Shown here piece by piece: positions 1 to 64,000 of a stretch of DNA of 64,000 bases. Made by a program: the position numbers and the translations under genes. Each line of letters starts with the position of its first letter. Position 1 is the first letter of the stretch. Below the pieces are notes generated by a model. That model was not told the DNA's origin and searched no databases. It saw only the letters and a program-made list of their open reading frames with translations. This DNA comes from Acidipila rosea (GTDB lineage: Bacteria > Acidobacteriota > Terriglobia > Terriglobales > Acidobacteriaceae): NCBI RefSeq assembly GCF_004339725.1, contig NZ_SMGK01000004.1:1-64000 (forward strand), read 5' to 3'.

Positions 1-2
1 AC

Positions 3-302
3 CTGCTCAGGCTGGTACTTCTTGCCTCGCCCCATATGCTCTCCTTGTCCAGTTCTCTCTTATCCACTGGCACATTTCAAGCCGGGCACTCCAAAGGAAC
101 ACTCTCCCGTTTGCTGGTGGAATCAAGCATTTTGCTTGCAGCCACTCGCGGCAATCCGTCTACTATCCTCAAGGATGCCGCAACCGCCTACAAAGTGGAT
201 ACCGATGCCATCGCCGCCAAGGTGAAGCAGGAGTTTGCTGCGAAGGAGAAGGCGAAGAAGGCTCCGCAGCCCACACCCAAAGCAGCAAAGAAAGCGGCCT
301 AG
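3..302 (+). CDS. C-terminal remnant of a ParB/RepB-like partition protein (partial)
   Basis: The reading frame is open at the left edge, so the start is not visible. The last 50 residues (AAYKVDT-type segment, then an Ala/Lys-rich tail with AAKEKAKKA and AAKKAA) resemble the C-terminal end of ParB/RepB/Spo0J partition proteins on mobile elements. The first 30 residues look unnatural in this frame. A neighbouring frame near position 25-60 reads like ParB sequence (YALLVQFSLIH), so a frameshift near position 60-100 is likely and the gene may be broken. A strong terminator follows directly. The family assignment rests on the tail only and is tentative. Confidence 0.4.
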   Translation: MLRLVLLASPHMLSLSSSLLSTGTFQAGHSKGTLSRLLVESSILLAATRGNPSTILKDAATAYKVDTDAIAAKVKQEFAAKEKAKKAPQPTPKAAKKAA

Positions 303-313
303 CAGAACACTCC

Positions 314-346
314 GAGGGGCGGCGCTCTGCCGCCCCTCGCTTTTTA
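314..346 (+). terminator. Rho-independent terminator
   Basis: A perfect 10-bp stem (GAGGGGCGGC at 314-323 with its complement at 329-338, 5-base loop) is followed by GC and TTTTT. It lies 12 bases after the stop codon of the partition-like frame and ends that transcript. Confidence 0.85.
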
Positions 347-489
347 TGCTCACAAATCGCGCGGGAAGAACCCTTTGCAGGTTTCTCCCCGCCCCCTCAT
401 CCGCTTGAGTCCCGGCCCCCGCTCGCCGGCTGCGCGCTAAAGTCCAATGCGAACTTGGCTTTGTGGCGGACATCCCAGAGATTAGGACC

Positions 490-1314
490 TTATGCTCCAA
501 TAGCGCCAGGGTGCTCTAGCACGGACATGTACTGCCTCGACTGCACTTCCACGGTGCCAAAGTCGGGAGAAGATAGCTCAACAGGCGTGGTGCAGAGAAG
601 TTCGTCACTGACGATGACCCCATGCTGAATGACCGCTTGCCCCGACCAGTGGGCTCTTCCAAATCTCGTCGCCACTTTGTAGATCTTGCTATCTTTCTTG
701 ACAGATGCGGTCTCATGGGTTCCCTCGTATGGCCCCACTCCATCTCCTTCGCGCTTCAGAACAACAATGCCATTCACCTTATCGACAGAAATCACCGTGA
801 CCGTTTGTGTGCCTGGGGGGCCTAGCTCCCAAGGCTGGCTTAGAGTCACGGTCCATGTCTCTCCCGCTTTCAGTTCGCCTTGCGGGGTGCCCCAGAACGT
901 GGGGTTGTAGAAGGGGCCGCTCGCATTTGTGTCGAGGCTGCACTTGCCACCGTAGCAGGTAGTAGTCCCGTGGTCCCGGTATTCGCCTTCCACATTCTTT
1001 AGCACGCGCTTGCCGTCCATCCGAACATCCGCCTTCCAGCGGATGATGTCTGAGGAGGGACTCGACTGGAAGATATAAGTACCTGTCGCGGGCAGCGTCA
1101 CGACACTATCCTCTATGCCGGTTCCGTAGAGAGAGATGACGCGATATGTGATGAAGCTCAGGGTTTGACCGGCTGAGAGATGAGGGCTCAGGTAGAAACC
1201 AGCGTCGGCTTCTGCCTTCTTATTTTGCCTCGCGTGACACGTCACGGCGCTCATGATTGCTATCAGCAGGACCGCCACTGTTCCTAGTTTCTTGCTTACA
1301 ACGTGCATGCGCAT
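490..1314 (-). CDS. Exported protein of unknown function
   Basis: 274 residues. The N terminus has a basic start, a hydrophobic stretch (residues 11-25) and a likely signal peptidase site near ACHA/RQN, so the protein is probably secreted or periplasmic. The mature part looks beta-rich, with several Gly-Thr-Trp strands (GETWTVTLSQPWELG) and one close Cys pair (CYGGKC). No known family was recognised. It lies 103 bases downstream of the glycine-zipper gene on the same strand and may be cotranscribed with it. Both belong to the integrated element. An alternative start is the second Met (1308). Confidence 0.6.
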   Translation of the reverse strand: MRMHVVSKKLGTVAVLLIAIMSAVTCHARQNKKAEADAGFYLSPHLSAGQTLSFITYRVISLYGTGIEDSVVTLPATGTYIFQSSPSSDIIRWKADVRMDGKRVLKNVEGEYRDHGTTTCYGGKCSLDTNASGPFYNPTFWGTPQGELKAGETWTVTLSQPWELGPPGTQTVTVISVDKVNGIVVLKREGDGVGPYEGTHETASVKKDSKIYKVATRFGRAHWSGQAVIQHGVIVSDELLCTTPVELSSPDFGTVEVQSRQYMSVLEHPGAIGA

Positions 1315-1417
1315 TCTCCTAATTCGTGCGTTCTTTCCTGGCCTCGTTGCACATCGCCTCCCGCTCCAATGGCTTCAGGAAGCACTAACCACCTCATCCG
1401 CGTGTTGCTTCGGCTGG

Positions 1418-2329
1418 CTACGGTGTATCCCCTCGCACATAAAGAACAGGCTCTCCGCGCCGAAAGCCCTGGGAAAGCCGTGCCGCTTCCTTCTCCATTA
1501 GCGGCTTCACGCTGATGGGACTCGCCAAATAGAAATCCATTTGCGATTCGGCCGGAAGAGTAACCGTAGGGCCAGGAGTCGCCGCAGACGTGAGGGCTCC
1601 CACCCCAGCGCCCAAAGCTGCGCCAGTCCCCATGCCAGCGAGTTTGCCGACTGCGGTAGTTTCTCCTTTGGCACTCCCACTAAAAACGCCACCGACGATA
1701 GCTCCGATAACAGCTCCGCCTTTAATTTTTGTCTCTGTCGGTTTACTTTTGCTGGTTCCCTCGACACGAAATTGGTAGGCATATAAGGGATAGCTCTGTT
1801 TCCCAAGATCGAGGGATGTGAGCCGAAGGATGAGATCCGGGCTGCCAGTCAGCGTGCCCGCTTTCTTGGCTCCGACAACTTCGCCATGAATGGTCGCCCC
1901 TCGGGGTATGACTAGCATGTTGTCCACGATCACGTCTTCGCTCAACGTAAAGAGAACTGGCTGGCCTCCCTTTGAGTATCGGCTGCTCAGAGGTTGATCC
2001 GTTCGGACACGCAGCAGTGTGTTCTCCAGCACCGTGACAAAGACATTTGGGTTAGAAGGGACTAGCGCCTGAGTCGGCTCAGATTGAGAGGATGAAGACT
2101 GCTGCTGCGCAGGAGTGTCCGCTTGAGACGAGGGCAGTGCATGGGTCGAAGGTGCGTCAGGCAGAGACTCTTTCAACGCGGCATCAGGCGAAGGGGTGGG
2201 AGCCATCTGCTGAGCCTGAATTGATACACCCGCTGAAGCCAACAACAGCGCGATGGCCGCAAAATCGGATGGAGTAACGCTGGCTCGTTTCCACATCAAA
2301 ATCCTCATCATGCGCCTCGGCAAAGGCAT
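1418..2329 (-). CDS. Exported glycine-zipper envelope protein with LPDAPS motif
   Basis: 303 residues. A hydrophobic N-terminal segment (residues 23-38, ending AQAQQ) suggests export. An LPDAPS motif follows (56-61), then a Ser/Gln-rich linker. The central part (about 95-195) resembles a small beta domain with the phrase VIPRGATIHGEV, as seen in conjugation and outer-membrane-associated proteins. It is followed by a glycine zipper (repeated GxxxG, about 200-250) that could insert in or lie on a membrane. Starts at 2329, 2311, 2308 and 2296 are all possible and none has a clear ribosome site. A copy of the three-fold promoter module lies upstream at 2507-2437 on this strand. The exact function is unknown. 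Confidence 0.6.
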   Translation of the reverse strand: MPLPRRMMRILMWKRASVTPSDFAAIALLLASAGVSIQAQQMAPTPSPDAALKESLPDAPSTHALPSSQADTPAQQQSSSSQSEPTQALVPSNPNVFVTVLENTLLRVRTDQPLSSRYSKGGQPVLFTLSEDVIVDNMLVIPRGATIHGEVVGAKKAGTLTGSPDLILRLTSLDLGKQSYPLYAYQFRVEGTSKSKPTETKIKGGAVIGAIVGGVFSGSAKGETTAVGKLAGMGTGAALGAGVGALTSAATPGPTVTLPAESQMDFYLASPISVKPLMEKEAARLSQGFRRGEPVLYVRGDTP

Positions 2330-2436
2330 CCGGTATTACAGTTCTAGAACAGCCTGCTTACGATGACGTTCGCGTGAAGCGTCCCGGCACACAGAGCCTC
2401 GACTCTATATCAGAGCTGTAGGCCCCAATATGAATC

Positions 2437-2507
2437 AAGTCTAATGAAAAGACATGGCTAACGAATCGGCCATCGGCAGGAGGAGTTGTCTCCTACTTCT
2501 GGGGGAG
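2437..2507 (-). promoter_or_regulatory. Repeated promoter/operator module, copy C (leftward)
   Basis: Read on the minus strand from 2507, it has CTCCCCCA, 2 bases, AGTA, 1 base, GAGA, then CTCC at offset 26-29 and GCCGAT at offset 38-43, the same spacing as the copies at 2587 and 5953. The TAGA-like element at offset 65-68 is weaker than in the other two. The first 18 bases also form an imperfect CTCC/GGAG dyad. It points at the glycine-zipper gene, whose start is about 100 bases past the predicted transcription start. Confidence 0.6.
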
Positions 2508-2586
2508 GAGTGAGAATTTGAAGCCTCCGTAGCAGTACCGCTGTGCCACCCTTCTGCGAGGCCCCCTGATTGGGCACTTGGCAAGT

Positions 2587-2657
2587 CTCCCCCAGGAGTA
2601 GGAGAGTGAGTCTCCGACTAACAGCCGATTCGCTATACGTCCCTCTTCGATAGAGTC
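2587..2657 (+). promoter_or_regulatory. Repeated promoter/operator module, copy A (rightward)
   Basis: CTCCCCCA-N2-AGTA-N-GAGA at 2587-2605 is followed by CTCC at 2612-2615, GCCGAT at 2624-2629 and GATAGAGTC at 2649-2657. All offsets equal those of the copy at 5953. The GTG start of the TolC-like gene lies 11 bases after GATAGAGTC, with no Shine-Dalgarno sequence. Confidence 0.65.
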
Positions 2658-2667
2658 AGACAAAGCC

Positions 2668-4035
2668 GTGGCTAGCAGAATTAAAATAGCGACATCGGGC
2701 TTCTGGTCTGCTTTGAGGTTAGCGGCGCTGCTAGCCGCCTCGACCCTATTTCTCTCTGCCCCACCCGTAACAGCGCAGACATCGTTCAACTCTGCGATTG
2801 GCCTTGCACTCAAGAGCGACCCTCGAATTAAGCTCGCCGAAGATGACGTGCATAAAGCTGAAGTGAATCTTGAGACCCTGAAAGCAGCTTTCGTGCCGAG
2901 TATATCCGGCAACATCGGCGCTGGCCCCTCTTACGGCATCACCACAAGCGTTCCGACGATATTCACGCTTCATGCTCAATCGCTGATAATGAACTCTTCT
3001 CAACTTGGATTCATCAGAGCCGCGCACGCGGGCATTGATGCGTCCAAGGCGTCTCTTCGGGACATCAAAGAACAGGTCGAAGAGGATGTCGCCATATCCT
3101 ACCTATCGCTATGCGAAGCGCAGGAGAAGAACACAGTGCTAGAAGAGGAACTGGAACACGCTCAGAGGTTGGCAACGATTCTTGAAGAGCGAGTATCTGC
3201 CGGTGAAAATTCAGAGATGGAATTGAAGCAAACTAGGCGCACATTGCTCCAGGTCCAGCTACAGCGGCTCCAAGGGAACGACCAAATGGCGTCGCTCCGC
3301 AATCATTTATCACAACTCTTAGGTATTCCAACCGAACAGTTGGAGATAGCCTCCTCTACAATCCCACCCGTTCCTTCGTTCGATCTGGCTGGGCAAAACA
3401 CCGAAGTGCATGACTTCGACACACCCAGCATCGTATCCGCAGAAGCGGATGCCCACTCAAAGAGCGAACAAGCCAGAGCGGATTCTCACTATACATGGAG
3501 GCCACAAATCGGATTCGCTGCAGAGTATGGTCGCATCAGTCCATTCAACGGCGCGTCCACCTACTACAACCTGAACGGCAACTACAACACGGCCTACGCC
3601 GCTGTCCAGGTTCAGATTCCATTTTTTGATAAAACGCACAAGGCTAACGCCCGCGCAGCACTCATTGAGGCACAACACGCGGCGCATACCGTCCAACTCT
3701 TACGCGATCAGCAACAGAACGCCAGCGTTGATCTTCGCCATTCGATAGAGGAACTATCGGTTAAGGAGCAGCTTGCTGTCGTCGATCAAGGGCTTGCCAA
3801 CGATCAGCTCAATATAGTCCTCGTGCAACTTCAAGCAGGCAGCGGACGCAAAGGGGTAGCGCCCATGACTCCCATAGACGAGCAGAAGGCGCGTATCCAG
3901 GAACGGATCGACTATATGGGAGTTCTTGACGACCGCCTACAGTTGCAAGAATCGGAGATACGGCTGCTGCGACAGACCGGGAGCCTTCAGAACTGGATAG
4001 ACTCTGCGATCTCATCTGCGACTCCAAGCAAATGA
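2668..4035 (+). CDS. TolC-like outer-membrane efflux protein
   Basis: 455 residues, the usual size for TolC/OprM-type proteins. These form trimeric outer-membrane ducts for tripartite efflux or secretion. A signal peptide (about 1-36, ending VTAQT) precedes the opening SFNSAIGLALKSDPRIKLAEDDVHKAEVNLE, typical of the family (alternate helix, 'ALxxNPxIxxAexxvxxAe'). Long amphipathic helical stretches with many Gln, Glu and Ala follow (about 130-240 and 330-440), split by a beta segment (YNTAYAAVQVQIPFFD). The start is GTG. No adaptor or inner-membrane pump gene is adjacent, so its partner must lie elsewhere. It carries copy A of the shared promoter module and is probably controlled by the two-component pair beside it. 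Confidence 0.85.
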   Translation: MASRIKIATSGFWSALRLAALLAASTLFLSAPPVTAQTSFNSAIGLALKSDPRIKLAEDDVHKAEVNLETLKAAFVPSISGNIGAGPSYGITTSVPTIFTLHAQSLIMNSSQLGFIRAAHAGIDASKASLRDIKEQVEEDVAISYLSLCEAQEKNTVLEEELEHAQRLATILEERVSAGENSEMELKQTRRTLLQVQLQRLQGNDQMASLRNHLSQLLGIPTEQLEIASSTIPPVPSFDLAGQNTEVHDFDTPSIVSAEADAHSKSEQARADSHYTWRPQIGFAAEYGRISPFNGASTYYNLNGNYNTAYAAVQVQIPFFDKTHKANARAALIEAQHAAHTVQLLRDQQQNASVDLRHSIEELSVKEQLAVVDQGLANDQLNIVLVQLQAGSGRKGVAPMTPIDEQKARIQERIDYMGVLDDRLQLQESEIRLLRQTGSLQNWIDSAISSATPSK

Positions 4036-4043
4036 GATCAGTA

Positions 4044-4682
4044 TCAGATGTAGCCAATTTCCAGCCCTTTTAGGACCGCACGCACACGATCCCGCACGCC
4101 GAGCTTCGCGAATATGGTCGATGCGTGGGTTTTGATGGTAGCTTCCGTCACTCCCAGGCTTTCCGCAATCTCCTTGTTGCTCAATCCCGCTGTCATGAGC
4201 GACAGAACCTCCGCCTCTTTCTTTGTGAGAGGTTCGGGAAGATCCAAGCTCTCGAATTTTGGCTGCAATGCTTCGAGGCCGGAGCGTGCGGTGCGTGTCA
4301 CAGAAGGTCGGAAGACACGCTCGCCGTTCATCACCTTGTCGATGCAGGATGTCAGTTCCGCTAGGCTGGAATCCTTGCGGAGAAAACCATTTGCTCCCGC
4401 TTGGATTGCTCGAAAGAATGTCTCATCGTCATCAAAGGTCGTTACGAGAATGATTGGAGTTGTTAGTCCTTTATCTCGTACCTCTTTAAGGACATCCACG
4501 CCCGATTTTCCGGGCAGGCGTACATCCATGAGCACTACATCAGAAGGAACGCTCATTAAAACGTCAACTGCATGGATACCGTCTTCGGCCTGCCCCACGA
4601 TGTCATACGCAGGATTTAGCTTTAGCAGCTCGCATAGGCCGAGCCGCACCAATGTCTCATCTTCTACCACCAGGATTTTCAT
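4044..4682 (-). CDS. NarL/LuxR-family response regulator
   Basis: 212 residues. The receiver domain (1-120) has the acidic pocket VVEDE (7-8) and phospho-acceptor Asp53 in VLMDVRLPG. A LuxR-type helix-turn-helix (about 145-210) shows LTKKEAEVLSLMTAGLSNKEIAESLGVTEATIKTH in scattered match. Its ATG overlaps the TGA of the upstream kinase gene by four bases, so the pair is translationally coupled. The three copies of a dyad-bearing promoter module in the two flanking intergenic regions are the obvious candidate binding sites. NarL-type regulators bind short inverted repeats, which fits the CTCC...GGAG symmetry, but the link is inferred. Confidence 0.92.
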   Translation of the reverse strand: MKILVVEDETLVRLGLCELLKLNPAYDIVGQAEDGIHAVDVLMSVPSDVVLMDVRLPGKSGVDVLKEVRDKGLTTPIILVTTFDDDETFFRAIQAGANGFLRKDSSLAELTSCIDKVMNGERVFRPSVTRTARSGLEALQPKFESLDLPEPLTKKEAEVLSLMTAGLSNKEIAESLGVTEATIKTHASTIFAKLGVRDRVRAVLKGLEIGYI

Positions 4683-5899
4683 GCCACCTCTCCCTTCTCG
4701 ATGGGGATCGTCACACTCACTGCGAAGCCAGAAGCCGGTAGCAAGGGAAACTCCAGCGCTCCGCGCATCTCTTTTGCCCTGGAGTCGATACCATTTAGGC
4801 CGTTGCCTTTCGTCAGCGCTCCGCAGCCGCGTCCATCGTCCCTGATCGCGAGCCGCACGCTTTCCTTGTTCCGTGTGAGTTCAACCCAAAGATTGTGCGC
4901 TTCGGAGTGCCGCAACACATTGGTGATAGCTTCTTGGGCACAGCGATAAAGTCCGTGAGCAATCGACGGCGGTATGTCCGTCATATTGCCCTGGACCTCA
5001 AGATGAGTACGAACGCCGCTGACATCATGGAGCATTTGCTTCAGGGCAATCGAAAGGTCTCGTATGTCTTCCTCGCGCCAAGCCGAGACGGATTCTCGAA
5101 TCTCGGCCAATAGAACGCGATTAATCAGTTGTGCCCTTGCGATGGCCGGGAGCGCCGCCTCTGCCGCCCGATGCTGCGCAATCTCTAGTTGTATGCCAAG
5201 AGTTGTGAGGTAGTGACCAGCCGCATCGTGCAGCTCTCTGGACAGCCGATACCGTTCCTCGAACTTTGCCGACTCTTTAATCTCTGCTTGCAATGTAATC
5301 AATTCGCCATTCGACACAGCGAGTTCGTGTTGCCGCTTTGCTAGCTCGAAAAGCAGACATGCACCCAGAAATGCGAAACCGTACCAGACATAATTCTGGC
5401 CGATCACAACGACCGCCACAGCCAACCTGGCAGGCGAATGAAGAATTTGGTTCCAGAAGGGAGCCGCCTGGTGCCTGAATATGTACATGCGCCCTATCCA
5501 GCCAGCAAAAGTGCAAATTACAGCGATCCCACACCAGCGCAATCGTCGCTTCACAGGCACGCAGAACGGGATACAAAACACCGATAAGTTCGTAAGGTCG
5601 AGGCTAAGCATTACGCCAAGCAAGATTTGAGGAAGCAGCCATCGTTCGCGGTGAGGTGCGAGATTGACGCGGATTGGAATGTTCTTCACGTACAGAAATG
5701 CGTACACGAATGCGCCGCATACTTTGAGCCAAAACAAGGGAGCCAGTGTTCCACGAATGGACACGGGGCCGGTCTGCGCTTCCACGATGACTTCGAGGAG
5801 CGCGATGAGAAAGCCACCCCAGCGCAACCAGAAGAATAGTGGCTTTCCAAACACCATGTACGTACCGTAAGAAAAATCGACCTGCTCCGCATCGGCCAT
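4679..5899 (-). CDS. Membrane sensor histidine kinase, DesK/NarX (HisKA_3) type
   Basis: 406 residues. About six membrane segments (roughly 12-190) form a sensor without a sizeable periplasmic domain, as in DesK-like kinases that sense the membrane or a small ligand. A short coiled-coil linker leads to the HisKA_3 dimerisation domain, with phospho-acceptor His224 in RLSRELHDAAGHYL. The ATP-binding domain follows, with AQEAITNVLRHS (N box), DDGRGC and KGNGLNGID (G boxes). It is coupled to the downstream response regulator by an ATGA overlap. The stimulus is unknown. Its own promoter was not recognised in the 53 bases before copy B of the module. Confidence 0.92.
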   Translation of the reverse strand: MADAEQVDFSYGTYMVFGKPLFFWLRWGGFLIALLEVIVEAQTGPVSIRGTLAPLFWLKVCGAFVYAFLYVKNIPIRVNLAPHRERWLLPQILLGVMLSLDLTNLSVFCIPFCVPVKRRLRWCGIAVICTFAGWIGRMYIFRHQAAPFWNQILHSPARLAVAVVVIGQNYVWYGFAFLGACLLFELAKRQHELAVSNGELITLQAEIKESAKFEERYRLSRELHDAAGHYLTTLGIQLEIAQHRAAEAALPAIARAQLINRVLLAEIRESVSAWREEDIRDLSIALKQMLHDVSGVRTHLEVQGNMTDIPPSIAHGLYRCAQEAITNVLRHSEAHNLWVELTRNKESVRLAIRDDGRGCGALTKGNGLNGIDSRAKEMRGALEFPLLPASGFAVSVTIPIEKGEVA

Positions 5900-5952
5900 T
5901 AGTCAGAGACTCCCCAACACTTCTTCCAGAATAAGCTTTTGAATATTCATGT

Positions 5953-6023
5953 CTCCCCCAAAAGTATGAGACGACCTCTCCAGCTAGTGGCCGATGTCGG
6001 CGTCGCTGCGTTTGGATAGAGTC
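5953..6023 (+). promoter_or_regulatory. Repeated promoter/operator module, copy B (rightward)
   Basis: CTCCCCCA-N2-AGTA-N-GAGA at 5953-5971, CTCC at 5978-5981, GCCGAT at 5990-5995 and GATAGAGTC at 6015-6023 match copy A without gaps. The ATG of the next gene is at 6029, so TAGAGT (6017-6022) as a -10 element would place the transcription start on or next to the start codon (leaderless mRNA). Confidence 0.65.
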
Positions 6024-6028
6024 GGATC

Positions 6029-7177
6029 ATGAAGGACCAGTCTCCCTCGCATGGACTCGGATGGGCCAGTCAGATGAGCAAAGCAGTCAGCGGATGCAGA
6101 ACAGGGAGACACTGGCGGGCTTGCAGCCCATTCATCTGTCTATTCTTCATTACAGCAGTTATGCACGCCCAAGCCGTATTGAAAGCGGATGCATCGCTGC
6201 CGGAAGCACCGGTCCCTCAGGCGTCCGTGGAGAGTCAGGTAGCTTCCTCAATGCTCACTGGCACGGTCGCGGATGGTGAGGGAGCCATGATTCAAGGCGC
6301 GACGATAACCTTGGAAAATGTAGCAACCCATGACAAACGAACAGCTTTGACTGACGGAAGCGGCTCATTCACCTTTTCTGCGGTGGGGCCGGGTCTCTAT
6401 GCGGCCACGATTGCAGCGAGAGGATTTCAGCCTGTGGTGAAGACGGGAATCTCTGTGCATACCGGGGAGACCTATCAACTGTCGCAAACGACAATGCAGG
6501 TTGCGACTGCGACCACCACTGTGCAGGTCGGTGTGCAGACGCAGTATGAGTTGGCGGAAGCACAGCTTAAAGCGGAGGAGAAACAACGCTTCCTCTGGGT
6601 TGTCCCCAATTTTTACGTCAGTTATCTTCCAAACCCCGCGTCGCTTACCGCAGGTCAGAAGATGCGGCTTGCTCTTCACGCCGCAGTTGATCCGTACCAG
6701 TTCATCAATACCGGCATCAATGCCGGATGGGATCAGGCACGTAATAACTATCCGGGGTATGGGCAAGGTGCGGCGGGTTATGCGCGGCGGTATGGAGCCG
6801 ATTACGGCGACGTCGTATCGGGAACCATTGTGGGCTCGGGGTTGATGCCTGCCTTGCTCCATCAAGACCCTCGCTACTTCTACAAAGGCACAGGAAGCAT
6901 TCCTTCACGCATCGGTTATGCACTATTAGCAATCGTTAGAACGAAGGGCGACAACGGGAAGTGGCAACCGAACTACTCCGGGCTCCTCGGCAACCTAGCC
7001 TCTGGACTCATTGCTAACAGCTATCTTCCAACCGGGGACCGGAAAGCTGTTGGCAATGTAATCGGAGTCACTTTCCAAGGGTTTGCACTTCGAGGAATAG
7101 GCACATTGGAAGAAGAGTTCTTAGCTCGCTGGGTGACCACCCACGCGCGAGATAAGGGAACGATTGGACATCAGTAG
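6029..7177 (+). CDS. Exported carboxypeptidase-regulatory-like domain protein
   Basis: 382 residues. An N-terminal hydrophobic segment (about 32-48, ending MHAQA) is followed by LPEAPV (58-63). Residues about 72-150 form a carboxypeptidase regulatory-like (CarboxypepD_reg) beta-sandwich: LTGTVADGEGAMIQGA, DGSGSFTFSAVGPGLY, VKTGISVHTGET. The C-terminal part (about 185-370) is a block common in Acidobacteriota exported proteins, with Gly/Tyr-rich stretches and RYFYKGTG; its function is unknown. It lacks the TonB receptor barrel that usually follows such a sandwich. The start has no Shine-Dalgarno sequence and sits right after copy B of the promoter module, which suggests control by the adjacent kinase/regulator pair. 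Confidence 0.75.
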   Translation: MKDQSPSHGLGWASQMSKAVSGCRTGRHWRACSPFICLFFITAVMHAQAVLKADASLPEAPVPQASVESQVASSMLTGTVADGEGAMIQGATITLENVATHDKRTALTDGSGSFTFSAVGPGLYAATIAARGFQPVVKTGISVHTGETYQLSQTTMQVATATTTVQVGVQTQYELAEAQLKAEEKQRFLWVVPNFYVSYLPNPASLTAGQKMRLALHAAVDPYQFINTGINAGWDQARNNYPGYGQGAAGYARRYGADYGDVVSGTIVGSGLMPALLHQDPRYFYKGTGSIPSRIGYALLAIVRTKGDNGKWQPNYSGLLGNLASGLIANSYLPTGDRKAVGNVIGVTFQGFALRGIGTLEEEFLARWVTTHARDKGTIGHQ

Positions 7178-7232
7178 AGTCGGGTAACGGGAGGCCCAAA
7201 CGGGCTCAGCCAAACTAGGGGAGAAATACGTT

Positions 7233-7445
7233 ATGGCATCGATCATTCCCAATGAGATGAATCCCTCTCTATTGCATTTCCATGTATGCATTCATTGCGC
7301 CAGCAGATACCGGAGGGAAGAAGTCGAAGGGCGCGTGCATACGACGGGGCTTTTTCTCTGCCCGAAATGCGAGAAGGAAGGTCCGTTGAATATTGAAATT
7401 CATGATGTAGAGGATGATAAGCCCGGCCCGCTCTGCGCCGAATGA
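7233..7445 (+). CDS. Small zinc-ribbon protein, function unknown
   Basis: 70 residues. Two Cys pairs (CIHC and CPKC) about 28 residues apart form a likely zinc ribbon. The tail is acidic (EIHDVEDDKPGPL). The ATG is preceded by GGGGAGAA at good spacing, which supports a real gene. It lies within the integrated element, after the carboxypeptidase-regulatory-domain gene and convergent with the LysR gene. Small ribbons of this kind often serve as regulators or adaptors, but nothing here identifies a partner. Confidence 0.6.
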   Translation: MASIIPNEMNPSLLHFHVCIHCASRYRREEVEGRVHTTGLFLCPKCEKEGPLNIEIHDVEDDKPGPLCAE

Positions 7446-7489
7446 ACTATATGGCGAACGGAAGTTCTCCCTACCCGGAGCCGATAAGT

Positions 7490-8416
7490 TCACCCGGCAA
7501 GCGGGAGCTTTGTCTGTCCCATTACACCGAACTTTCTTCCGGCAGCTTTGACGAATTCATTCACAAGTCGAGATTTACTGTCTGCTCGCATCGCGAGACT
7601 CGTGACGAGGCGAAGACGAGGTTCAGCCAAGGGTCGCATCGTGATGCCATCACGAGCAATTCTCCATGCGCCCGACCGCGCAAGAAATGCAAGTCCATGA
7701 TGCTCTCGGATCAGTTCAGAGGCTTCCTCGGGGCTGGTGAAGTGATAGACATCCGATGGGTAGGCACCGCTCTCTGCGGCGATTGAATGAATGGCGTCGT
7801 ACAAATGACCGTTTATGTGTTTCCCGAGTAATATCCAGTTCCGCTTATGCATCTGCTCGAAGCGAACTTCCCGATATGCCGCGAGTTCATCGTCCATTGG
7901 CATCGCGATGTAAAACGGATTGTCCGCAATATTCAGGACACTCAGTTGCGGCTTGTGCGGGACTCCTGTTATCACGGCAAGATCGAGCGCTCCCGAGCTG
8001 ACTTCGCGGGCAAGTTCATTGGAGAAGTTGCTCCAGAGCTTGATTCTCATCTCAGGAAAGAGTGAGAGCTGAATGGATAGAAGTGTCGAAACGAGAATTG
8101 GTTCGGTGTACGAGGACTTGCCGATATTGAGAATTTCATTTGGCCCGTCAAGAACAGCGCGGGCCGACAATACCGCCCGCTCCGCATGGGAAACAACTTC
8201 ACGTGCCTCGACGATGAAGACCCGACCTGCTTCCGTGAGTTCGGCAACCTGATGGCTATGTTTGAAGACCTGAAAACCTAGCCCGCGCTCCAGCTTGAAA
8301 ATCTGTTTACTGAGCGCAGATTGGGTGATGTTCAGCCTATCGGCTGCTCTTGAGAAGTGAAGTTCTTCGGCAAGCACAATCGCTGATTGCAGCAATCGAA
8401 TCTCGGGTAAGACCAT
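7490..8416 (-). CDS. LysR-family transcriptional regulator
   Basis: 308 residues, standard for LysR regulators. The N-terminal winged helix-turn-helix (about 1-62) contains the family signature (EELHFSRAADRLNITQSALSKQI in part). A periplasmic-binding-like effector domain follows (about 92-295). Such proteins activate or repress nearby genes in response to a small ligand. The divergent neighbour is the excisionase-like gene 250 bases away, so the target could be element genes. The N-terminal sequence MVLPEIRLLQSAIVLAEEL fits the usual start. No operator was identified with confidence. Confidence 0.92.
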   Translation of the reverse strand: MVLPEIRLLQSAIVLAEELHFSRAADRLNITQSALSKQIFKLERGLGFQVFKHSHQVAELTEAGRVFIVEAREVVSHAERAVLSARAVLDGPNEILNIGKSSYTEPILVSTLLSIQLSLFPEMRIKLWSNFSNELAREVSSGALDLAVITGVPHKPQLSVLNIADNPFYIAMPMDDELAAYREVRFEQMHKRNWILLGKHINGHLYDAIHSIAAESGAYPSDVYHFTSPEEASELIREHHGLAFLARSGAWRIARDGITMRPLAEPRLRLVTSLAMRADSKSRLVNEFVKAAGRKFGVMGQTKLPLAG

Positions 8417-8550
8417 GACTATCCTCCAGGCTGCGGATTCTGGGAAGGGACAGCAAGCACTTCAAGATGGCCGGAATCAACCACCGATACAACAATTGTA
8501 GTCCCGAATTGAAGACATTTGCAGCAGCGCGAGCCGCCGCATGAAATGTC

Positions 8551-8571
8551 GTCATTCCAAAAAGGAATGAC
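8551..8571. repeat. Perfect 8-bp inverted repeat before the excisionase gene
   Basis: GTCATTCC and GGAATGAC are separated by AAAAA. The dyad lies 95 bases before the excisionase ATG, between two divergent genes. It could be an operator or a recombination-accessory site. No T-run follows, so a terminator is unlikely. Confidence 0.5.
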
Positions 8572-8618
8572 GCGCGCCCAAAATTTCATTGGACGATCTG
8601 CCCTCCGGGCGCGAACCT

Positions 8619-8634
8619 CGCTTGTAAACAAGCG
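8619..8634. repeat. Short dyad CGCTTG-TAAA-CAAGCG
   Basis: A perfect 6-bp inverted repeat around TAAA lies 32 bases before the excisionase start, in a position suited to an operator. A further CGCTTG-like string occurs at about 8643-8651. Confidence 0.4.
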
Positions 8635-8665
8635 GGCAAGGATTCGCTTGCGGAGAGGAGTCACT

Positions 8666-8899
8666 ATGTCCGACGAACGAAAGCCACCAGTAAGCGCGGG
8701 AGCACCCGATGGCCGCCCCCGCATCGACCGCGAGCCGTTGCTCGACAGCCATCAGGCGGCGGCCATGCTCAAGGTCCATCCGAGGACACTCCAGAGGCTT
8801 GTCCATCGCGGAGAAATCGCAGCCGTGCATGTCGGCAAACTATGGCGTTTCAAGGCATCTGTGCTGACCGAATGGATCGACAGAGACATCGCCAGTTAA
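8666..8899 (+). CDS. Excisionase-like helix-turn-helix protein (HTH_17 / MerR-like)
   Basis: 77 residues when started at the ATG at 8666, which has GAGAGGAG 6 bases upstream; longer frames lack this. Residues 28-75 form the compact winged helix-turn-helix of excisionase/AlpA-like proteins: DSHQAAAMLKVHPRTLQRLVHRGEIAAVHVGKLWRF read in part. These bind and bend DNA at attachment sites and set recombination direction, or act as small regulators. The gene lies just before the integrase on the same strand, the usual xis-int order in tRNA-integrated elements. Confidence 0.8.
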   Translation: MSDERKPPVSAGAPDGRPRIDREPLLDSHQAAAMLKVHPRTLQRLVHRGEIAAVHVGKLWRFKASVLTEWIDRDIAS

Positions 8900-8933
8900 G
8901 GAACGAAACCCATAGAAACCCAATGTTTTTGTA

Positions 8934-10259
8934 GTGATATTCAGGCATGATGGCGTTACCCTAATGACAGCCATTCGTGCTGTGAAGTCGAGGAGAAATA
9001 CCTTGATTGATCGCACACGATATCAATTCGGAAGTGTCACGCTTAAGAAGCGGGCGAAGGGAGCCGACGTTTGGGAGTTCCGGTACTACGAGACGCAGGC
9101 CGACAATACGAGGAAGCGTAAAGCGACCTTCGTCGGAACCACGAATCAGTACAAGAACAAGTCAGACGCTCGGGTAGCGGTAGAAGCCCTTCTCCTCAAA
9201 CTCAACGAAGAGAAACCTCAGCATCACCTGGGAGCTGTCACCTTCGGCGCAATTTGCGACCGGTACATCGAGGAAGAGTTGCCCGAACGCTACTCCACTC
9301 GCAAGTCGTATCTGTCGAATATCAAGCTGCACATACGCCCGAGGTGGGAAGGCTATCTGCTCCACCAGATCCGGCCCATGGTGGTCGAAGGATGGTTGAA
9401 GAACTTGGACATGGCCCCGAAATCGAAGGCTCATATCCGGAGCGTCATGCACCTGCTGTACGAGTGTGCAGGGCGCTGGGAACTCTTCAACGACCGTCGC
9501 AATCCCATCGAGATGGTCCGTGTGAAGGACAGCACGAAGCGTCGTTTGCGCCCAGCCGTGTTGACTGTGAACGAGTACGAAGCCATCCTCGGGCTGTTGA
9601 AAGAGCCGTACCGAACGATGGTGATTGTTGCGCAATGCCTCGGTCTTCGCGTGAGCGAGATCGCGGCGCTCCAGTGGCAAGACTTCGATTTTGAACGGCA
9701 GCAACTTCTCGTGCAGCGGAGCATCGTGAACGGGAACGTCGATGACGTCAAGACGGAGTATTCACGAGACCATGTACCGCTGCACGAATCTCTGGTCGAG
9801 GTTCTGCTCGCATGGAGTAAGCAAGCCCTGCCGACGGAAGAAGGTTGGGTCTTCGCAAGCCCCCATACGAACAGACCGTATCACCCGACCGACATTCAGA
9901 AGCGGCACATCCGCCCTGCGGGTTTCTGCCTTGCGGCATGCCCGAATTGCGGAGCTGGGATCGGCGTCTGGTGCTCGCAGGATCGACCGACACCGAACGG
10001 CAAGCGGCTGCTCATTCACGATGAGCGTAAGGCGAGTGCCGGGAAGTACAGTCGAATCGGCTGGCATACGTTCCGCCACACGTACCGTACGTGGCTGGAC
10101 GAGACCGGAGCACCGATGAAGGTGCAGCAAGAGTTGATGCGTCACGCGTCGATTCAGACGACCATGAATGTCTACGGACAGGCTATGTCGTCCTCGAAGC
10201 GGGAAGCAAACAGCAAGGTCGTGGAGATGGTGCTCAAGCCAATGAAAGCGAGCGCCTGA
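8934..10259 (+). CDS. Tyrosine recombinase (integrase) with an embedded zinc-finger-like insertion
   Basis: 441 residues from the GTG at 8934; ATG 8964 is an equal or better start, and neither has a clear ribosome site. Domains: an N-terminal arm-binding region (20-90), a SAM-like core-binding domain (about 102-190) and the catalytic domain (about 205-430). Catalytic residues seen are Arg239 (LRVSE), His378 and Arg381 (HTFRHT), His404 (RHAS) and Tyr414 (NVYG), so it should be active. Between the first Arg and the His-x-x-Arg box lies an unusual insertion, Cys336-x2-Cys339-x7-Cys347 with His362 and Arg365, the pattern of small C3H zinc fingers. The gene ends 86 bases from the 3' end of tRNA-fMet, so the element probably uses that tRNA as attachment site. 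Confidence 0.95.
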   Translation: MIFRHDGVTLMTAIRAVKSRRNTLIDRTRYQFGSVTLKKRAKGADVWEFRYYETQADNTRKRKATFVGTTNQYKNKSDARVAVEALLLKLNEEKPQHHLGAVTFGAICDRYIEEELPERYSTRKSYLSNIKLHIRPRWEGYLLHQIRPMVVEGWLKNLDMAPKSKAHIRSVMHLLYECAGRWELFNDRRNPIEMVRVKDSTKRRLRPAVLTVNEYEAILGLLKEPYRTMVIVAQCLGLRVSEIAALQWQDFDFERQQLLVQRSIVNGNVDDVKTEYSRDHVPLHESLVEVLLAWSKQALPTEEGWVFASPHTNRPYHPTDIQKRHIRPAGFCLAACPNCGAGIGVWCSQDRPTPNGKRLLIHDERKASAGKYSRIGWHTFRHTYRTWLDETGAPMKVQQELMRHASIQTTMNVYGQAMSSSKREANSKVVEMVLKPMKASA

Positions 10260-10344
10260 AACCTAGATTTTGCGAATGGGAGTCAGTGGGAGTGAATCGA
10301 GGTTGGTAGCTTCTAAAATTCGACTCGTAACTGATTGATTTGAT

Positions 10345-10421
<77 letters not shown>

Positions 10422-10528
10422 ATCTGATAGTAACAATCCGATAGCGTGCGGTCAAACTGCCACAGCATGCGGCTTGTAGCCCACTGGTGGCTCTTAAGTA
10501 GCCTGCCCGATTGAGCCTGGGCGATTGG

Positions 10529-11353
10529 CTAAACCAATGTGACCTGGATGTTGTGATTGCGCAGGGCCTCGACGATGGGCGCTGAGGCGGCCTGGTCGGT
10601 GATCACATGATGAATCTCAGACAGGGAGACAATGCGGGACAGGCTGCGGCGATTAAACTTGGTCGAATCGCACACGGCGACAACGGTACGCGCTGCTTTG
10701 ACCATGGCACGGTTCACGCGTGACTCGAGCACGTTAGGCGTGGTGACACCTGCTTCGAGATCGAGTCCGTCCACTCCAAGGAAGAGGACATCCGCGTGCA
10801 TCTCCTGAAGCACATCCTCCGCCAGTGGTCCTACGAGTGAAAAGGAGTTTTTGCGCAGCGTGCCCCCGGTGAGGATTACCTCGAAATCTGTTCCTGTAAG
10901 TTCGGCTGCGATGTTGACGGCGTTGGTGATGACGGTTAACTGATGGAACCGCTTGAGTGCGTGGGCGACGGCTGTGGTGGTTGTTCCTGAGTCCAGCATG
11001 ACGCATTGCCCCTCATGCACGAGCTTTGCGGCCGCAGTGGCGATGCGCTGCTTCTCCTGCAGGTGGCGTTGCTGCTTTTCCTGGATCGAGGGGTCAAAGA
11101 GCGCGCCGGTCTGTGCTGGCAGGGCTCCCCCGTGAGTTCGAAGGATGAGGCCCTTTGCCTGCAGCGCGTCGAGATCCTTACGGATCGTAATCTGAGAGAT
11201 GCCGAGTTTGCGGGCGATATCGCCGACCAGCACGCGACCTTCACTCTGGAGGATCGCGAAGATGTGTTGTCTCCGCTCGTCGATGAGCATTTCATCGCCT
11301 TGCCTTGCGGGGGCGGGCGCTGCGGGGGCGGCTACAGGTGCTTTACTGCGCAT
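10529..11353 (-). CDS. DeoR/AgaR-family transcriptional repressor
   Basis: 274 residues. After a disordered Ala/Pro-rich lead (1-20), a DeoR helix-turn-helix (about 24-80) reads DIARKLGISQITIRKDLDALQAKG in part. A sugar-phosphate-sensing ISOCOT-type domain follows (about 95-270) with DSGTTTTAVAHAL and DVLFLGVDGLDLEAGVTT. DeoR proteins repress sugar or polyol genes until a phosphorylated intermediate binds. The gene is divergent from the amidohydrolase gene, and the kinase and AgaS-like isomerase further right would supply such intermediates. A TTTCGTTT-type site lies between the two divergent genes. It resembles AgaR/GlpR; the ligand is unknown. Confidence 0.9.
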   Translation of the reverse strand: MRSKAPVAAPAAPAPARQGDEMLIDERRQHIFAILQSEGRVLVGDIARKLGISQITIRKDLDALQAKGLILRTHGGALPAQTGALFDPSIQEKQQRHLQEKQRIATAAAKLVHEGQCVMLDSGTTTTAVAHALKRFHQLTVITNAVNIAAELTGTDFEVILTGGTLRKNSFSLVGPLAEDVLQEMHADVLFLGVDGLDLEAGVTTPNVLESRVNRAMVKAARTVVAVCDSTKFNRRSLSRIVSLSEIHHVITDQAASAPIVEALRNHNIQVTLV

Positions 11354-11557
11354 AGGCGGATTCAGCTATCTCCTAGTCAGACGAGTTCCAGATTCTGCAG
11401 AGAAGTATCGCATGAGGCGCAAGGAACAGGGTTTTGAGTCGATCCGAATGAGTGCGAATTGAGTCAGGTTATCGCTGCGAGCCCCTGCGCAGAACTGGGC
11501 GGGTGCCGTTTGTTTGCTTGACGCCCCGAGAACACCCAATCTATTGTTGGTCATCAT

Positions 11558-11581
11558 AAGTAAACGTTCATAAACGAAATC
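11558..11581. promoter_or_regulatory. Candidate DeoR/AgaR-type operator
   Basis: On the minus strand it reads GATTTCGTTTATGAACG followed by TTTACTT, matching the spaced TTTC/GTTT repeats bound by AgaR-like repressors. It sits 63 bases before the amidohydrolase start and about 205 bases before the DeoR start, in an AT-rich patch. Confidence 0.4.
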
Positions 11582-11643
11582 TATCAGGTGTATGCTTTGC
11601 GGCAGGATGACTGAAATTTCGCGAGAAGGCAGGAGTTGGCAGA

Positions 11644-12735
11644 ATGGCCGGTCGGGAACAGGAAAAAATGCAGGAAAGCCCTGCATCAGGAGACAAATTC
11701 GTCGCGATGGTGACGGCGAAGGCAGAGGTGGACCTGAAGTTGAGCGACTTTCATCCGCGTCCGATGCTGGTGACGGAGACGCATGAGATAGAGCGCCCGG
11801 TCGTTCCGGCAATCGATTATCACAACCATCTTGATTCGATGGAGCCGCGCGATGTGCTGAAGATCATGGACGCGTGCGGCATCGAGCGAGTGGTGAATAT
11901 CACGATGAAGACCGGCGACGAGGCGCTGGCCATGCTGCATCGCTATAAGGATGCGGCGCCGGATCGCTTCTCTACGATTGGCTGGATGGACTGGGCCGAT
12001 CTGCACAGTCCGAATTTTTTCCGGAAGTCGGTCGAGCGGCTGGAGCGGCTGGTGGAGCATGGCGCATGCGGTATTAAGTTCTGGAAGGACCTTGGACTGA
12101 CCCTGCGCGACTCCTCAGGAAAGCTGCTGCGGATTGACGATGAGCGCCTTGCCCCAGTTTTTGAGAAGGCGGCAGAGCTTGGCGTGCCGGTGATGTTTCA
12201 TACGGCAGACCCGGCTGCTTTTTTTGAGCCGATCGACCAGTACAACGAACGCTACGAAGAGCTGGCGGCGCACCCGGACTGGGGATTTTATGGCGCTGAA
12301 TATGGCAAGAGCGAACTGTTGGATCAGCGCGACAAGGTCTTCAGCCGACACCCGGAGACGACTTTTGTCGCTGCCCACATGGGCGAGTGTGGAGAGAATC
12401 TGCGACGTGCGGCGCAGACGCTTGTGAACCACTCAAACGTATTCATGGATATGAGCGCCCGCGTGGCAGAATTGGGGAGGCAGCCTTACACGGCTCGCGC
12501 CTTCTTTGAGAGGTTTGCTGACCGGCTGCTATTCGGCACGGATCTGTTACCGGAGATCAGCATGTACCGACTTCACTTCCGCTTTCTCGAGACAGCGGAT
12601 GAGTACTTCGAATATCCGTCGCATGCCTCGCGGCAGGGTCGCTGGAACATCTGCGGCATTCATCTGCCGGAAGAGATTCTGAAGAAGATCTATCGCGAAA
12701 ATGCGGCGGCACTGCTGAAGCAGGCGGGACAGTAG
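11644..12735 (+). CDS. Amidohydrolase-family (amidohydrolase 2) metal hydrolase
   Basis: 363 residues. The TIM-barrel metal ligands of the amidohydrolase-2 group are visible: HNH in DYHNHLD near residue 60, the FHTADP strand near 186, AHMGE near 246 and GTDLLPE near 300. This group covers decarboxylases, lactonases and related hydrolases, so the reaction cannot be named. Position between a DeoR repressor and a sugar transporter suggests hydrolysis of a sugar lactone or a related intermediate. The ATG follows AGGAGTTGGCAGA, with the Shine-Dalgarno GGAG about 10 bases upstream. The first 45 residues, before the barrel, are not recognised. Confidence 0.8.
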   Translation: MAGREQEKMQESPASGDKFVAMVTAKAEVDLKLSDFHPRPMLVTETHEIERPVVPAIDYHNHLDSMEPRDVLKIMDACGIERVVNITMKTGDEALAMLHRYKDAAPDRFSTIGWMDWADLHSPNFFRKSVERLERLVEHGACGIKFWKDLGLTLRDSSGKLLRIDDERLAPVFEKAAELGVPVMFHTADPAAFFEPIDQYNERYEELAAHPDWGFYGAEYGKSELLDQRDKVFSRHPETTFVAAHMGECGENLRRAAQTLVNHSNVFMDMSARVAELGRQPYTARAFFERFADRLLFGTDLLPEISMYRLHFRFLETADEYFEYPSHASRQGRWNICGIHLPEEILKKIYRENAAALLKQAGQ

Positions 12736-12747
12736 CTACTGCCCGCC
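12723..12747. terminator. Bidirectional hairpin between convergent genes
   Basis: GGCGGG (12723-12728), one bulged A, CAGTA, GC loop, TACTG and CCCGCC (12742-12747) form an 11-bp stem spanning the amidohydrolase stop codon. The MFS gene ends 13 bases further on the other strand. No T-run is present. Confidence 0.5.
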
Positions 12748-12759
12748 CAGGTTTCAAAG

Positions 12760-14574
12760 CTAGGCACGCTCGAAGTGCGCTTCAATCTCTTCGAGCGTCT
12801 TGCCTTTCGTCTCAGGCAGAAAGAAGAAGACGGTAATCAGGTAAACCACCGTGAAGCTGGCGAAGAGAAAGAAGATGGTCGAGTAGCCATACTTGCTGAC
12901 GACAGGTAGAAAGACTGCTGCCAGCGTTGTGGAAACCAGCTGATTGATGACCAGCGCGATACTCATGCCGTTGGAGCGGATACGCGTTGGCATGAGCTCA
13001 GAGAGAGCCAGCCAGACACAGACGCCAGGACCGACCGCATAAAAGCTCATGAACAGATAAAGTCCGATGGCTACGAGCCAGCCGTGTTGCGCATCCGGCA
13101 CCTGCCCCAGGTAAGCGCCTTCGATCTTGAGCGGCGCAGTGCGGGCGGCATCGAGGTTGGTGAAGGGGTTCTTCACATACGCCTCAAATCTGCTGGTGGG
13201 TAGCGCCTCCTCACGGGTGATGCGGATCGGGGCTGCTGCAGGATCATCCGAGCGGACAAAGGTGGTGGCTCCAGTGAAGCCGCCGTAGGAGTAGATGACG
13301 GCCAGCGAGGCGCGATGGCTGTTGATCTCGTTGCCGGTGTAGCCCTCCTTGGCCATCAGTGTGCGCGCCTCGTCAGGCGTGAACTGGAGGGCCAGAGACT
13401 GGTCGGGCTTGACCATGGTTTGGAGTACGCTGCGGCAGTTGATGGTGAGCTTCTCCGTTCGGAGAAAGAGCATGCCCACGCCGATGAGCGAGGTGATGAT
13501 CCCGATTGTTCCCATGATGAATAGGAACCTGCGGCCGGTACGATCCACCAGTGACATGCCTGTGAGGGTGAGCAAAAAGTTGACGAAGGTGAAGATGACA
13601 TAACCCCAGTGGGCGCTGAGGTCTGAGAGGCCGCTCTGCAGCAGGATGCTGGTGTTGTAGCCGATGATCGAGTTGACGCCGGTGGCGGTGTTGCAGAAGA
13701 GGATGACGCAGGCCAGAAGAAAGGGGATGACGTATTTGCGGCGCAGCAGGGAGTCCTTGACGGCTGTGCCGGTATTCGACTTCGATGCGGCGGCGTTGGC
13801 TATCTCTTCCATTTCGTGCAGTTCGGTATCTGCCTGTTCCGGGCTGCGCGAGCGAAGCAGTGAAGCGTAGGCGAGCTCCTTGTTGCCGCGGCGGAAAAGC
13901 CAGCGGGGCGACTCGGCTACAAGCAGGCTGCCGAAGACGAAGAGCACGCCCGGCGGCAGTGAGACCCAGAAGATGCGACGCCAGGCCTGGTCCTTAAAGT
14001 GAAAGATAGTGGCCGCGTCAGCGATGCGCTCAACCGCTTCGACGCGATAGCTGTAGTAGATGCCAATGAGCGCTGCGGAGACGATGCCGAGGGTGAGCAG
14101 CCACTGGAAGACGCCGGTCCCTTTGCCGCGGGTGGAAGCACCGAGACACTCCGCGAGGTAGAGCGGTACGACGACGCCGATGAAGCCGCCGCTGATGCCC
14201 TGCAGCAACCTGCCGAGAAAGAGTGGCCCGTAGCCATGCGACAGCGCAATGATGGGGATGCTGATGACGAAGGCGAGGCCGCTCAGGGTCATCAGCGGCT
14301 TGCGTCCCATGGCATCCGCGAGCAACCCGGCAAAGAGCGTGGAGATAACACTGCCCAGAAGAACAGCAGCCACGATAATGGAGAGCTGACCGGCGGTGAG
14401 ATGCGAGGTCGCTTCCAGGTAGGGCAGCGCTCCGCCAATGATGCCTACGTCAACACCGTAGAGCAGGCCGCCGAGTCCGGCAACAAGCAGTAGGGTGCGA
14501 TTATAGCGGCGCCTGCTATCCGGCAGCGTGAGGGCAGATGCGGAAGTGGATGCTGTATTTGCCATAGAGTTCAA
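12760..14574 (-). CDS. Sugar porter of the major facilitator superfamily with a large periplasmic insertion
   Basis: 604 residues, about 120 longer than usual sugar porters. Family marks are DAMGRK after TM2, GRLLQGISGG, PLYLAE, PESPRWL-like AESPRWLF (221-228) and DRTGRR after TM8. It should be a proton-coupled monosaccharide symporter of the XylE/GalP kind in the inner membrane. Twelve segments are visible. Residues 372-497, between TM9 and TM10, form an extra soluble domain that topology puts in the periplasm. The rest of the loop pattern is standard. The gene lies head to tail with the PfkB kinase gene upstream, separated by 138 bases, and is probably part of the same sugar module. Confidence 0.92.
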   Translation of the reverse strand: MNSMANTASTSASALTLPDSRRRYNRTLLLVAGLGGLLYGVDVGIIGGALPYLEATSHLTAGQLSIIVAAVLLGSVISTLFAGLLADAMGRKPLMTLSGLAFVISIPIIALSHGYGPLFLGRLLQGISGGFIGVVVPLYLAECLGASTRGKGTGVFQWLLTLGIVSAALIGIYYSYRVEAVERIADAATIFHFKDQAWRRIFWVSLPPGVLFVFGSLLVAESPRWLFRRGNKELAYASLLRSRSPEQADTELHEMEEIANAAASKSNTGTAVKDSLLRRKYVIPFLLACVILFCNTATGVNSIIGYNTSILLQSGLSDLSAHWGYVIFTFVNFLLTLTGMSLVDRTGRRFLFIMGTIGIITSLIGVGMLFLRTEKLTINCRSVLQTMVKPDQSLALQFTPDEARTLMAKEGYTGNEINSHRASLAVIYSYGGFTGATTFVRSDDPAAAPIRITREEALPTSRFEAYVKNPFTNLDAARTAPLKIEGAYLGQVPDAQHGWLVAIGLYLFMSFYAVGPGVCVWLALSELMPTRIRSNGMSIALVINQLVSTTLAAVFLPVVSKYGYSTIFFLFASFTVVYLITVFFFLPETKGKTLEEIEAHFERA

Positions 14575-14712
14575 TTGGGTGCAGGCATTATTACATCCGC
14601 AATGCCTTGAGTTCTGAGAATAGCTGAACTGTCGGCTTCTGCCATGATCGATTTCTACTCCAGTGGCGCAGGGGCCGCGGTTGTCTCACCGCGGCTGCGC
14701 GTGGAGCGGTCG

Positions 14713-15657
14713 CTAGAAGCCATGCATGGCGAGAAACTCTTCGCGGAGCTTCGCATCGCGGAAGGCTTCAGTGCCGCCGGGCCGCAGAGTCGAGAGCGCA
14801 CCGGTGATGTTGCCCATGGCGGCGCAACGCGCAGGCGATTCGCCTTTGAGATATCCGCTCAGGAAGCCTGCGTTGAAGCTGTCTCCCGCGCCTATGGTGT
14901 CCACAGGTGTGACGATGACCGGCGGCACGCTCTCACGATGATCTCCCTGCTGTACCAGCGCGCCCTGCCGTCCGCGCTTGACAACGATGAGCGGTACACG
15001 CTCGGCGAGTGCGTCCAACGCGTCTTCCAGCGTGCCGCTCCCGGCGATCTGCTTCAGTTCGTCCTCATTCGGCAGCAGCACGTCGATGCTGTCGAGCAGC
15101 TGGTCCAGCACTCCTCCCCACTCACCGCCGGGATCGTCGTTCGTATCGAGCGAAATGGTCATGCCCGCTTGCCGGAGCGCCGCAAAGATCTGCGGCACGT
15201 CGGCGGTCAGCCCCTGCTGCAGATAGAGGGATGAGAGATGGAAGTGGGGAGCCGCGGTGAGATAGTCCATGTTCAGGTCTTCGCGCGTCAACCTGGCTAT
15301 GGTGCCCAGATAGGTGAGGATATGGCGGCGCTCTCCGTGAGGCAGCAGAATCGTGACGCCTGTGCCTGTGCCGTCTTCGCTATATCTGATCTCTGATAGA
15401 TCGACGCCGCTCTCGGCCAGACGGCCAAGGGCGAGCTGTCCGAAATCATCTCTGCCTAGACGTGTCTGGAAACCGACACGCGTGCCAAGCGTGGCCAGAT
15501 TATGCGCGAGAATGGCCGAAGAGCTGCCGAGGGTTACACGGAAGCCCGAGGCGAGCAGTTCGCGTTCAAGCGGCATCTGCTCCGGCAGGCCATAGAGAAT
15601 CAGGTCGAGATTGATCTCTCCTGCCAGGGTGATGTCGAAGCGAGGGATTTCGGTCAT
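14713..15657 (-). CDS. PfkB-family carbohydrate kinase
   Basis: 314 residues. Both ribokinase-family signatures are present: the N-terminal Gly-rich region (ASGFRVTLGSSSAILAHNLATLG) and the C-terminal DTIGAGDSFNAGFLSGYL, whose Asp is the catalytic base. It phosphorylates a sugar or sugar phosphate at the expense of ATP. With an AgaS-like isomerase divergent from it and a DeoR/AgaR repressor nearby, a tagatose-6-phosphate or fructose-type kinase is a fair guess. The sequence alone does not separate these from adenosine- or ketogluconate kinases. Confidence 0.9.
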   Translation of the reverse strand: MTEIPRFDITLAGEINLDLILYGLPEQMPLERELLASGFRVTLGSSSAILAHNLATLGTRVGFQTRLGRDDFGQLALGRLAESGVDLSEIRYSEDGTGTGVTILLPHGERRHILTYLGTIARLTREDLNMDYLTAAPHFHLSSLYLQQGLTADVPQIFAALRQAGMTISLDTNDDPGGEWGGVLDQLLDSIDVLLPNEDELKQIAGSGTLEDALDALAERVPLIVVKRGRQGALVQQGDHRESVPPVIVTPVDTIGAGDSFNAGFLSGYLKGESPARCAAMGNITGALSTLRPGGTEAFRDAKLREEFLAMHGF

Positions 15658-15719
15658 GCGGGGATGCCTTTCGAGAGGTGGGGTGTCTGTGCTATTTTGC
15701 CTTATTACGATATCTATTG

Positions 15720-15745
15720 TTTACTTTCTTTTTATTTTTTAGTAT
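15720..15745. promoter_or_regulatory. Candidate DeoR/AgaR-type operator
   Basis: A strongly T-rich stretch in GC-rich surroundings, with TTTACTTTCTTTTTATTTTT as its core, matches the TTTC/TTTT repeat pattern of AgaR sites. It lies between the divergent PfkB and AgaS-like genes, 38-63 bases before the isomerase start. It may also include the promoter. Confidence 0.4.
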
Positions 15746-15782
15746 CAAGAAATAGAACGCTAGGAAACACCAAGGGACCAAC

Positions 15783-16979
15783 TTGACCAGCCTATCGAAT
15801 CTTTTAGCTCTGCCGCTTGCAGAAAAGACCGCTCGGGGCCTGCTCCACACGCCGCAGGAGATTGCCCAGCAACCGAAAACCTGGCGAGGCACACTGGCCC
15901 GCTTCGACCACTATGCGGCAACTCTGCGGGAGTTTCTGACGCAGGCTGGGCTGCAGACTGCCGTCGAGCAGCGGCCTACGGTGCTGCTGATCGGCGCAGG
16001 CACCTCCGATTACATTAGTCGAGTGCTGACGATCCTGCTGCGGCAGAAGTGGGGCTGCGAAGTGATGGCGGTGGCCAGCACCGATCTGCTCGCAAATCTT
16101 GAGGACTACGTAGTGGAGGGACGGCGGTATCTCTGGATCTCCTTCTCGCGCTCCGGCGATTCTCCTGAGGGCGTGGCCGTGCTTGAGCAGGCGCTCAGAA
16201 AGTATCCACAGATTGCCCAGTTGATTGTGACCTGCAATCCGCGCTCGCGGATGGCCGAGGTGAGCCGGGCGAGCGGGCGAGCGTTTGTGGCGGTGCTTGA
16301 GGACGAGGTGAACGACCGCGGGCTGGCGATGACCAGCTCCTTTACAAACATGGTGATCTTTGGCCAATGCCTCGCGCACGCCTGGGAAATAGAGAAGTAC
16401 AGGCCGACTCTCGAGCAGCTTGCGCGGGCGGCCGAAAGTTTTCTGGCCGCGGCATCGGAGCGTGCCTCGGTGTTGGCGAAGAGTAGTTTCAGCCGGATAT
16501 GCTTCGTGGGCTCGGGTTCTTTTGCGGGGCTGGCGAAGGAGTCTGCGCTGAAGGTGCTGGAAATGTCCGCAGGGCAGATCAAGACGATGTCGGAAACAGT
16601 GCTTGGGCTTCGGCACGGGCCGATGGCGGCGCTCGATAGGGAGACATTGTTTGTCTGCTTTGTATCGAGTGACTGGCGCAGGCAGCAGTATGAGATGGAC
16701 CTGCTGCGGGAGATCGAAGCAAAGGGCATAGTAGCGTCACGCCTGGCCATTGGGCCGAAGGCCGCTGAGAGCGCGGTGGCGCCGCTATGCGACAACTACC
16801 TCGCGATTGATGCGGAAGTTGCCGACCTCTATCGTGCGCCGGTCGATGTAATCTTTGGGCAACTGCTCGGGCTCTACTGCTCCATCGAGCATGGCATGAA
16901 ACCGGACGCTCCCAGTCCAGACGGCGTTATCAGCCGTGTCGTGCAGAGCTTCCAGATTTACTCCGAGATTGCCAGATAA
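15783..16979 (+). CDS. agaS: AgaS-like SIS-domain sugar-phosphate isomerase/deaminase
   Basis: 398 residues with two SIS (sugar isomerase) domains. The first (about 45-195) shows IGAGTSDYIS and SFSRSGDSPE. The second (about 230-385) shows GSGSFAGLAKESALKVLEMSAGQI. This matches AgaS, which deaminates and isomerises galactosamine-6-phosphate toward tagatose-6-phosphate. The start used is TTG, and the reading frame offers no better one close by. The divergent PfkB kinase would supply the next step (tagatose-6-phosphate to the bisphosphate). An aldolase and a classical deacetylase are absent here. Confidence 0.85.
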   Translation: MTSLSNLLALPLAEKTARGLLHTPQEIAQQPKTWRGTLARFDHYAATLREFLTQAGLQTAVEQRPTVLLIGAGTSDYISRVLTILLRQKWGCEVMAVASTDLLANLEDYVVEGRRYLWISFSRSGDSPEGVAVLEQALRKYPQIAQLIVTCNPRSRMAEVSRASGRAFVAVLEDEVNDRGLAMTSSFTNMVIFGQCLAHAWEIEKYRPTLEQLARAAESFLAAASERASVLAKSSFSRICFVGSGSFAGLAKESALKVLEMSAGQIKTMSETVLGLRHGPMAALDRETLFVCFVSSDWRRQQYEMDLLREIEAKGIVASRLAIGPKAAESAVAPLCDNYLAIDAEVADLYRAPVDVIFGQLLGLYCSIEHGMKPDAPSPDGVISRVVQSFQIYSEIAR

Positions 16980-17090
16980 GCGGGCCTGGTCGCGTTGGCG
17001 AGGGATCGACTTATCGAGTAACCGGGGGCTGGCACTTGCATTGAGGTTCGAGTACCGCGCCGCTGCTGACCTGTTGCTCTCGTGAAGCAG

Positions 17091-18479
17091 CTATGGCCGC
17101 TCGGCTTGCTGTGGATCCGGGGCCAGGCCGTGCTTCTCCATGCGATAGGCGAGAGTGCGCCTGCTGATGTCAAGATAACGTGCTGCCTGCGTCTGATTGC
17201 CGCCCGAGCGTTCGAGCGCACGCACAATCAACTCCCGCTCCACACCTTCCAGGCTGATGCCGTTGTCAGGCAAGTCAAGCAGCAGGGCAGAGGAGCTGGG
17301 ACGGCTCTTGCGCACTTCTTCAGGCAGATCAGCAACGCCGATCTCATCACGCGGCGCGAGCACCAGGAGGCGCTCGATCATGTTCTCAAGTTCGCGCAGA
17401 TTGCCCGGCCAGCGATAGGCCAGCAGATGTGGCATCACCGATGCGCCGAGCGAAACGGAGTTCAATCCGTGGCGCTCGCGAATCTTGCGGAACATGTGTT
17501 CCACCAGTTCCGGGATGTCTTCCTTTCGTTCGCGAAGTGGAGGCAGATGCAGAGGTACGACGGCGAGCCTGTAGTACAGGTCCTCACGAAAGTTTTCATC
17601 CTCAATCATGCTGGAGAGGTTGCGATGCGTTGCCGCGATCACTCTTACATTGACTTTGACTGGATGAGAGGAGCCGATCTTTGAAATCTCACCCTGCTGC
17701 AGAACGCGCAGCAACTTTACCTGCGCCTCTAAGGGGAGCTCTCCGATCTCATCAAGGAAAAGGGTTCCGTTATCGGCGAGTTCAATCTTTCCGGCGCGGT
17801 CCATCGTTGCGCCCGTAAAGGCTCCGCGTGTGTAGCCGAACAATTCCGACTCTACGAGGTCGCGCGGAATGGCGCCGCAGTTGATGGTTATGAAGGGCTT
17901 GTTCTTTCTTCGACTGTTGTGATGAATGGCGCGCGCCAGCAGTTCCTTGCCGGTTCCGGTCTCGCCCTGGATCAGTACGGTCGTGTCGTGCGGCGCTACG
18001 CGCGCAGCCTGGTCGAGAACGCGCAACAGCGCTTTGGATCTGCCTACGATGGACTCGAATCCGTACTTCTGGTCTAGAGCCAGCCGCAGATTGCGAACTT
18101 CTTCGAGCAGGCTCTGACGCTCCATGGCGCGGTTGACTACAAGAGTGAGCGCTTCAAAGTCGAGGGGCTTGGTTACGTAGTCATAGGCGCCCATCTTCAT
18201 GGCGCGCACTGCTGTCTCCACCGTTCCAAAGGCGGTGATGATGATGAGCGTCGTCTGCAGGTCATCCTCAGAGATACGGCGCAGCAGGTCGATGCCGCCG
18301 CTGGTGGGCATGTTGAGGTCTGAGATGACGAGTTGGTGTTTCTGCTCGCGCAGCATCTCATAAGCCTGCTGCCCATCGGATGCGAGATCCACCTGGTAGC
18401 CTGCTTCTTCGAGCTGCATCTTCATTATGCGTCGCAGGCTGACGTCATCGTCTACTACGAGTATCCGGTTGGGGGTCAC
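17091..18479 (-). CDS. NtrC-family sigma54-dependent response regulator
   Basis: 462 residues with three domains. Receiver 1-120, with phospho-acceptor Asp54 in VISDLNMP. AAA+ domain about 143-385, with Walker A GETGTGKE (172-179), the sigma54-contact loop GAFTGA (219-224) and Walker B LFLDEIGEL. Fis-type DNA-binding helix-turn-helix at the C-terminal end (QTQAARYLDISRRTLAYRM). The intact GAFTGA means it should activate sigma54 RNA polymerase. It is coupled to the upstream kinase gene by an ATGA overlap. The divergent efflux operon has a -24/-12 promoter and an upstream dyad, the expected target. Confidence 0.96.
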   Translation of the reverse strand: MTPNRILVVDDDVSLRRIMKMQLEEAGYQVDLASDGQQAYEMLREQKHQLVISDLNMPTSGGIDLLRRISEDDLQTTLIIITAFGTVETAVRAMKMGAYDYVTKPLDFEALTLVVNRAMERQSLLEEVRNLRLALDQKYGFESIVGRSKALLRVLDQAARVAPHDTTVLIQGETGTGKELLARAIHHNSRRKNKPFITINCGAIPRDLVESELFGYTRGAFTGATMDRAGKIELADNGTLFLDEIGELPLEAQVKLLRVLQQGEISKIGSSHPVKVNVRVIAATHRNLSSMIEDENFREDLYYRLAVVPLHLPPLRERKEDIPELVEHMFRKIRERHGLNSVSLGASVMPHLLAYRWPGNLRELENMIERLLVLAPRDEIGVADLPEEVRKSRPSSSALLLDLPDNGISLEGVERELIVRALERSGGNQTQAARYLDISRRTLAYRMEKHGLAPDPQQAERP

Positions 18480-19606
18480 AGAGCTACTCCGACACCGAGT
18501 GTCTTGGTTGGCCGCTCGAAGGGCACCTTGAGCTGAAAGGTCATGCCGGAGCCATGGTTATTGTTTGCGCCTGTCAGACTGCCGCCGTGCTGCGCGGCAA
18601 TGTTAGCGGCGACGGCGAGTCCGAGGCCGGTGCCGCCCTCCTTGGTTGTGAAGAAGGGGTCGAAGAGTTTACTCTGCGCTTCCTCTGTAGCTCCGCTGCC
18701 CTCATCCTGCACCTCGATGCAGAGCATGCTGTCCCGGGGGAAGCAGCGGATCCAGACGCACCCCTGTCCCGGTGTCGCCTGGACTGCATTGATGACCAGG
18801 TTGAGCAGCACCTGCTTCAACTGCTCCGCATCACACTCAACAGGCGGCAGATTCGGCTGAAGCTCAAGGATCAGTTGCACCTCGTTCGGCGCAGCCGTAT
18901 GTCGGGCCAGCACAGCTACCGATTGCACGATTGAGGCAGGATCGACCGTCTGATAGCGAGGCAGCCGAGGTCGTGCGAAATCGAGGAAGTTAGTCAGCAG
19001 CTTATTCAGTCGCTGCGACTCCTTTTCCATAATGTCCAGGCACTCTTCCATGTTCTGCGCCGAGGCGTTGCCGCGCTTCAGGATTCCTGCTGCCCCTGAG
19101 ATGCTCGCCAGCGGGTTGCGAATTTCATGCGCCAGGCTGGCAGCGAGGTGTCCGGCAGCAGACAGCCGCTCGGTCTTCTTGAGGTGTTCGATGTTCTGCC
19201 GCAACTCCGTGTAGACGCGTTGCAGTTCCTGCTGCGTGATCTCCAGCCGCCGCCGCTGTTCGCGTTCGCGATCAGAAAGAAGGCCGGCGATAACGCCTGC
19301 CACTCCGAAGACTCCCAATTCCACTACCTGATCCTGCGCATCCATCGGCCAGACCTTCCAGTCTTTCGCTATGTTCGGGGCGAGCAACATGACCGAAAAC
19401 AGCAGCGCCTTGAGGGCGCCTCTCCATCCGAAGAGCATGCCAGAGACCATAAACGGCAAAAAGTTCAAATGATGCAGAACATTGTGTGCCTCAATGGCGC
19501 GTGCGGGCGTAATCCAGGTGAGAATCGCGAGCAGGAGAATCGATAAGCCGATTCCAGCCGCCTGCCACTTGCGCGCGCGCGTACTGATAGATGCGACCGC
19601 TGTCAT
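18476..19606 (-). CDS. Membrane sensor histidine kinase (NtrB/ZraS-like)
   Basis: 376 residues from the ATG at 19606; the longer frame to 19684 runs into the divergent regulatory region. Three to four membrane segments (about 17-110) have little periplasmic sequence, unlike ZraS, which has a large zinc-binding periplasmic domain. A coiled coil (115-150) leads to a classical HisKA domain with phospho-acceptor His160 in SLAHEIRNPL. The ATPase domain has NLVINAVQATP, GSGATEEAQSKLFDPFFTTKEGGTGLGL in part. It presumably phosphorylates the downstream NtrC-type regulator. The signal is unknown; metal stress is suggested only by the adjacent efflux operon. Confidence 0.93.
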   Translation of the reverse strand: MTAVASISTRARKWQAAGIGLSILLLAILTWITPARAIEAHNVLHHLNFLPFMVSGMLFGWRGALKALLFSVMLLAPNIAKDWKVWPMDAQDQVVELGVFGVAGVIAGLLSDREREQRRRLEITQQELQRVYTELRQNIEHLKKTERLSAAGHLAASLAHEIRNPLASISGAAGILKRGNASAQNMEECLDIMEKESQRLNKLLTNFLDFARPRLPRYQTVDPASIVQSVAVLARHTAAPNEVQLILELQPNLPPVECDAEQLKQVLLNLVINAVQATPGQGCVWIRCFPRDSMLCIEVQDEGSGATEEAQSKLFDPFFTTKEGGTGLGLAVAANIAAQHGGSLTGANNNHGSGMTFQLKVPFERPTKTLGVGVAL

Positions 19607-19674
19607 GCCTTTTATTTTCCCATGCAGGCAGGTTGCTGGTATCGGGAGGGTGCGACGCTGGGCCCGGGTGGCCA

Positions 19675-19726
19675 GGTGTACCAAAACGTACGGTCAGGGC
19701 TCGTGATGTGAACGGTTTGGTGCACC
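19675..19726. promoter_or_regulatory. Inverted-repeat enhancer site for the sigma54 activator (candidate)
   Basis: GGTGTACCAAAACGT (19675-19689) and, on the opposite strand, GGTGCACCAAACCGT (19726-19712) match at 13 of 15 positions. The arms lie about 65-115 bases upstream of the predicted sigma54 start site, the usual place for NtrC-type enhancer binding. A further GC-rich dyad (GGGCCT/AGGCCC) follows at 19729-19744. Confidence 0.6.
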
Positions 19727-19764
19727 CAGGGCCTCCAAAGGCCCGGTTTACGGGCAAAAACCAT

Positions 19765-19780
19765 TGGCGCGTCAATTGCT
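19765..19780 (+). promoter_or_regulatory. Sigma54 (-24/-12) promoter
   Basis: TGGCGCGTCAATTGCT fits the consensus TGGC-N7-TTGCW, with GG and GC separated by exactly ten bases. The predicted transcription start is about 19791, next to the first gene of the efflux operon. An NtrC-family activator gene is divergent from it. Confidence 0.8.
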
Positions 19781-19791
19781 TTTGCAGAGTT

Positions 19792-21204
19792 GTGCAACTG
19801 AGAACTATTGCCTTGCTGGCTATCGGCCTTCAGTGTTCTGTCGCTTTCGGACAGGCAGCCGTGCCACTCTCTGACCTCGGCGAGCCGCTTCACAGCGCGT
19901 CGGCGATGTTGCCCGCTGCCCCATCGGCGGTCATCAGTGTCCCCTTGACAGCGGGCGCGTCCACCGGCCCTGTGGCAGAGACACAGACTGCAGCCGCGCC
20001 AGACGCCCCAGACGCCCCGCAGGTCGAGGCGCTTACGCTCGAGCGCGCTCTCGCCCTGGCGGAGAAGAACAGCCCCATGCTGCAGGGCGCGAGCGCCATG
20101 TCGGCACGGGCGCGAGCCGCGATTCGCACAGCGGGCGCCTACACCAATCCTGAGGTTGAATACTTCGCAGGCAATCAGAGCGCCCGCAAGGTTGCTATTC
20201 CTGGCATTCCCGGCCTGTTGCAGCACTATGCCGCCTCGCAGACCGTTGAGATTCCCGCAGAGCGCTCCGCGCGTCAGCGCAGTGCACGTTTGGCGAGTCT
20301 CAGCAGTAATTTTGGCGAAGCGGCTATTCATCTCGCAGTTGTTGCAGAGGTGAAGCACGCTTTTTACGACGCACTGGCAAGGCGTGCAGAGGTTGCTTAT
20401 GCGCGGGACAACCTAACCCTGGTGGAAGATCTTCGCCGTCGCGTAGAGGTTGAGGTGCGCGTCGGCGAGAAGGGGCGACTGGAGCTGACGCGCGCCGAAG
20501 CTGAGCTGGCGCGCGCGCGTTTTGAGGTGAGCAGCGCGCAGATAAGGCTGGCAAACTCGATTGCGTTGCTGCGCGTCGCGATCGCCGCTCCTGCCGATGT
20601 GCAGCTCGAACCGCAGGGCGAGCTGGAGCCGCCGATCAAGCTCGGGCCTATCGACGAACTTCGCGCACGCGTTCTCAACGCTCATCCTGCTATCGCGCAG
20701 TCGCAGACCGATATTGAGCAGTCGAAGGCGCAGCTGGCGCACGAACGCACGCTGCGTATTCCGCAGCCCAATTTCTATGGCGAGTATGAAAAGCAGCCGG
20801 ACCTCACATTCTGGCGGATTGGAGTGCATCTTCCGCTTCCCCTCTGGAACCGTCGCACAGGGCAGATCGCCGAAGCGAAGGCAATCGTGAATCAGTCGGT
20901 TGCCGCCAACGATCAGCGCAGGCTTGAAATTTTCTCTGCACTCGAACGCGCCTATGAGCAGTATCAGATTGCCGATCAGCAGACGAATTCACTCCAGTCC
21001 GGCTCAATGCACGAGGCGGAGAGCGCTGTCGATGCGGCGAAGGCTGCCTACCGCTTCGGTGAGCGCGGCATCGTTGAAGTGCTCGATGCGCAACGAGTTC
21101 TGCAGAGTGTGCGTGCCGATCTGCTGAATGCCCAATACGCCCGTCAATATGCACTGATCGATTTAGAAGTTCTCGGCGCTGTGACGCCTGGAGGAAGACC
21201 CTGA
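19792..21204 (+). CDS. czcC: CzcC-like outer-membrane factor of a metal efflux system
   Basis: 470 residues from the GTG at 19792. The frame is open back to 19591, but that part overlaps the promoter and codes no plausible protein. A signal peptide (LRTIALLAIGLQCSVAFGQA) is followed by a Pro/Ala-rich lead containing LPAAPS. Two TolC-type repeats with long helices follow: LALAEKNSPMLQGA, then the second half from about residue 290. It should form the outer-membrane duct of a tripartite pump with the two following genes. Its stop overlaps the next start (TGATG). Given the sigma54 start site at about 19791, the mRNA would be leaderless or nearly so; a slightly later start cannot be excluded. Confidence 0.85.
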   Translation: MQLRTIALLAIGLQCSVAFGQAAVPLSDLGEPLHSASAMLPAAPSAVISVPLTAGASTGPVAETQTAAAPDAPDAPQVEALTLERALALAEKNSPMLQGASAMSARARAAIRTAGAYTNPEVEYFAGNQSARKVAIPGIPGLLQHYAASQTVEIPAERSARQRSARLASLSSNFGEAAIHLAVVAEVKHAFYDALARRAEVAYARDNLTLVEDLRRRVEVEVRVGEKGRLELTRAEAELARARFEVSSAQIRLANSIALLRVAIAAPADVQLEPQGELEPPIKLGPIDELRARVLNAHPAIAQSQTDIEQSKAQLAHERTLRIPQPNFYGEYEKQPDLTFWRIGVHLPLPLWNRRTGQIAEAKAIVNQSVAANDQRRLEIFSALERAYEQYQIADQQTNSLQSGSMHEAESAVDAAKAAYRFGERGIVEVLDAQRVLQSVRADLLNAQYARQYALIDLEVLGAVTPGGRP

Positions 21205-22382
21205 TGACTGCCTTTCCCTCTCTAGCAACATTCCTTCGCGCTGTCCTGGCGTTGTCTGCCCTCTGCTTTTTTTCTCTGCCCGGCTGCAGGAAGGCCGAGG
21301 TGAAGCAGGCCATCGCGGTCGAAGAGACCAATCCTGCTGAAGTGACGGTGACGCCTGCGCTTGCGGCCCAGCTCAAGATAGGTGAGCCGAAGATGCGAGA
21401 CGTGGCGGGATCGCTGCAGGTTGCCGCACGCGTCGAAACCGATGCATCACGCATTGCGCGCGTGGGCTCGCCCGTGGCCGGACGCATTACAAGGCTTCTC
21501 GTGCTGGAAGGGCAGCGCGTGCGCGCAGGCGCTGCCCTTGCAACCCTGCACAGCACGGACCTTTCGGATACACAGTTCGCCTTCGTCAAAGCATATTCGC
21601 AGGAGAACCTTGCCGAGCAGGCCACCAAGCGCGCGGAACAGCTTGTCGCGGCGGATGTGATCGGGCGTGCGGAGCTGGAGCGACGGCGTGCGGAGCTGCT
21701 GCAGGCCAGCACTGAAGAGGAGTCCTATCGCACGCAGCTGCGAGGTCTGGGAATGTCGGAAGCCAGCATTCAACAGCTGCTGAAGACGCGCAAGCTCAAC
21801 GCCGATTATCCGGTTGTTTCGAGCGTCGGAGGGACCGTGCTCGAGCGCAAGGTGACGATCGGCCAGATTGTGCAGCCAGCCGAACTGGCTTTTCTGGTTG
21901 CAGATCTTTCCAACGTGTGGATTCTGGCCGACGTGCCGGAGGAGAATGCAGGCAAGCTGCACCGCGGCATGCAGGTGCTCGTCACAATTCCTTCACTGCC
22001 AGGAAAGGAGATTCATGGGACGCTCTCCTATGTGGCTCCGATTGTCGATCCGGAGACACGCACGGTGCAGGTGCGCATGGACCTCGCGAATCCCGAGGGC
22101 ATCTACAAGCCGGCGATGCTCGCCAGCATGACGTTCCTGGATCGCGACGAGCGAAAGCTCACCATCCCCTCCACGGCGGTCGTTCGCGAGGACAATAAAA
22201 ACTATGTCTTCGTGCAGACAGCGCCCAATCGCTTCCTGCTGCGCGAGGTCACGCTGGGAGCAGAGAGCGATGACGATCGCATCCTGGACAGCGGAGTAAG
22301 CCCGGGCGAAAAGATCGTGCTCGAGGGCGCCTTCGGATTGAACAATCAGCGCAAACAGAACGCAGTCAAGGCAGGAGCATAA
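21204..22382 (+). CDS. czcB: CzcB-like periplasmic adaptor (membrane fusion protein)
   Basis: 392 residues. An N-terminal lipoprotein signal (FFSLPGCRKAE, Cys about residue 29) anchors it in the inner membrane. Order: a barrel-sandwich half (SLQVAARVETD...VGSPVAGRITRLLVLEGQRVRAGAALATLHS), an alpha hairpin (about 115-190), the second sandwich half (VVSSVGGTVLERKVTIGQIV), a beta barrel and a membrane-proximal domain. This is the usual adaptor plan for RND pumps that export divalent metals. It joins the outer-membrane factor and the pump. The start overlaps the stop of the preceding gene by one base. Confidence 0.92.
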   Translation: MTAFPSLATFLRAVLALSALCFFSLPGCRKAEVKQAIAVEETNPAEVTVTPALAAQLKIGEPKMRDVAGSLQVAARVETDASRIARVGSPVAGRITRLLVLEGQRVRAGAALATLHSTDLSDTQFAFVKAYSQENLAEQATKRAEQLVAADVIGRAELERRRAELLQASTEEESYRTQLRGLGMSEASIQQLLKTRKLNADYPVVSSVGGTVLERKVTIGQIVQPAELAFLVADLSNVWILADVPEENAGKLHRGMQVLVTIPSLPGKEIHGTLSYVAPIVDPETRTVQVRMDLANPEGIYKPAMLASMTFLDRDERKLTIPSTAVVREDNKNYVFVQTAPNRFLLREVTLGAESDDDRILDSGVSPGEKIVLEGAFGLNNQRKQNAVKAGA

Positions 22383-22384
22383 CT

Positions 22385-25300
22385 ATGCTGCAGTCTATCG
22401 TGCGGATGGCGCTCAAGCACCGCCTGATTCTTCTTGTCGTTGCAGTGGTCCTGCTCGCCTTCGGCTTCAACGCTGCCGGTCATCTATCGGTCGACGCCTT
22501 TCCTGACGTCACCAATATCCAGGTGCAGATCGCTACAGAGGCACCGGGCAAGTCGCCGGAAGAGGTCGAGCGCTTCATCACTGTGCCGGTTGAGATTGCC
22601 ATGACGGGTCTGCCTGGAATGACCGACATGCGTTCAATCAGTAAGCCCGGCCTCTCGCTCATCACGCTCGTCTTTGAGGACGGACGAAACCTCTATCTCG
22701 AACGGCAGATGGTCTCAGAGCGGCTCAGCGAGCTGCGCGACCGCATGCCGCAGGGGGTTACGCCAATTCTCGGGCCAATCACCAATGCGCTGGGCGAGGT
22801 CTATCAGTACACACTTGAAAAGCCTGTAGAGAGTAAGCGTCCCCTCACTCCCGATGAACTCACGGAGCGGCGAACACTGCAGGACTGGGTTGTGCGCCCG
22901 CTGCTGCGCTCCATCCCCGGGGTTGCCGAGATCAACTCCACTGGCGGTTACGTCAAGCAGTATGAGACGCTGGTCGATCCGCAGAAGCTGCGCTACTACA
23001 ACCTCGCCATTGAAGATGTGCTCAACGCACTGGCACGCAACAACGCCAACGCCGGCGGAGGCATTCTGCCGCAGCATGAGGAGCGCTACCTCATTCGCAG
23101 CGTGGGGCTGATTCGCGATCTCGACGACATCCGCAATATCGTGCTGAAGGAGCGCGGCGCTACGCCCGTGTACATTCGTGACGTAGCACAGGTGCGAATG
23201 GGTACGGCGGTGCGAGCAGGCGCGATGATCAAGAACGGATATACAGAGTCCGTCGGAGGAGTGGTGCTCATGACCTCCGGAGGAAACGCCAAGGAGATCG
23301 TCAGCAGAATCAAAGAGCGCGTCGCAGAGATCAACCAGAAGCATATGATTCCTGGTGGTCTCCAGATCAAACCCTACTATGACCGTTCGCAGCTGGTCGA
23401 TGCAGCCATCCACACTGTCACGGAGGTGCTGGGCGAAGGCATCGTCTTCGTCGTCATTGTGCTGTTTCTCTTTCTGGGCGATATACGGTCGAGCCTTATC
23501 GTATGCGCAACGCTCATCCTCACTCCGCTGCTTACGTTCTTTGTGATGAATCACGTTGGCCTATCGGCAAACCTGATGTCGCTGGGTGGGCTGGCGATCG
23601 CCATCGGGCTTATGGTCGACGGCTCCGTGGTCGTTGTCGAGAATGTCTTTGCGAAGCTGAGTCATCGGCGACATCTGGATCATGCACTGCCGGGTCCGGA
23701 GCACAAGCTGCAGTTGGTTCGCGATGCGGTTGGTGAGGTAGCTACGCCGGTTCTCTTCGGCGTGACGATCATCATCGTCGTCTTTCTGCCGCTGATGACG
23801 CTGGAGGGTATGGAGGGCAAGATGTTTGCGCCGCTGGCCTACACCATCGCCATCGCGCTTGGCATTTCGCTCATCCTCTCGCTGACTCTCTCGCCTGTGC
23901 TGTCGGCATATCTGCTGAAGGGCGGATCGGAGAAGGACACATGGTTCGTGCGCATGCTGCGCAGGCCCTATAACGTCATCTTCGACTGGGCGCTTGGCCA
24001 TCGCATACTCTGCACAGTCGGTGTGCTGGTGCTCTTTATCGCCGCTCTTTCGCTGTTTCCATTCCTTGGCACCGCCTTTATTCCGGAGATGGCCGAAGGA
24101 ACACTATCGCCGAATGCAGATCGCGTCCCCAACATCTCGCTCGAAGAATCTCTGAAGACGGAGATGGCGATGCAGCGTGCGATGCTCAAGGTGCCCGGCG
24201 TCGAGAACGTCGTTTCGCGTGTCGGCCGGGGTGAATCACCTGCCGATCCTGCAGGTCCGAATGAAGCCGACGTGCTGGCGTCGCTCACCCCTTTTGACAA
24301 GCGTCCCAGCGGCATGACGCAGGACAAGATCGCCGAACAGATGCGTAAGCAACTCTCCAGCTTTCCTGGCATCAACCTCGTCATGTCTCAACCCATCTCC
24401 GACCGGGTGGATGAGATGGTTTCCGGTGTCCGCGCCGATGTAGCTGTCATGATTTACGGGGACGATTTGGACGTTCTTGTTCAAAAGGCAAACCAGATCG
24501 CCAAGGTTGCATCCGGCATCCAGGGGACGCAGGATACGCGGGTGGACCGCGTAGGCGGTCAGCAGTATCTCAACATCGTCATTAACCGCGCTGCCATTGC
24601 GCGCTATGGCTTGAACGCTTCGGACGTGAACGACATCATTGAAACCGCGATCGCAGGCAAGGCCGCAACCGAGATTTACGAAGGCGAGCGTCGCTTCGAG
24701 GCAGTCGTGCGCCTGCCTGAGCATCTGCGCGACAGCGTGCCCGATATTCGCGACATCCAGATCAGCTCGCCCGATGGCCCTCGGATTCCTCTCGAAGATC
24801 TGGCTAGCATCAAGGTGGTGGAGGGTCCAGCGCTCATTAACCGGAGCATGGGGAGAAGGCGCATCGTCGTCGGCATCAATGTGCAGGATCGCGATCTGGG
24901 CGGATTCGTCGCGGAACTGCAGCAGAAGGTTGAGAAGCAGGTGCCGCTGCCACCTGGCTATTACATCGAGTGGGGCGGTCAGTTCCACAACATGGAGCGG
25001 GCACTGAAGCATCTGACGATCATCGTGCCGATTACGATTGCGGCAATCTTCTTCCTGCTCTTCATCCTCTTTAACTCCGTGCGTTTCGCGGCCCTCATCA
25101 TCACGGTGCTGCCGCTGGCCTCGATCGGCGGCATCTTCGGGCTCTTCCTCTCCGGGGAGTACCTGTCGGTGCCGGCGTCGGTGGGCTTCATCGCGCTGTG
25201 GGGCATCGCTGTACTCAATGGAGTGGTGCTTGTTTCCTACATCCGCAAGTTGCGCGACCAGGGGATGACGCAGAAGGAAGCCGTTCGCGAAGGCGTCAGG

Positions 25301-25528
25301 CTGCGCTTCCGGCCGGTCATGATGACGGCCACGGTGGCGGCCCTGGGACTGTTGCCCTTCCTCTTTGCCAGTGGTCCCGGCTCAGAGATTCAGCGACCGC
25401 TCGCTATCGTCGTCATCGGCGGACTGATTACATCTACGCTGCTGACGCTGGTTCTGCTGCCGGTGCTCTATGGATTTTTTGAGGGACGATCTGCGAAGGA
25501 GAAGGATGCGAGAGAAGTGACGGTATAA
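22385..25528 (+). CDS. czcA: CzcA/CusA-type heavy-metal efflux RND pump
   Basis: 1047 residues, normal for HME-RND proteins. It shows the family opening LRMALKHRLILL-like VRMALKHRLIL, twelve membrane segments and two large periplasmic porter regions. The proton-relay motif in TM4 reads AIGLMVDGSVVVVEN with Asp412 and Glu419. The first Asp of the zinc-type DFG motif is replaced by Ala406, as in copper/silver pumps, while DG at 412-413 is of the zinc/cobalt type, so the substrate metal is not clear. It uses the proton gradient to drive metal out through the preceding adaptor and outer-membrane factor. The ATG is two bases after the czcB stop. Confidence 0.95.
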   Translation: MLQSIVRMALKHRLILLVVAVVLLAFGFNAAGHLSVDAFPDVTNIQVQIATEAPGKSPEEVERFITVPVEIAMTGLPGMTDMRSISKPGLSLITLVFEDGRNLYLERQMVSERLSELRDRMPQGVTPILGPITNALGEVYQYTLEKPVESKRPLTPDELTERRTLQDWVVRPLLRSIPGVAEINSTGGYVKQYETLVDPQKLRYYNLAIEDVLNALARNNANAGGGILPQHEERYLIRSVGLIRDLDDIRNIVLKERGATPVYIRDVAQVRMGTAVRAGAMIKNGYTESVGGVVLMTSGGNAKEIVSRIKERVAEINQKHMIPGGLQIKPYYDRSQLVDAAIHTVTEVLGEGIVFVVIVLFLFLGDIRSSLIVCATLILTPLLTFFVMNHVGLSANLMSLGGLAIAIGLMVDGSVVVVENVFAKLSHRRHLDHALPGPEHKLQLVRDAVGEVATPVLFGVTIIIVVFLPLMTLEGMEGKMFAPLAYTIAIALGISLILSLTLSPVLSAYLLKGGSEKDTWFVRMLRRPYNVIFDWALGHRILCTVGVLVLFIAALSLFPFLGTAFIPEMAEGTLSPNADRVPNISLEESLKTEMAMQRAMLKVPGVENVVSRVGRGESPADPAGPNEADVLASLTPFDKRPSGMTQDKIAEQMRKQLSSFPGINLVMSQPISDRVDEMVSGVRADVAVMIYGDDLDVLVQKANQIAKVASGIQGTQDTRVDRVGGQQYLNIVINRAAIARYGLNASDVNDIIETAIAGKAATEIYEGERRFEAVVRLPEHLRDSVPDIRDIQISSPDGPRIPLEDLASIKVVEGPALINRSMGRRRIVVGINVQDRDLGGFVAELQQKVEKQVPLPPGYYIEWGGQFHNMERALKHLTIIVPITIAAIFFLLFILFNSVRFAALIITVLPLASIGGIFGLFLSGEYLSVPASVGFIALWGIAVLNGVVLVSYIRKLRDQGMTQKEAVREGVRLRFRPVMMTATVAALGLLPFLFASGPGSEIQRPLAIVVIGGLITSTLLTLVLLPVLYGFFEGRSAKEKDAREVTV

Positions 25529-25530
25529 GC

Positions 25531-25567
25531 CCAGGCTGCCGGGCATGGTGAATGCCCGGCAGTCTGG
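25531..25567. terminator. Bidirectional hairpin between czcA and glyA
   Basis: CTGCCGGGCAT (25536-25546) and ATGCCCGGCAG (25552-25562) form a perfect 11-bp stem, extended by CCAG/CTGG through one wobble pair to 16 bp. It lies between two convergent genes. There is no long T-run. Confidence 0.7.
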
Positions 25568-25573
25568 AGTTGT

Positions 25574-26857
25574 CTAGCGTGCGCCTACGGTCTGGGGTTC
25601 GCGAAGCCAGCCGTAGAGCGGGAAGCGGTTGGCCAGCTCAAGCACCTGGCCGCGGATGTGGCTGAGCGCCTGCGAGTCGTTGCGCTTCGCCAGCGCCTCG
25701 TCAATCCAGTCGGCAATGAGGATCATTTCGGCTTCCTTCATGCCGCGTGTCGTCAATGCGGGAGTGCCGATGCGGATGCCGCTGGGCTTGAGCGGAGGAT
25801 TAACGTCGTAGGGAATTGCGTTCTTGTTGACGGTGATACCGGCTTCGCCGAGTGCATGCTCCGCCTCACTGCCGAGAATGCCCTTGCTGAAGACATCCAC
25901 CAGCATCAGGTGCGTGTCCGTGCCACCGGAGATGATGTGGTGGCCGCGAGCTGCCAGCTCCGTGGCGAGCACGCGCGCGTTGGCTACGATCTGCTGCGCA
26001 TACTGCTTGAAGTCGGGCTCCAGTGCTTCTTTGAAAGCAACGGCCTTGGCCGCCATGATGTGTACCAGCGGGCCGCCCTGCTGACCCGGGAAGACGCTCT
26101 TATCGATCGATGCGGCGAACTGCTGCTGCGCCAGTATGAGCCCGGAACGCGGTCCGCGAAGTGTCTTGTGGGTGGTGGTGGTGACGATGTGCGCGTGCGG
26201 CACTGGCGAAGGATGCGCGCCCCCGGCAACGAGACCGGCGAAGTGAGCCATATCGACCAGCAGCAGAGCCCCAACCTTGTCGGCGATTTCGCGCATGCGG
26301 GGAAAGTCAAAGATGCGCGGATAGGCGCTGCCACCGCCAATGATGAGCTTCGGCTTCTCGCGCTCGGCGATCGACTCGAGTTCGTCGTAATCGATCTGCT
26401 CAGTGTCCTTCCGGACCGTGTAGGAAGCGACACGGTAAAGCTTGCCGGAGAAGTTCAGCTTGTGGCCATGCGTCAGGTGACCGCCATGGGCCAGGTCCAG
26501 CCCGAGAATGGTGTCGCCGGGCTGCAGAACCGCCATGTAGGCTGCGGCGTTGGCCTGCGAGCCGGAGTGGGGCTGCACGTTCGCGTGTTCGGCGCCAAAG
26601 AGCTGTTTGGCGCGGTCGCGGGCAAGATTCTCCACCACATCGGCGAACTCGCAGCCGCCGTAGTAGCGGCGTCCCGGGTACCCCTCGGCATACTTGTTCG
26701 TGAACACGGAGCCTGCTGCTTCAAGGACAGCCTGGCTGACGAAGTTCTCCGAAGCGATCATTTCGAGGCCCTCATGCTGGCGGTGGACCTCGTTATCAAT
26801 GGCTGCGGCGATCTCGGGATCGGATGCGGAGAGGGGCTTTGAAAGGCGATCGTACAT
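25574..26857 (-). CDS. glyA: Serine hydroxymethyltransferase
   Basis: 427 residues, the usual size. A cytosolic PLP enzyme that converts serine and tetrahydrofolate to glycine and methylene-tetrahydrofolate. The opening ([26 protein letters not shown] in part), the PLP-lysine motif [29 protein letters not shown] and HPSP...VTT are all characteristic. It has its own hairpin terminator. The 144 bases upstream contain a Fur-type box that lies between this gene and the divergent lipoprotein gene. Confidence 0.98.
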
Positions 26858-26914
26858 GAGGAAATTCTAGCTTTTTAAGGGGAAATTGTCGCAGATTCGA
26901 TAATTATTATTACC

Positions 26915-26929
26915 TGATAATCATTATCC
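26915..26929. promoter_or_regulatory. Fur-family box (7-1-7 dyad)
   Basis: TGATAATCATTATCC differs from the ideal 7-1-7 dyad TGATAATNATTATCA in only the last base. The preceding GATAATTATTATTACC (26899-26914) adds a partly overlapping repeat. It sits 58 bases before glyA (minus) and 73 bases before the lipoprotein gene (plus), in an AT-rich patch within GC-rich DNA. It could bind Fur, Zur or PerR. Confidence 0.55.
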
Positions 26930-27001
26930 GGTAAAAGCGGCCGGAACCAGAGATTGCCGGCTCACGTATACCTCAACAGCCAAGAGTACGGAGGAGGCGG
27001 G

Positions 27002-27598
27002 ATGAAGTTTAAGGCAGTTCCCATTGCTGTTTTTGCATTGATGGTGGTCACTGGCTGCCGTGTGCAGGTGGACAACGATAAAAATGGCCAGGAAAAGAAC
27101 GTGAAGGTGGATACTCCGCTTGGCGCCATGCACGTGCAGACGAATAACACCAGTGCTGCGGATATGGGTCTGCCTGTTTATCCCGGAGCGAAGGTGACGT
27201 CGGGGGATGGCGACAGCAAGTCTGCCGATGTCCACGTGGGGGTGGGGCCGTGGCAGCTCCGCGTAAAAGTGGTCAATTACCAGACGCAGGATTCTGAGGA
27301 TAAGGTCATTGATTTCTATAGAAAAGCCCTGGGGCGCTATGGCGATGTGATCGAGTGCCGCGGCAGCAAGCCGGTGGGGACGCCGACCGCGACCCGAGAG
27401 GGTTTGACGTGCGAGGACAAGGGCAGCAGCCACCACAACCAGGTGCAGATAAGCAGTGACAGAGTGGGCCTCAAGGCCGGTTCGGAACGCCGCCAGCACC
27501 TGATGGAGATCAAGCGCAGCGGTGTGAATGGAACCGACTTCACTCTGGTTGCCCTGGAACTGCCCGGAGATATGGAGAGCCCGGGTGAGAGTCAATAG
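27002..27598 (+). CDS. Lipoprotein of unknown function
   Basis: 198 residues from the ATG at 27002, which has GGAGG seven bases upstream; the longer frame is poor. Lipobox VTGC gives Cys19 as lipidation site. The mature protein has a hydrophilic lead (VQVDNDKNGQEKNVKVDTP), then GLPVYPGAKV and a compact domain with DKVIDFYRKALGRYGDV. It looks like a family of Acidobacteriota lipoproteins of unknown role. A Fur-type box 73 bases upstream suggests regulation by iron or another metal. It is divergent from glyA. Confidence 0.7.
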   Translation: MKFKAVPIAVFALMVVTGCRVQVDNDKNGQEKNVKVDTPLGAMHVQTNNTSAADMGLPVYPGAKVTSGDGDSKSADVHVGVGPWQLRVKVVNYQTQDSEDKVIDFYRKALGRYGDVIECRGSKPVGTPTATREGLTCEDKGSSHHNQVQISSDRVGLKAGSERRQHLMEIKRSGVNGTDFTLVALELPGDMESPGESQ

Positions 27599-27641
27599 TC
27601 AGATTGCCCGGCGCGCGCGGTGCTGATAGGGTCAAAGGTGG

Positions 27642-28316
27642 ATGGAAACCATTTGCCACCGCTGCGGCGCAACTCTGCACTCACCGGATATCTATTGCCC
27701 AGTCTGCGGCTCACCGCAGTTGCGCGTGCTGGCGGATGACGAGGCTGCGAATCCGGCCAATGGTGGCGCAGGTGAGGGGCATCCGGCATTTGATTCGCGG
27801 TTGATCTCCTGGCGGACAGCGGTGAAGGTAGCGCTGCTGGTGGCGTTGCCCGTGGGTGCGCTCAGTTCGCTGCTCAATTTCGGGGTGTTGTGGGTCATCG
27901 CCGGAGGAATCGCGGCTGTCGCGCTCTATCGTCGCAAGACGCTGCGGCTGGTGAACCAGCGGGCAGGCTGGCGGATCGGCGGTCTTGCAGGGATTCTTGC
28001 GGCTTTTATTGCCACTGTTTTTGATGGGCTGACGATGCTCTTTGAGCGCTATGTGCAGCACAACGGCGGGGTGATCGATCAGCGACTGCAAACGCTGGTG
28101 CAGCAGGCAACGGATCACATGGTGCAGTCAAACCCCGAGGCAGCAGCACAGATCCCATGGTTTATTCACTTCTGGTTGTCCCCGGACGGCCACGCGGCGG
28201 TGGTCCTGATGATGGCCATCTTCTCCGCGGTTTCCATGGCGCTGTTCTCGGCAGTGGGCGGCGCAGTCGGGGCGCGCTTCTTTGCCGCGAAGACCAGCGC
28301 GGCGCATAACTCCTAG
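27642..28316 (+). CDS. Zinc-ribbon membrane protein of unknown function
   Basis: 224 residues. The N-terminal zinc ribbon (CHRCGATLHSPDIYCPVCGS, residues 5-24) has two Cys pairs. Two to three membrane segments follow (about 62-95 and 110-130), then a loop rich in Gln and a final Gly/Ala-rich segment near 190-215. Many Terriglobia carry such ribbon-plus-membrane proteins next to housekeeping genes; no function is known. It precedes pyrR by 54 bases and may share its transcript. Confidence 0.65.
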   Translation: METICHRCGATLHSPDIYCPVCGSPQLRVLADDEAANPANGGAGEGHPAFDSRLISWRTAVKVALLVALPVGALSSLLNFGVLWVIAGGIAAVALYRRKTLRLVNQRAGWRIGGLAGILAAFIATVFDGLTMLFERYVQHNGGVIDQRLQTLVQQATDHMVQSNPEAAAQIPWFIHFWLSPDGHAAVVLMMAIFSAVSMALFSAVGGAVGARFFAAKTSAAHNS

Positions 28317-28370
28317 GCGCTTGCCCGCTGGTGCGGCGCACCCGTATCATCGCCCGAAGGAACTTTTTCT

Positions 28371-28946
28371 ATGACAGAGACACAGACCGGGACAAAGCCT
28401 GTGCTGCGCGACAAGGGCCGCCTGATGTCGGCCTCCGAGATCGAGCGTACGCTTGTCCGGCTCGCTCACGAGATCGTCGAGAAGAACAATGGCGGAGCCA
28501 ATCTTGGGCTGGTCGGCGTAAAGCGGCGCGGCGTGCCGCTGGCCGAGCGGCTGGCCAAGCTGATTGCGGGCATCGAGAAGCATCCGGTCGATACCGGCGT
28601 GCTCGATATCAGCTTCTACCGGGACGACCTGTCGACGCACGATGTGCGTCCGGTGGTGCACAAGGGCGAAGTCGGCTTCGATGTGAATGGCCGCGACATC
28701 ATCCTGGTGGACGATGTGCTCTACACGGGCCGGACGGTGCGGGCGGCTCTCGATGCGCTGTTTGACCATGGCAGGCCGCGCCGCGTGCAGCTGCTGGTGC
28801 TGATCGACCGTGGCCATCGCGAGCTACCCATCGAGGCAAGCTTTGTCGGGCGTCATGTGCCGACCAGCAGCCGCGAGATTGTCGAAGTGAAGCTCCGGGA
28901 GATCGACGGCGACGAGCAGGTGGTGCTGGTCGAGCGCGTCGATTGA
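28371..28946 (+). CDS. pyrR: PyrR bifunctional regulator / uracil phosphoribosyltransferase
   Basis: 191 residues. The PRPP-binding loop VDDVLYTGRTVRAALD (about 111-126) and the flanking DISFYRDD and LVLIDRGHRELPI are those of PyrR. In many bacteria PyrR binds the pyr mRNA leader and controls attenuation according to UMP and PRPP. It also has weak uracil phosphoribosyltransferase activity. It leads the pyrR-pyrB-pyrC order. No obvious attenuator hairpin was seen in the 93 bases before pyrB, so its target leader is not identified here. Confidence 0.95.
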   Translation: MTETQTGTKPVLRDKGRLMSASEIERTLVRLAHEIVEKNNGGANLGLVGVKRRGVPLAERLAKLIAGIEKHPVDTGVLDISFYRDDLSTHDVRPVVHKGEVGFDVNGRDIILVDDVLYTGRTVRAALDALFDHGRPRRVQLLVLIDRGHRELPIEASFVGRHVPTSSREIVEVKLREIDGDEQVVLVERVD

Positions 28947-29039
28947 ACTTCTACCTTGTACCGAGAAGCTGCAATGGCATGGCCGCGAAGTACTCCGGTC
29001 TGGCCTCAAAGCACGAAGAACGCGAAATAGAAACAGCGA

Positions 29040-30083
29040 ATGACAAAGACTAAGACCGCACCTCGCAAATCAGCTCCCGATACCCCTGACGCCGCTGTTG
29101 TTCCTTCCCGTTCGCTGCTGTCTGTGACCAGCCTCAGGGTTGCAGATGTTGCGGAGATCATGCAGCTGGCGACCGAGCTCGAGGACGAAGATCCGGCTGC
29201 GCGGGCGCAGCGGCTCTACAAGCGGCGCGTGGCGCTGCTGTTCTACGAGTCGAGCACGCGGACTCGCACCTCTTTTGAACTGGCGGCCAAGGGGCTCGGC
29301 GCAGATACGACGCTGGTGAGCGCGCTCTCCTCCAGCATTGAAAAAGGCGAATCGCTCAAGGACACGGGCATCACGCTGCGGGCGCTGGGAGCGGAGTGCA
29401 TCATTCTGCGCCATCCGCAATCTGGCGCGCCCTACCTGCTGGAGCGGGAGACGAAGCTGCCGATTTTGAATGCCGGTGACGGCATGCACGAGCACCCTTC
29501 GCAGGCGCTGCTGGACCTGAGAACGATGCTCGCGCACCTGCATAAGCCGAAGCATGCGGTGACGGAAACCTCCCTGAGCGGATATACAGTGACGATCTGC
29601 GGAGATATTTTTCACAGCCGGGTGGCGCGCTCGAACATGCTGCTGCTGCCGAAACTGGGGGCGCAGGTAATCCTCTCGGGGCCGACGGCGCTGCTGCCGG
29701 AGGTTGCGGCGACGGTGGGGCCGGGAATCACGATCGAGCGCGACTTCGATAAGGCTCTTGCTCAGTCACAGGTCGTGATGATGCTGCGCATCCAGGCCGA
29801 GCGGCTGGCCGGGCGTCATATCGATCTCGAAGAGTACAAGGTGCGCTACCAGTTGAACGGCGGACGTCTTGCGCCGCACAAAGAACTGCTGGTGATGCAT
29901 CCTGGGCCTATTATTCGCGGACTTGAGCTGACGAGCGAGGTTGCCGATGGGCCTCAATCCGCCATTGCCGAACAGGTTCGCAATGGTGTGGCCGTGCGCA
30001 TGGCGCTGGTGGCGCGTGCGCTTGGCGCGGAGAAGGCGAAAAAGACCGGCGCCGTAAAGGCAACGAAAGGAAAACGCGCATGA
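29040..30083 (+). CDS. pyrB: Aspartate carbamoyltransferase, catalytic chain
   Basis: 347 residues with an N-terminal tail of about 28 residues beyond the usual start. It condenses carbamoyl phosphate and aspartate in the second step of pyrimidine synthesis. The carbamoyl-phosphate loop YESSTRTRTSFELA and the later HPSQALLDLRT and MMLRIQAER motifs are intact. No regulatory chain (pyrI) follows. Its stop overlaps the pyrC start by ATGA. Confidence 0.97.
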   Translation: MTKTKTAPRKSAPDTPDAAVVPSRSLLSVTSLRVADVAEIMQLATELEDEDPAARAQRLYKRRVALLFYESSTRTRTSFELAAKGLGADTTLVSALSSSIEKGESLKDTGITLRALGAECIILRHPQSGAPYLLERETKLPILNAGDGMHEHPSQALLDLRTMLAHLHKPKHAVTETSLSGYTVTICGDIFHSRVARSNMLLLPKLGAQVILSGPTALLPEVAATVGPGITIERDFDKALAQSQVVMMLRIQAERLAGRHIDLEEYKVRYQLNGGRLAPHKELLVMHPGPIIRGLELTSEVADGPQSAIAEQVRNGVAVRMALVARALGAEKAKKTGAVKATKGKRA

Positions 30084-31384
30084 AGCCAATCCTGATTCGC
30101 GGAGGCCGGCTGGTGGACCCTGCCTCCGGCATCGATTCACCCCGCGACCTGCTGTTGCGGGATGGGCGTGTAGCTGCGGTGGAGGCGCCGGGCAAGCTGA
30201 ACTCGGCCATCAAGAGCGAGGGCGCTGAGGTTGTGGAGGCCAAAGGGCTGGCTGTGTCGCCAGGGCTCGTGGATATTCACGTACATCTGCGTGAGCCAGG
30301 CCAGGGCTACAAAGAGACGATCGCGAGCGGGACGGCAGCAGCAGCAGCGGGTGGGTTTACCGCAGTCTGCGCAATGCCGAACACCATCCCGGTGAATGAC
30401 TCAGTGGAGACGACACGATGGATGCAGGCCGCTGAGCGGGGCGCGGCGATTCGCGTGTTTCCCATTGCGGCGGCGACGCGTGGTTCGATGGGCGAGGCGC
30501 TGACAGAGTACGGCGCGCTGAAGGCGGCGGGCGCAGTCGCAGTGACCGATGACGGCAAGCCGATTCTGGGCGACGCGATCATGCGGCAGGCGCTCTCGAC
30601 GTCTGCGCGCGCGGGGTTGCCGGTGATCCAGCATGCGGAAGATACGCGGCTGACGGGCGGCTGCTCGATGAACGCGGGGGCGCTGGCGTTTCGGCTGGGA
30701 CTGCGTGGGATGCCGATCGAAGCGGAGTCCGGACTGGTGGAGCGCGATCTGCGGCTGCTGGCGGAGTTGAAGGACAGCCGGGCTCATTTGCATGTGGCGC
30801 ATCTATCGACAGCCGCGGCGCTCGACGCGGTGAAGCGTGCCCGCCGGAACGGCCTGCGGGCTACCTGCGAGGTGGCGCCGCACCACTTCATCCTTACGGA
30901 AGAGGCGGTCGGCAACTACGATACGCACGCGAAGATGAATCCGCCACTGCGAGCGGAGCGCGACCGGGCAGCGGTGTTGCAGGGCATTCTCGATGGCACG
31001 GTGGACTGCATTGCCACCGATCATGCGCCGCACGCCGCACACGAGAAAGAGCAGGAGTTCGAACGGGCGCCAAATGGCATTACCGGCCTCGAAACTGCGC
31101 TGGGATTGACGATGGCGGTGCTGCACGGCAAGCACAAGCTGCCGGTAAGCCGCGTGATCGCGCTGCTGAGTACCCAGCCGGCGACGGTGCTGGGGCTGAA
31201 GGGCCGCGGCAGCCTGGCGGTGGGAAGCTTCGCCGATGTAGTGATTTTTGATCCAGCGGAGCAATGGATTTTCCGTGCGGCGGATTCGAAGTCGAAGTCG
31301 AAAAATACCCCCTTCGATGGCTGGACAATGGAGGGACGGGTGAAGCTGACGATCAGCGAAGGGCGCGTGGCGTACCGGGCCTGA
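30080..31384 (+). CDS. pyrC: Dihydroorotase
   Basis: 434 residues, the long class I type. The metal-binding HVHLREPG and the ATDHAPHAAHEKE motif are present. It also has VCAMPNT and an ISEGRV tail with the late beta domain. It closes carbamoyl aspartate to dihydroorotate, the third pyrimidine step. It is translationally coupled to pyrB by an ATGA overlap. The Lys that bridges the two zinc ions in related enzymes is not obvious by eye. Confidence 0.96.
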   Translation: MKPILIRGGRLVDPASGIDSPRDLLLRDGRVAAVEAPGKLNSAIKSEGAEVVEAKGLAVSPGLVDIHVHLREPGQGYKETIASGTAAAAAGGFTAVCAMPNTIPVNDSVETTRWMQAAERGAAIRVFPIAAATRGSMGEALTEYGALKAAGAVAVTDDGKPILGDAIMRQALSTSARAGLPVIQHAEDTRLTGGCSMNAGALAFRLGLRGMPIEAESGLVERDLRLLAELKDSRAHLHVAHLSTAAALDAVKRARRNGLRATCEVAPHHFILTEEAVGNYDTHAKMNPPLRAERDRAAVLQGILDGTVDCIATDHAPHAAHEKEQEFERAPNGITGLETALGLTMAVLHGKHKLPVSRVIALLSTQPATVLGLKGRGSLAVGSFADVVIFDPAEQWIFRAADSKSKSKNTPFDGWTMEGRVKLTISEGRVAYRA

Positions 31385-31442
31385 GCTGTTTGGCGGTGGG
31401 AGCGTTTCCGCAGAGGGCCTCTATCGGCTAAAGTGGTAGGCA

Positions 31443-32831
31443 ATGCGAACGCTTCTCCTTGCCGTCCTTTTTGCCATGCTGCCGTCTGCTTTTGCCCAGC
31501 AGAAGGCAGATGTTCCCACCCCGATGACCGCTGCGCAGAAGCAGCAGATGGCTGATGAGGTGCGGCGGCAGTTTCTGCTGGCCTGGAACGGCTATCGCCA
31601 GTATGCGTGGGGGCATGATGAACTGCACCCGATCAGCCACAAGCCCGAGGACTGGTACAAAGTTCCGCTGCTGATGACGCCGGTCGATGCGCTGGATACG
31701 ATGCTGGTGATGGGACTCGACCGGCAGGCGGATGAAGCGCGCAGGCTGATCGACACGAAGCTGAATTTCAACCAGGACATCTACGTCAAGGATTTCGAGA
31801 TCACGATCCGGCTGCTGGGCGGTCTGATGTCGAGCTACGAAATGACGGGTGACAAACGGTTGCTCGCATTGGCGGACGAGCTTGGCACGCGGATGCTGCC
31901 GATGTTCAACTCGCCGACCGGCATGCCGTATGAGTACGTCAACCTGCGTACAGGTGCGGTGAAGGGCGCGAACAGCAATCCCGCCGAGGTGGGCTCGCTG
32001 CTGCTGGAGTATGGCACACTGGCGAAGCTGACAGGCAAGCAGATCTACTACAAGAAGGCGAAGCGCGCGGTGATGGAACTGTACCGGCGGCGTTCGCGCA
32101 AGACTGGCCTGGTGGGCGACGGGATTAACGTCGAGACGGGCATGTGGACGGGAACGAGTGCGGGTATTCGCGGCGGCATCGATTCTTATTATGAATATCT
32201 GCTGAAGTGCGCGATTCTGTTTCACGATAAGGATTGTCAGCGGATGTGGGACGAGAGCAAGGCATCGAACGCCAAGTATCTCGCCGATCAGAGACCAGAT
32301 GGCCTGTGGTACGGGCAGGCCAATATGAATACGGGGAAGCGCACGACAACGGATTATGGGGCGCTCGATGCATTCTATCCGGCGGTGCTGGCGCTCTCAG
32401 GCGATGTAGAGGATGCGGCACGGCTGCAGGCTTCAAGCTATGCGATGTGGAATTTTGCCGGAGTTGAGCCGGATACCTTCGATTATGCGAAGCACAAGAT
32501 AACTGACCCCGCTTATCCGCTGCGTCCGGAGATTATCGAATCGACCTACTACCTCTACCACTACACCGGCGATGCGAAGTACCTGGCGATGGGGCAGACC
32601 TATTTCAATGCGCTGATGAAGTATTGCCGCACGGATGTGGGTTTTGCGGCATTGGCGAATGTGGAGACGAAGCAGAAGGACGACCACATGGAGAGCTTCT
32701 TCTTCGCCGAGACGCTGAAGTATATGTACCTGCTGTTTGCGCCACCATCGACGCTTGATTTCAATTCCATCGTGTTCAACACGGAGGCGCATCCGCTGCG
32801 GCGTGACATGAAGGTGGCGGCGCCGAAGTAG
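31443..32831 (+). CDS. Exported GH47-like alpha-1,2-mannosidase
   Basis: 462 residues. A signal peptide (1-19, FAMLPSAFAQQ) is followed by one GH47 domain. Marks of the family: YAWGHDELHPIS with Asp59-Glu60 (the acid region of ER mannosidases reads HDELKP), MTPVDALDTMLVMGL (the usual DSLDTL), RPEIIESTYYLYH, SFFFAETLKYMYLLF and the calcium-binding FNTEAHP (Thr447, Glu448) near the C terminus. GH47 enzymes cleave alpha-1,2-linked mannose with inversion and are typical of eukaryotic N-glycan processing; bacterial members are scarce. The protein is probably periplasmic. It is unlinked to other mannan genes here. Confidence 0.85.
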   Translation: MRTLLLAVLFAMLPSAFAQQKADVPTPMTAAQKQQMADEVRRQFLLAWNGYRQYAWGHDELHPISHKPEDWYKVPLLMTPVDALDTMLVMGLDRQADEARRLIDTKLNFNQDIYVKDFEITIRLLGGLMSSYEMTGDKRLLALADELGTRMLPMFNSPTGMPYEYVNLRTGAVKGANSNPAEVGSLLLEYGTLAKLTGKQIYYKKAKRAVMELYRRRSRKTGLVGDGINVETGMWTGTSAGIRGGIDSYYEYLLKCAILFHDKDCQRMWDESKASNAKYLADQRPDGLWYGQANMNTGKRTTTDYGALDAFYPAVLALSGDVEDAARLQASSYAMWNFAGVEPDTFDYAKHKITDPAYPLRPEIIESTYYLYHYTGDAKYLAMGQTYFNALMKYCRTDVGFAALANVETKQKDDHMESFFFAETLKYMYLLFAPPSTLDFNSIVFNTEAHPLRRDMKVAAPK

Positions 32832-32834
32832 CGG

Positions 32835-33695
32835 TTAAGACCAGTCGTCCTGAACCTGGCTGGAGCGCTCGTTGAGCACTTGCTCAAAGGCGGCGTGCTT
32901 TTTGACGTAGATGTCGGAGAAGTTGCCGTCCTGGCGGAGCAGCACTGCCTGCAGGCGGACGAGTTCGAGCAGCGCGAGGAACATGGCGATGACGGCCTTC
33001 TCTGTGCGCGTGTTGGCAAGCAGGCGGCGCAGCGAGACGGGCTTGTCTTCCATGACCAGGCGACGGCGGACGTAGTCGATCATCTGGCCGACGGTGACGG
33101 TATCTTCCTCGACGTCAAGGACGGGGCGGCTGCGGGCGCGCTCAAGTATCTCCTGAAAAACGCGAATGAGATCGCCGGTGTCGGCGGCGATCTCCTGATC
33201 TGAGCCGCCCTCATTGCGGAAGTAGCGCATGCCGGGATTCGTCCAGGTCGAGGCCTCGATCAGCTGCCTCTCGGCCAGCATCTGCGCGGCATTCTTGAAG
33301 CGCTCGTGTTCGAGGAGGCGCTCGACGAGTTCCATGCGCGGGTCTTCAGCGGCGGCATCGGTCTCGACAGGCGAACGCGGCAAGAGCATGCGGCTCTTGA
33401 TGTGGATGAGCAGCGAGGCGGTGTAGATGAACTCGCCCGCGGCGTCGATGTCGGTCTGCTTGAGCTGCTCCACATAGGCGAGGAACTGCGCGGTGATCTT
33501 CGCGATGGGAATGTCGTAGATGTCGATGTCCTGCTTGCGGATGAGGTCGAGCAGGAGATCGAGCGGGCCGTCGTAAACGCGGCCCACGGTGATGTTGAAG
33601 GGTGAGGCTGTGTCCTTGTCGGCGCTTTTCTGCCTGGCGCTGTCAGGCTGCGGAGTCTTCTCCGCAGCGGGAACCGGCCTTTGCTCGTCGGTCAT
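32835..33695 (-). CDS. scpA: Segregation and condensation protein A
   Basis: 286 residues, with about 35 extra N-terminal residues (Lys/Asp-rich) compared with the usual ScpA. The kleisin core reads FNITVGRVYDGPLDLLLDLIRKQDIDIYDIPI and then the coiled-coil and winged-helix parts. ScpA bridges the SMC heads and works with ScpB. scpB is not adjacent, since the next gene is convergent. Its ATG overlaps the stop of trpS by four bases, so the two are coupled. Confidence 0.93.
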   Translation of the reverse strand: MTDEQRPVPAAEKTPQPDSARQKSADKDTASPFNITVGRVYDGPLDLLLDLIRKQDIDIYDIPIAKITAQFLAYVEQLKQTDIDAAGEFIYTASLLIHIKSRMLLPRSPVETDAAAEDPRMELVERLLEHERFKNAAQMLAERQLIEASTWTNPGMRYFRNEGGSDQEIAADTGDLIRVFQEILERARSRPVLDVEEDTVTVGQMIDYVRRRLVMEDKPVSLRRLLANTRTEKAVIAMFLALLELVRLQAVLLRQDGNFSDIYVKKHAAFEQVLNERSSQVQDDWS

Positions 33696-34729
33696 TGGGC
33701 CGGCTCGCTGAGGCCGATGGCCGCACGCACCTGGTGCATGGTTTCCTCGGCGCGGAGAGCGGCGCGCTTTGCGCCGGTGTTCAGGATGTCCTGCACCAGA
33801 GCCGGTTCAGCCTCATACCTGGCGCGGCGCTCCTGCATGGGAGCGAGGTCTGCGACGACGGCATCGGCGAGCCAGCCCTTGCACTCGATGCAGCCAATGC
33901 CTGCCGTGGTGCAGCCTTCGCGGGCCTTCTGCTGGGTCTCTCCGCTTGAAAAGACCTTGTGCAGGTCGAAGACGGGGCAGACTTCAGGGTTGCCGGGATC
34001 GCTGCGGCGGATGCGCGCCGGGTCAGTGACCATCGGCTTGAGCTTCTGACGGATGACCGGCTCGGGATCGGTGAGCAGAATGGTATTGCCGTAGCTCTTG
34101 GACATTTTGCGGCCATCGGTGCCGGGGAGCTTGGGCGAGGGGGTGAGGAGCACCTGCGGCTCGCGCAGAACGTCTGTACGGTAGAGCGAATTGAAGCGGC
34201 GTGCGACCTCGCGCGTCAGTTCGACGTGCGCCACCTGGTCCTGACCGACAGGGACATGAAGCGGCTGGCCTGGCGTTCCGTAGAGCAGGATGTCGGCGGA
34301 CTGGAGCAGGGGATAGCCGAGGAAGCCGTAGGTGGTCAGGTCCTTGCCGGTGATGTTCTCCTGCTGCTCCTTATAGGTGGGCACGCGCTCAAGCCAGCCC
34401 AGCGGGGTAATCATGGAGAGGGCAAGGTGCAGTTCGGCGTGCTGCTTGACGTGACTCTGGACAAAGATGGTGCAGTTCTCGGGATCGAGGCCGGCGGCGA
34501 GCCAGTCGAGGGCGACGTCGAGGGTGTTCTGCCTGACCTGGGAGGGATCGGCGTAATCGGTGGTCAGAGCGTGCCAGTCGGCGATAAAGAAGTAGCAATC
34601 GTATTGGTGCTGGAGGCGTATCCAGTTGTGGAGGGCTCCCATGTAGTTGCCCAGATGGAGTTTGCCCGTGGGGCGCATTCCGCTCAATACGCGGCCTGTT
34701 GGAGAATTGTTCGGCACTGTTTCCTTCAC
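33692..34729 (-). CDS. trpS: Tryptophanyl-tRNA synthetase
   Basis: About 346 residues from the GTG at 34729. A longer frame reaches 34810 but would overlap the divergent mscS start. The class I signatures are HLGNYMGAL (HIGH-like) and GRKMSKS. It charges tRNA-Trp. The motifs SGMRPTGKLHLGNY and PVGQDQVAHVELTREVARRFN are typical. It is coupled to scpA downstream. The first residues (VKETVPNNSPTGRV) are a reasonable start, but the exact codon is not proven. Confidence 0.96.
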   Translation of the reverse strand: MKETVPNNSPTGRVLSGMRPTGKLHLGNYMGALHNWIRLQHQYDCYFFIADWHALTTDYADPSQVRQNTLDVALDWLAAGLDPENCTIFVQSHVKQHAELHLALSMITPLGWLERVPTYKEQQENITGKDLTTYGFLGYPLLQSADILLYGTPGQPLHVPVGQDQVAHVELTREVARRFNSLYRTDVLREPQVLLTPSPKLPGTDGRKMSKSYGNTILLTDPEPVIRQKLKPMVTDPARIRRSDPGNPEVCPVFDLHKVFSSGETQQKAREGCTTAGIGCIECKGWLADAVVADLAPMQERRARYEAEPALVQDILNTGAKRAALRAEETMHQVRAAIGLSEPAQ

Positions 34730-34809
34730 TCTTGCCCGAAGCCTGCTTCCGGTAGTTTTGCTTATTGTACGGAAAGGCCGCCTGCTGCAGTAGCATGAGG
34801 GGACTGACA

Positions 34810-35805
34810 ATGAAGAAATTCCTCCGCATCCTGCTCGGCTTCGCTCTGCTGCAGGTGGCGTTCTTTATCTGGCGCGTTGCGCGGATGAGGCGCGTTCACC
34901 GGGACTTCCGCCAGATCGTCGCTGATGCGCATCAGATGATGACGCAGCCGCTCTTCATGCTGCGGCATACGCCGATCACGCCCTTGCTGCTGCTGCTGAC
35001 CATCTTCTTCCTGGTGCTCATTACGTGGGGCTCGACTGTATCGCGGCGGGTGATACGGCGGCTGCTGAAGAAGACCAGTCTCGACCAGGGGCAGCAGTAT
35101 GCCATCGAAGTGGTCACCGGGTATGTGGTCTTCTTTCTGGGAATCGTGGTGGCGCTGCAGAGCGCAGGGATCAACCTGAGCAGCTTTGAGGTGCTGGGCG
35201 GCGCGGTGGGCATCGGCGTCGGCTTTGGTCTGCAGAATATTGTCAGCAACTTCATGGCGGGGCTCATCCTGCTGGCGGAGCGGCCTATCAAGCTGGGCGA
35301 CCGCGTCGAGGTGGACGGGCTGCTGGGCGACGTCACCCGCATTGCAGCGCGCAGCACCTGGGTGCGCACCAACGAGAACATCATCATCATCGTGCCTAAC
35401 TCAGAGTTCATTGCAAAAAGGGTGACCAACTGGACGGCCAGCGAGAAGGAGACGCGTTTCGCTCTACCGATCGGAGTGGGATATTCGAGTGACCTGGCGC
35501 TGGTGCGGAGGCTGCTGCTGAAGGTGGCGGCAGAGAACAAGGATGTGCTGAAAACGCGGAATTCAGAGGTGGTGCTGATTGAATTCGGCGACAGCTCCAT
35601 CAACTTTGAGCTGTGGGTATGGACGGAGACGCAGGTGAGGACGCCGAAGATACTGAAGAGCGATCTCTACTTCGCCATGCACAGGGAGTTTGTCGAGCAC
35701 GGCATCGAGATACCGTTCCCGCAACGGGATCTGCATCTTCGTTCGGCGGACGGGCTGTTGAAGGTGGTGCAGACTCCGGCAGAGGACGCTGCACCACAAA
35801 GCTGA
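34810..35805 (+). CDS. MscS-family mechanosensitive channel
   Basis: 331 residues from the ATG at 34810; the frame continues upstream to 34765 without support. Three N-terminal membrane segments (about 4-22, 57-76, 99-117) lead to TM3 (FEVLGGAVGIGVGFGLQNIVSNFMAGLILLAERPIKLGDRVEVDG read in part). This Gly/Ala-rich pore helix with QNIVSN is the MscS signature. A cytoplasmic cage domain follows. Such channels release solutes on osmotic down-shock. It starts 80 bases from the divergent trpS. Confidence 0.94.
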   Translation: MKKFLRILLGFALLQVAFFIWRVARMRRVHRDFRQIVADAHQMMTQPLFMLRHTPITPLLLLLTIFFLVLITWGSTVSRRVIRRLLKKTSLDQGQQYAIEVVTGYVVFFLGIVVALQSAGINLSSFEVLGGAVGIGVGFGLQNIVSNFMAGLILLAERPIKLGDRVEVDGLLGDVTRIAARSTWVRTNENIIIIVPNSEFIAKRVTNWTASEKETRFALPIGVGYSSDLALVRRLLLKVAAENKDVLKTRNSEVVLIEFGDSSINFELWVWTETQVRTPKILKSDLYFAMHREFVEHGIEIPFPQRDLHLRSADGLLKVVQTPAEDAAPQS

Positions 35806-35820
35806 GGGGTGGGCGTAGTG

Positions 35821-36525
35821 CTAAAGCGCCATCATGACCTGGTAGACGAGCTTCATTGCCGGGTTGACCATCCAGTTCACGATAGGCGCGCCGATGAAGA
35901 TCATCAGGATCAGGCTAATCATGCCCAGCCGGTCGTAGAGTTGGAGCGCTTTGTAGGGCAGCATATGACGAAGAATATGCGAGCCGTCGAGCGGCGGCAG
36001 GGGCAGCAGGTTAAAGGCCGCCAGAAAGAGATTCAACACCACGCTCAGGTAGAACAGGATCGCCAGGGGAAAGACGGTCGGGTTTGAAGCCATGAGCTGG
36101 GGATCGATGCCGCCCATGGCGACATCGCGGACGGCAAGGGCGCCCGCGGGAGAGAGCTTGGCCATCAGAACCAGCCCGATCAATGCGGCGATGGCGGCGA
36201 CTACGTTGCTTACGGGCCCGGCGAGGGTGGTGAGAATGTCGTCGCGGGTGATGTTCTTGAAGTTGCGGGTAGTAACGGGCGTGGGCTTGGCCCAGCCGAT
36301 AAGGAAGCGGCCATAAGAGCCGAGGAAGAGCATCGCCAGGGGAATCAGCACCGTCCCAAGCGGGTCAATGTGCTTCATCGGGTTCAGGGTTACGCGACCG
36401 AGCATCCGCGCCGTGGGGTCGCCGAGGCGCGAAGCCATCCATCCGTGCGCCGCCTCGTGGAGGCTGAGCGAGAAGACGAGAATCACATACTCGAAGATCT
36501 TGAGGACGATTTCCTGCTGATTCAT
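35821..36525 (-). CDS. Site-2 protease-family membrane metalloprotease (M50B)
   Basis: 234 residues, mostly hydrophobic. HEAAH (HExxH) lies near residue 23 in SLSLHEAAHGWMASRLGD, and the second zinc ligand region is LPLPPLDGSHIL near 170. This is the short Rv1735/Tm-type M50 group, which has no PDZ domain. Such proteases cut substrates within the membrane, but the substrate is unknown. It is convergent with the mscS gene with 15 bases between them. Confidence 0.9.
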   Translation of the reverse strand: MNQQEIVLKIFEYVILVFSLSLHEAAHGWMASRLGDPTARMLGRVTLNPMKHIDPLGTVLIPLAMLFLGSYGRFLIGWAKPTPVTTRNFKNITRDDILTTLAGPVSNVVAAIAALIGLVLMAKLSPAGALAVRDVAMGGIDPQLMASNPTVFPLAILFYLSVVLNLFLAAFNLLPLPPLDGSHILRHMLPYKALQLYDRLGMISLILMIFIGAPIVNWMVNPAMKLVYQVMMAL

Positions 36526-36565
36526 AGTTCAGTCTGATCGTAGCAGGTGAGTTAGGAATCAGTGG

Positions 36566-37639
36566 TTATTGCGGCAGGGTCTCACTGGTGGTCATGGAGC
36601 GCGCGCTCTCGTTGCCATCGCGGTCAATGGCGCTGACAGAGTAGGTGTAAACGGCGCCGGGCGCGGGGGTCGTGTCGCGATAGGAGGGAGTCGCCACGGG
36701 TTTGCTGCCGGAGATACGAACGGCAGGCAGGCTGCTCTGGCTGCGATAGACGATGTAGCCGGCGAGGTCTGCGTCGGAGTCCGGGGTCCAGGAGAGATCG
36801 ATCGCGTGACCCTGCTGGTCGGCTACTGACTCGAGGCCGCTGGGAACCGCTGGTGGATAGATGTCGCGTGCATCGATAGTGACAGGCAGGCTGGGGCTGC
36901 TGGCGACCTCAACCAGATGTCCGCCAAGGTTGAGCGCGAGCACCCGCTGCACGGTGTAGCGATAGGACTGGTCGAAGGCGGGCTGCTTGTCGAGGGCCTG
37001 GCTGACATTGCTGGGAACGGCGAGGGTCTGCTCGGTCGGGGTTTTGAGCCGGAAGCTATCGCTGTTGGCGGCCCTGGGAGCTGAGGGGCTAACGGTCGTG
37101 CGCTGAATGCGTATGGATGTGTCCGCGGGCTGAGCCGGAGCAGGCTGCCAGGTGAGCAGGATGCCCTGGGGGACAGTCTTCGCCGAAAGCGCGGCGACCG
37201 GCGCTGGGGCATCGCCGCTGGCGGTCCAGGCGGGGTTGGATGGTCCAGCGCTGCGGCCAAACCTGTTGCGAAGCTCAACATGATAAGTGAGCAGGGCTGG
37301 CTGACCTTTCGCCTCGGCTGCGGGCAGAGTGTCGGTGAACTCAGCCGGTTTGCCGGGAGCGGCATGAAGGGTTCCTGCGGTTTCGCAGATTTTGCCGGCG
37401 GGTTCGCGGCAGATGTGCACGTCCTGATCGCTGACGAGGGTGATCTTATCGGTCGTGCGCCTGGTCATCGTCCAGTGCAGGCTGACCTTATCTCCAGTGC
37501 GGACGGCGGTGAGGTCCTTGACCGGATTGGGGAGCATGAGGCTGGGTGGCTGAGGGTTCGCGGGCATGCCGCAACCGGCGAGGGTGAGAGCAGCCGGGAT
37601 GATGGTGAGCGAAAAGGCGGCCAGCACGCGCAACTTCAT
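36566..37639 (-). CDS. Fibronectin type III lipoprotein
   Basis: About 357 residues from the ATG at 37639. The lipobox LTLAGC puts Cys near residue 23. After a Pro-rich lead are three fibronectin type III-like domains (about 40-125, 130-235, 240-350). The last has the familiar AIDLSWTPDSDADLAGYIVYRS and the SAIDRDGNESARS strand. It is probably an outer-membrane or surface-exposed binding protein; the ligand is unknown. It lies 40 bases upstream of the site-2 protease start on the same strand and could be cotranscribed. Confidence 0.85.
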   Translation of the reverse strand: MKLRVLAAFSLTIIPAALTLAGCGMPANPQPPSLMLPNPVKDLTAVRTGDKVSLHWTMTRRTTDKITLVSDQDVHICREPAGKICETAGTLHAAPGKPAEFTDTLPAAEAKGQPALLTYHVELRNRFGRSAGPSNPAWTASGDAPAPVAALSAKTVPQGILLTWQPAPAQPADTSIRIQRTTVSPSAPRAANSDSFRLKTPTEQTLAVPSNVSQALDKQPAFDQSYRYTVQRVLALNLGGHLVEVASSPSLPVTIDARDIYPPAVPSGLESVADQQGHAIDLSWTPDSDADLAGYIVYRSQSSLPAVRISGSKPVATPSYRDTTPAPGAVYTYSVSAIDRDGNESARSMTTSETLPQ

Positions 37640-37738
37640 GACAAGACTAAGAGTAGTGCATTTCAAGCCCCCCGGGATAAGACCGGCGCGGTACGCCTCA
37701 TCAGGAATGCAAAAGCAGATCAGGAAAGCGAAAGCAAG

Positions 37739-38650
37739 TCAGGAACGCAAAAGCAGATCTGCCAGTGCCGGGCCAATCTCAGGATGCTCAAAGCGGAAAC
37801 CGGCGGACTCGATCTTCTGAGGGAGCGCGCGGGTGCTGGAGAGCAGTGCGGCGTCGGCCATTTCGCCAAGGGCGAGACGCAGGGCAAAGGCCGGCGCGGG
37901 CATGATCGCCGGGCGGTGGAGGGCGTGGCCGAGCGCGCGGGTGTAGTCCGAGTTGCGAATGGGATGAGGAGCGACGACGTTGACGGGGCCGGAAATCTCA
38001 GGGTTCTCGATGAGATGAAGCACCATGCGGACGAGATCGCCGAGGGTGATCCAGCTCATCCACTGGGCTCCGTCTCCCAGTTTGCCCCCGAGCCCGGCTT
38101 TGAAGAGAGGAAGCACCTTGGCGAGTGCGCCGCCGTGAGGATCGAGTACGACGCCGAAACGGGTGTGGACGACGCGGATGCCTGCTGCAGTTGCGGGATC
38201 GGCGGCTGCCTCCCAGGCGCGACAGGTTTCAGCCAGGAAGCCAACGCCGGGTGCGGACTGCTCCGTCAGCTTCTCTTCGCCGCGGTCGCCGTAGATGCCT
38301 ACAGCCGAGGCGGTCACCAGCACGGCTGGCGGACGGCGGAGGGACTGGAGCAGGCGCACGATGGCGTGGGTGGATTCGACGCGGCTGGCGAAAATCTCCT
38401 TTTTATAAGCAGGCGTCCAGCGATGCGCGGCCAGATTTGCCCCGGAGAGATGAATCGCGGCGCGGGCGCCTTCAAGGGGCGACAGGTCGGCCAGCGGCTG
38501 GGTGGAAGAGGGATCCCAGTGGACGGAACCCGCCGATTCGGCCTTTCCGCGGACAAGCTTCACGACTCTTGCACCCTCACCGGAGAGGGTGTGGGTGAGA
38601 GCGACGCCAATCATTCCAGATCCGCCGCTCAGGATGATGCGTTCTTCCAT
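37739..38650 (-). CDS. TIGR01777-type NAD-dependent epimerase/dehydratase
   Basis: 303 residues from the ATG at 38650 (ATGs at 38659 and 38668 also lie in frame). The Rossmann fold opens with ILSGGSGMIGVALTH. It has SAVGIYGDRG and the C-terminal DUF1731-like domain (MPAPAFALRLALGEMADAALLSSTRALPQKI read in part). This is the SDR39U1/YfcH family, whose physiological substrate is unknown. No clear ribosome site was seen at any of the starts. It lies 100 bases from the Fn3 lipoprotein gene on the same strand. Confidence 0.9.
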   Translation of the reverse strand: MEERIILSGGSGMIGVALTHTLSGEGARVVKLVRGKAESAGSVHWDPSSTQPLADLSPLEGARAAIHLSGANLAAHRWTPAYKKEIFASRVESTHAIVRLLQSLRRPPAVLVTASAVGIYGDRGEEKLTEQSAPGVGFLAETCRAWEAAADPATAAGIRVVHTRFGVVLDPHGGALAKVLPLFKAGLGGKLGDGAQWMSWITLGDLVRMVLHLIENPEISGPVNVVAPHPIRNSDYTRALGHALHRPAIMPAPAFALRLALGEMADAALLSSTRALPQKIESAGFRFEHPEIGPALADLLLRS

Positions 38651-38725
38651 TAGGGCCATTTTGCTCACTCTTCTCTTCTGAGATTAGGTGCTATTGGGAT
38701 GCGGGTGAACCGAGATATTCATGTG

Positions 38726-38752
38726 GTTAAACGTGGCGGGGAATAATTTAAC
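38726..38752. promoter_or_regulatory. Inverted repeat before the XRE-cupin gene
   Basis: GTTAAA (38726-38731) and TTTAAC (38747-38752) are separated by 15 bases in an AT-rich stretch 81 bases upstream of the regulator start. Regulators of this type often bind their own upstream dyad; this is an untested candidate. Confidence 0.3.
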
Positions 38753-38832
38753 TAAGATGAATAACTATTTTGATGAGAAGAACACAGTTTTAAGGAATTG
38801 CATCAGACTGGATATAGACAGAGGATCTCTCC

Positions 38833-39612
38833 ATGGAAAAGACAAACGCAGTAGCTCCGGTTCAGGTGGATCAAGAGAGTGCTGAGAGCTTCATCGCGGA
38901 AAAGCATATCGGCGAGCGCATCAAGCGCCTGAGGCTTAAGAAGTCAATGGGGCTGGTGGAACTGGGACGCCATACAGGGCTTTCAGCGAGCTTCCTATCG
39001 CAGCTGGAGACGGGGCGAGTGGTGCCGACGCTGCGGAACCTGGCTCGGATTGCGATGGTTTTCAGCAAGGATCTGTCGTATTTCTTCGAGACAGAGCCAC
39101 ATACGCTTTTCCGTGTTCACAAAAAGAAGGAACGCGTGCGTTTGCCGCAGACGGGAGTCGATGATCCGACTTACTTCTTCGAGAGCCTTGGCTACATGGT
39201 GCCTGATCGGCAGCTCGACCCCTATTTTGCTGAATTCGTTCCGCTGAAGAAGAGCACGGACGTTCGCCCGCATGTGCATCCGGGCTTCGAGTTCCTGTTT
39301 GTGCTGGAGGGGGAACTGGAGATCCGGCACGCGGAAAAGGTTCATATTCTTGAATCCGGCGACGGGGTTTACTTCGATGCGAGCACGCCACACTCCTATC
39401 GCTGCGCGGGCAAGGAGCCGACCCAGGCGATTATTGTGACCATGCACCAACAGGCAGCTGCTCAGCCTGCCATGAACCTGCGCCCGATGGGGTCGGCGCT
39501 GGGAGCGCGCGCGACGCAGCCGCGCGTTGCAGCCAATGCAGCCAAGGGCAACCTCCCGGGAGCGCCGTCTCCCTCGACGACCGCGCCCTTGCGGCCGCAG
39601 GATCGCAGCTAG
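38833..39612 (+). CDS. XRE-family regulator with C-terminal cupin domain
   Basis: 259 residues. A Cro/CI-type helix-turn-helix (about 26-82) reads MGLVELGRHTGLSASFLSQLETGRVVPTLRNLARIA in part. A cupin_2 domain follows (about 130-210) with HVHPGFEFLFVLEGELEI. This plan is that of PuuR-like regulators that sense a small ligand in the cupin pocket. A tail of about 45 residues, Ala/Pro-rich and probably disordered, is unusual. The ATG is preceded by GAGGATCT. Targets are unknown. Confidence 0.92.
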   Translation: MEKTNAVAPVQVDQESAESFIAEKHIGERIKRLRLKKSMGLVELGRHTGLSASFLSQLETGRVVPTLRNLARIAMVFSKDLSYFFETEPHTLFRVHKKKERVRLPQTGVDDPTYFFESLGYMVPDRQLDPYFAEFVPLKKSTDVRPHVHPGFEFLFVLEGELEIRHAEKVHILESGDGVYFDASTPHSYRCAGKEPTQAIIVTMHQQAAAQPAMNLRPMGSALGARATQPRVAANAAKGNLPGAPSPSTTAPLRPQDRS

Positions 39613-39756
39613 CTTCTCAAAGGCGGGAACCGGAGCGGGTTTGACATAACTCTGTCCCGATTTCCCGCCGTGTTCTGTGTTGTTCTCAGGTTCCCGCATC
39701 GTGAAATATTCGGCGTCATGATTCCAGTCCAGCTAAACTGAAAGACTGGCAAAAAC

Positions 39757-41622
39757 ATGAGCGTGCGCGAAAAAAGCGGGAACACAAATTCTCACCACGA
39801 CAAATCTTCCAGCGTAATGGCAAGGCCCCGGCGCGGGATGCTGGCCAATGAGCCGATGCTGATGCTGGCGCTTTCAGTGGTTGCGCTTTACTATGGCCGA
39901 CCGGTTCTGATGCCGCTGGCGATGGCGCTGACGCTCAATTTCCTGCTTGCGCCTGTGGTGATCCTGCTGCAGAAGGTGCGTGTGGGACGGCTGCCGGCTG
40001 TAGTTCTGGTGATGGTTTTTGCGACGACTGTGGTGGGCGGGGTGGGCTGGATTGTAGCCAGGCAGCTGCTCAACGTGGCAAGCGATCTGCCGAACTATCG
40101 TCTGAATATCCACGACAAGATGGATGCCCTGCATATGCCGAAGGACGGCGCATTGGGGCGGGCGCTGACGAGCATGGGCGAGGTCGGGCAGGAGATCTCC
40201 GGCACACAGACGGTGGACTCCCATCCGATACAGCGCTCCCATATGACACGCAAAGCGCGTGAGGAGGCGAAGGCCGAAGCAGAGGCGCATCCGAAACCGT
40301 CGCTGGTAACAGTGGTGCCACCGCCCATCACCGAGCGAGAGTACCTGCGGCAGTTTGTGACGCCGGTGCTGCGGCCGCTGGGCACGGCCACCATGGTGAT
40401 CATCTTCACCTTCTACATGCTGCTGAAGCGCGAAGACCTGCGTAACCGCCTGCTGCTGCTGGCCGGGGCCGGGCGGCTGAATGTGATGACGCAGGCGCTG
40501 AACGACGCGGCGCAGCGAATCAGCAGCTTTCTGGTGATGAATGCGGTCGTGAATGCGGCGTACGGCGTAGTCTTCGGCGTGGGGCTTTACCTGCTGCACG
40601 TCCCGAACGCGACGCTGTGGGGCGCGCTCGCAGGGCTGCTGCGGCTGGTGCCGTATGCAGGAACGCTTGTGGGGGGCTCGCTGCCGTTTCTGTATTCACT
40701 GGCGGTGTTCGATACATGGGGGCCGCCGCTGTTTGTGCTGCTGCTGTTTGGCGTGCTCGAAATCACGGTGGCGAATTTTGTAGAGCCGTGGCTTTATGGC
40801 AGCCACACGGGGATTTCGTCCCTTGCCCTGTTGATTACGGCAGTCGTATGGACGCTGCTATGGGGGATTCCCGGGCTGGTGCTGGCGACTCCGTTGACGG
40901 TATGTCTGATCGTGCTGGGCCGCTACGTGCCGCAGATGAGCTTTCTGCATGTGCTGCTGGGGGATGAGGCCGAGTTGACGCCGGATGCCCACTTCTACGA
41001 GCGTTTGCTGGCCATGGATCAGGCTGAGGCGCACGCGATAGCCGATCGCTATCTTGAGGGGCGCACGTCTCTTGAACTCTATGACGCCGTTCTGTTGCCC
41101 GCCCTGTGCCTGGTGGAGCAGGATCGCCATAAGGGCGTTCTCGATGAGGTGAGATCGGCCTTTATGCTGCAGTCGATTACAGAACTGACGGCGGAGCTGA
41201 TGGCCTTCGATACTGGCTTGGAGCGCAAGGGCTGTCCGATCGTATGTATCCCGGCGAACGAGCAGACGGACCAAGTGGCGGCCGCAATGCTGGCGCAGGT
41301 GCTTGAGCAGTCCGGACACAACACGATGATGCTGCCGGTGGTCTCGCTGTCGGATGAGATACTGGCGCGGCTCGCAGCGGAGCCGGAGACCTCGATCTGC
41401 ATCTCGGCGCTGCCTCCTTTCGCCTTTGCACGTGCGCGGGCCCTGTGCCAGCGGCTTCGCGAGCAGCTGCCGCAGAACAAAATCGTGCTGGGGCTGTGGG
41501 GCTCAAACGCGAACCTGGATTCCATGCGGGAAAGGTTCGGGACGGCACGTCCGGATGCCGTAGTGAAGACCCTGGCCCAGGCAAGCAATGAGTTGAAACA
41601 GTGTGAACGAGTAGCAGTGTGA
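39757..41622 (+). CDS. AI-2E-type permease with a C-terminal Rossmann/B12-fold-like domain
   Basis: 621 residues, far above the usual 350 for AI-2E/PerM-family permeases. The permease part (about 25-410) has eight membrane segments, an extra charged loop (about 135-185) and the family marks PLGTATMVIIFTFYMLLKREDLRNR and AGLLRLVPYAGTLVG. Residues about 415-490 are helical. Residues 492-615 look like a cobalamin-binding-type flavodoxin fold (CPIVCIPANEQTDQVAAAMLAQVLEQSGH), but the DxHxxG cobalamin ligand motif is missing. The transported substrate is unknown. The start ATG has GACTGGCAAAAAC before it, with no strong ribosome site. Confidence 0.85.
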   Translation: MSVREKSGNTNSHHDKSSSVMARPRRGMLANEPMLMLALSVVALYYGRPVLMPLAMALTLNFLLAPVVILLQKVRVGRLPAVVLVMVFATTVVGGVGWIVARQLLNVASDLPNYRLNIHDKMDALHMPKDGALGRALTSMGEVGQEISGTQTVDSHPIQRSHMTRKAREEAKAEAEAHPKPSLVTVVPPPITEREYLRQFVTPVLRPLGTATMVIIFTFYMLLKREDLRNRLLLLAGAGRLNVMTQALNDAAQRISSFLVMNAVVNAAYGVVFGVGLYLLHVPNATLWGALAGLLRLVPYAGTLVGGSLPFLYSLAVFDTWGPPLFVLLLFGVLEITVANFVEPWLYGSHTGISSLALLITAVVWTLLWGIPGLVLATPLTVCLIVLGRYVPQMSFLHVLLGDEAELTPDAHFYERLLAMDQAEAHAIADRYLEGRTSLELYDAVLLPALCLVEQDRHKGVLDEVRSAFMLQSITELTAELMAFDTGLERKGCPIVCIPANEQTDQVAAAMLAQVLEQSGHNTMMLPVVSLSDEILARLAAEPETSICISALPPFAFARARALCQRLREQLPQNKIVLGLWGSNANLDSMRERFGTARPDAVVKTLAQASNELKQCERVAV

Positions 41623-41625
41623 TCC

Positions 41626-42378
41626 CTAACAGAATGTGGCCTGGTCGATGGTTGCGCGGAAGAATTCTCCTTCACGCTCGAACCTGTCGGTACCGATGAA
41701 CCAGCCGACTCTGACAACGGAGGGAAGAACATACCCGCCAAAGCTTCGCTCCTCTTCAACAATTGCTCCGAAGGGTAGCGCCTCAAACCCTTCCTGGCCG
41801 GGGTTTCCCCAACGCGGCATGGAGACGTTCTTTAAGCGGCCAGTTGCGTCGATCTGGTAGTCAATCTGAGCGACCTCGTTGTGAGCGAAGAAGCGGGCGT
41901 GGATGTGGTTCTGATCCGTCGCGGTCCAGTTGACCTCTTCTCTGCATAGAACGGAGGGCAGCCATAGGGATTCGATATTGACGCGGTCCGCGGCTGAACG
42001 GGTAACGTCAGGGCTGGACACGTTGAGGAATGGCAGCAGGCCGAAGAGCTTCCATTGCATGCCGCCCTTTCCGTTCAGGAAGTAATCGCTTCCGAGAACG
42101 GGAATGCCGTGCATGCGTATGGCCGCCTTCCAGATCATTGCCTTGTTCCAGTGAATGACCTCTTCAGCGGAAAAAGAGAACCACCGCTTCAGCTTGATCT
42201 CGCCGTGCATTTGCAGCCGGACAGCAGACGCGAGCGCTGTGCCGGGGGCAATAGCGTGCTTCAAAAAGCGCTGCACCGGGCCAGGCAGCGGGTCGAGAGC
42301 ACAGGGGGCAAATTTCTTTAGGAGCTCTTCTTCAGGGGCAGCTGTCCAAACTTTTTCCAGAGTCAGTAGCCGGCGCAT
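41626..42378 (-). CDS. DUF6544-like protein of unknown function
   Basis: 250 residues, without signal peptide or membrane segments. The N-terminal LPGPVQRFLKHAI and the GEIKLKRWFSFSAEEVI, PRWGNP and FGGYVLPS blocks match the DUF6544 (DUF6920) family, whose members are conserved in many bacteria without an assigned reaction. It is convergent with the AI-2E permease gene, ending 4 bases from it. The family call is by memory of motifs. Confidence 0.6.
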   Translation of the reverse strand: MRRLLTLEKVWTAAPEEELLKKFAPCALDPLPGPVQRFLKHAIAPGTALASAVRLQMHGEIKLKRWFSFSAEEVIHWNKAMIWKAAIRMHGIPVLGSDYFLNGKGGMQWKLFGLLPFLNVSSPDVTRSAADRVNIESLWLPSVLCREEVNWTATDQNHIHARFFAHNEVAQIDYQIDATGRLKNVSMPRWGNPGQEGFEALPFGAIVEEERSFGGYVLPSVVRVGWFIGTDRFEREGEFFRATIDQATFC

Positions 42379-42612
42379 ATGTGGATCCTTCCATCACTGG
42401 TTGCGATCGAGGGTTCTGTCTCTGGCAGCTAGCCACGAATGTCAGACTGCACCTTTCTCGCACCTTGAAGCATGCGAGCTGATTTCTACATTGAACGCTT
42501 GAGCCTACCTGCGTCCGTGACCGGGGTCACAGTGCGGTCTGAATCGTATGGGGACAGGAACGAAATCGTTATGCAAGCCGATGGCGGAGCTCGCGCGATG
42601 CCGAGTTTACAC

Positions 42613-42641
42613 TTGACATGTTCCCTAAGGCATAGCATTCT
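42613..42641 (+). promoter_or_regulatory. Sigma70-type promoter of the PadR gene
   Basis: TTGACA (42613-42618) and CATTCT (42636-42641) are 17 bases apart. The predicted start site is about 42648, at the ATG (42649) of the PadR gene, so the transcript may be leaderless. No Shine-Dalgarno sequence is present. Confidence 0.55.
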
Positions 42642-42648
42642 TACCCCT

Positions 42649-42984
42649 ATGAATCGTATACCTGTGATCTCTATGCCTTCTGGCGCGTTGATCATGCTCA
42701 TCCTGCGTGTCCTCCGCTCTAACTCACTGCATGGCTACGCCATTGCGCAGCGCATTCATGTTCTCTCCAGCGAGATCCTTCAGGTGGAAGAGGGAGTTCT
42801 TTACCCGACGCTGCAGAAGATGCTGCTCAAGGGCTGGGTCACCTCGGAGTGGGGTATCTCAGAGACCAACCGCAAGGTACGCTTTTACTCCCTGACCGCA
42901 GCCGGCCGTAAACAACTACAGGCGCAGCAGTCGGACTACGATCGTGTGACCGAAGCCATTCAAGCCATCCTCCGTACCGCGTGA
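42649..42984 (+). CDS. PadR-family transcriptional regulator
   Basis: 111 residues from the ATG at 42649; the frame runs back to 42472 but that part is not PadR-like. The winged helix reads HGYAIAQRIHVLSS and VEEGVLYPTLQKMLLKGWVTSEW, the typical PadR signature, followed by a dimerisation helix. In Acidobacteriota such short PadR regulators are usually followed by ADOP permeases, as here with 13 bases between the genes. They probably control the permease transcript and themselves. Confidence 0.93.
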   Translation: MNRIPVISMPSGALIMLILRVLRSNSLHGYAIAQRIHVLSSEILQVEEGVLYPTLQKMLLKGWVTSEWGISETNRKVRFYSLTAAGRKQLQAQQSDYDRVTEAIQAILRTA

Positions 42985-42997
42985 AAGGGAGACCGCA

Positions 42998-45523
42998 ATG
43001 CGTGAGCTTTTTCGCCGCTTGAACTATCTACTGCACCGTCGACAGCATGATCGCGAACTTGAAGCCGAGATGCTTTTTCACCGCGAGATGATGGGTAAGG
43101 AGCGCGCTCGCAATTTCGGCAACACACTCATCCTCCGCGAGAATGCCCGCGACGCCTGGGGCTGGACCTGGATGGGACGTCTGTTCCAGGACCTCTCTTA
43201 TGCGACACGGGTCCTTCGCCGTTCGCCTGGCTTCACGTTCACAGCTGTCATCGTGCTTGCTATCGGCATTGGCGTCAACGTCGCGGCTTTCAGCCTTTTC
43301 GACATGATCGCTCTCAAGCCGTTGCCCGTGCGTGATCCCGGATCGCTCATCCAGTTCCAGCGTCGCTCGCCTACCCGTATCAGCAGTGAAATGCCCTATC
43401 CGCATATCGAGTTCTACCGTACGCATGCCCACACGCTCAGCGCGGTGTTGGCTGTTATGGAGGTTCCACCTGTAGCACTCGATAACGACACGCAGCCCGC
43501 GCATCTCAGCTTTGCGTCCGCAAATTACTTTACGGAACTGGGCACCCGGCCATCTCTCGGCAGACTGTTCGACCCGGTGCTTGACAACAAGCCATTCGCG
43601 CCGCCGATTGCGGTGGTGAGTTACACATTCTGGCAACAGCGTCTCAACGCGGATCCTGGCGTGGTGGGCCACGTTCTGCACCTCAACGGCAAGGCCGTCA
43701 CAATAGCAGGAGTACTGCCTTCCAACTTCGCCAGTCTTGGTGCAGACAGGGCTGAGCTGTGGGTGCCAATTCTGCAACAGCCTTACATCATAGAAGGCAG
43801 CAAAATCCTCAGTGACTCCCAGGTTGACGCCTGTCACATGTGGGGTCGTCTCGCTCCTGGCGCAACAGCGAAGGCAGCCGAGCAGGAACTCCTTACCTTG
43901 ACTGGTCAGCTTCAAAAAGTGGATCCGCAGGGCGTGTGGGAGAACGAATTCATACTTGCCTTTCCCGGCGGTCATCTGCAGGTTATGCAGCCTGCGATGT
44001 ATCAGGTCGCGGCCATGATATCCATCCTCACGCTGCTGATCCTTGCCGTCACGTGTGCAAACCTGGGAGGCCTGCTGCTCGCACGCGGCATGAGCCGCGA
44101 GCACGAGATCGGTATTCGCATCGCCATCGGCGCAAGTAAAAGACGCATTCTGCGCCAACTCCTTACGGAGAGTCTTCTGCTCGCCCTGCTTGGATCGTTG
44201 GCAGGGCTCATTCTCAGTGTGATTTCGCTGCGTGTAGTCCTCATGCTTACGAACGCTCCTGCATGGCTTTCGGCGATACCGGATTGGAGAGTGATCACCT
44301 TCTCCACATGCATCGCCTTCCTCGCCGCGATCTTGTTTGGTTTAACTCCTGCGCTGCAGATCGCGCGGCAGCAAAATCGCAAACCTGTCGCGCGACAGGT
44401 GCTGATTGCAGCACAGGTAGCTGCGAGTTGTGTGTTGCTCATCGTCGCCGGCCTGCTCGTTCACGCTATGCAACACATCCTGTACAACTCGCCAGGCTTC
44501 GGCTATCAAAGCGTTGTTTCAGTCGATCCGCAACTTGCCCAGCATGGCTACACACCCGCTGCCGCAGGAGTCTATCTCGCGCAGATGGAGTCGCGTCTTC
44601 GCGAGCAGCCCGGCGTCCTGTCCGTCGCTCTGGTCAAGCTTCCACCTATGGGCCACAGGGTCGCACGCATCAGCACCCAAATTCAGGGGAAGCCGGTAGC
44701 CATCTTTCCCAACTCCGTCGAGCCTGACTACTTCAGGACCATGAACATCCCACTCCTGGTCGGACGCACCTTCGTTCCTGCCGAGAAGCATGCCACCATC
44801 CTCAGCGAATCGCTGGCGAACCGCATCTGGCACGGAGAGAATCCGATCGGGAAGGCACTGCCAAGTGACGATCCATCTTCTACGCCACGCGACATAGTGG
44901 TGGGCGTGGTTGGCAACGCCCGCGTCAACTCCCTAAGCGATAGCGATGCAACCGAGCAGTACTGGCCCGTGCAGACAGACGATATGCCACAGATGTCCCT
45001 CGTCATCAAGGTCGCCGGAGCCGCATCCAGCATGGGTTCCATCATCAAATCCATTTCGCAGAGCCTTGACCCCAAACTCTTCCCGGAGATTCGCTCGCTG
45101 CAAAGTCTCTTTCAGGAGAACGTCGCAACGGTCGAACGTATCGCCGCCTCCGTGAGCCTGGTCGGCTTCATCGCAGTGCTACTGGCTGGTATAGGCATTA
45201 TTGGACTCGTGGCTTACACTGCGTCCCAGCGCGCGAAGGAGATTGCAATTCGTCTTGCACTCGGGGCGACACGGATGCAAATTCTGCGGGCGATCCTGAG
45301 CCAGTTCGCCTTGCCTGTAATGCTGGGCCTCGTAGCCGGCATTGTGATCGCAGGCTTCGCCTCAAGCGTGCTTCGGGGGACACTCTACGGCATCAGCAAT
45401 CTGGATCCGACGAGTTATTCCGCGGCTACACTGCTGCTCTTGTTTATCCTGGTCATCGCAACTGTGCTACCTGCGCGGCGGGCCCTTCGCGTCGATATCG
45501 TCAAGGCACTGCATCACGATTAG
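42998..45523 (+). CDS. ADOP-family permease (duplicated MacB-type ABC permease)
   Basis: 841 residues. A short helical N-terminal lead (RRLNYLLHRRQHDRELEAEM) precedes two MacB-like periplasmic domains (about 80-310 and 510-700). Each is followed by an FtsX-type membrane region (about 330-440 with AVTCANLGGLLLARGMSREHEIGIRIAIGAS; about 710-835 with GLVAYTASQRAKEIAIRLALGA). This is the Acidobacterial duplicated orphan permease form. No ATPase gene is adjacent; such permeases may borrow an ATPase or have another job. It follows the PadR gene and is probably cotranscribed with it. Confidence 0.93.
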   Translation: MRELFRRLNYLLHRRQHDRELEAEMLFHREMMGKERARNFGNTLILRENARDAWGWTWMGRLFQDLSYATRVLRRSPGFTFTAVIVLAIGIGVNVAAFSLFDMIALKPLPVRDPGSLIQFQRRSPTRISSEMPYPHIEFYRTHAHTLSAVLAVMEVPPVALDNDTQPAHLSFASANYFTELGTRPSLGRLFDPVLDNKPFAPPIAVVSYTFWQQRLNADPGVVGHVLHLNGKAVTIAGVLPSNFASLGADRAELWVPILQQPYIIEGSKILSDSQVDACHMWGRLAPGATAKAAEQELLTLTGQLQKVDPQGVWENEFILAFPGGHLQVMQPAMYQVAAMISILTLLILAVTCANLGGLLLARGMSREHEIGIRIAIGASKRRILRQLLTESLLLALLGSLAGLILSVISLRVVLMLTNAPAWLSAIPDWRVITFSTCIAFLAAILFGLTPALQIARQQNRKPVARQVLIAAQVAASCVLLIVAGLLVHAMQHILYNSPGFGYQSVVSVDPQLAQHGYTPAAAGVYLAQMESRLREQPGVLSVALVKLPPMGHRVARISTQIQGKPVAIFPNSVEPDYFRTMNIPLLVGRTFVPAEKHATILSESLANRIWHGENPIGKALPSDDPSSTPRDIVVGVVGNARVNSLSDSDATEQYWPVQTDDMPQMSLVIKVAGAASSMGSIIKSISQSLDPKLFPEIRSLQSLFQENVATVERIAASVSLVGFIAVLLAGIGIIGLVAYTASQRAKEIAIRLALGATRMQILRAILSQFALPVMLGLVAGIVIAGFASSVLRGTLYGISNLDPTSYSAATLLLLFILVIATVLPARRALRVDIVKALHHD

Positions 45524-45594
45524 CCGAGCGGGCCCATCGTCGGAATAAGACGGATGAATGAGCTGCGAGAATGGTTCATTTGTCTCCGGCCAGT

Positions 45595-46836
45595 TTATTG
45601 CAGCAGCACAGGCATCGCAGTTGCGGTGATGTTCTGCTGGTTAGATATGTCCCGCTGGTTGCCTTTGAGATCTGTCATGGTGCTCATGCCCATGGTGCTG
45701 GCGCTGACGTCTGTTTGCGGATTCCAGACAATCCATGCAGGAGTGCCATTGCGCGATATCTGGCAGCGCCAGGTGGATTCTGCATCGGGGCTACAGCCGT
45801 TGATGTTTGCGCCTGAGAGCCATTGCTCTACCTGCTGCAGTGCGTACGCGGCTGCGGTGGGCTGATAGTTGCTGTCGGTGAACTGGATGGCGCTGGGCCG
45901 ATTGTTATCCCATGCGTACCAGAAGACGCGGTCGATGTTGGCCGAGGCATTGAGGATGAGAGAACGCGCAACAATGGCTGCCTGATCGTCGCCGGTTGCG
46001 AAGCTGGCCGGCGAGGACCAGGCGTCGGCGGTATTCCAGATGGGCCTGCTCGCGATGTTATAGGTGGTCATGATGTTGCGAACGGACTGGACGAGGCCGA
46101 TGACAGACTCAGGTGCATCCGGCGTGGGCGTGAGCGGATAACCGATGATGTCGACGTAGGATCCGCCGCCTGACTGCAGGAACTGTTCGAGGAAGTTCTG
46201 GTCGCCGCCCGGCGATACTACTTTTGCAGCGGGGTCGGTGGCCTTGATCGTCTGGTAGGCGTCGGCGCTGAGCGCAGCCAGTTGCTGCACGGTGCCGCTC
46301 CAGCAGGTTGCGGAGGATGGATCGCCCCAAAGCTCATAGGCGGCGATGCGGCCTTTGTAGCGAGACACGACGGCTTGAATGTAATCGTCCCAATCAGACA
46401 TGCTGCCCGGAGCGGCGGTTGCGCCTGCCCCGTAGGTCGAGGGAAGCCCGGGATTGCTTGAGGCCCACGACGGAGTCATGCCGAGGGTGAGCATGAGGCT
46501 GACATGGGCGGTCTGCGCGTTTTCTACCTCCTGGTCGAGCAGAGCCCATTTGAAGACGCCGCGCTGCGGCTCGATCTCCGCCCATGAGACTCCATTGTTC
46601 CAGAGGCGTTGTGAACCGATGGGGATGGAGGGCCAGTGGCTTTGATGAAGGATGTCCATGCCGAAGAACTGCGGCTGAATGGTTCCCGCAGAGGTGGCGG
46701 CGAGCGCGGCCGAGGCGCTGGTCAGGCCTGAGGTAGAGACAGCGCACCCGAGCGGAAAGAAGAAGAGCAGGCAGAGAAAGAGCAGCAGGAGAGCGCCGCC
46801 GAGTTGCTCGAGATGCGGCTTGGAGTTGGGTTGCAT
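45595..46836 (-). CDS. Lipoprotein with a clan-A glycosidase-like barrel lacking catalytic residues
   Basis: 413 residues. A signal peptide with lipobox FPLGC (Cys31) precedes a TIM barrel (about 55-330) that resembles GH39/GH5-type enzymes: RLWNNGVSWAEIEP, LMLTLGMTPSWASSNP, YELWGDPSS and RPIWNTADAW. In active relatives the acid/base is in WNEPN and the nucleophile in WxTE. Here the first reads W170-G-D172-P and the second N-T-A270-D, so both glutamates are replaced. A C-terminal beta domain (about 340-413) follows. It may bind glycans rather than cleave them. Loss of activity is inferred from alignment by eye. Confidence 0.7.
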   Translation of the reverse strand: MQPNSKPHLEQLGGALLLLFLCLLFFFPLGCAVSTSGLTSASAALAATSAGTIQPQFFGMDILHQSHWPSIPIGSQRLWNNGVSWAEIEPQRGVFKWALLDQEVENAQTAHVSLMLTLGMTPSWASSNPGLPSTYGAGATAAPGSMSDWDDYIQAVVSRYKGRIAAYELWGDPSSATCWSGTVQQLAALSADAYQTIKATDPAAKVVSPGGDQNFLEQFLQSGGGSYVDIIGYPLTPTPDAPESVIGLVQSVRNIMTTYNIASRPIWNTADAWSSPASFATGDDQAAIVARSLILNASANIDRVFWYAWDNNRPSAIQFTDSNYQPTAAAYALQQVEQWLSGANINGCSPDAESTWRCQISRNGTPAWIVWNPQTDVSASTMGMSTMTDLKGNQRDISNQQNITATAMPVLLQ

Positions 46837-46932
46837 GGTGTCGTCCTCATCCGCATCATGCGGCGAAGATAAAGGGTTTTCTAACGTGGAAGTGAGGCAG
46901 GCGAGGAGGTTGGTTTCAGAAGGGAATTGCGT

Positions 46933-46947
46933 TTCCCGATTCGGGAA
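46933..46947. promoter_or_regulatory. Perfect 7-bp dyad between divergent genes
   Basis: TTCCCGA-T-TCGGGAA lies between the glycosidase-like lipoprotein gene (start 46836) and the prolyl oligopeptidase gene (start 47074), 97 and 127 bases from them. It could be a shared operator; the binding protein is unknown. Confidence 0.35.
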
Positions 46948-47073
46948 GGGCAGAAATTTCTATCGAGCGGAAATGTCCTCTAGCGCGAAGAGAGGAAAAG
47001 GGCGTTTCCGCCTCCGGTATTCGAGGGAATGGGCTAGGATGGAGTTCAACTTTTGAATCGGGAGAATGACCGG

Positions 47074-49230
47074 GTGAGCGAATTGTCGTGGTGGAGAGGG
47101 TTGCGGCCGGTGGCTGGAGTGCTGGTGCTGGTGTTGGCTGGTTGTTCGCATGGCACACAGGCGGGCGGCAAGGCTACGGTGATTCACGGGAAGAACGGTA
47201 TAACGCTGCCGCCTCCGCCAGCGGCGGCGATTGTGCCGGTAACGGACGATTATCACGGAGAAAAGGTGGTCGATAACTACCGGTGGCTGGAGGATGGCAA
47301 CTCGCCCCAGACGCGGGCGTGGATTGACGCGCAGATGAAGTACACGGACGACTACCTGCGGCAGGTAAAGAACAGGCCGGAGATCGCCGCTTCGCTCAAG
47401 AAGTTGCTCGATGTGGATTCCTATGGGACGCCGATGGAGCGGAGCGGCCGCTACTTCTTCATGAAGCGGCTCGCCGGGCAGAACCAGGCCTCGCTCTACA
47501 TGCGCACGAAGTGGAATGGCGAGGACAAGCTGCTGCTGGACGTGACGAAGCTGAGCAAGGACCAGAACACATCGGTGACGATCGAGAGCATAGCGAGCAG
47601 CGGCAAGTTGATCGCTTATGGCGAGCGTTCGGGAGGCGCGGACGAGCAATCGATCCATGTGCTCGACGTGGCGACGGAGAAGGATCTGCCCGATGTGCTG
47701 CCGCCTGCGCGGTACGATGTGGCTTTCGATCATGAGGCGAAGGGGTTCTACTACTCGCGCTTTACCCACGAGGGAACGAACGTCTACTACCACAGGCTGG
47801 GTACACCGGTAGACAAGGACGCATTTGTCTTTGGGAAGACATTCAACGGCCAGGCGCTGGGCGAACTGGACCTGATGAGCGTGAGCGTCACGGAGAACGG
47901 GCACTACCTGGTCGTGAGCGTCAGCCATGGGGTACCTGCGACGCGTGACGGCATCCTGGTGAAGGATCTGCGCAAGCCTGATGCGCCGTTTGTACCGGTG
48001 ATTTATGGCATCGAAGCGCATGCGCAGCTGGCGACGATGGGAGACAGGTTTTTCCTGCTGACGAACTATGAAGCGCCGAACAGCCGCGTGGTGGAAGTGA
48101 CTCCGGGTGAGGCGCCTGATGCGTGGAAGACGGTTGTGCCTGCGGGCGGCGAGGTAATCGACCAGTTCAGTATCGTGGGCGGCCAGATGTTTCTCAGACG
48201 GCTGCACGACGTGAAGACGGAGACGACGAGCTATTCGCTCGATGGCAAGCAGACAGGCTCGATCGATTATCCGGGGATTGGCGCGGGCACGGGGCTGTCG
48301 GGGCGGTCGACGGGCAAGGAGGGCTTCTACAGCTTCCAGTCGTTTACACAACCGCCGACGATCTATCACTACGAAACGGGGCCGCACAAGTCTGCCGTGT
48401 TTGCTGCGTCGAAGGCGCCGTTCGACAGCTCTCAGTATGAAATTCACCAGGTCTTCTACCACTCGAAAGATGGGACCCGGGTGCCGATGTTTATCGCTGG
48501 AAAGAAGGGGCTGAAGCAGGATGGCAGCGCACGCCTGCTGCTGACAGCCTATGGCGGCTTCGATGTGGACATGCTGCCGACGTGGAGCACCTCCTTCGCC
48601 TGGTGGATGGAGCAGGGTGGATTTGTGGCGCTGCCAAATCTACGCGGCGGCGAGGAGTATGGCGAAGCGTGGCACAAGGCTGCCATGTTTGAGAAGAAGC
48701 AGAATGTGTTCGACGACTTTTTCGCGGCAGCGCACTACCTGATCGATAACCACTACACGACGTCAGAACGGCTCGCGATCGCCGGTGCGTCGAATGGAGG
48801 CCTGCTGATGGGCGCGGCGATGACGCAGCACCCGGAGCTCTTCGGAGCTATCTGGTGCGGCTATCCATTGCTGGACATGCTGCGGTATCAGAACTTCCTT
48901 TTCGGGCGACTGTGGACCACGGAATATGGCAGCTCGGAGAATCCGCAGCAGTTCGACTATCTCAGCCGCTATTCGCCGTATCAGAACGTGAAGCCCGGGA
49001 CGAAGTTTCCGGCGATCATGTTCTTCTCAGGCGACAGCGACACCCGGGTCGCCCCGCTGCATGCGCGCAAGATGACGGCGCTGGTGCAGGCAGAGAATGG
49101 CGGCGACCGGCCGATCCTGCTGCACTACACCACGACGGGAGGTCATAGCGCGGGTGTTTCCCTGCAGCAGTCGATTGCGGACAGTAGTGACGAGCTGGCC
49201 TTCCTGTGGAACGAGACGAGCGTGCAATAG
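47074..49230 (+). CDS. Exported prolyl oligopeptidase (S9A)
   Basis: 718 residues from the GTG at 47074, which has GGGAGA about ten bases upstream; the frame is open to TTG 47053. A lipoprotein-type signal (VLVLVLAGC) suggests membrane anchoring. The beta-propeller (about 60-430) precedes the alpha/beta hydrolase domain. The triad is visible: Ser in GASNGGLLMGA, Asp in SGDSDTRV and His in TTGGHSAG. It cuts short peptides after proline. A prolyl peptidase anchored or exported this way suggests use of external peptides. Confidence 0.94.
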   Translation: MSELSWWRGLRPVAGVLVLVLAGCSHGTQAGGKATVIHGKNGITLPPPPAAAIVPVTDDYHGEKVVDNYRWLEDGNSPQTRAWIDAQMKYTDDYLRQVKNRPEIAASLKKLLDVDSYGTPMERSGRYFFMKRLAGQNQASLYMRTKWNGEDKLLLDVTKLSKDQNTSVTIESIASSGKLIAYGERSGGADEQSIHVLDVATEKDLPDVLPPARYDVAFDHEAKGFYYSRFTHEGTNVYYHRLGTPVDKDAFVFGKTFNGQALGELDLMSVSVTENGHYLVVSVSHGVPATRDGILVKDLRKPDAPFVPVIYGIEAHAQLATMGDRFFLLTNYEAPNSRVVEVTPGEAPDAWKTVVPAGGEVIDQFSIVGGQMFLRRLHDVKTETTSYSLDGKQTGSIDYPGIGAGTGLSGRSTGKEGFYSFQSFTQPPTIYHYETGPHKSAVFAASKAPFDSSQYEIHQVFYHSKDGTRVPMFIAGKKGLKQDGSARLLLTAYGGFDVDMLPTWSTSFAWWMEQGGFVALPNLRGGEEYGEAWHKAAMFEKKQNVFDDFFAAAHYLIDNHYTTSERLAIAGASNGGLLMGAAMTQHPELFGAIWCGYPLLDMLRYQNFLFGRLWTTEYGSSENPQQFDYLSRYSPYQNVKPGTKFPAIMFFSGDSDTRVAPLHARKMTALVQAENGGDRPILLHYTTTGGHSAGVSLQQSIADSSDELAFLWNETSVQ

Positions 49231-49243
49231 GTCGAGGGGTGCG

Positions 49244-50836
49244 TCAGGTTCTATGCGGTGCTGCTACTCCCCGCGAGTGCAGCGATGCGGGCGTACCCTC
49301 TGCTTCACTCTCCGCGTGCCATAGGGAGACGCAGTTGCGTCCGCGGCGCTTTGCGTCGTAGAGGGCGCGGTCAGCGGCATCGATCAGGAGTTCGGGCTTC
49401 ATGACGATGCCGGGCTGACTGGAGGCGACACCGATGCTGATGGTAAGCCGCTGATGGAAGTGCGAGGCGCGGTTGACGATGGCGGCCTGGGCAGTGGCGC
49501 AGCGCAGGCGTTCGGCGACCGCAGCCGCGTCCTCGCTGGAGGTCTCGGGCAGCATGAGGATGAACTCCTCGCCGCCAAAGCGGGCCAGCAAATCGGCTGC
49601 TCCGCGCAGCTCTTCGCGCAGGACATTGGCGACCCGGACCAGGCAGGCATCGCCGTAGCTATGCCCATGGAGATCGTTGACGCTCTTGAAGTAGTCAACG
49701 TCGATCATCAGGATAGCGAGAGGTGCGCGTCGGCGGGTGGCTCGCTTCCACTCCGCATCGAGCGCAGTGGTGAAGTGACGGCGGTTGGAGATGCCGGTGA
49801 GGGGATCGAGCCAGGAGAGACGTTCGAGGACCAGGTTAGTTTCTTTGAGTTTTTCCTCCTGCCTGAGCAACTGACGCTGGCTCAGCAGGTAGTTAAGTTG
49901 GATAAGTCCGGAGTGAAGCCCCTGGATCAAGAGCAGCAGAAGCATGGCGGCGAGGGCGATGGCCGGGTGCCGGGGCACAAGCATGGCGGCAAGGGCGAAG
50001 ACACCCAAAGTGATGAGAAGCGGGCAGAGACTCTCTATCAGAAGAAATATTTTTCTTCTGATCCTGTGGCGTTTCGCAGCTTCCGGCGGTTCGTCGAAGG
50101 GTAAGGTCAGCGCCCGCCAGCCGGCGAAAAGGAACGGCACACTCCAGAGCAGATCGAGCGGGGTGCCTGCCCGCAGATTCCAGCGGAGTGTCGCATAGTC
50201 CATGCCAAGCTCGATCGGCAGGTAGAGCCACAGCACGCCACAGAGCATTCGCACGCGCCGCCGCTCTTCAGCGGTGGACCAGGTGACGAGGCGCAGGGTG
50301 GCGGCGATGGCGAGAAAGCCGCACTCGACCGCATAGAGGATCTCCATCGAAGCCTTTTGTGATGGGAGCGGCGTACGGAAGAGCAGGACGAAGGTGAGGC
50401 CAGCGGCGAGAAGCGACTGCAGCAGGTTGAGCGAGAAAAGGCTGGCGATGGACTCCGTCTCGGCGGTGCTGGAGATGGCCAGCAGCAGGGGGAAGGCCGC
50501 GAGGATGTAGAAGAATTCCGATGGGTCAGCGGTAAGATTGCTGGCTGCAGGTGAGCGGCTGACGAGGACTTCAACAATTTGACCGGAAGCCCAGAGAGCC
50601 AGAGCAAGGCTGAGCCATAGCCAGGAGGGTCGCTCGCGGGCTGATACCTTGCTCATGCGCCACAGGCCACAGAGTGCGACCACCAGGGGAAGCGCAGCGG
50701 TGAGCAGCCGCGAAACGGGGACCGGCTGCCACCCCGGAGCGAAAAGCAACGCGTGGAGAGCCGTCAACCCGAGGAGCGCACCCATCAGCAGCCGCTGTAT
50801 CAGGGTAAATTGGCGCAGTTTGGCCTCAATGCTCAT
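49244..50836 (-). CDS. Membrane diguanylate cyclase (GGDEF)
   Basis: 530 residues from the ATG at 50836; the frame is open to GTG 50872. About eight to ten membrane segments (roughly 10-300) precede a coiled coil and a GGDEF domain (about 345-515). The active-site motif GGEEF is at 421-425 (RFGGEEFILMLPE), so c-di-GMP synthesis is expected. The product-inhibition RxxD motif is absent: at its position the sequence is GAAD. The membrane part may be a sensor for an unknown signal. It ends 14 bases from the prolyl oligopeptidase gene. Confidence 0.93.
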   Translation of the reverse strand: MSIEAKLRQFTLIQRLLMGALLGLTALHALLFAPGWQPVPVSRLLTAALPLVVALCGLWRMSKVSARERPSWLWLSLALALWASGQIVEVLVSRSPAASNLTADPSEFFYILAAFPLLLAISSTAETESIASLFSLNLLQSLLAAGLTFVLLFRTPLPSQKASMEILYAVECGFLAIAATLRLVTWSTAEERRRVRMLCGVLWLYLPIELGMDYATLRWNLRAGTPLDLLWSVPFLFAGWRALTLPFDEPPEAAKRHRIRRKIFLLIESLCPLLITLGVFALAAMLVPRHPAIALAAMLLLLLIQGLHSGLIQLNYLLSQRQLLRQEEKLKETNLVLERLSWLDPLTGISNRRHFTTALDAEWKRATRRRAPLAILMIDVDYFKSVNDLHGHSYGDACLVRVANVLREELRGAADLLARFGGEEFILMLPETSSEDAAAVAERLRCATAQAAIVNRASHFHQRLTISIGVASSQPGIVMKPELLIDAADRALYDAKRRGRNCVSLWHAESEAEGTPASLHSRGVAAPHRT

Positions 50837-50935
50837 AAAGAGACAAAAATCGTCCAGCTCGTGGATCACCAAAAAAAATTAAGAAAGATTAGTTATTTCT
50901 ATCTTCGCCGAGCGCCGAGCTTTTGAAAAGAGGAA

Positions 50936-50961
50936 GGGCGGCGAGGGGATGCTCGCCGCCC
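50936..50961. terminator. Hairpin terminator after the SDR gene
   Basis: GGGCGGCGAG (50936-50945) and CTCGCCGCCC (50952-50961) form a perfect 10-bp stem with a 6-base loop. Read on the minus strand it is followed by TTCCTCTTTTC. It ends the SDR/dehydrogenase operon. Confidence 0.7.
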
Positions 50962-50985
50962 AATAAAAAGTAATCACCGGGGGTG

Positions 50986-51780
50986 TCAGGAGCGCTTGGA
51001 GACAGTGGCGCGGAGAGCTCCGGTAGAGATGCCGCCGTCGATGAGCAGGGTTTGACCGGTGACGTAGCGGCTGGCTTCAGAGGCAAGAAAGACAACCGCG
51101 CCGTCTAGGTCGTTGGGTGCGCCGGGACGCCGGACAGGGATGCGCTCGACGAGGTAGTCCACCCAGCCTGCATCTTCGTAGAGGACCTTGTTCTGCTCAG
51201 TGCGGAACCAGCCGGGGGCGAGGCAGTTGACGGTAACGCCCTGGCCGCCCCAGTCGGCAGCCAGGCTCATAGTGAGCTGACGGATGCCGCCACGGCTGGC
51301 GGTATAAGGGGCTAGCCCTGCATAGCCCATGACACTTGTGACGGAGCCGATATTGATGATGCGGCCATAGCCATGCGGCAGCATCTGCCGGGCGATGGCC
51401 TGGGCCACAAAAAAGCTGCCGCGCAGGTTGGTGTCGAGAACGAGGTTCCAATCGTCCCAGGTGATGTCGAGCGCGGGCTTGCGGACGTTGCAGCCCGCAT
51501 TGTTGACGAGGATGTGCAGCTGCTCATACGCGGCAGAGGCCTGCTCGGCCATGCGCTGGATGCTGTCATGATCGCGGACGTCGAGGGCGAGGGGAACAGC
51601 GCGGCGGCCGAGCGCCTCGATCTCCTTAACAAAAGGGGTGAGGGCGTTGGCGTCGCGGCTGGTGAGGACAAGATCCGCCCCGGCGCGCGCGAGCGCCCGT
51701 GCAAAGTATTGGCCGAGGCCGCGGCTGGCGCCGGTGACGACAGCTACCTGGCCGGTGAGGTCGAAGAAGTTTTCGCTCAT
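50986..51780 (-). CDS. SDR-family oxidoreductase, gluconate 5-dehydrogenase-like
   Basis: 264 residues, a classical short-chain dehydrogenase. Nucleotide-binding TGASRGLGQYFA (16-27), NNAG (93-96), Ser146 and Tyr159 are in place. The usual YxxxK lysine is Arg163 (YTASRGG), an uncommon change. The sequence is closest by eye to gluconate 5-dehydrogenase/KduD-type enzymes that act on keto-sugar acids. Its start overlaps the stop of the zinc dehydrogenase gene by ATGA, so both are one operon, comparable to the idnO-idnD pair. Confidence 0.9.
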   Translation of the reverse strand: MSENFFDLTGQVAVVTGASRGLGQYFARALARAGADLVLTSRDANALTPFVKEIEALGRRAVPLALDVRDHDSIQRMAEQASAAYEQLHILVNNAGCNVRKPALDITWDDWNLVLDTNLRGSFFVAQAIARQMLPHGYGRIINIGSVTSVMGYAGLAPYTASRGGIRQLTMSLAADWGGQGVTVNCLAPGWFRTEQNKVLYEDAGWVDYLVERIPVRRPGAPNDLDGAVVFLASEASRYVTGQTLLIDGGISTGALRATVSKRS

Positions 51781-52826
51781 TGGGCCACCGCCGTTTCCGG
51801 CTCAGGCGAGAGGACGACTTTGATGAGATTGGGCTCGCCGGAATGGAGGCGGGCGAACCAGCTGGGGCCGTCTTCAAGAGGTGCGACGGCGGTGATGAGA
51901 GGCTGGACCTGAATCTTGCCCTCGGCGACGAGGCGGATGGCTTCAGGGTATTCGCCAGAGGAAGCGGCGGTGCCCTGAAGGCGAATCTGGCGGCTGACAA
52001 CGAGCTGCAGGGGCAGCGTGATCTCAGGGGTGATGTTGCCGATGAGGGTGACGGTGCCGCCCTTTCTTACGCATTGAAGGGCAGTATTGATGGTTTCAGA
52101 GCGGCCCACGGCCTCAAACACTACATCGACACCGTGATCGCCGGTCTGGCTGGCGACGGCGGCAACGACTTCAGAGGCCAGGAAGGTTTCGTCAGCGCCG
52201 GCATCGGCGGCCATCTTGAGCCGGGACGGGTCAACGTCGGTGATGAGCACGCGGCTGCATCCTGCGGCCCGGGCTGCCTGCAGAGTGAGCAGGCCGATCA
52301 TTCCGGCGCCGATGACCAGCGCGGTCTCTCCGCCCTTAAGGTCGGAGACGCGCACGGCGTGGAGCGCCACTGAGACTGCCTCAAGCATTGCGGCCTGGGC
52401 AAAGGGCAACGTGTCCGGCAGGCGGTAGACGATGCGCTCAGGGACGGTCACAAATTCGGCAAACGCGCCGTTGCGGCGGTAGTCTCCACAGGAGACGCCG
52501 ACAACCTGCCGCTGGTCGCAGAGGTTGACGTCACCACGGAGGCAGTAGGCGCAGCGGCCACAGTAGACGGTTGAGTCAAAGGTGACGCGGTCACCGACGG
52601 CGAATTGCGTCACCGCTGAGCCTACGGCAGCTACAGTGCCAGCGGCCTCATGGCCCATGACGAGCGGTGGAATCCGCCGCCCGGACGAGCCGTCATAGCC
52701 GTGGACGTCGCTGCCGCAGATGCCGCAGGCAGCGACGCGGACGAGGACTTCGTCGGCTGCGATGGCGGGCGTGGGCAGATCGGTGATGGTGAGGTTGTTG
52801 TACTCGGTGAGAAGCAACGCCTTCAT
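51777..52826 (-). CDS. Zinc-dependent medium-chain dehydrogenase (idonate/sorbitol dehydrogenase-like)
   Basis: About 349 residues from the ATG at 52826 (MKALLLTEY); the frame is open to 52901. Catalytic zinc ligands are in GICGSDVHGYD and GHEAAG, the structural zinc loop is CGRCAYCLRGDVNLC, and the NAD-binding site is GAGMIGLL. It oxidises polyols or sugar acids. It is coupled to the SDR gene, and the pair resembles an L-idonate to ketogluconate route. Substrates are not identifiable from the sequence. An upstream GH36-like gene is 31 bases away on the same strand. Confidence 0.93.
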   Translation of the reverse strand: MKALLLTEYNNLTITDLPTPAIAADEVLVRVAACGICGSDVHGYDGSSGRRIPPLVMGHEAAGTVAAVGSAVTQFAVGDRVTFDSTVYCGRCAYCLRGDVNLCDQRQVVGVSCGDYRRNGAFAEFVTVPERIVYRLPDTLPFAQAAMLEAVSVALHAVRVSDLKGGETALVIGAGMIGLLTLQAARAAGCSRVLITDVDPSRLKMAADAGADETFLASEVVAAVASQTGDHGVDVVFEAVGRSETINTALQCVRKGGTVTLIGNITPEITLPLQLVVSRQIRLQGTAASSGEYPEAIRLVAEGKIQVQPLITAVAPLEDGPSWFARLHSGEPNLIKVVLSPEPETAVAQ

Positions 52827-52857
52827 TAGAACTCCTGATTCGTAGAGGGTAACTCTT

Positions 52858-54585
52858 TCAAATAGCGAAAGGCCATGCGCCGCCGCTCTCCAGCCACTCA
52901 TAGCGGAGACTTTCGGTATTCCCGATTCTCCACGACTGTGGAGTGCGGGTGAGGAGCCAGTCCTCTGGACGCGCGGTTGCTCCGGGGCTGGCGACGATGC
53001 GGAAGGCTTCGCGGATAGCCTGTTTCTGCTCCGCGCCAGTGGCGTCAGGGGAGGGGGATACGAGCAGCGCGGTGCCGGTGGTGGCGACGGCTCTCAGCCA
53101 GGACTTGGTGAGGCTCCAGGGAATGTCCTTAGTGAAGGGAACACAGTCGGCGTCAAGGGTGAAGAAGGTGCGATGCTGCGGCAGGCGGAAGGCGAGAGTG
53201 TTGACGCCCATGCGCCGGGTGCGTTCCCAGTTGCGGCCGCTAACGTCGTCGCCGGTGCGCTGCAGTTCAAAGATGCCGGCGCTGAGATGGCCAATAACGT
53301 TGCAGCCGAGGATGATGGTCTGCTCGCCGGCAGCGGTGCGAATCTCCTGGTAGAGCTGGTGGATGATCTCGGCATTGGTCTTCGAGCGATCGTGGAAGCT
53401 CCAGCCGGGGAGCGTCGGCGATGCGCCCATTGTGCTGCCCCACTGGCCGAGGAGGTCAAAGGTGGTGAAGTCGTGCTTGACCAGTTCGTACTTCCACGAG
53501 ACGGCCTGGCGAACTTTTTCAAGCGCCTTGTCTCGAGCCTCGGGGATGGTGGGGTCGTAAGCCCGATTGGAGGCGGCGTCTTCACTGTGAGCTCCAAAGC
53601 GTGCGGAAGGCAGCAGCAGAGTGGTGTCGGTTTCGCCGCGAGCGCGTAGAGGACGCACCCAGAGGCCGGGGCGGACGCTTTTGCTGTGGATCTTCGCGGC
53701 GAGATCGGCCATGTCGGGAAACTTCTGGACGTTCTTCCAGCCCTCATCGGCGATGGTGAAGGGGCGCGGACCTGACTGAGGGGCGAGCTCCGCCATGAGG
53801 CTGGCGTCGCGCAGGATATCTGTTGCGGAGCTGTCTCCGTAGGCGTAGTACCAGTCGTTGCTGCCGTAGACGGCCTGCGGCAGCAGGCGCGGCTGCGGGC
53901 ACATCATGGCGCAGAAGGTCCGCGCATTGGCGAAGGCGGATTCGTCGGGATGTCCCTGGCGCGCGAGGACAGTTGCAGCAGAGAGAGTGCGGCTGCCGAG
54001 GAGGACGCCTTTGCCACCGTTGCGAAGATCGAGCCAGAGGGAGATGCCTTCGGGATCGCACTGCCAGAAGGCGAGTGCGCCTGCGCCTGTCCTGACGCCG
54101 TAGGCGTGGACGCTCCTGCCGTCGAAGGTGAGGAAGTACCAGGGCATGGGGCGCTCGGGAACCATGCCGCGCCAGCCGAGATCTCCATAGCTACGCTCCC
54201 ATGCATCGCCGAGTACGCTCAGGCCTTCAGGCAGGGTGGCTTTCCAGCGGAGATGGATGCGAAGCAGCGGGGAGGTCGCGGTGACGGTAAGAGGCAGCTC
54301 GCCGGGTTTGTCTTCGCAGACGAGAGCGATGCCGTTGCCATGCCACGCATTGCCGGACCTCGTGAGCGGGACCGCGCCGGCCTCTTCGACATACGCCGTC
54401 GCCTGGTCGGGAGAGCGCAGGAGATCGACGAAGGTGCGATCATGGTGGAGAGCGGAGACCCCAGGGCTCTGGCTTGCCGGGGTTTGCGAATCAGCCGCAA
54501 GGGTTACGCCGGCGCAGGCGGCAAGGCCGATGCCGCGCAGTACAGAGCGGCGGGTGGGCAGGATGCGAGAGTTCGCTTCGTCCAA
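52858..54585 (-). CDS. Tat-exported GH36-like (clan GH-D) glycosidase
   Basis: 575 residues from the TTG at 54585, preceded by GGAGG four bases upstream; the longer frame to 54729 lacks support and overlaps the aldo/keto reductase region. A twin-arginine signal (RRSVLRGIGLAACAGVTLA) lies within the first 35 residues. After a beta-sandwich the TIM barrel shows the nucleophile candidate Asp372 in VKHDFTTFD (GH36 uses KWD) and the acid candidate in GDD (446-447). Alpha-galactosidase activity is the usual for this clan, though members have other specificities. It heads the operon with the zinc dehydrogenase and SDR. Confidence 0.75.
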   Translation of the reverse strand: MDEANSRILPTRRSVLRGIGLAACAGVTLAADSQTPASQSPGVSALHHDRTFVDLLRSPDQATAYVEEAGAVPLTRSGNAWHGNGIALVCEDKPGELPLTVTATSPLLRIHLRWKATLPEGLSVLGDAWERSYGDLGWRGMVPERPMPWYFLTFDGRSVHAYGVRTGAGALAFWQCDPEGISLWLDLRNGGKGVLLGSRTLSAATVLARQGHPDESAFANARTFCAMMCPQPRLLPQAVYGSNDWYYAYGDSSATDILRDASLMAELAPQSGPRPFTIADEGWKNVQKFPDMADLAAKIHSKSVRPGLWVRPLRARGETDTTLLLPSARFGAHSEDAASNRAYDPTIPEARDKALEKVRQAVSWKYELVKHDFTTFDLLGQWGSTMGASPTLPGWSFHDRSKTNAEIIHQLYQEIRTAAGEQTIILGCNVIGHLSAGIFELQRTGDDVSGRNWERTRRMGVNTLAFRLPQHRTFFTLDADCVPFTKDIPWSLTKSWLRAVATTGTALLVSPSPDATGAEQKQAIREAFRIVASPGATARPEDWLLTRTPQSWRIGNTESLRYEWLESGGAWPFAI

Positions 54586-54747
54586 GATTCCTCCAAAAGC
54601 AGCCCGTCCATCGTACAAAAATGTGAAGTGCAAGGTGCGGATGCATGGGCATGCGCTTGCTTTGCAGCGACACGTCTCATGTTCTCGCGAAGGAGGAGAC
54701 AGTGCGCGAGGGAGTAATCTTTGATACAACAGCTTGCAGGAGCAGAT

Positions 54748-55803
54748 ATGAATCCTTCCCGTCCCAATCGTCGCGATTTTTTGAAGAGCAGTGGTGCGTT
54801 GACCGCTGCGGCAGTGCTTGCCGGGCCAGCGATTGCGCGCGCCGGGACGCTGCCGCCGCTACCCGTGAACCCCCGGACGCAGGCTGCGATGCCGACGCGC
54901 AACCTGGGCAAGACTGGCTACAAGGTCGGGATCTTCAGTCTGGGCGGGCAGGCCTCCATCGAGCGGCCGAACAATTTCGATGTGGCGGTGCCGATTATCG
55001 ATCGCGCGCTTGATCTTGGAGTGAACTATCTCGACACTTCGTCGATCTACGGCGGTCCTGCGCGGTGGAGCGAACAGTATGTGGGCGTGGTGATGAAACG
55101 GCGGCGTAACGAGGCGTTTCTTGCGACGAAGACGAAGGAACGGACACGCGACGGCTCGATGCGCATGATCGAGGAGTCACTGAAGCTACTGAACACGGAC
55201 CACGTCGATCTGTGGCAGCTGCACGATGTGGGCATTCCGGAAGATGTCGACCAGATTTTTGCGAAGGGCGGCGCGATGGAAGCGCTGATTGAGATGCATG
55301 AGCAGAAGGTCGTGCGCTTTCTCGGAGTGACGGGCCATCATCGTCCAGACGCATTGATGGAGGCGATCAATCGCTATCCTTTCGATTGCATCCTGATGGC
55401 GATGAATGCCGCGGACCCGCACCACTGGAGCTTTACCGATCAACTGCTGCCGCTGGCAGTTGAAAAGCAGATGGGCATTATCGGCATGAAGGTGCCGTCG
55501 CGAGGACGGCTGCTGGCGAGCTGGACCCCGCCGCCGATGGAGAAGCAGCTTCACTCCTGGGAAGGAATTGTGCCGACGGATAAGCCGGGCACACTGACGA
55601 TGCGGCAGGCGATGTACTACACGCTGTCGCGGCCGGTGAGTACGGTGATCATCGGATGCGATTCAGTGGCGCAGCTGGAAGAGAATGTATCGCTGGCGCG
55701 GGAGTTTACGCCGTTCAATGAGCAGCAGATGCAGGAGCTGATCGCAAAGGCCGAGCCGGTGTCGAAGCAGGCGCTGTTCTTCCGGTTTCTCGGGCGACCT
55801 TGA
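54748..55803 (+). CDS. Tat-exported aldo/keto reductase
   Basis: 351 residues from the ATG at 54748, with GCAGGAG upstream. A twin-arginine signal (NRRDFLKSSGALTAAAVLAGP in part) is followed by an AKR barrel: MPTRNLGKTGYKV, DLGVNYLDTSSIYG with catalytic Asp and Tyr, ATKTKERT with Lys and LWQLHDVG with His. Such Tat-exported AKRs are common in Acidobacteriota and act on periplasmic carbonyls; the substrate is unknown. It is divergent from the GH36-like gene, so the two may share regulation. Confidence 0.93.
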   Translation: MNPSRPNRRDFLKSSGALTAAAVLAGPAIARAGTLPPLPVNPRTQAAMPTRNLGKTGYKVGIFSLGGQASIERPNNFDVAVPIIDRALDLGVNYLDTSSIYGGPARWSEQYVGVVMKRRRNEAFLATKTKERTRDGSMRMIEESLKLLNTDHVDLWQLHDVGIPEDVDQIFAKGGAMEALIEMHEQKVVRFLGVTGHHRPDALMEAINRYPFDCILMAMNAADPHHWSFTDQLLPLAVEKQMGIIGMKVPSRGRLLASWTPPPMEKQLHSWEGIVPTDKPGTLTMRQAMYYTLSRPVSTVIIGCDSVAQLEENVSLAREFTPFNEQQMQELIAKAEPVSKQALFFRFLGRP

Positions 55804-56125
55804 GGGAAGTGCCTGCCGGCGTTTCCCTCGCCAGCATTTGTGCAGTCGCAAAAGTGAGCTACGTTGCCTCGTGAGGTTATCAGGGAGTTAATGTGTCCCC
55901 GTAACTCTGACAGACATGCTATCCTACAGATGCATAAGAGCCTGATCCCTGCGCAAGCAGAGAATCATCCGGATCAGGTGATGCCTCCAGCCCAGATCTT
56001 AGCTGGAACTCCTTCCCGGGCACACCCGCCCTGTTTGTCTTTGCAAACCAAAATCGATTGAGCAAAGGATCACGTGAGTCCATACCGACACGGCTGCCAA
56101 TCCCAAGAGAGCAGACCGAATTTTG
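55804..56125 (+). other. Leader region of the DEAD-box helicase gene, no gene
   Basis: This gap of about 320 bases between the aldo/keto reductase gene and the helicase gene holds no plausible coding frame. It contains the three consecutive hairpins listed separately and an AT-richer part before the helicase start. Confidence 0.6.
55885..56006 (+). ncRNA. Candidate structured 5' leader RNA
   Basis: Three perfect stems follow one another. GAGTTA/TAACTC (55885-55890 with 55902-55907). CCTGATCC/GGATCAGG (55941-55948 with 55971-55978), which encloses CTGC-GCAA-GCAG, a hairpin with a GCAA tetraloop. CCAGC/GCTGG (55987-55991 with 56002-56006). The helicase start is 120 bases downstream. Long leaders are known for cold-induced RNA helicases; whether this one is regulatory is inferred. 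Confidence 0.4.
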
Positions 56126-57394
56126 ATGACACCTTTTTCAGAACTAAACCTTTCCTCCAACCTTAAAAAACAACTTGCCGCGCTGAACTTCGTTACGCCG
56201 ACCCCTGTGCAGGATGCAGCCATCCCGCAGGCGATGGAAGGCAAAGACGTTCACGCGACTGCCCAGACGGGCACAGGCAAGACTCTGAGCTTTTTGATTC
56301 CAGCGATTGAACGCCTGCAGAAGACGCAGGGGAAACACCCGGCTGTGCTGGTGCTGGTTCCTACCCGCGAGCTCGCGCTGCAGGTCGAGAAGCAGTATCG
56401 CGACCTGGTGGGACGCTACCTGCCGAAGGCAGCAGTCGTGATCGGCGGCGCCAGCGAAAAGGGCCAGATCAGCGACCTCCGCGGAGGAGCGCGCGTTGTG
56501 ATTGCCACTCCGGGACGGCTCGAAGACTTGCTCGAACGCCGGATGCTGAAGATCGACAAGATTGAAATGCTGATCCTCGACGAAGCAGACCGCATGCTTG
56601 ACATGGGCTTCGTTCCGGCGATTCGCCGCATTGTTTCAAAGATTCCCAAGGAGCGGCAGACCCTTTGCTTCTCGGCAACGGTGGACCCGGCGGTTGCTCA
56701 CCTGTTGGCTGAGGTGCTGCGCAACCCGGTTCGCCTGTCGTTCGGCTCGACCCAGAAGACTTCTTCATCGGTCAAGCTGATCGCCTATGAAGTGGAGCAG
56801 AGCCAGAAGGCGGCGCTGATCCATCGCGTGGTTTCAAACGAGGCCGGCCAGTCGCTGATCTTTGTGGGGACCAAGCGGCGTACAGAAGATGTGGCCAGGA
56901 AGCTGGAGCGCGCAGGCGTTTCGGTAGCGGTGATGCACGGCGACCGTTCCCAGTCGCAGCGCAACCGTGCGCTTGAGTCCTTCCAGAAGGGCCGCGCCCA
57001 GGTGCTGGTAGCAACGGACGTCGCTTCGCGCGGCATCCACTGCGACAACATCGCGCAGGTCATCAACTACGACCTGCCGAAGATGGCAGAGGACTTCATC
57101 CACCGTGCGGGCCGTACAGGTCGCGCTGGTGCGACAGGGATTGCGGCGAGTTTCTACACGCCGATCGAACGGCGCGAAATTGCCCGCTTCGAGCGTTCGC
57201 TGGACCTGAAGATCGAGCGTATCGCGATCAAGGAAAATCTGGTTCGCGAACAGCGCGGGCAGATGGTGGATACAGCAAAGCTGAAGTTCGCGGGGGCGCC
57301 AGCTCCCACGCGCGGAAAGAGTGGCGGTCGCCGCAATATGCCGGCGGGCGTTTATCTTGAAGGCGAATCGCTGCAGAAGTACGCAGCGCGGTAA
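56126..57394 (+). CDS. DEAD-box RNA helicase, RhlE/DeaD-like
   Basis: 422 residues from the ATG at 56126. The Q motif (FSELNLSSNLKKQLAALNFVTPTPVQ), Walker A AQTGTGKT, DEAD in LILDEADRMLDMGF, SAT and HRAGRTGR are intact. The short basic C-terminal extension (GAPAPTRGKSGGRRNMP) is of the RhlE type. It unwinds short RNA duplexes in ribosome maturation or mRNA decay. A long structured leader upstream suggests post-transcriptional control, perhaps by cold. It is followed by a strong bidirectional terminator. Confidence 0.95.
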   Translation: MTPFSELNLSSNLKKQLAALNFVTPTPVQDAAIPQAMEGKDVHATAQTGTGKTLSFLIPAIERLQKTQGKHPAVLVLVPTRELALQVEKQYRDLVGRYLPKAAVVIGGASEKGQISDLRGGARVVIATPGRLEDLLERRMLKIDKIEMLILDEADRMLDMGFVPAIRRIVSKIPKERQTLCFSATVDPAVAHLLAEVLRNPVRLSFGSTQKTSSSVKLIAYEVEQSQKAALIHRVVSNEAGQSLIFVGTKRRTEDVARKLERAGVSVAVMHGDRSQSQRNRALESFQKGRAQVLVATDVASRGIHCDNIAQVINYDLPKMAEDFIHRAGRTGRAGATGIAASFYTPIERREIARFERSLDLKIERIAIKENLVREQRGQMVDTAKLKFAGAPAPTRGKSGGRRNMPAGVYLEGESLQKYAAR

Positions 57395-57420
57395 GAGCGG
57401 AAGCTTTCCCAACAGTAGCG

Positions 57421-57460
57421 AAAGAAGGGCGCGGCCTGATGGCTGCGCCCTTCTTTATTT
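57421..57460. terminator. Bidirectional terminator
   Basis: AAAGAAGGGCGC (57421-57432) and GCGCCCTTCTTT (57445-57456) form a perfect 12-bp stem, with a small GCC/GGC extension inside, and are followed by ATTT. It overlaps the stop codon of the convergent lipoprotein gene. Confidence 0.85.
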
Positions 57461-58336
57461 GATGATTCGGGTCTGCACGCCGGCGGGAATCTTCATCTGG
57501 AACTGGTTGTCGTTGAGCTTCTGGTTGACCGTGAGCTTCTGGATGGTGATGACGATCTGGTATTCCTCAAGCGGCCTGCGGATGGTGATGATGCCGGGAA
57601 ATTTTGCGGTGCCGAAGGTCTGATATGGGCCGTAAAGAGCCTGGGTCTCGATATCGCCGTTCTTGTCATAGATGTCCTCTTCGTAGGGGAGAAGATCGAT
57701 GCGGCTGAAGTGGATGACGCGCTCGGGGATGAGTTCGTTGCTGTCCGGCTGTTTGCGGAGGACGTTGAGGTCATAGTCCGGCTGGACGATGAGCCGCTTC
57801 TTTTTGGAATCCTGTACGGTCTTGGTCTGATTGGTGATGGAGTAGAGCTCGTCCGGACCAATGCTGTGGATGAGCAGCGAATCGAAGAAGATGTTGGGCC
57901 GAAGGTTCTCAATCGGATTGGTGGACTGCACGGTCACGGAGTTCGACCCGACGATGGCCTTGTTCTTGATGGGGATGTAGAGTTTGAAGGTCTGACCGTC
58001 GCTGGCAAGGTCAAAGGCGATAGTGTGCAACACAGGAACCAGGCCGAGGACGCGCAGGTTCTCCGGCTTGCGCAGCAGAATATAGCCGCTGAAGGACGTA
58101 TAGTCAGTGACCTTGCCCTTCTTCGCGCCGCCGGCCGAGGCGCGAAATTCAACCTTGGCGTTGAGCGAGTCGATTGCATCGTACTGCTTGTTGATGCTGT
58201 CGACCAGTTGAGAGCCGGAGGCGCTCATGACGACTCCCGGCATGCTAACCTGCATCACTTTACGGGTATGCTTCAGGCATCCGGTCAACGCCGGCAGCAG
58301 CATCGCCATTGCCTGAATCCATCGCTTACGCATCAT
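57455..58336 (-). CDS. DUF4292/LolB-like lipoprotein
   Basis: 293 residues. Lipobox LPALTGC gives Cys20. The mature part resembles the LolA/LolB-like fold of DUF4292: VDSINKQYDAIDSLNAKVEF, FSGYILLRKPENLRVLGL and DLASDGQTFKLYIP. Such proteins may ferry lipoproteins or lipids to the outer membrane; the role is inferred from fold. The stop codon lies inside the helicase terminator. It follows the mltG gene on the same strand with 28 bases between. Confidence 0.75.
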   Translation of the reverse strand: MMRKRWIQAMAMLLPALTGCLKHTRKVMQVSMPGVVMSASGSQLVDSINKQYDAIDSLNAKVEFRASAGGAKKGKVTDYTSFSGYILLRKPENLRVLGLVPVLHTIAFDLASDGQTFKLYIPIKNKAIVGSNSVTVQSTNPIENLRPNIFFDSLLIHSIGPDELYSITNQTKTVQDSKKKRLIVQPDYDLNVLRKQPDSNELIPERVIHFSRIDLLPYEEDIYDKNGDIETQALYGPYQTFGTAKFPGIITIRRPLEEYQIVITIQKLTVNQKLNDNQFQMKIPAGVQTRIIK

Positions 58337-58364
58337 GCCTCAAAAAAAGTAACTGCTCCGGTGC

Positions 58365-59360
58365 TTATTGTGTTCCGCCCGCATGGACTGCGTGCCGGTA
58401 GGCCGCAACATTGCGTTGGTGCTCTTCGAGAGTGGCTGCAAAGCGGGAGTGCCCTGCTGGATCCGCGCCTGCTGCGACAAAGTAAAGGTAGTTCGACTTC
58501 GCTGGTGACATCGCCGCCTTGATGGACGTCATGCCGGGATTGCAGACAGGGCCGGGCGGAAGTCCTGCATGCTTATACGTGTTGTAAGGCGAATCCGCCG
58601 CAAGGTCAGACTGATAAATCGTACCGCGATAGCGTCCGTCGAGCAGCGCGGCGTAGATGACCGACGGATCGGTCATCAGCGGCATGCCCTGGGCGAGGCG
58701 GTTTTCAAAGACGCTGGCCACTAGGGGCCGCTCGCTATCGATCGGGGTTTCCTTCTCAACGAGTGAGGCAATGATGATGACCTTATGAAATCCAGTGGTC
58801 AGCCCTGCGAGGGCGGCTGCTTCTCGAAAGCGCCTGACCATGGTGGCGACCATGTGCTCCGGCGTGACGAGCCGTTCGAAGTGGTACGTATCCGGGAAGA
58901 GATAGCCTTCCAGGCTATCGGCCAGGGGATCGATGTCGGAGATGAGCGCGGTGTCTTTGCGGGCGGCGGCAAGGAAGGCTTCGCGGGAGCCGAGCTGGGC
59001 CGCTTCCACGCGCTGCGCGATGTCGAAGATGTTTGCACCCTCGGGGATGGTGAGCGCGCGTGTATAGACGTCGCCACGGACGAGACGCGAGTAGACCTCA
59101 CTCATGCGTGAAGGGTGATCGAAACGATACTCGCCAGCCTTGAGCGAACCGCCGCGCACAACGTGCAGCGCTTCGAAGACATAGCGATTCAGAATGAATC
59201 CCTGGCGCTGGAGCTGGGCGGCTATCTTCATTGTCGGCGTTCCGGGGGCGATCTCCAGAAAGGTTTCCGTGTGCGGGCCAGTGGGCGTGAGCAGCACGAA
59301 GGCAACGGTCGAGGCAGCCACTACGATCAACAACAGGAGCAATCCGAAAAAACGCTTCAC
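58365..59360 (-). CDS. mltG: Endolytic murein transglycosylase MltG
   Basis: 331 residues. A single N-terminal membrane anchor (FGLLLLLIVVAASTVAFVLL), a LysM-like part (about 40-90) and the YceG/MltG domain with YLFPDTYHF and the catalytic-Glu motif ASLVEKET. The later PYNTYKHAGLPPGPVCNPG block is family specific. It cuts new glycan strands near the membrane and so sets strand length. It lies upstream of the DUF4292 lipoprotein on the same strand. Confidence 0.97.
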   Translation of the reverse strand: MKRFFGLLLLLIVVAASTVAFVLLTPTGPHTETFLEIAPGTPTMKIAAQLQRQGFILNRYVFEALHVVRGGSLKAGEYRFDHPSRMSEVYSRLVRGDVYTRALTIPEGANIFDIAQRVEAAQLGSREAFLAAARKDTALISDIDPLADSLEGYLFPDTYHFERLVTPEHMVATMVRRFREAAALAGLTTGFHKVIIIASLVEKETPIDSERPLVASVFENRLAQGMPLMTDPSVIYAALLDGRYRGTIYQSDLAADSPYNTYKHAGLPPGPVCNPGMTSIKAAMSPAKSNYLYFVAAGADPAGHSRFAATLEEHQRNVAAYRHAVHAGGTQ

Positions 59361-59490
59361 GCAAAAGACCCTTTATTGATTCAGCCCCTTTTTTGGATTG
59401 GGTAACGGGCCGAACCTATTCAATTTTATGATGCTGGCGTGGTTTGCGCGGGCATAGGTGCGCAGGATTCAAGCTGATACACTCGACCCG

Positions 59491-61308
59491 ATGAGTCTCC
59501 GGCGATTTGTGCTTTCTTCCATGCTTGCTGCTGCGGCTTTCGCGCCGCTCGTTTCCTCCGCTCAGCCGCGCAGTTTTACTGTCCAGAATGGGCAGTTCAC
59601 GCTTGATGGGAAACCGTTCCGCATTATTTCGGGCGAGATCCACTATGCACGGGTGCCACGCGCCTACTGGCGCGATCGGCTGAAGATGGCCAAGGCGATG
59701 GGGTTGAACACTATTACCACGTATGTCTTCTGGAATGAACAGGAGCCGGAGCGCGGAGTGTTTGACTTCACCGGCAACCGGGATGTGGCGGAGTTTGTGC
59801 GGGAGGCGCAGCAGGAGGGGCTGTACGTGATTCTGCGTCCGGGCCCCTATGCCTGCGCGGAGTGGGAGTTTGGCGGTTTTCCGGCGTGGCTGCTTAAGGA
59901 CCACAACATGGTGGTGCGTTCGAGCTATCCCGGTTTCATCTCTGCTGCCAGCGAATACATGAAGAAGCTCGGCGAGCAGGTTGCGCCGCTGCAGATCGGC
60001 AACGGCGGCCCAATTATCGCCGTGCAGGTGGAGAACGAATACGGCTCTTTTGGCGATGATCACGCCTATATGGAGCAGATTCACAAGATGATTGTCGATG
60101 CCGGGTTTACCAAGGCGCAGCTCTACACGGCGGACGGCGCGGACATGCTGGCCAAGGGCACGCTGCCGGAGCTGCCTGCGGCGATCAATTTTGGCCCGGG
60201 CGACGCGCAGAGGAGCTATCCGCTGCTGAAGAAGTTTCGGCCGCAGGGGCCATTCATGACGGGCGAGTACTGGGACGGCTGGTTCGATCACTGGGGCTCG
60301 AAGCATGCGGTGACAAACATGAAGCAGCAGGTCGCGGACCTGGACTGGATGCTGAAGCAGGGCTACTCGGTGAGCATTTACATGTTCGAGGGAGGCACGA
60401 GCTTTGGATGGATGAACGGGGCGAACTCCAACGGCAAGGACTATCAGCCGGACGTGACCAGCTACGACTACGACGCCGCGCTCGATGAAAGTGGTCATCC
60501 TACGCCGAAGTATTTCGCCTTTCGCGATGTGATCTCGAAAGATACGGGTGTGACGCCGCCGCCGGTTCCTGCGGCTCCAGTTGCGGTCGCGATTGCGCCC
60601 TTCAAGTTTGCGCAGTCGGTCTCGCTGTGGAAGACGCTGCCTGCGCCAACGCACTCCGAACAGCCGCTGACGATGGAAGATATGGGGCAGGCGTATGGCT
60701 ATATTCTCTATCGGACGAAGCTGCAGCAGCCTGTGTCGGGGGAACTGGCGCTGCATACGCTGCATGACTATGCGCGGGTTTATGTGGGTGGGAAGTACAT
60801 CGGCTCGGTCGATCGACGCCTGAACCAGACGGGGCTGCAGGTGGATGCGCCTGCAGGCTCGCAGCTGGATATTCTGGTTGAGAATACGGGGCGGGTGAAC
60901 TATACGACCGTAATCCGCGGGGAGCGTGTGGGAATACTGGGGGGCGTGACTGCTGCAGGCAAGCCGGTTACCGGATGGGAGAACTATCCGTTGCCGATGA
61001 CCGCGACTGCTTCGCTGCCCTTTACCGATGAGCCTTGCACAGGACCTTGCTTTTATCGTGCGGCCTTCAACGTGAGCAAGACTGCGGACACCCACCTGGA
61101 TACGAGCGCGTGGACGAAGGGTGAGGTCTGGATCAATGGACGCGCGCTGGGGCGGGTGTGGAATATAGGGCCGCAGAAGACACTCTATCTGCCGGGGCCG
61201 TGGCTGAAGAGCGGCGCGAATGAGGTGGTGGTGTTCGATCTGGATGGCGGCGCCGGACGCACGATGCAGGGGCTGGACAAACCCGTGCTGGACGCACCGG
61301 TGAAATAA
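59491..61308 (+). CDS. Exported GH35 beta-galactosidase
   Basis: 605 residues from the ATG at 59491. A signal peptide (1-24) is followed by a GH35 barrel. The sequence FRIISGEIHYARVPRAYWRDRLKMAKAMGLNTITTYVFWNEQEPE is read in part. The acid/base Glu is in ENEYGSFG and the nucleophile Glu in FMTGEYWDGWFD. C-terminal beta domains with GRALGRVWNIGPQKTLYLPG complete the plan. It removes beta-linked galactose from oligosaccharides in the periplasm. It is 131 bases from the divergent mltG and 24 bases before murQ, which it may share a transcript with. Confidence 0.95.
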   Translation: MSLRRFVLSSMLAAAAFAPLVSSAQPRSFTVQNGQFTLDGKPFRIISGEIHYARVPRAYWRDRLKMAKAMGLNTITTYVFWNEQEPERGVFDFTGNRDVAEFVREAQQEGLYVILRPGPYACAEWEFGGFPAWLLKDHNMVVRSSYPGFISAASEYMKKLGEQVAPLQIGNGGPIIAVQVENEYGSFGDDHAYMEQIHKMIVDAGFTKAQLYTADGADMLAKGTLPELPAAINFGPGDAQRSYPLLKKFRPQGPFMTGEYWDGWFDHWGSKHAVTNMKQQVADLDWMLKQGYSVSIYMFEGGTSFGWMNGANSNGKDYQPDVTSYDYDAALDESGHPTPKYFAFRDVISKDTGVTPPPVPAAPVAVAIAPFKFAQSVSLWKTLPAPTHSEQPLTMEDMGQAYGYILYRTKLQQPVSGELALHTLHDYARVYVGGKYIGSVDRRLNQTGLQVDAPAGSQLDILVENTGRVNYTTVIRGERVGILGGVTAAGKPVTGWENYPLPMTATASLPFTDEPCTGPCFYRAAFNVSKTADTHLDTSAWTKGEVWINGRALGRVWNIGPQKTLYLPGPWLKSGANEVVVFDLDGGAGRTMQGLDKPVLDAPVK

Positions 61309-61331
61309 GCTGCGATGATTGCTCACGCCCT

Positions 61332-62270
61332 GTGGCGATACGCTTAAGACGAACCTCACGAGAATTGGAACGCGATCCTTTGAAACTTGACCAGCTGCTG
61401 ACAGAAGCGCGGAACTCCGCAACGGAAAATCTTGATCGGCTGGGCACGCTGGAACTGGTTCATGCGATGCACACCGCGGATCACGATGTGATGGCGGCTG
61501 TGGAGCGCGAGCTGCCGCAGATAGCGCTGGCGATCGACGCGACGGTGGACAGGCTGGACAAAGGTGGCCGCCTCTACTACCTCGGCGCGGGAACTTCAGG
61601 ACGGCTGGGCGTGCTCGATGCGTCTGAGTGTCCGCCAACCTACAACACTCCGCCGGAGATGGTGGTGGGGATTATCGCGGGCGGAGATGTGGCGCTGCGC
61701 AATGCGGTGGAGCTTGCTGAGGACGATCCCGGGCAGGGCCGCGCGGACCTGGAGGCACACGGCTTCTCCGCGAAAGATGTCCTGGTGGGGATTGCGGCCA
61801 GTGGACGCACGCCCTATGTCCTGGGCGGGATGGAGTATGCGAGCAACATCGGCGCGGCGACAATCGGGTTGAGCTGCGTGCCGGGATCGCAGGTGGCGCT
61901 GGCGGCGCAGATTGCGATCACGCCGGCAACCGGCCCCGAGGTGGTGACCGGCTCGACCCGGATGAAGGCGGGGACAGCGACCAAACTGGTGCTGAATATG
62001 ATTACGACGGGTGTCTTTGTGCGCCTGGGGTATGTTTACGGGAACCTGATGGTGAACGTGCAGCCGACGAATGCGAAGCTCGTAGATCGTGCGCGGCGCA
62101 TCGTTGCCTCGATTACTGGACTTGAAACGGCTGAAGCCGCGGAGCTTTTGCGGCAGGCGGGTTCGGTGAAGGTTGCCGTGCTGATGCACCGGCTCGGCCT
62201 CAATAAAGGCGAGGCTGAAATGCGGCTGGCGGCGACGCATGGCCGGCTGCGGACGGCGCTGGGAGAGTAG
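61332..62270 (+). CDS. murQ: N-acetylmuramic acid 6-phosphate etherase
   Basis: 312 residues from the GTG at 61332; TTG 61380 (KLDQLLTEARN) is closer to the start of known MurQ. The SIS domain shows YLGAGTSGRLGVLDASECPPTY and VTGSTRMKAGTATKLVLNMITTG, both MurQ signatures. It splits the lactyl ether of MurNAc-6-phosphate to give GlcNAc-6-phosphate during cell-wall recycling. The context beside mltG fits wall turnover. It ends six bases before the convergent mfd gene. Confidence 0.96.
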   Translation: MAIRLRRTSRELERDPLKLDQLLTEARNSATENLDRLGTLELVHAMHTADHDVMAAVERELPQIALAIDATVDRLDKGGRLYYLGAGTSGRLGVLDASECPPTYNTPPEMVVGIIAGGDVALRNAVELAEDDPGQGRADLEAHGFSAKDVLVGIAASGRTPYVLGGMEYASNIGAATIGLSCVPGSQVALAAQIAITPATGPEVVTGSTRMKAGTATKLVLNMITTGVFVRLGYVYGNLMVNVQPTNAKLVDRARRIVASITGLETAEAAELLRQAGSVKVAVLMHRLGLNKGEAEMRLAATHGRLRTALGE

Positions 62271-62275
62271 AGCCG

Positions 62276-64000
62276 CTAGGAAGCGACGGGCTCGCGGATG
62301 GCGAGCTCATCAAGCAGAGTGTGAACTTCGGCCAGTACTTCATCGGGCTTCGTTGCAGTCAGGGGCAGCCGGAGCACACCCTGCGGGGTGAACTGCGCTC
62401 CGCGCTTCGCATTTTTTGCGACCATCTTCATCAGGCGGCCCGGATCGACGCCTGCATTTCCAGTGAAGCGAATGTGGAGCTGATCTTTCTTGCGATCGAT
62501 CTGTGAGACACCGAGTTGTTCACATTCAATGCGCAGGCGCGAGGCCGCGAGCAGATGCGTGACGTTCTCAGACAGCGGGCCGTAGCGGTCTTCCAGTTCG
62601 GCGCGGATGCTCTCGACGGCGTCGAGAGACTGGGAGCCCGCGATGCTCTTGTAGATGCGCAGGCGCTGATTCTCTTCGGTGATATAGCTCTCGTCGATGC
62701 GGAGGCTGATGCCGAGATTGAGCTGAGTGGGTGGACGCTCCACACGCTCTTCGCCTTTGAGCTTGCTGACTGCTTCTTCGAGCATCGAGGTGTACATCTC
62801 AAAGCCGACTGCCTCGATGTGTCCGCTCTGCTCGCCGCCGAGCATGTTGCCGGCTCCGCGGAGTTCGAGATCAAGGGCGGCGATCTTGAAGCCTGCGCCG
62901 AGATCGGAGAATTCCTTGAGGGCGGCGAGGCGCCGGCGCGCAATCTCGGTCAGCTCCTGCTCAGGCGGAATGAGCAGATAGGAGTAGGCGCGGCGGTTGG
63001 ATCGGCCTACGCGGCCTCGTAGCTGATAGAGCTCCGAAAGGCCGTGGCGGTCGGCGCGGTTGATGACGATGGTATTGGCGAGCGGGATGTCGAGGCCGTT
63101 TTCGATGATGGTGGTGGCCACGAGAACGTCGTGCTCGTGGTGCATGAAGGCGAGCATGACCTTTTCGAGCTCACCTTCGCTCATCTGGCCGTGGCCGACG
63201 ATGACGCGCGCGGCGGGAACCAGCTCCTGTATCTTGGCAGCTATCTCATAGATAGTCTCCACGCGGTTGTGAACGAAGTAGGCCTGCCCCCCGCGTTCGA
63301 GTTCGACTTCGACTGCGGAGCGGATGAGCTTCTCATCAAACTTGGCGACGACTGTCTGGATGGCCATGCGGTCTTTAGGCGGCGTCTCGATGACGCTCAT
63401 ATCGCGCAGGCCGACGAGCGACATGTGGAGGGTGCGCGGAATGGGCGTCGCGGACATGGCGAGCACGTCAATTTCGCGGCGCATCTGCTTGAGCCGCTCC
63501 TTGTGGCGCACGCCGAAGCGCTGTTCTTCGTCGACGATGAGCAGGCCGAGGTTGTGGAACTGGAGGTCCTTGGAGAGCAGGCGATGAGTGCCGATGAGGA
63601 TATCGACTTTGCCAGCCTCGACTCGTTCAAGGATGATCTTCTGCTCCTTGGCAGTACGGAAGCGGGAGATCATCTCGATGTTGATGGGGAACTGCTTGAA
63701 GCGGTTCTTGAAGGTTTCGAAGTGCTGGAAGCTGAGGACAGTGGTGGGCGTTAAGACGGCAACCTGGCGGCCATCCTGCACGGCCTTGAAGGCGGCGCGC
63801 ATGGCCACTTCCGTCTTGCCGTAGCCTACATCGCCCACGAGCAGGCGATCCATGGGAAGGGACGACTCCATGTCACGCTTGATGTCGGCGATGGCGGAGA
63901 GTTGATCTTCCGTCTCGTTGTAGTCGAAGGCATCTTCAAACTCGCGCTGGAACTCGTTGTCAGGCGGGAAGGCATGGCCCTGGGCTGCCTTGCGCTGGGC
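62276..64000 (-). CDS. mfd: Transcription-repair coupling factor Mfd, C-terminal part (runs off right edge)
   Basis: The frame is open through 64000 and its 5' end is outside the window, so about 574 residues of a roughly 1150-residue protein are seen. The helicase modules show Walker A GDVGYGKTEVAMRAA, VDEEQRFGV (DEEQ box), TATPIPRTLH-like SATPIPRTL, and ENGLDIPLANTI, QLRGRVGRSNRRAYSYLL. The C-terminal TRCF domain follows from about 62800. Mfd removes stalled RNA polymerase at DNA lesions and recruits UvrA. The gene is convergent with murQ. Confidence 0.97.
   Translation of the reverse strand, partial: AQRKAAQGHAFPPDNEFQREFEDAFDYNETEDQLSAIADIKRDMESSLPMDRLLVGDVGYGKTEVAMRAAFKAVQDGRQVAVLTPTTVLSFQHFETFKNRFKQFPINIEMISRFRTAKEQKIILERVEAGKVDILIGTHRLLSKDLQFHNLGLLIVDEEQRFGVRHKERLKQMRREIDVLAMSATPIPRTLHMSLVGLRDMSVIETPPKDRMAIQTVVAKFDEKLIRSAVEVELERGGQAYFVHNRVETIYEIAAKIQELVPAARVIVGHGQMSEGELEKVMLAFMHHEHDVLVATTIIENGLDIPLANTIVINRADRHGLSELYQLRGRVGRSNRRAYSYLLIPPEQELTEIARRRLAALKEFSDLGAGFKIAALDLELRGAGNMLGGEQSGHIEAVGFEMYTSMLEEAVSKLKGEERVERPPTQLNLGISLRIDESYITEENQRLRIYKSIAGSQSLDAVESIRAELEDRYGPLSENVTHLLAASRLRIECEQLGVSQIDRKKDQLHIRFTGNAGVDPGRLMKMVAKNAKRGAQFTPQGVLRLPLTATKPDEVLAEVHTLLDELAIREPVAS

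Follow-up and report, generated by a model that had tools for sequence, protein, structure and literature searches.

We analysed a window of 64,000 nucleotides that begins at base 1 of a contig (C4) in the 4.2-Mb genome of Acidipila rosea, referred to below as the host. Near its start, three similar segments, here called modules, each precede a gene, and a membrane histidine kinase and a response regulator are encoded between them (Table 1). The earlier note had reported such a pair between the modules, and the domain scores at 4044-5899 agree with it: the regulator is of the NarL family (Response_reg 6e-25, GerE 1e-18) and the kinase of the HisKA_3 type (HisKA_3 2e-10, HATPase_c 2e-6). The phosphorylatable aspartate of the regulator, D53, is invariant in an alignment of 12 sequences, and RELHD of the kinase is invariant too. 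The solved structures closest to the regulator are of the VraR/LiaR type (5hev) and DesR (4ldz), and the kinase matches LiaS weakly. The protein classes of the three genes behind the modules suggest a role in the envelope. The gene downstream of the glycine-zipper gene is possibly on one transcript with it.

Table 1. Features of the locus, with positions in the window and offsets counted from the module start
Feature	Position	Strand	Remarks
Protein of no Pfam or NCBIfam family	490..1314	-	downstream of glycine-zipper gene, same strand
Glycine-zipper envelope protein	1418..2329	-	predicted target of module 1; resembles L039:5170-5643
Module 1	2507-2437	-	
Module 1 predicted -10 box	2438..2443	-	TAGACT, offset 65
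Module 1 promoter-proximal dyad	2465..2482	-	CTCCTGC CGAT GGCCGAT, centre about -42
Module 1 upstream dyad	2490..2507	-	CTCCCCC AGAA GTAGGAG, centre about -67
Module 2	2587-2657	+	
Module 2 upstream dyad	2587..2604	+	CTCCCCC AGGA GTAGGAG
Module 2 promoter-proximal dyad	2612..2629	+	CTCCGAC TAAC AGCCGAT
Module 2 predicted -10 box	2651..2656	+	TAGAGT, inside GATAGAGTC, offset 65
TolC-like outer membrane efflux protein (OEP)	2668..4035	+	predicted target of module 2
NarL-family response regulator	4044..4682	-	receiver and GerE/LuxR helix-turn-helix; recognition helix EATIKTHASTI
Membrane histidine kinase, HisKA_3 type	4679..5899	-	
Module 3	5953-6023	+	
Module 3 upstream dyad	5953..5970	+	CTCCCCC AAAA GTATGAG
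Module 3 promoter-proximal dyad	5978..5995	+	CTCCAGC TAGT GGCCGAT
Module 3 predicted -10 box	6017..6022	+	TAGAGT, offset 65
Protein with carboxypeptidase-regulatory-like domain	6029..7177	+	predicted target of module 3
HTH_17 protein, excisionase-like	8645..8899	+	of the element
Phage-type (tyrosine) integrase	8934..10259	+	
tRNA-Met	10345..10421	-	probable integration target; other places in the genome carry copies of its 3' half (10327-10389, flank included)

The coordinates, orientation and equal offsets that had been given for the modules proved exact. Over 71 bases they align without gaps, and 36 of the 71 columns are identical, where at least 26 common bases had been claimed; GATAGAGTC is present in the two copies reported, at 2649-2657 (module 2) and 6015-6023 (module 3). 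The 19-base core CTCCCCCANNAGTANGAGA, with up to 3 mismatches allowed, has 4 matches in the window against 0.35 expected, and its exact form occurs in the host genome in the three modules only, the next best place having 2 mismatches. With one mismatch allowed, forward matches to the core in 399 genomes of the class were no commoner than those to a reversed-pattern control. By itself the core is therefore too unspecific, and a profile covering the entire module is required. On the host genome this profile gave E values of 1e-13 to 9e-13 for the three modules and 0.46 for the next place, that is, no further strong site in the 4.2 Mb.

Each module is built from one heptamer, which forms two inverted repeats in succession, each of the form 7-4-7. 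In the window the dyads have the consensus CTCCsCC-N4-GnnGGAG, then nTCCGnC-N4-nGCCGAT; across the aligned sites of relatives it is CTCCsCC-N4-GnnGGAG and, 6-7 bases on, nTYCGnC-N4-nGCnGAT. The upstream motif overall reads CTCCsCCAnAAGTnGGAG. When the profile of heptamer 1 was run along both strands of the module, the three highest-scoring windows other than heptamer 1 itself were heptamers 2, 4 and 3 (scores of 0.655, 0.612 and 0.597 with the enlarged set of sites, the next window reaching 0.503). The double 7-4-7 arrangement was attained by none of 20000 column permutations and an equally good third-best window anywhere by 1 of 4000; since the layout had been spotted by eye ahead of its statistical test, these figures express its strength and are not a blind test. 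The CTCC and GCCGAT of the earlier note are accordingly real as sequences and do not stand apart, being heptamers 3 and 4 of one repeated pattern.

Of the 22 sites of testable length, 21 have a [TC]AnnnT box downstream of the dyads, at offset 63-66 from the module start, as the best of 20 positions in a scan weighted towards an offset of about 64; the exception, L230, has GACACT at 63. The start codon is mostly 76-81 nt from the module start in the aligned sites. At three loci (L226, L228 and L229) it is found farther downstream behind a Shine-Dalgarno-like leader, and the box stays in place. Because the offset of yAnnnT is constant even where the start codon shifts, GATAGAGTC is read as containing a -10 box, and its reading as a ribosome-binding or operator block was replaced. 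The block has its two copies, as stated before, and is taken to be a -10 region, of which the minus-strand copy carries the equivalent TAGACT at equal offset.

We predict the modules to be promoters, with +1 near 2431(-), 2663(+) and 6029(+); for the genes behind modules 2 and 3 this is at the start codon or very close to it. For module 3 the predicted +1 is the A of the ATG at 6029, which would make the gene leaderless; TANNNT boxes about 12 bases ahead of start codons are a mark of leaderless bacterial genes (PMC3160421). For module 1 the gene starts about 100 nt past the predicted +1, behind a leader. Assuming that +1 lies seven bases past the -10 box, the dyads would be centred at about -67 and about -42, which is the classical position of an activator. 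This geometry bears on two other readings. The CTCC and GGAG arms could pair as a hairpin, and the element might then work as RNA, in a leader hairpin or a riboswitch, rather than as DNA; the conserved blocks, however, lie upstream of the predicted transcript, because the -10 box is downstream of them, and this reading, to which we assign almost no weight, was dropped once the box had been located. It is also improbable that the regulator binds the modules as a repressor, with the kinase mainly relieving repression. Some NarL-family regulators do both and the second dyad abuts the -35 region, but a poor -35, an intact -10 and dyads centred at about -67 and -42 together make up the layout of promoters that depend on an activator, and a repressor would more often overlie the -10 or the +1.

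Among the 399 genomes of the class, kinase matches with E<1e-50 were found in the host and in a single further family, the Bryobacteraceae (11 genomes), whose orthologous pairs have kinases of 31-36% identity. Neither the class genomes nor wider relatives nor plasmids yielded a kinase exceeding about 36% identity across most of its length, and the plasmid search gave distant kinases only. Kinase relatives in Myxococcota, Burkholderiales and others have no convincing module alongside. At most Bryobacteraceae kinase loci a diverged module stands beside the pair with the same offsets, mostly before a divergent serine hydrolase of the beta-lactamase fold. This hydrolase is the commonest divergent neighbour (L035, L036, L038, L040, L041, L042 and L043); the copy that was tested, from L040, has the Solibacter C-terminal domain TIGR03437. 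It is likely the older target of the pair. At L039 a module also precedes a glycine-zipper gene that resembles the glycine-zipper target in the window (E 2e-4), and at L042 a module precedes a gene for a legume-lectin-type protein. At one further locus (L231, genome G057) the kinase ortholog is broken by a stop codon and no operator was recognised; it is probably a decaying copy.

A module profile using sequence only was run on 237 Bryobacteraceae genomes and on 300 genomes of the host's family. Matches with E<1e-8 occurred in 8 Bryobacteraceae genomes, every one with a kinase match, and none of the 218 Bryobacteraceae genomes lacking a kinase match had a module match with E<1e-4. As the training sites fed the profile, strong matches among them express fit, and only held-out sites are predictions. 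There are two of these. The first (G520, E 3.3e-5) stands beside a 36% kinase ortholog, before a carboxypeptidase-regulatory/TonB-plug gene; the second (G326, contig C85, E 8.9e-11) stands before a glycine-zipper gene on a contig other than that of the pair. The window has targets of both kinds as well. The G326 module lies in one intergenic region between divergent glycine-zipper and legume-lectin genes (L148 966-2852), and the homolog of this lectin gene in L042 is likewise preceded by a module. The G326 site is unlinked to the pair, so the regulon need not be local. In the host's family, genome G553 has a partial module match (L174/L189, C12:414473-414523, E 1.8e-7), between genes that by eye are threonine-dehydratase-like and multihaem-cytochrome-like.

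The modules are, on these comparisons, very probably the promoters of a small local regulon, activator-dependent and run by the adjacent kinase/regulator pair. The earlier note had proposed a small closed regulon around the pair and had raised the possibility that the module moves with it. The module does accompany the kinase/regulator orthologs across genomes and families, and in Bryobacteraceae the refuting condition set by the earlier note, a motif at many unrelated genes in genomes that lack the pair, did not arise, with strong matches in 0 of 218 genomes without the kinase; "closed" holds for the host genome, with its three strong sites only, and fails for G326, with its unlinked site. 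That three copies stand within 3.6 kb, with GATAGAGTC common to modules 2 and 3, could instead mean that a small mobile repeat has multiplied or that one promoter segment has been duplicated. Yet conservation is limited to the two dyads and the -10 box, most spacers drift, and the same layout stands beside orthologous pairs in other families; with only three strong copies in the genome as well, we dropped this reading as extremely unlikely.

The operator varies with the recognition helix of the regulator. Regulators with an EATxK[TSA]H helix have heptamers of the TCC kind. Where the helix is EGxxKN[QH], the module keeps its place and its heptamers are of a GTG kind (CTGTGCC GAAA GTCACAT ... 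GCACAT), in which heptamers 1, 2 and 4 are altered and heptamer 3 is not evident; the dyad statistics of this class are weaker (49 of 20000 permutations). One regulator, that of L225, with the helix EGTIKAHAS, has the intermediate heptamer CTCTGCC. The helix change at issue is T, S or A against N at the residue after the conserved lysine. In NarL, the residue after the helix lysine contacts DNA; a search of the literature on DNA contact by this residue gave nothing usable. Mapped on the tree of regulators, the two classes require two switches (one is also possible), because the distant regulators of L044 and L190 again carry the TCC kind. This covariation of helix and operator, resting on about two changes in the tree, is suggestive, and it supports our inference that the adjacent regulator binds the modules.

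The two distant regulators belong to a related subfamily, paired with a propeller-type kinase. They come from two families of the class (genomes G265, at L044, and G635, at L190), share 81% identity with each other and about one third with the regulator of the window, and a similar operator lies directly after the regulator gene (7479-7567 in L044). In G265 this operator precedes a short ORF that is DoxX-like by eye; no Pfam family matched it. The host genome itself has several regulators of the propeller-kinase subfamily (33-54% identity to the L190 query), so cross-binding of the modules is possible. It might even be that the modules are operators of such a chromosomal NarL-family paralogue, with the adjacent pair a mere neighbour, as both the presence of these regulators in the host and the similar operator of the subfamily in other genomes would allow. 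We hold this unlikely, given that the module follows the orthologs of the adjacent pair across genomes and families, was not found in the Bryobacteraceae genomes without the kinase, and belongs to an operator class that changes with the recognition helix of the regulator next to it.

With the adjacent pair as the controlling system, a membrane kinase of the DesK/LiaS kind would phosphorylate its NarL-family regulator, which would bind both 7-4-7 repeats of the heptamer nTCCnnC, probably as two dimers, one on the dyad centred at about -67 and the other at about -42, abutting the -35 region. From there the bound regulator would recruit RNA polymerase; the promoter has a poor -35, and its -10 is of the form yAnnnT. 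The output would be the glycine-zipper, TolC-like outer membrane and carboxypeptidase-regulatory-domain proteins, and the role of the regulon is probably envelope maintenance or stress response. In addition, the divergent kinase operon may be tuned through module 3.

Operators of this kind are already known. The SsrB site of Salmonella is a 7-4-7 palindrome of 18 bp, with heptamers tail to tail and a 4-bp spacer, and the footprint at the ssrA-ssrB promoter holds two copies of it (PMC2837388). At the level of sequence, the dyads of the window share the 18-bp 7-4-7 inverted-repeat layout; however, the SsrB heptamer has another sequence and its regulon is large and enterobacterial, whereas in the window two dyads at fixed spacing precede every target. 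In Bacillus subtilis, ComA recognises an inverted repeat spaced by 4 nt together with a second pair of elements closer to the promoter, and these serve two kinds of activation (PMC4797271). The modules likewise have an upstream inverted repeat with a 4-base spacer and a second pair nearer the promoter, but the ComA elements are hexamers (TTGCGG), of which the second pair forms a direct repeat, while that of the modules is inverted. The window resembles the LiaSR/VraSR/CesR systems in its VraR/LiaR-type regulator, the weak LiaS match of its kinase and its envelope-related targets. It differs in the operator, CTCCsCCAnAAGTnGGAG against the LiaR/CesR motif TCAGHCTnnAGDCTGA, and both the 25-bp streptococcal LiaR motif and the lactococcal CesR motif are unlike it; no LiaF/VraT-like accessory partner was noticed among the window ORFs read. 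With DesK/DesR it has in common a HisKA_3 membrane kinase and a NarL-family regulator, but there is no desaturase target and the regulator scored closer to VraR/LiaR. A limited literature search found no description of the operator sequence, of a double 7-4-7 at fixed promoter spacing or of the host group, in line with the "undescribed operator" of the earlier note. The locus is best read as a new two-component system, NarL/LiaR-like, whose operator has the same kind of construction as the SsrB and ComA sites.

Acidobacteriota are a dominant soil phylum with hardly any known regulator-operator pairs, and a limited search for such pairs found no relevant paper. Here, sequence alone yields a testable operator, a promoter geometry and a short list of targets. 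The targets differ, being the glycine-zipper, TolC-like and carboxypeptidase-regulatory proteins in the host and mostly the beta-lactamase-fold hydrolase elsewhere; a constant operator with changing targets suggests re-wiring by the setting of new genes under one promoter design. With their matching helices, the two operator classes are a natural experiment on how regulator and half-site specificity change together. We propose, with some reserve, that the kinase/regulator pair may be a portable Acidobacteriota cassette, whose promoter-operator of about 76 bp is re-used before different genes in different lineages and whose DNA specificity is re-set through the recognition helix, the half-sites changing in parallel from TCC to GTG and with a probable change back.

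In the host genome the regulon sits on a mobile element, an integrative element at tRNA-Met. The earlier note had suggested a mobile element, which is supported by an integrase that abuts tRNA-Met and by displaced copies of the 3' half of this tRNA, at C6:255197-255259 (63 bp, 95%) and C9:15679-15729 (51 bp, 96%). The C6 copy is 7.1 kb from the end of its contig and the window starts at base 1 of C4, which fits an element that would run from C6 into C4, its junction lying between assembled contigs. Two displaced copies suggest more than one insertion at tRNA-Met. The probable far part of the element, at the end of C6 (L223 5366-12268), carries by eye a HigB/HigA-like toxin-antitoxin pair and a ParB-like gene, and the window opens inside a ParB-like C-terminus (36-302).
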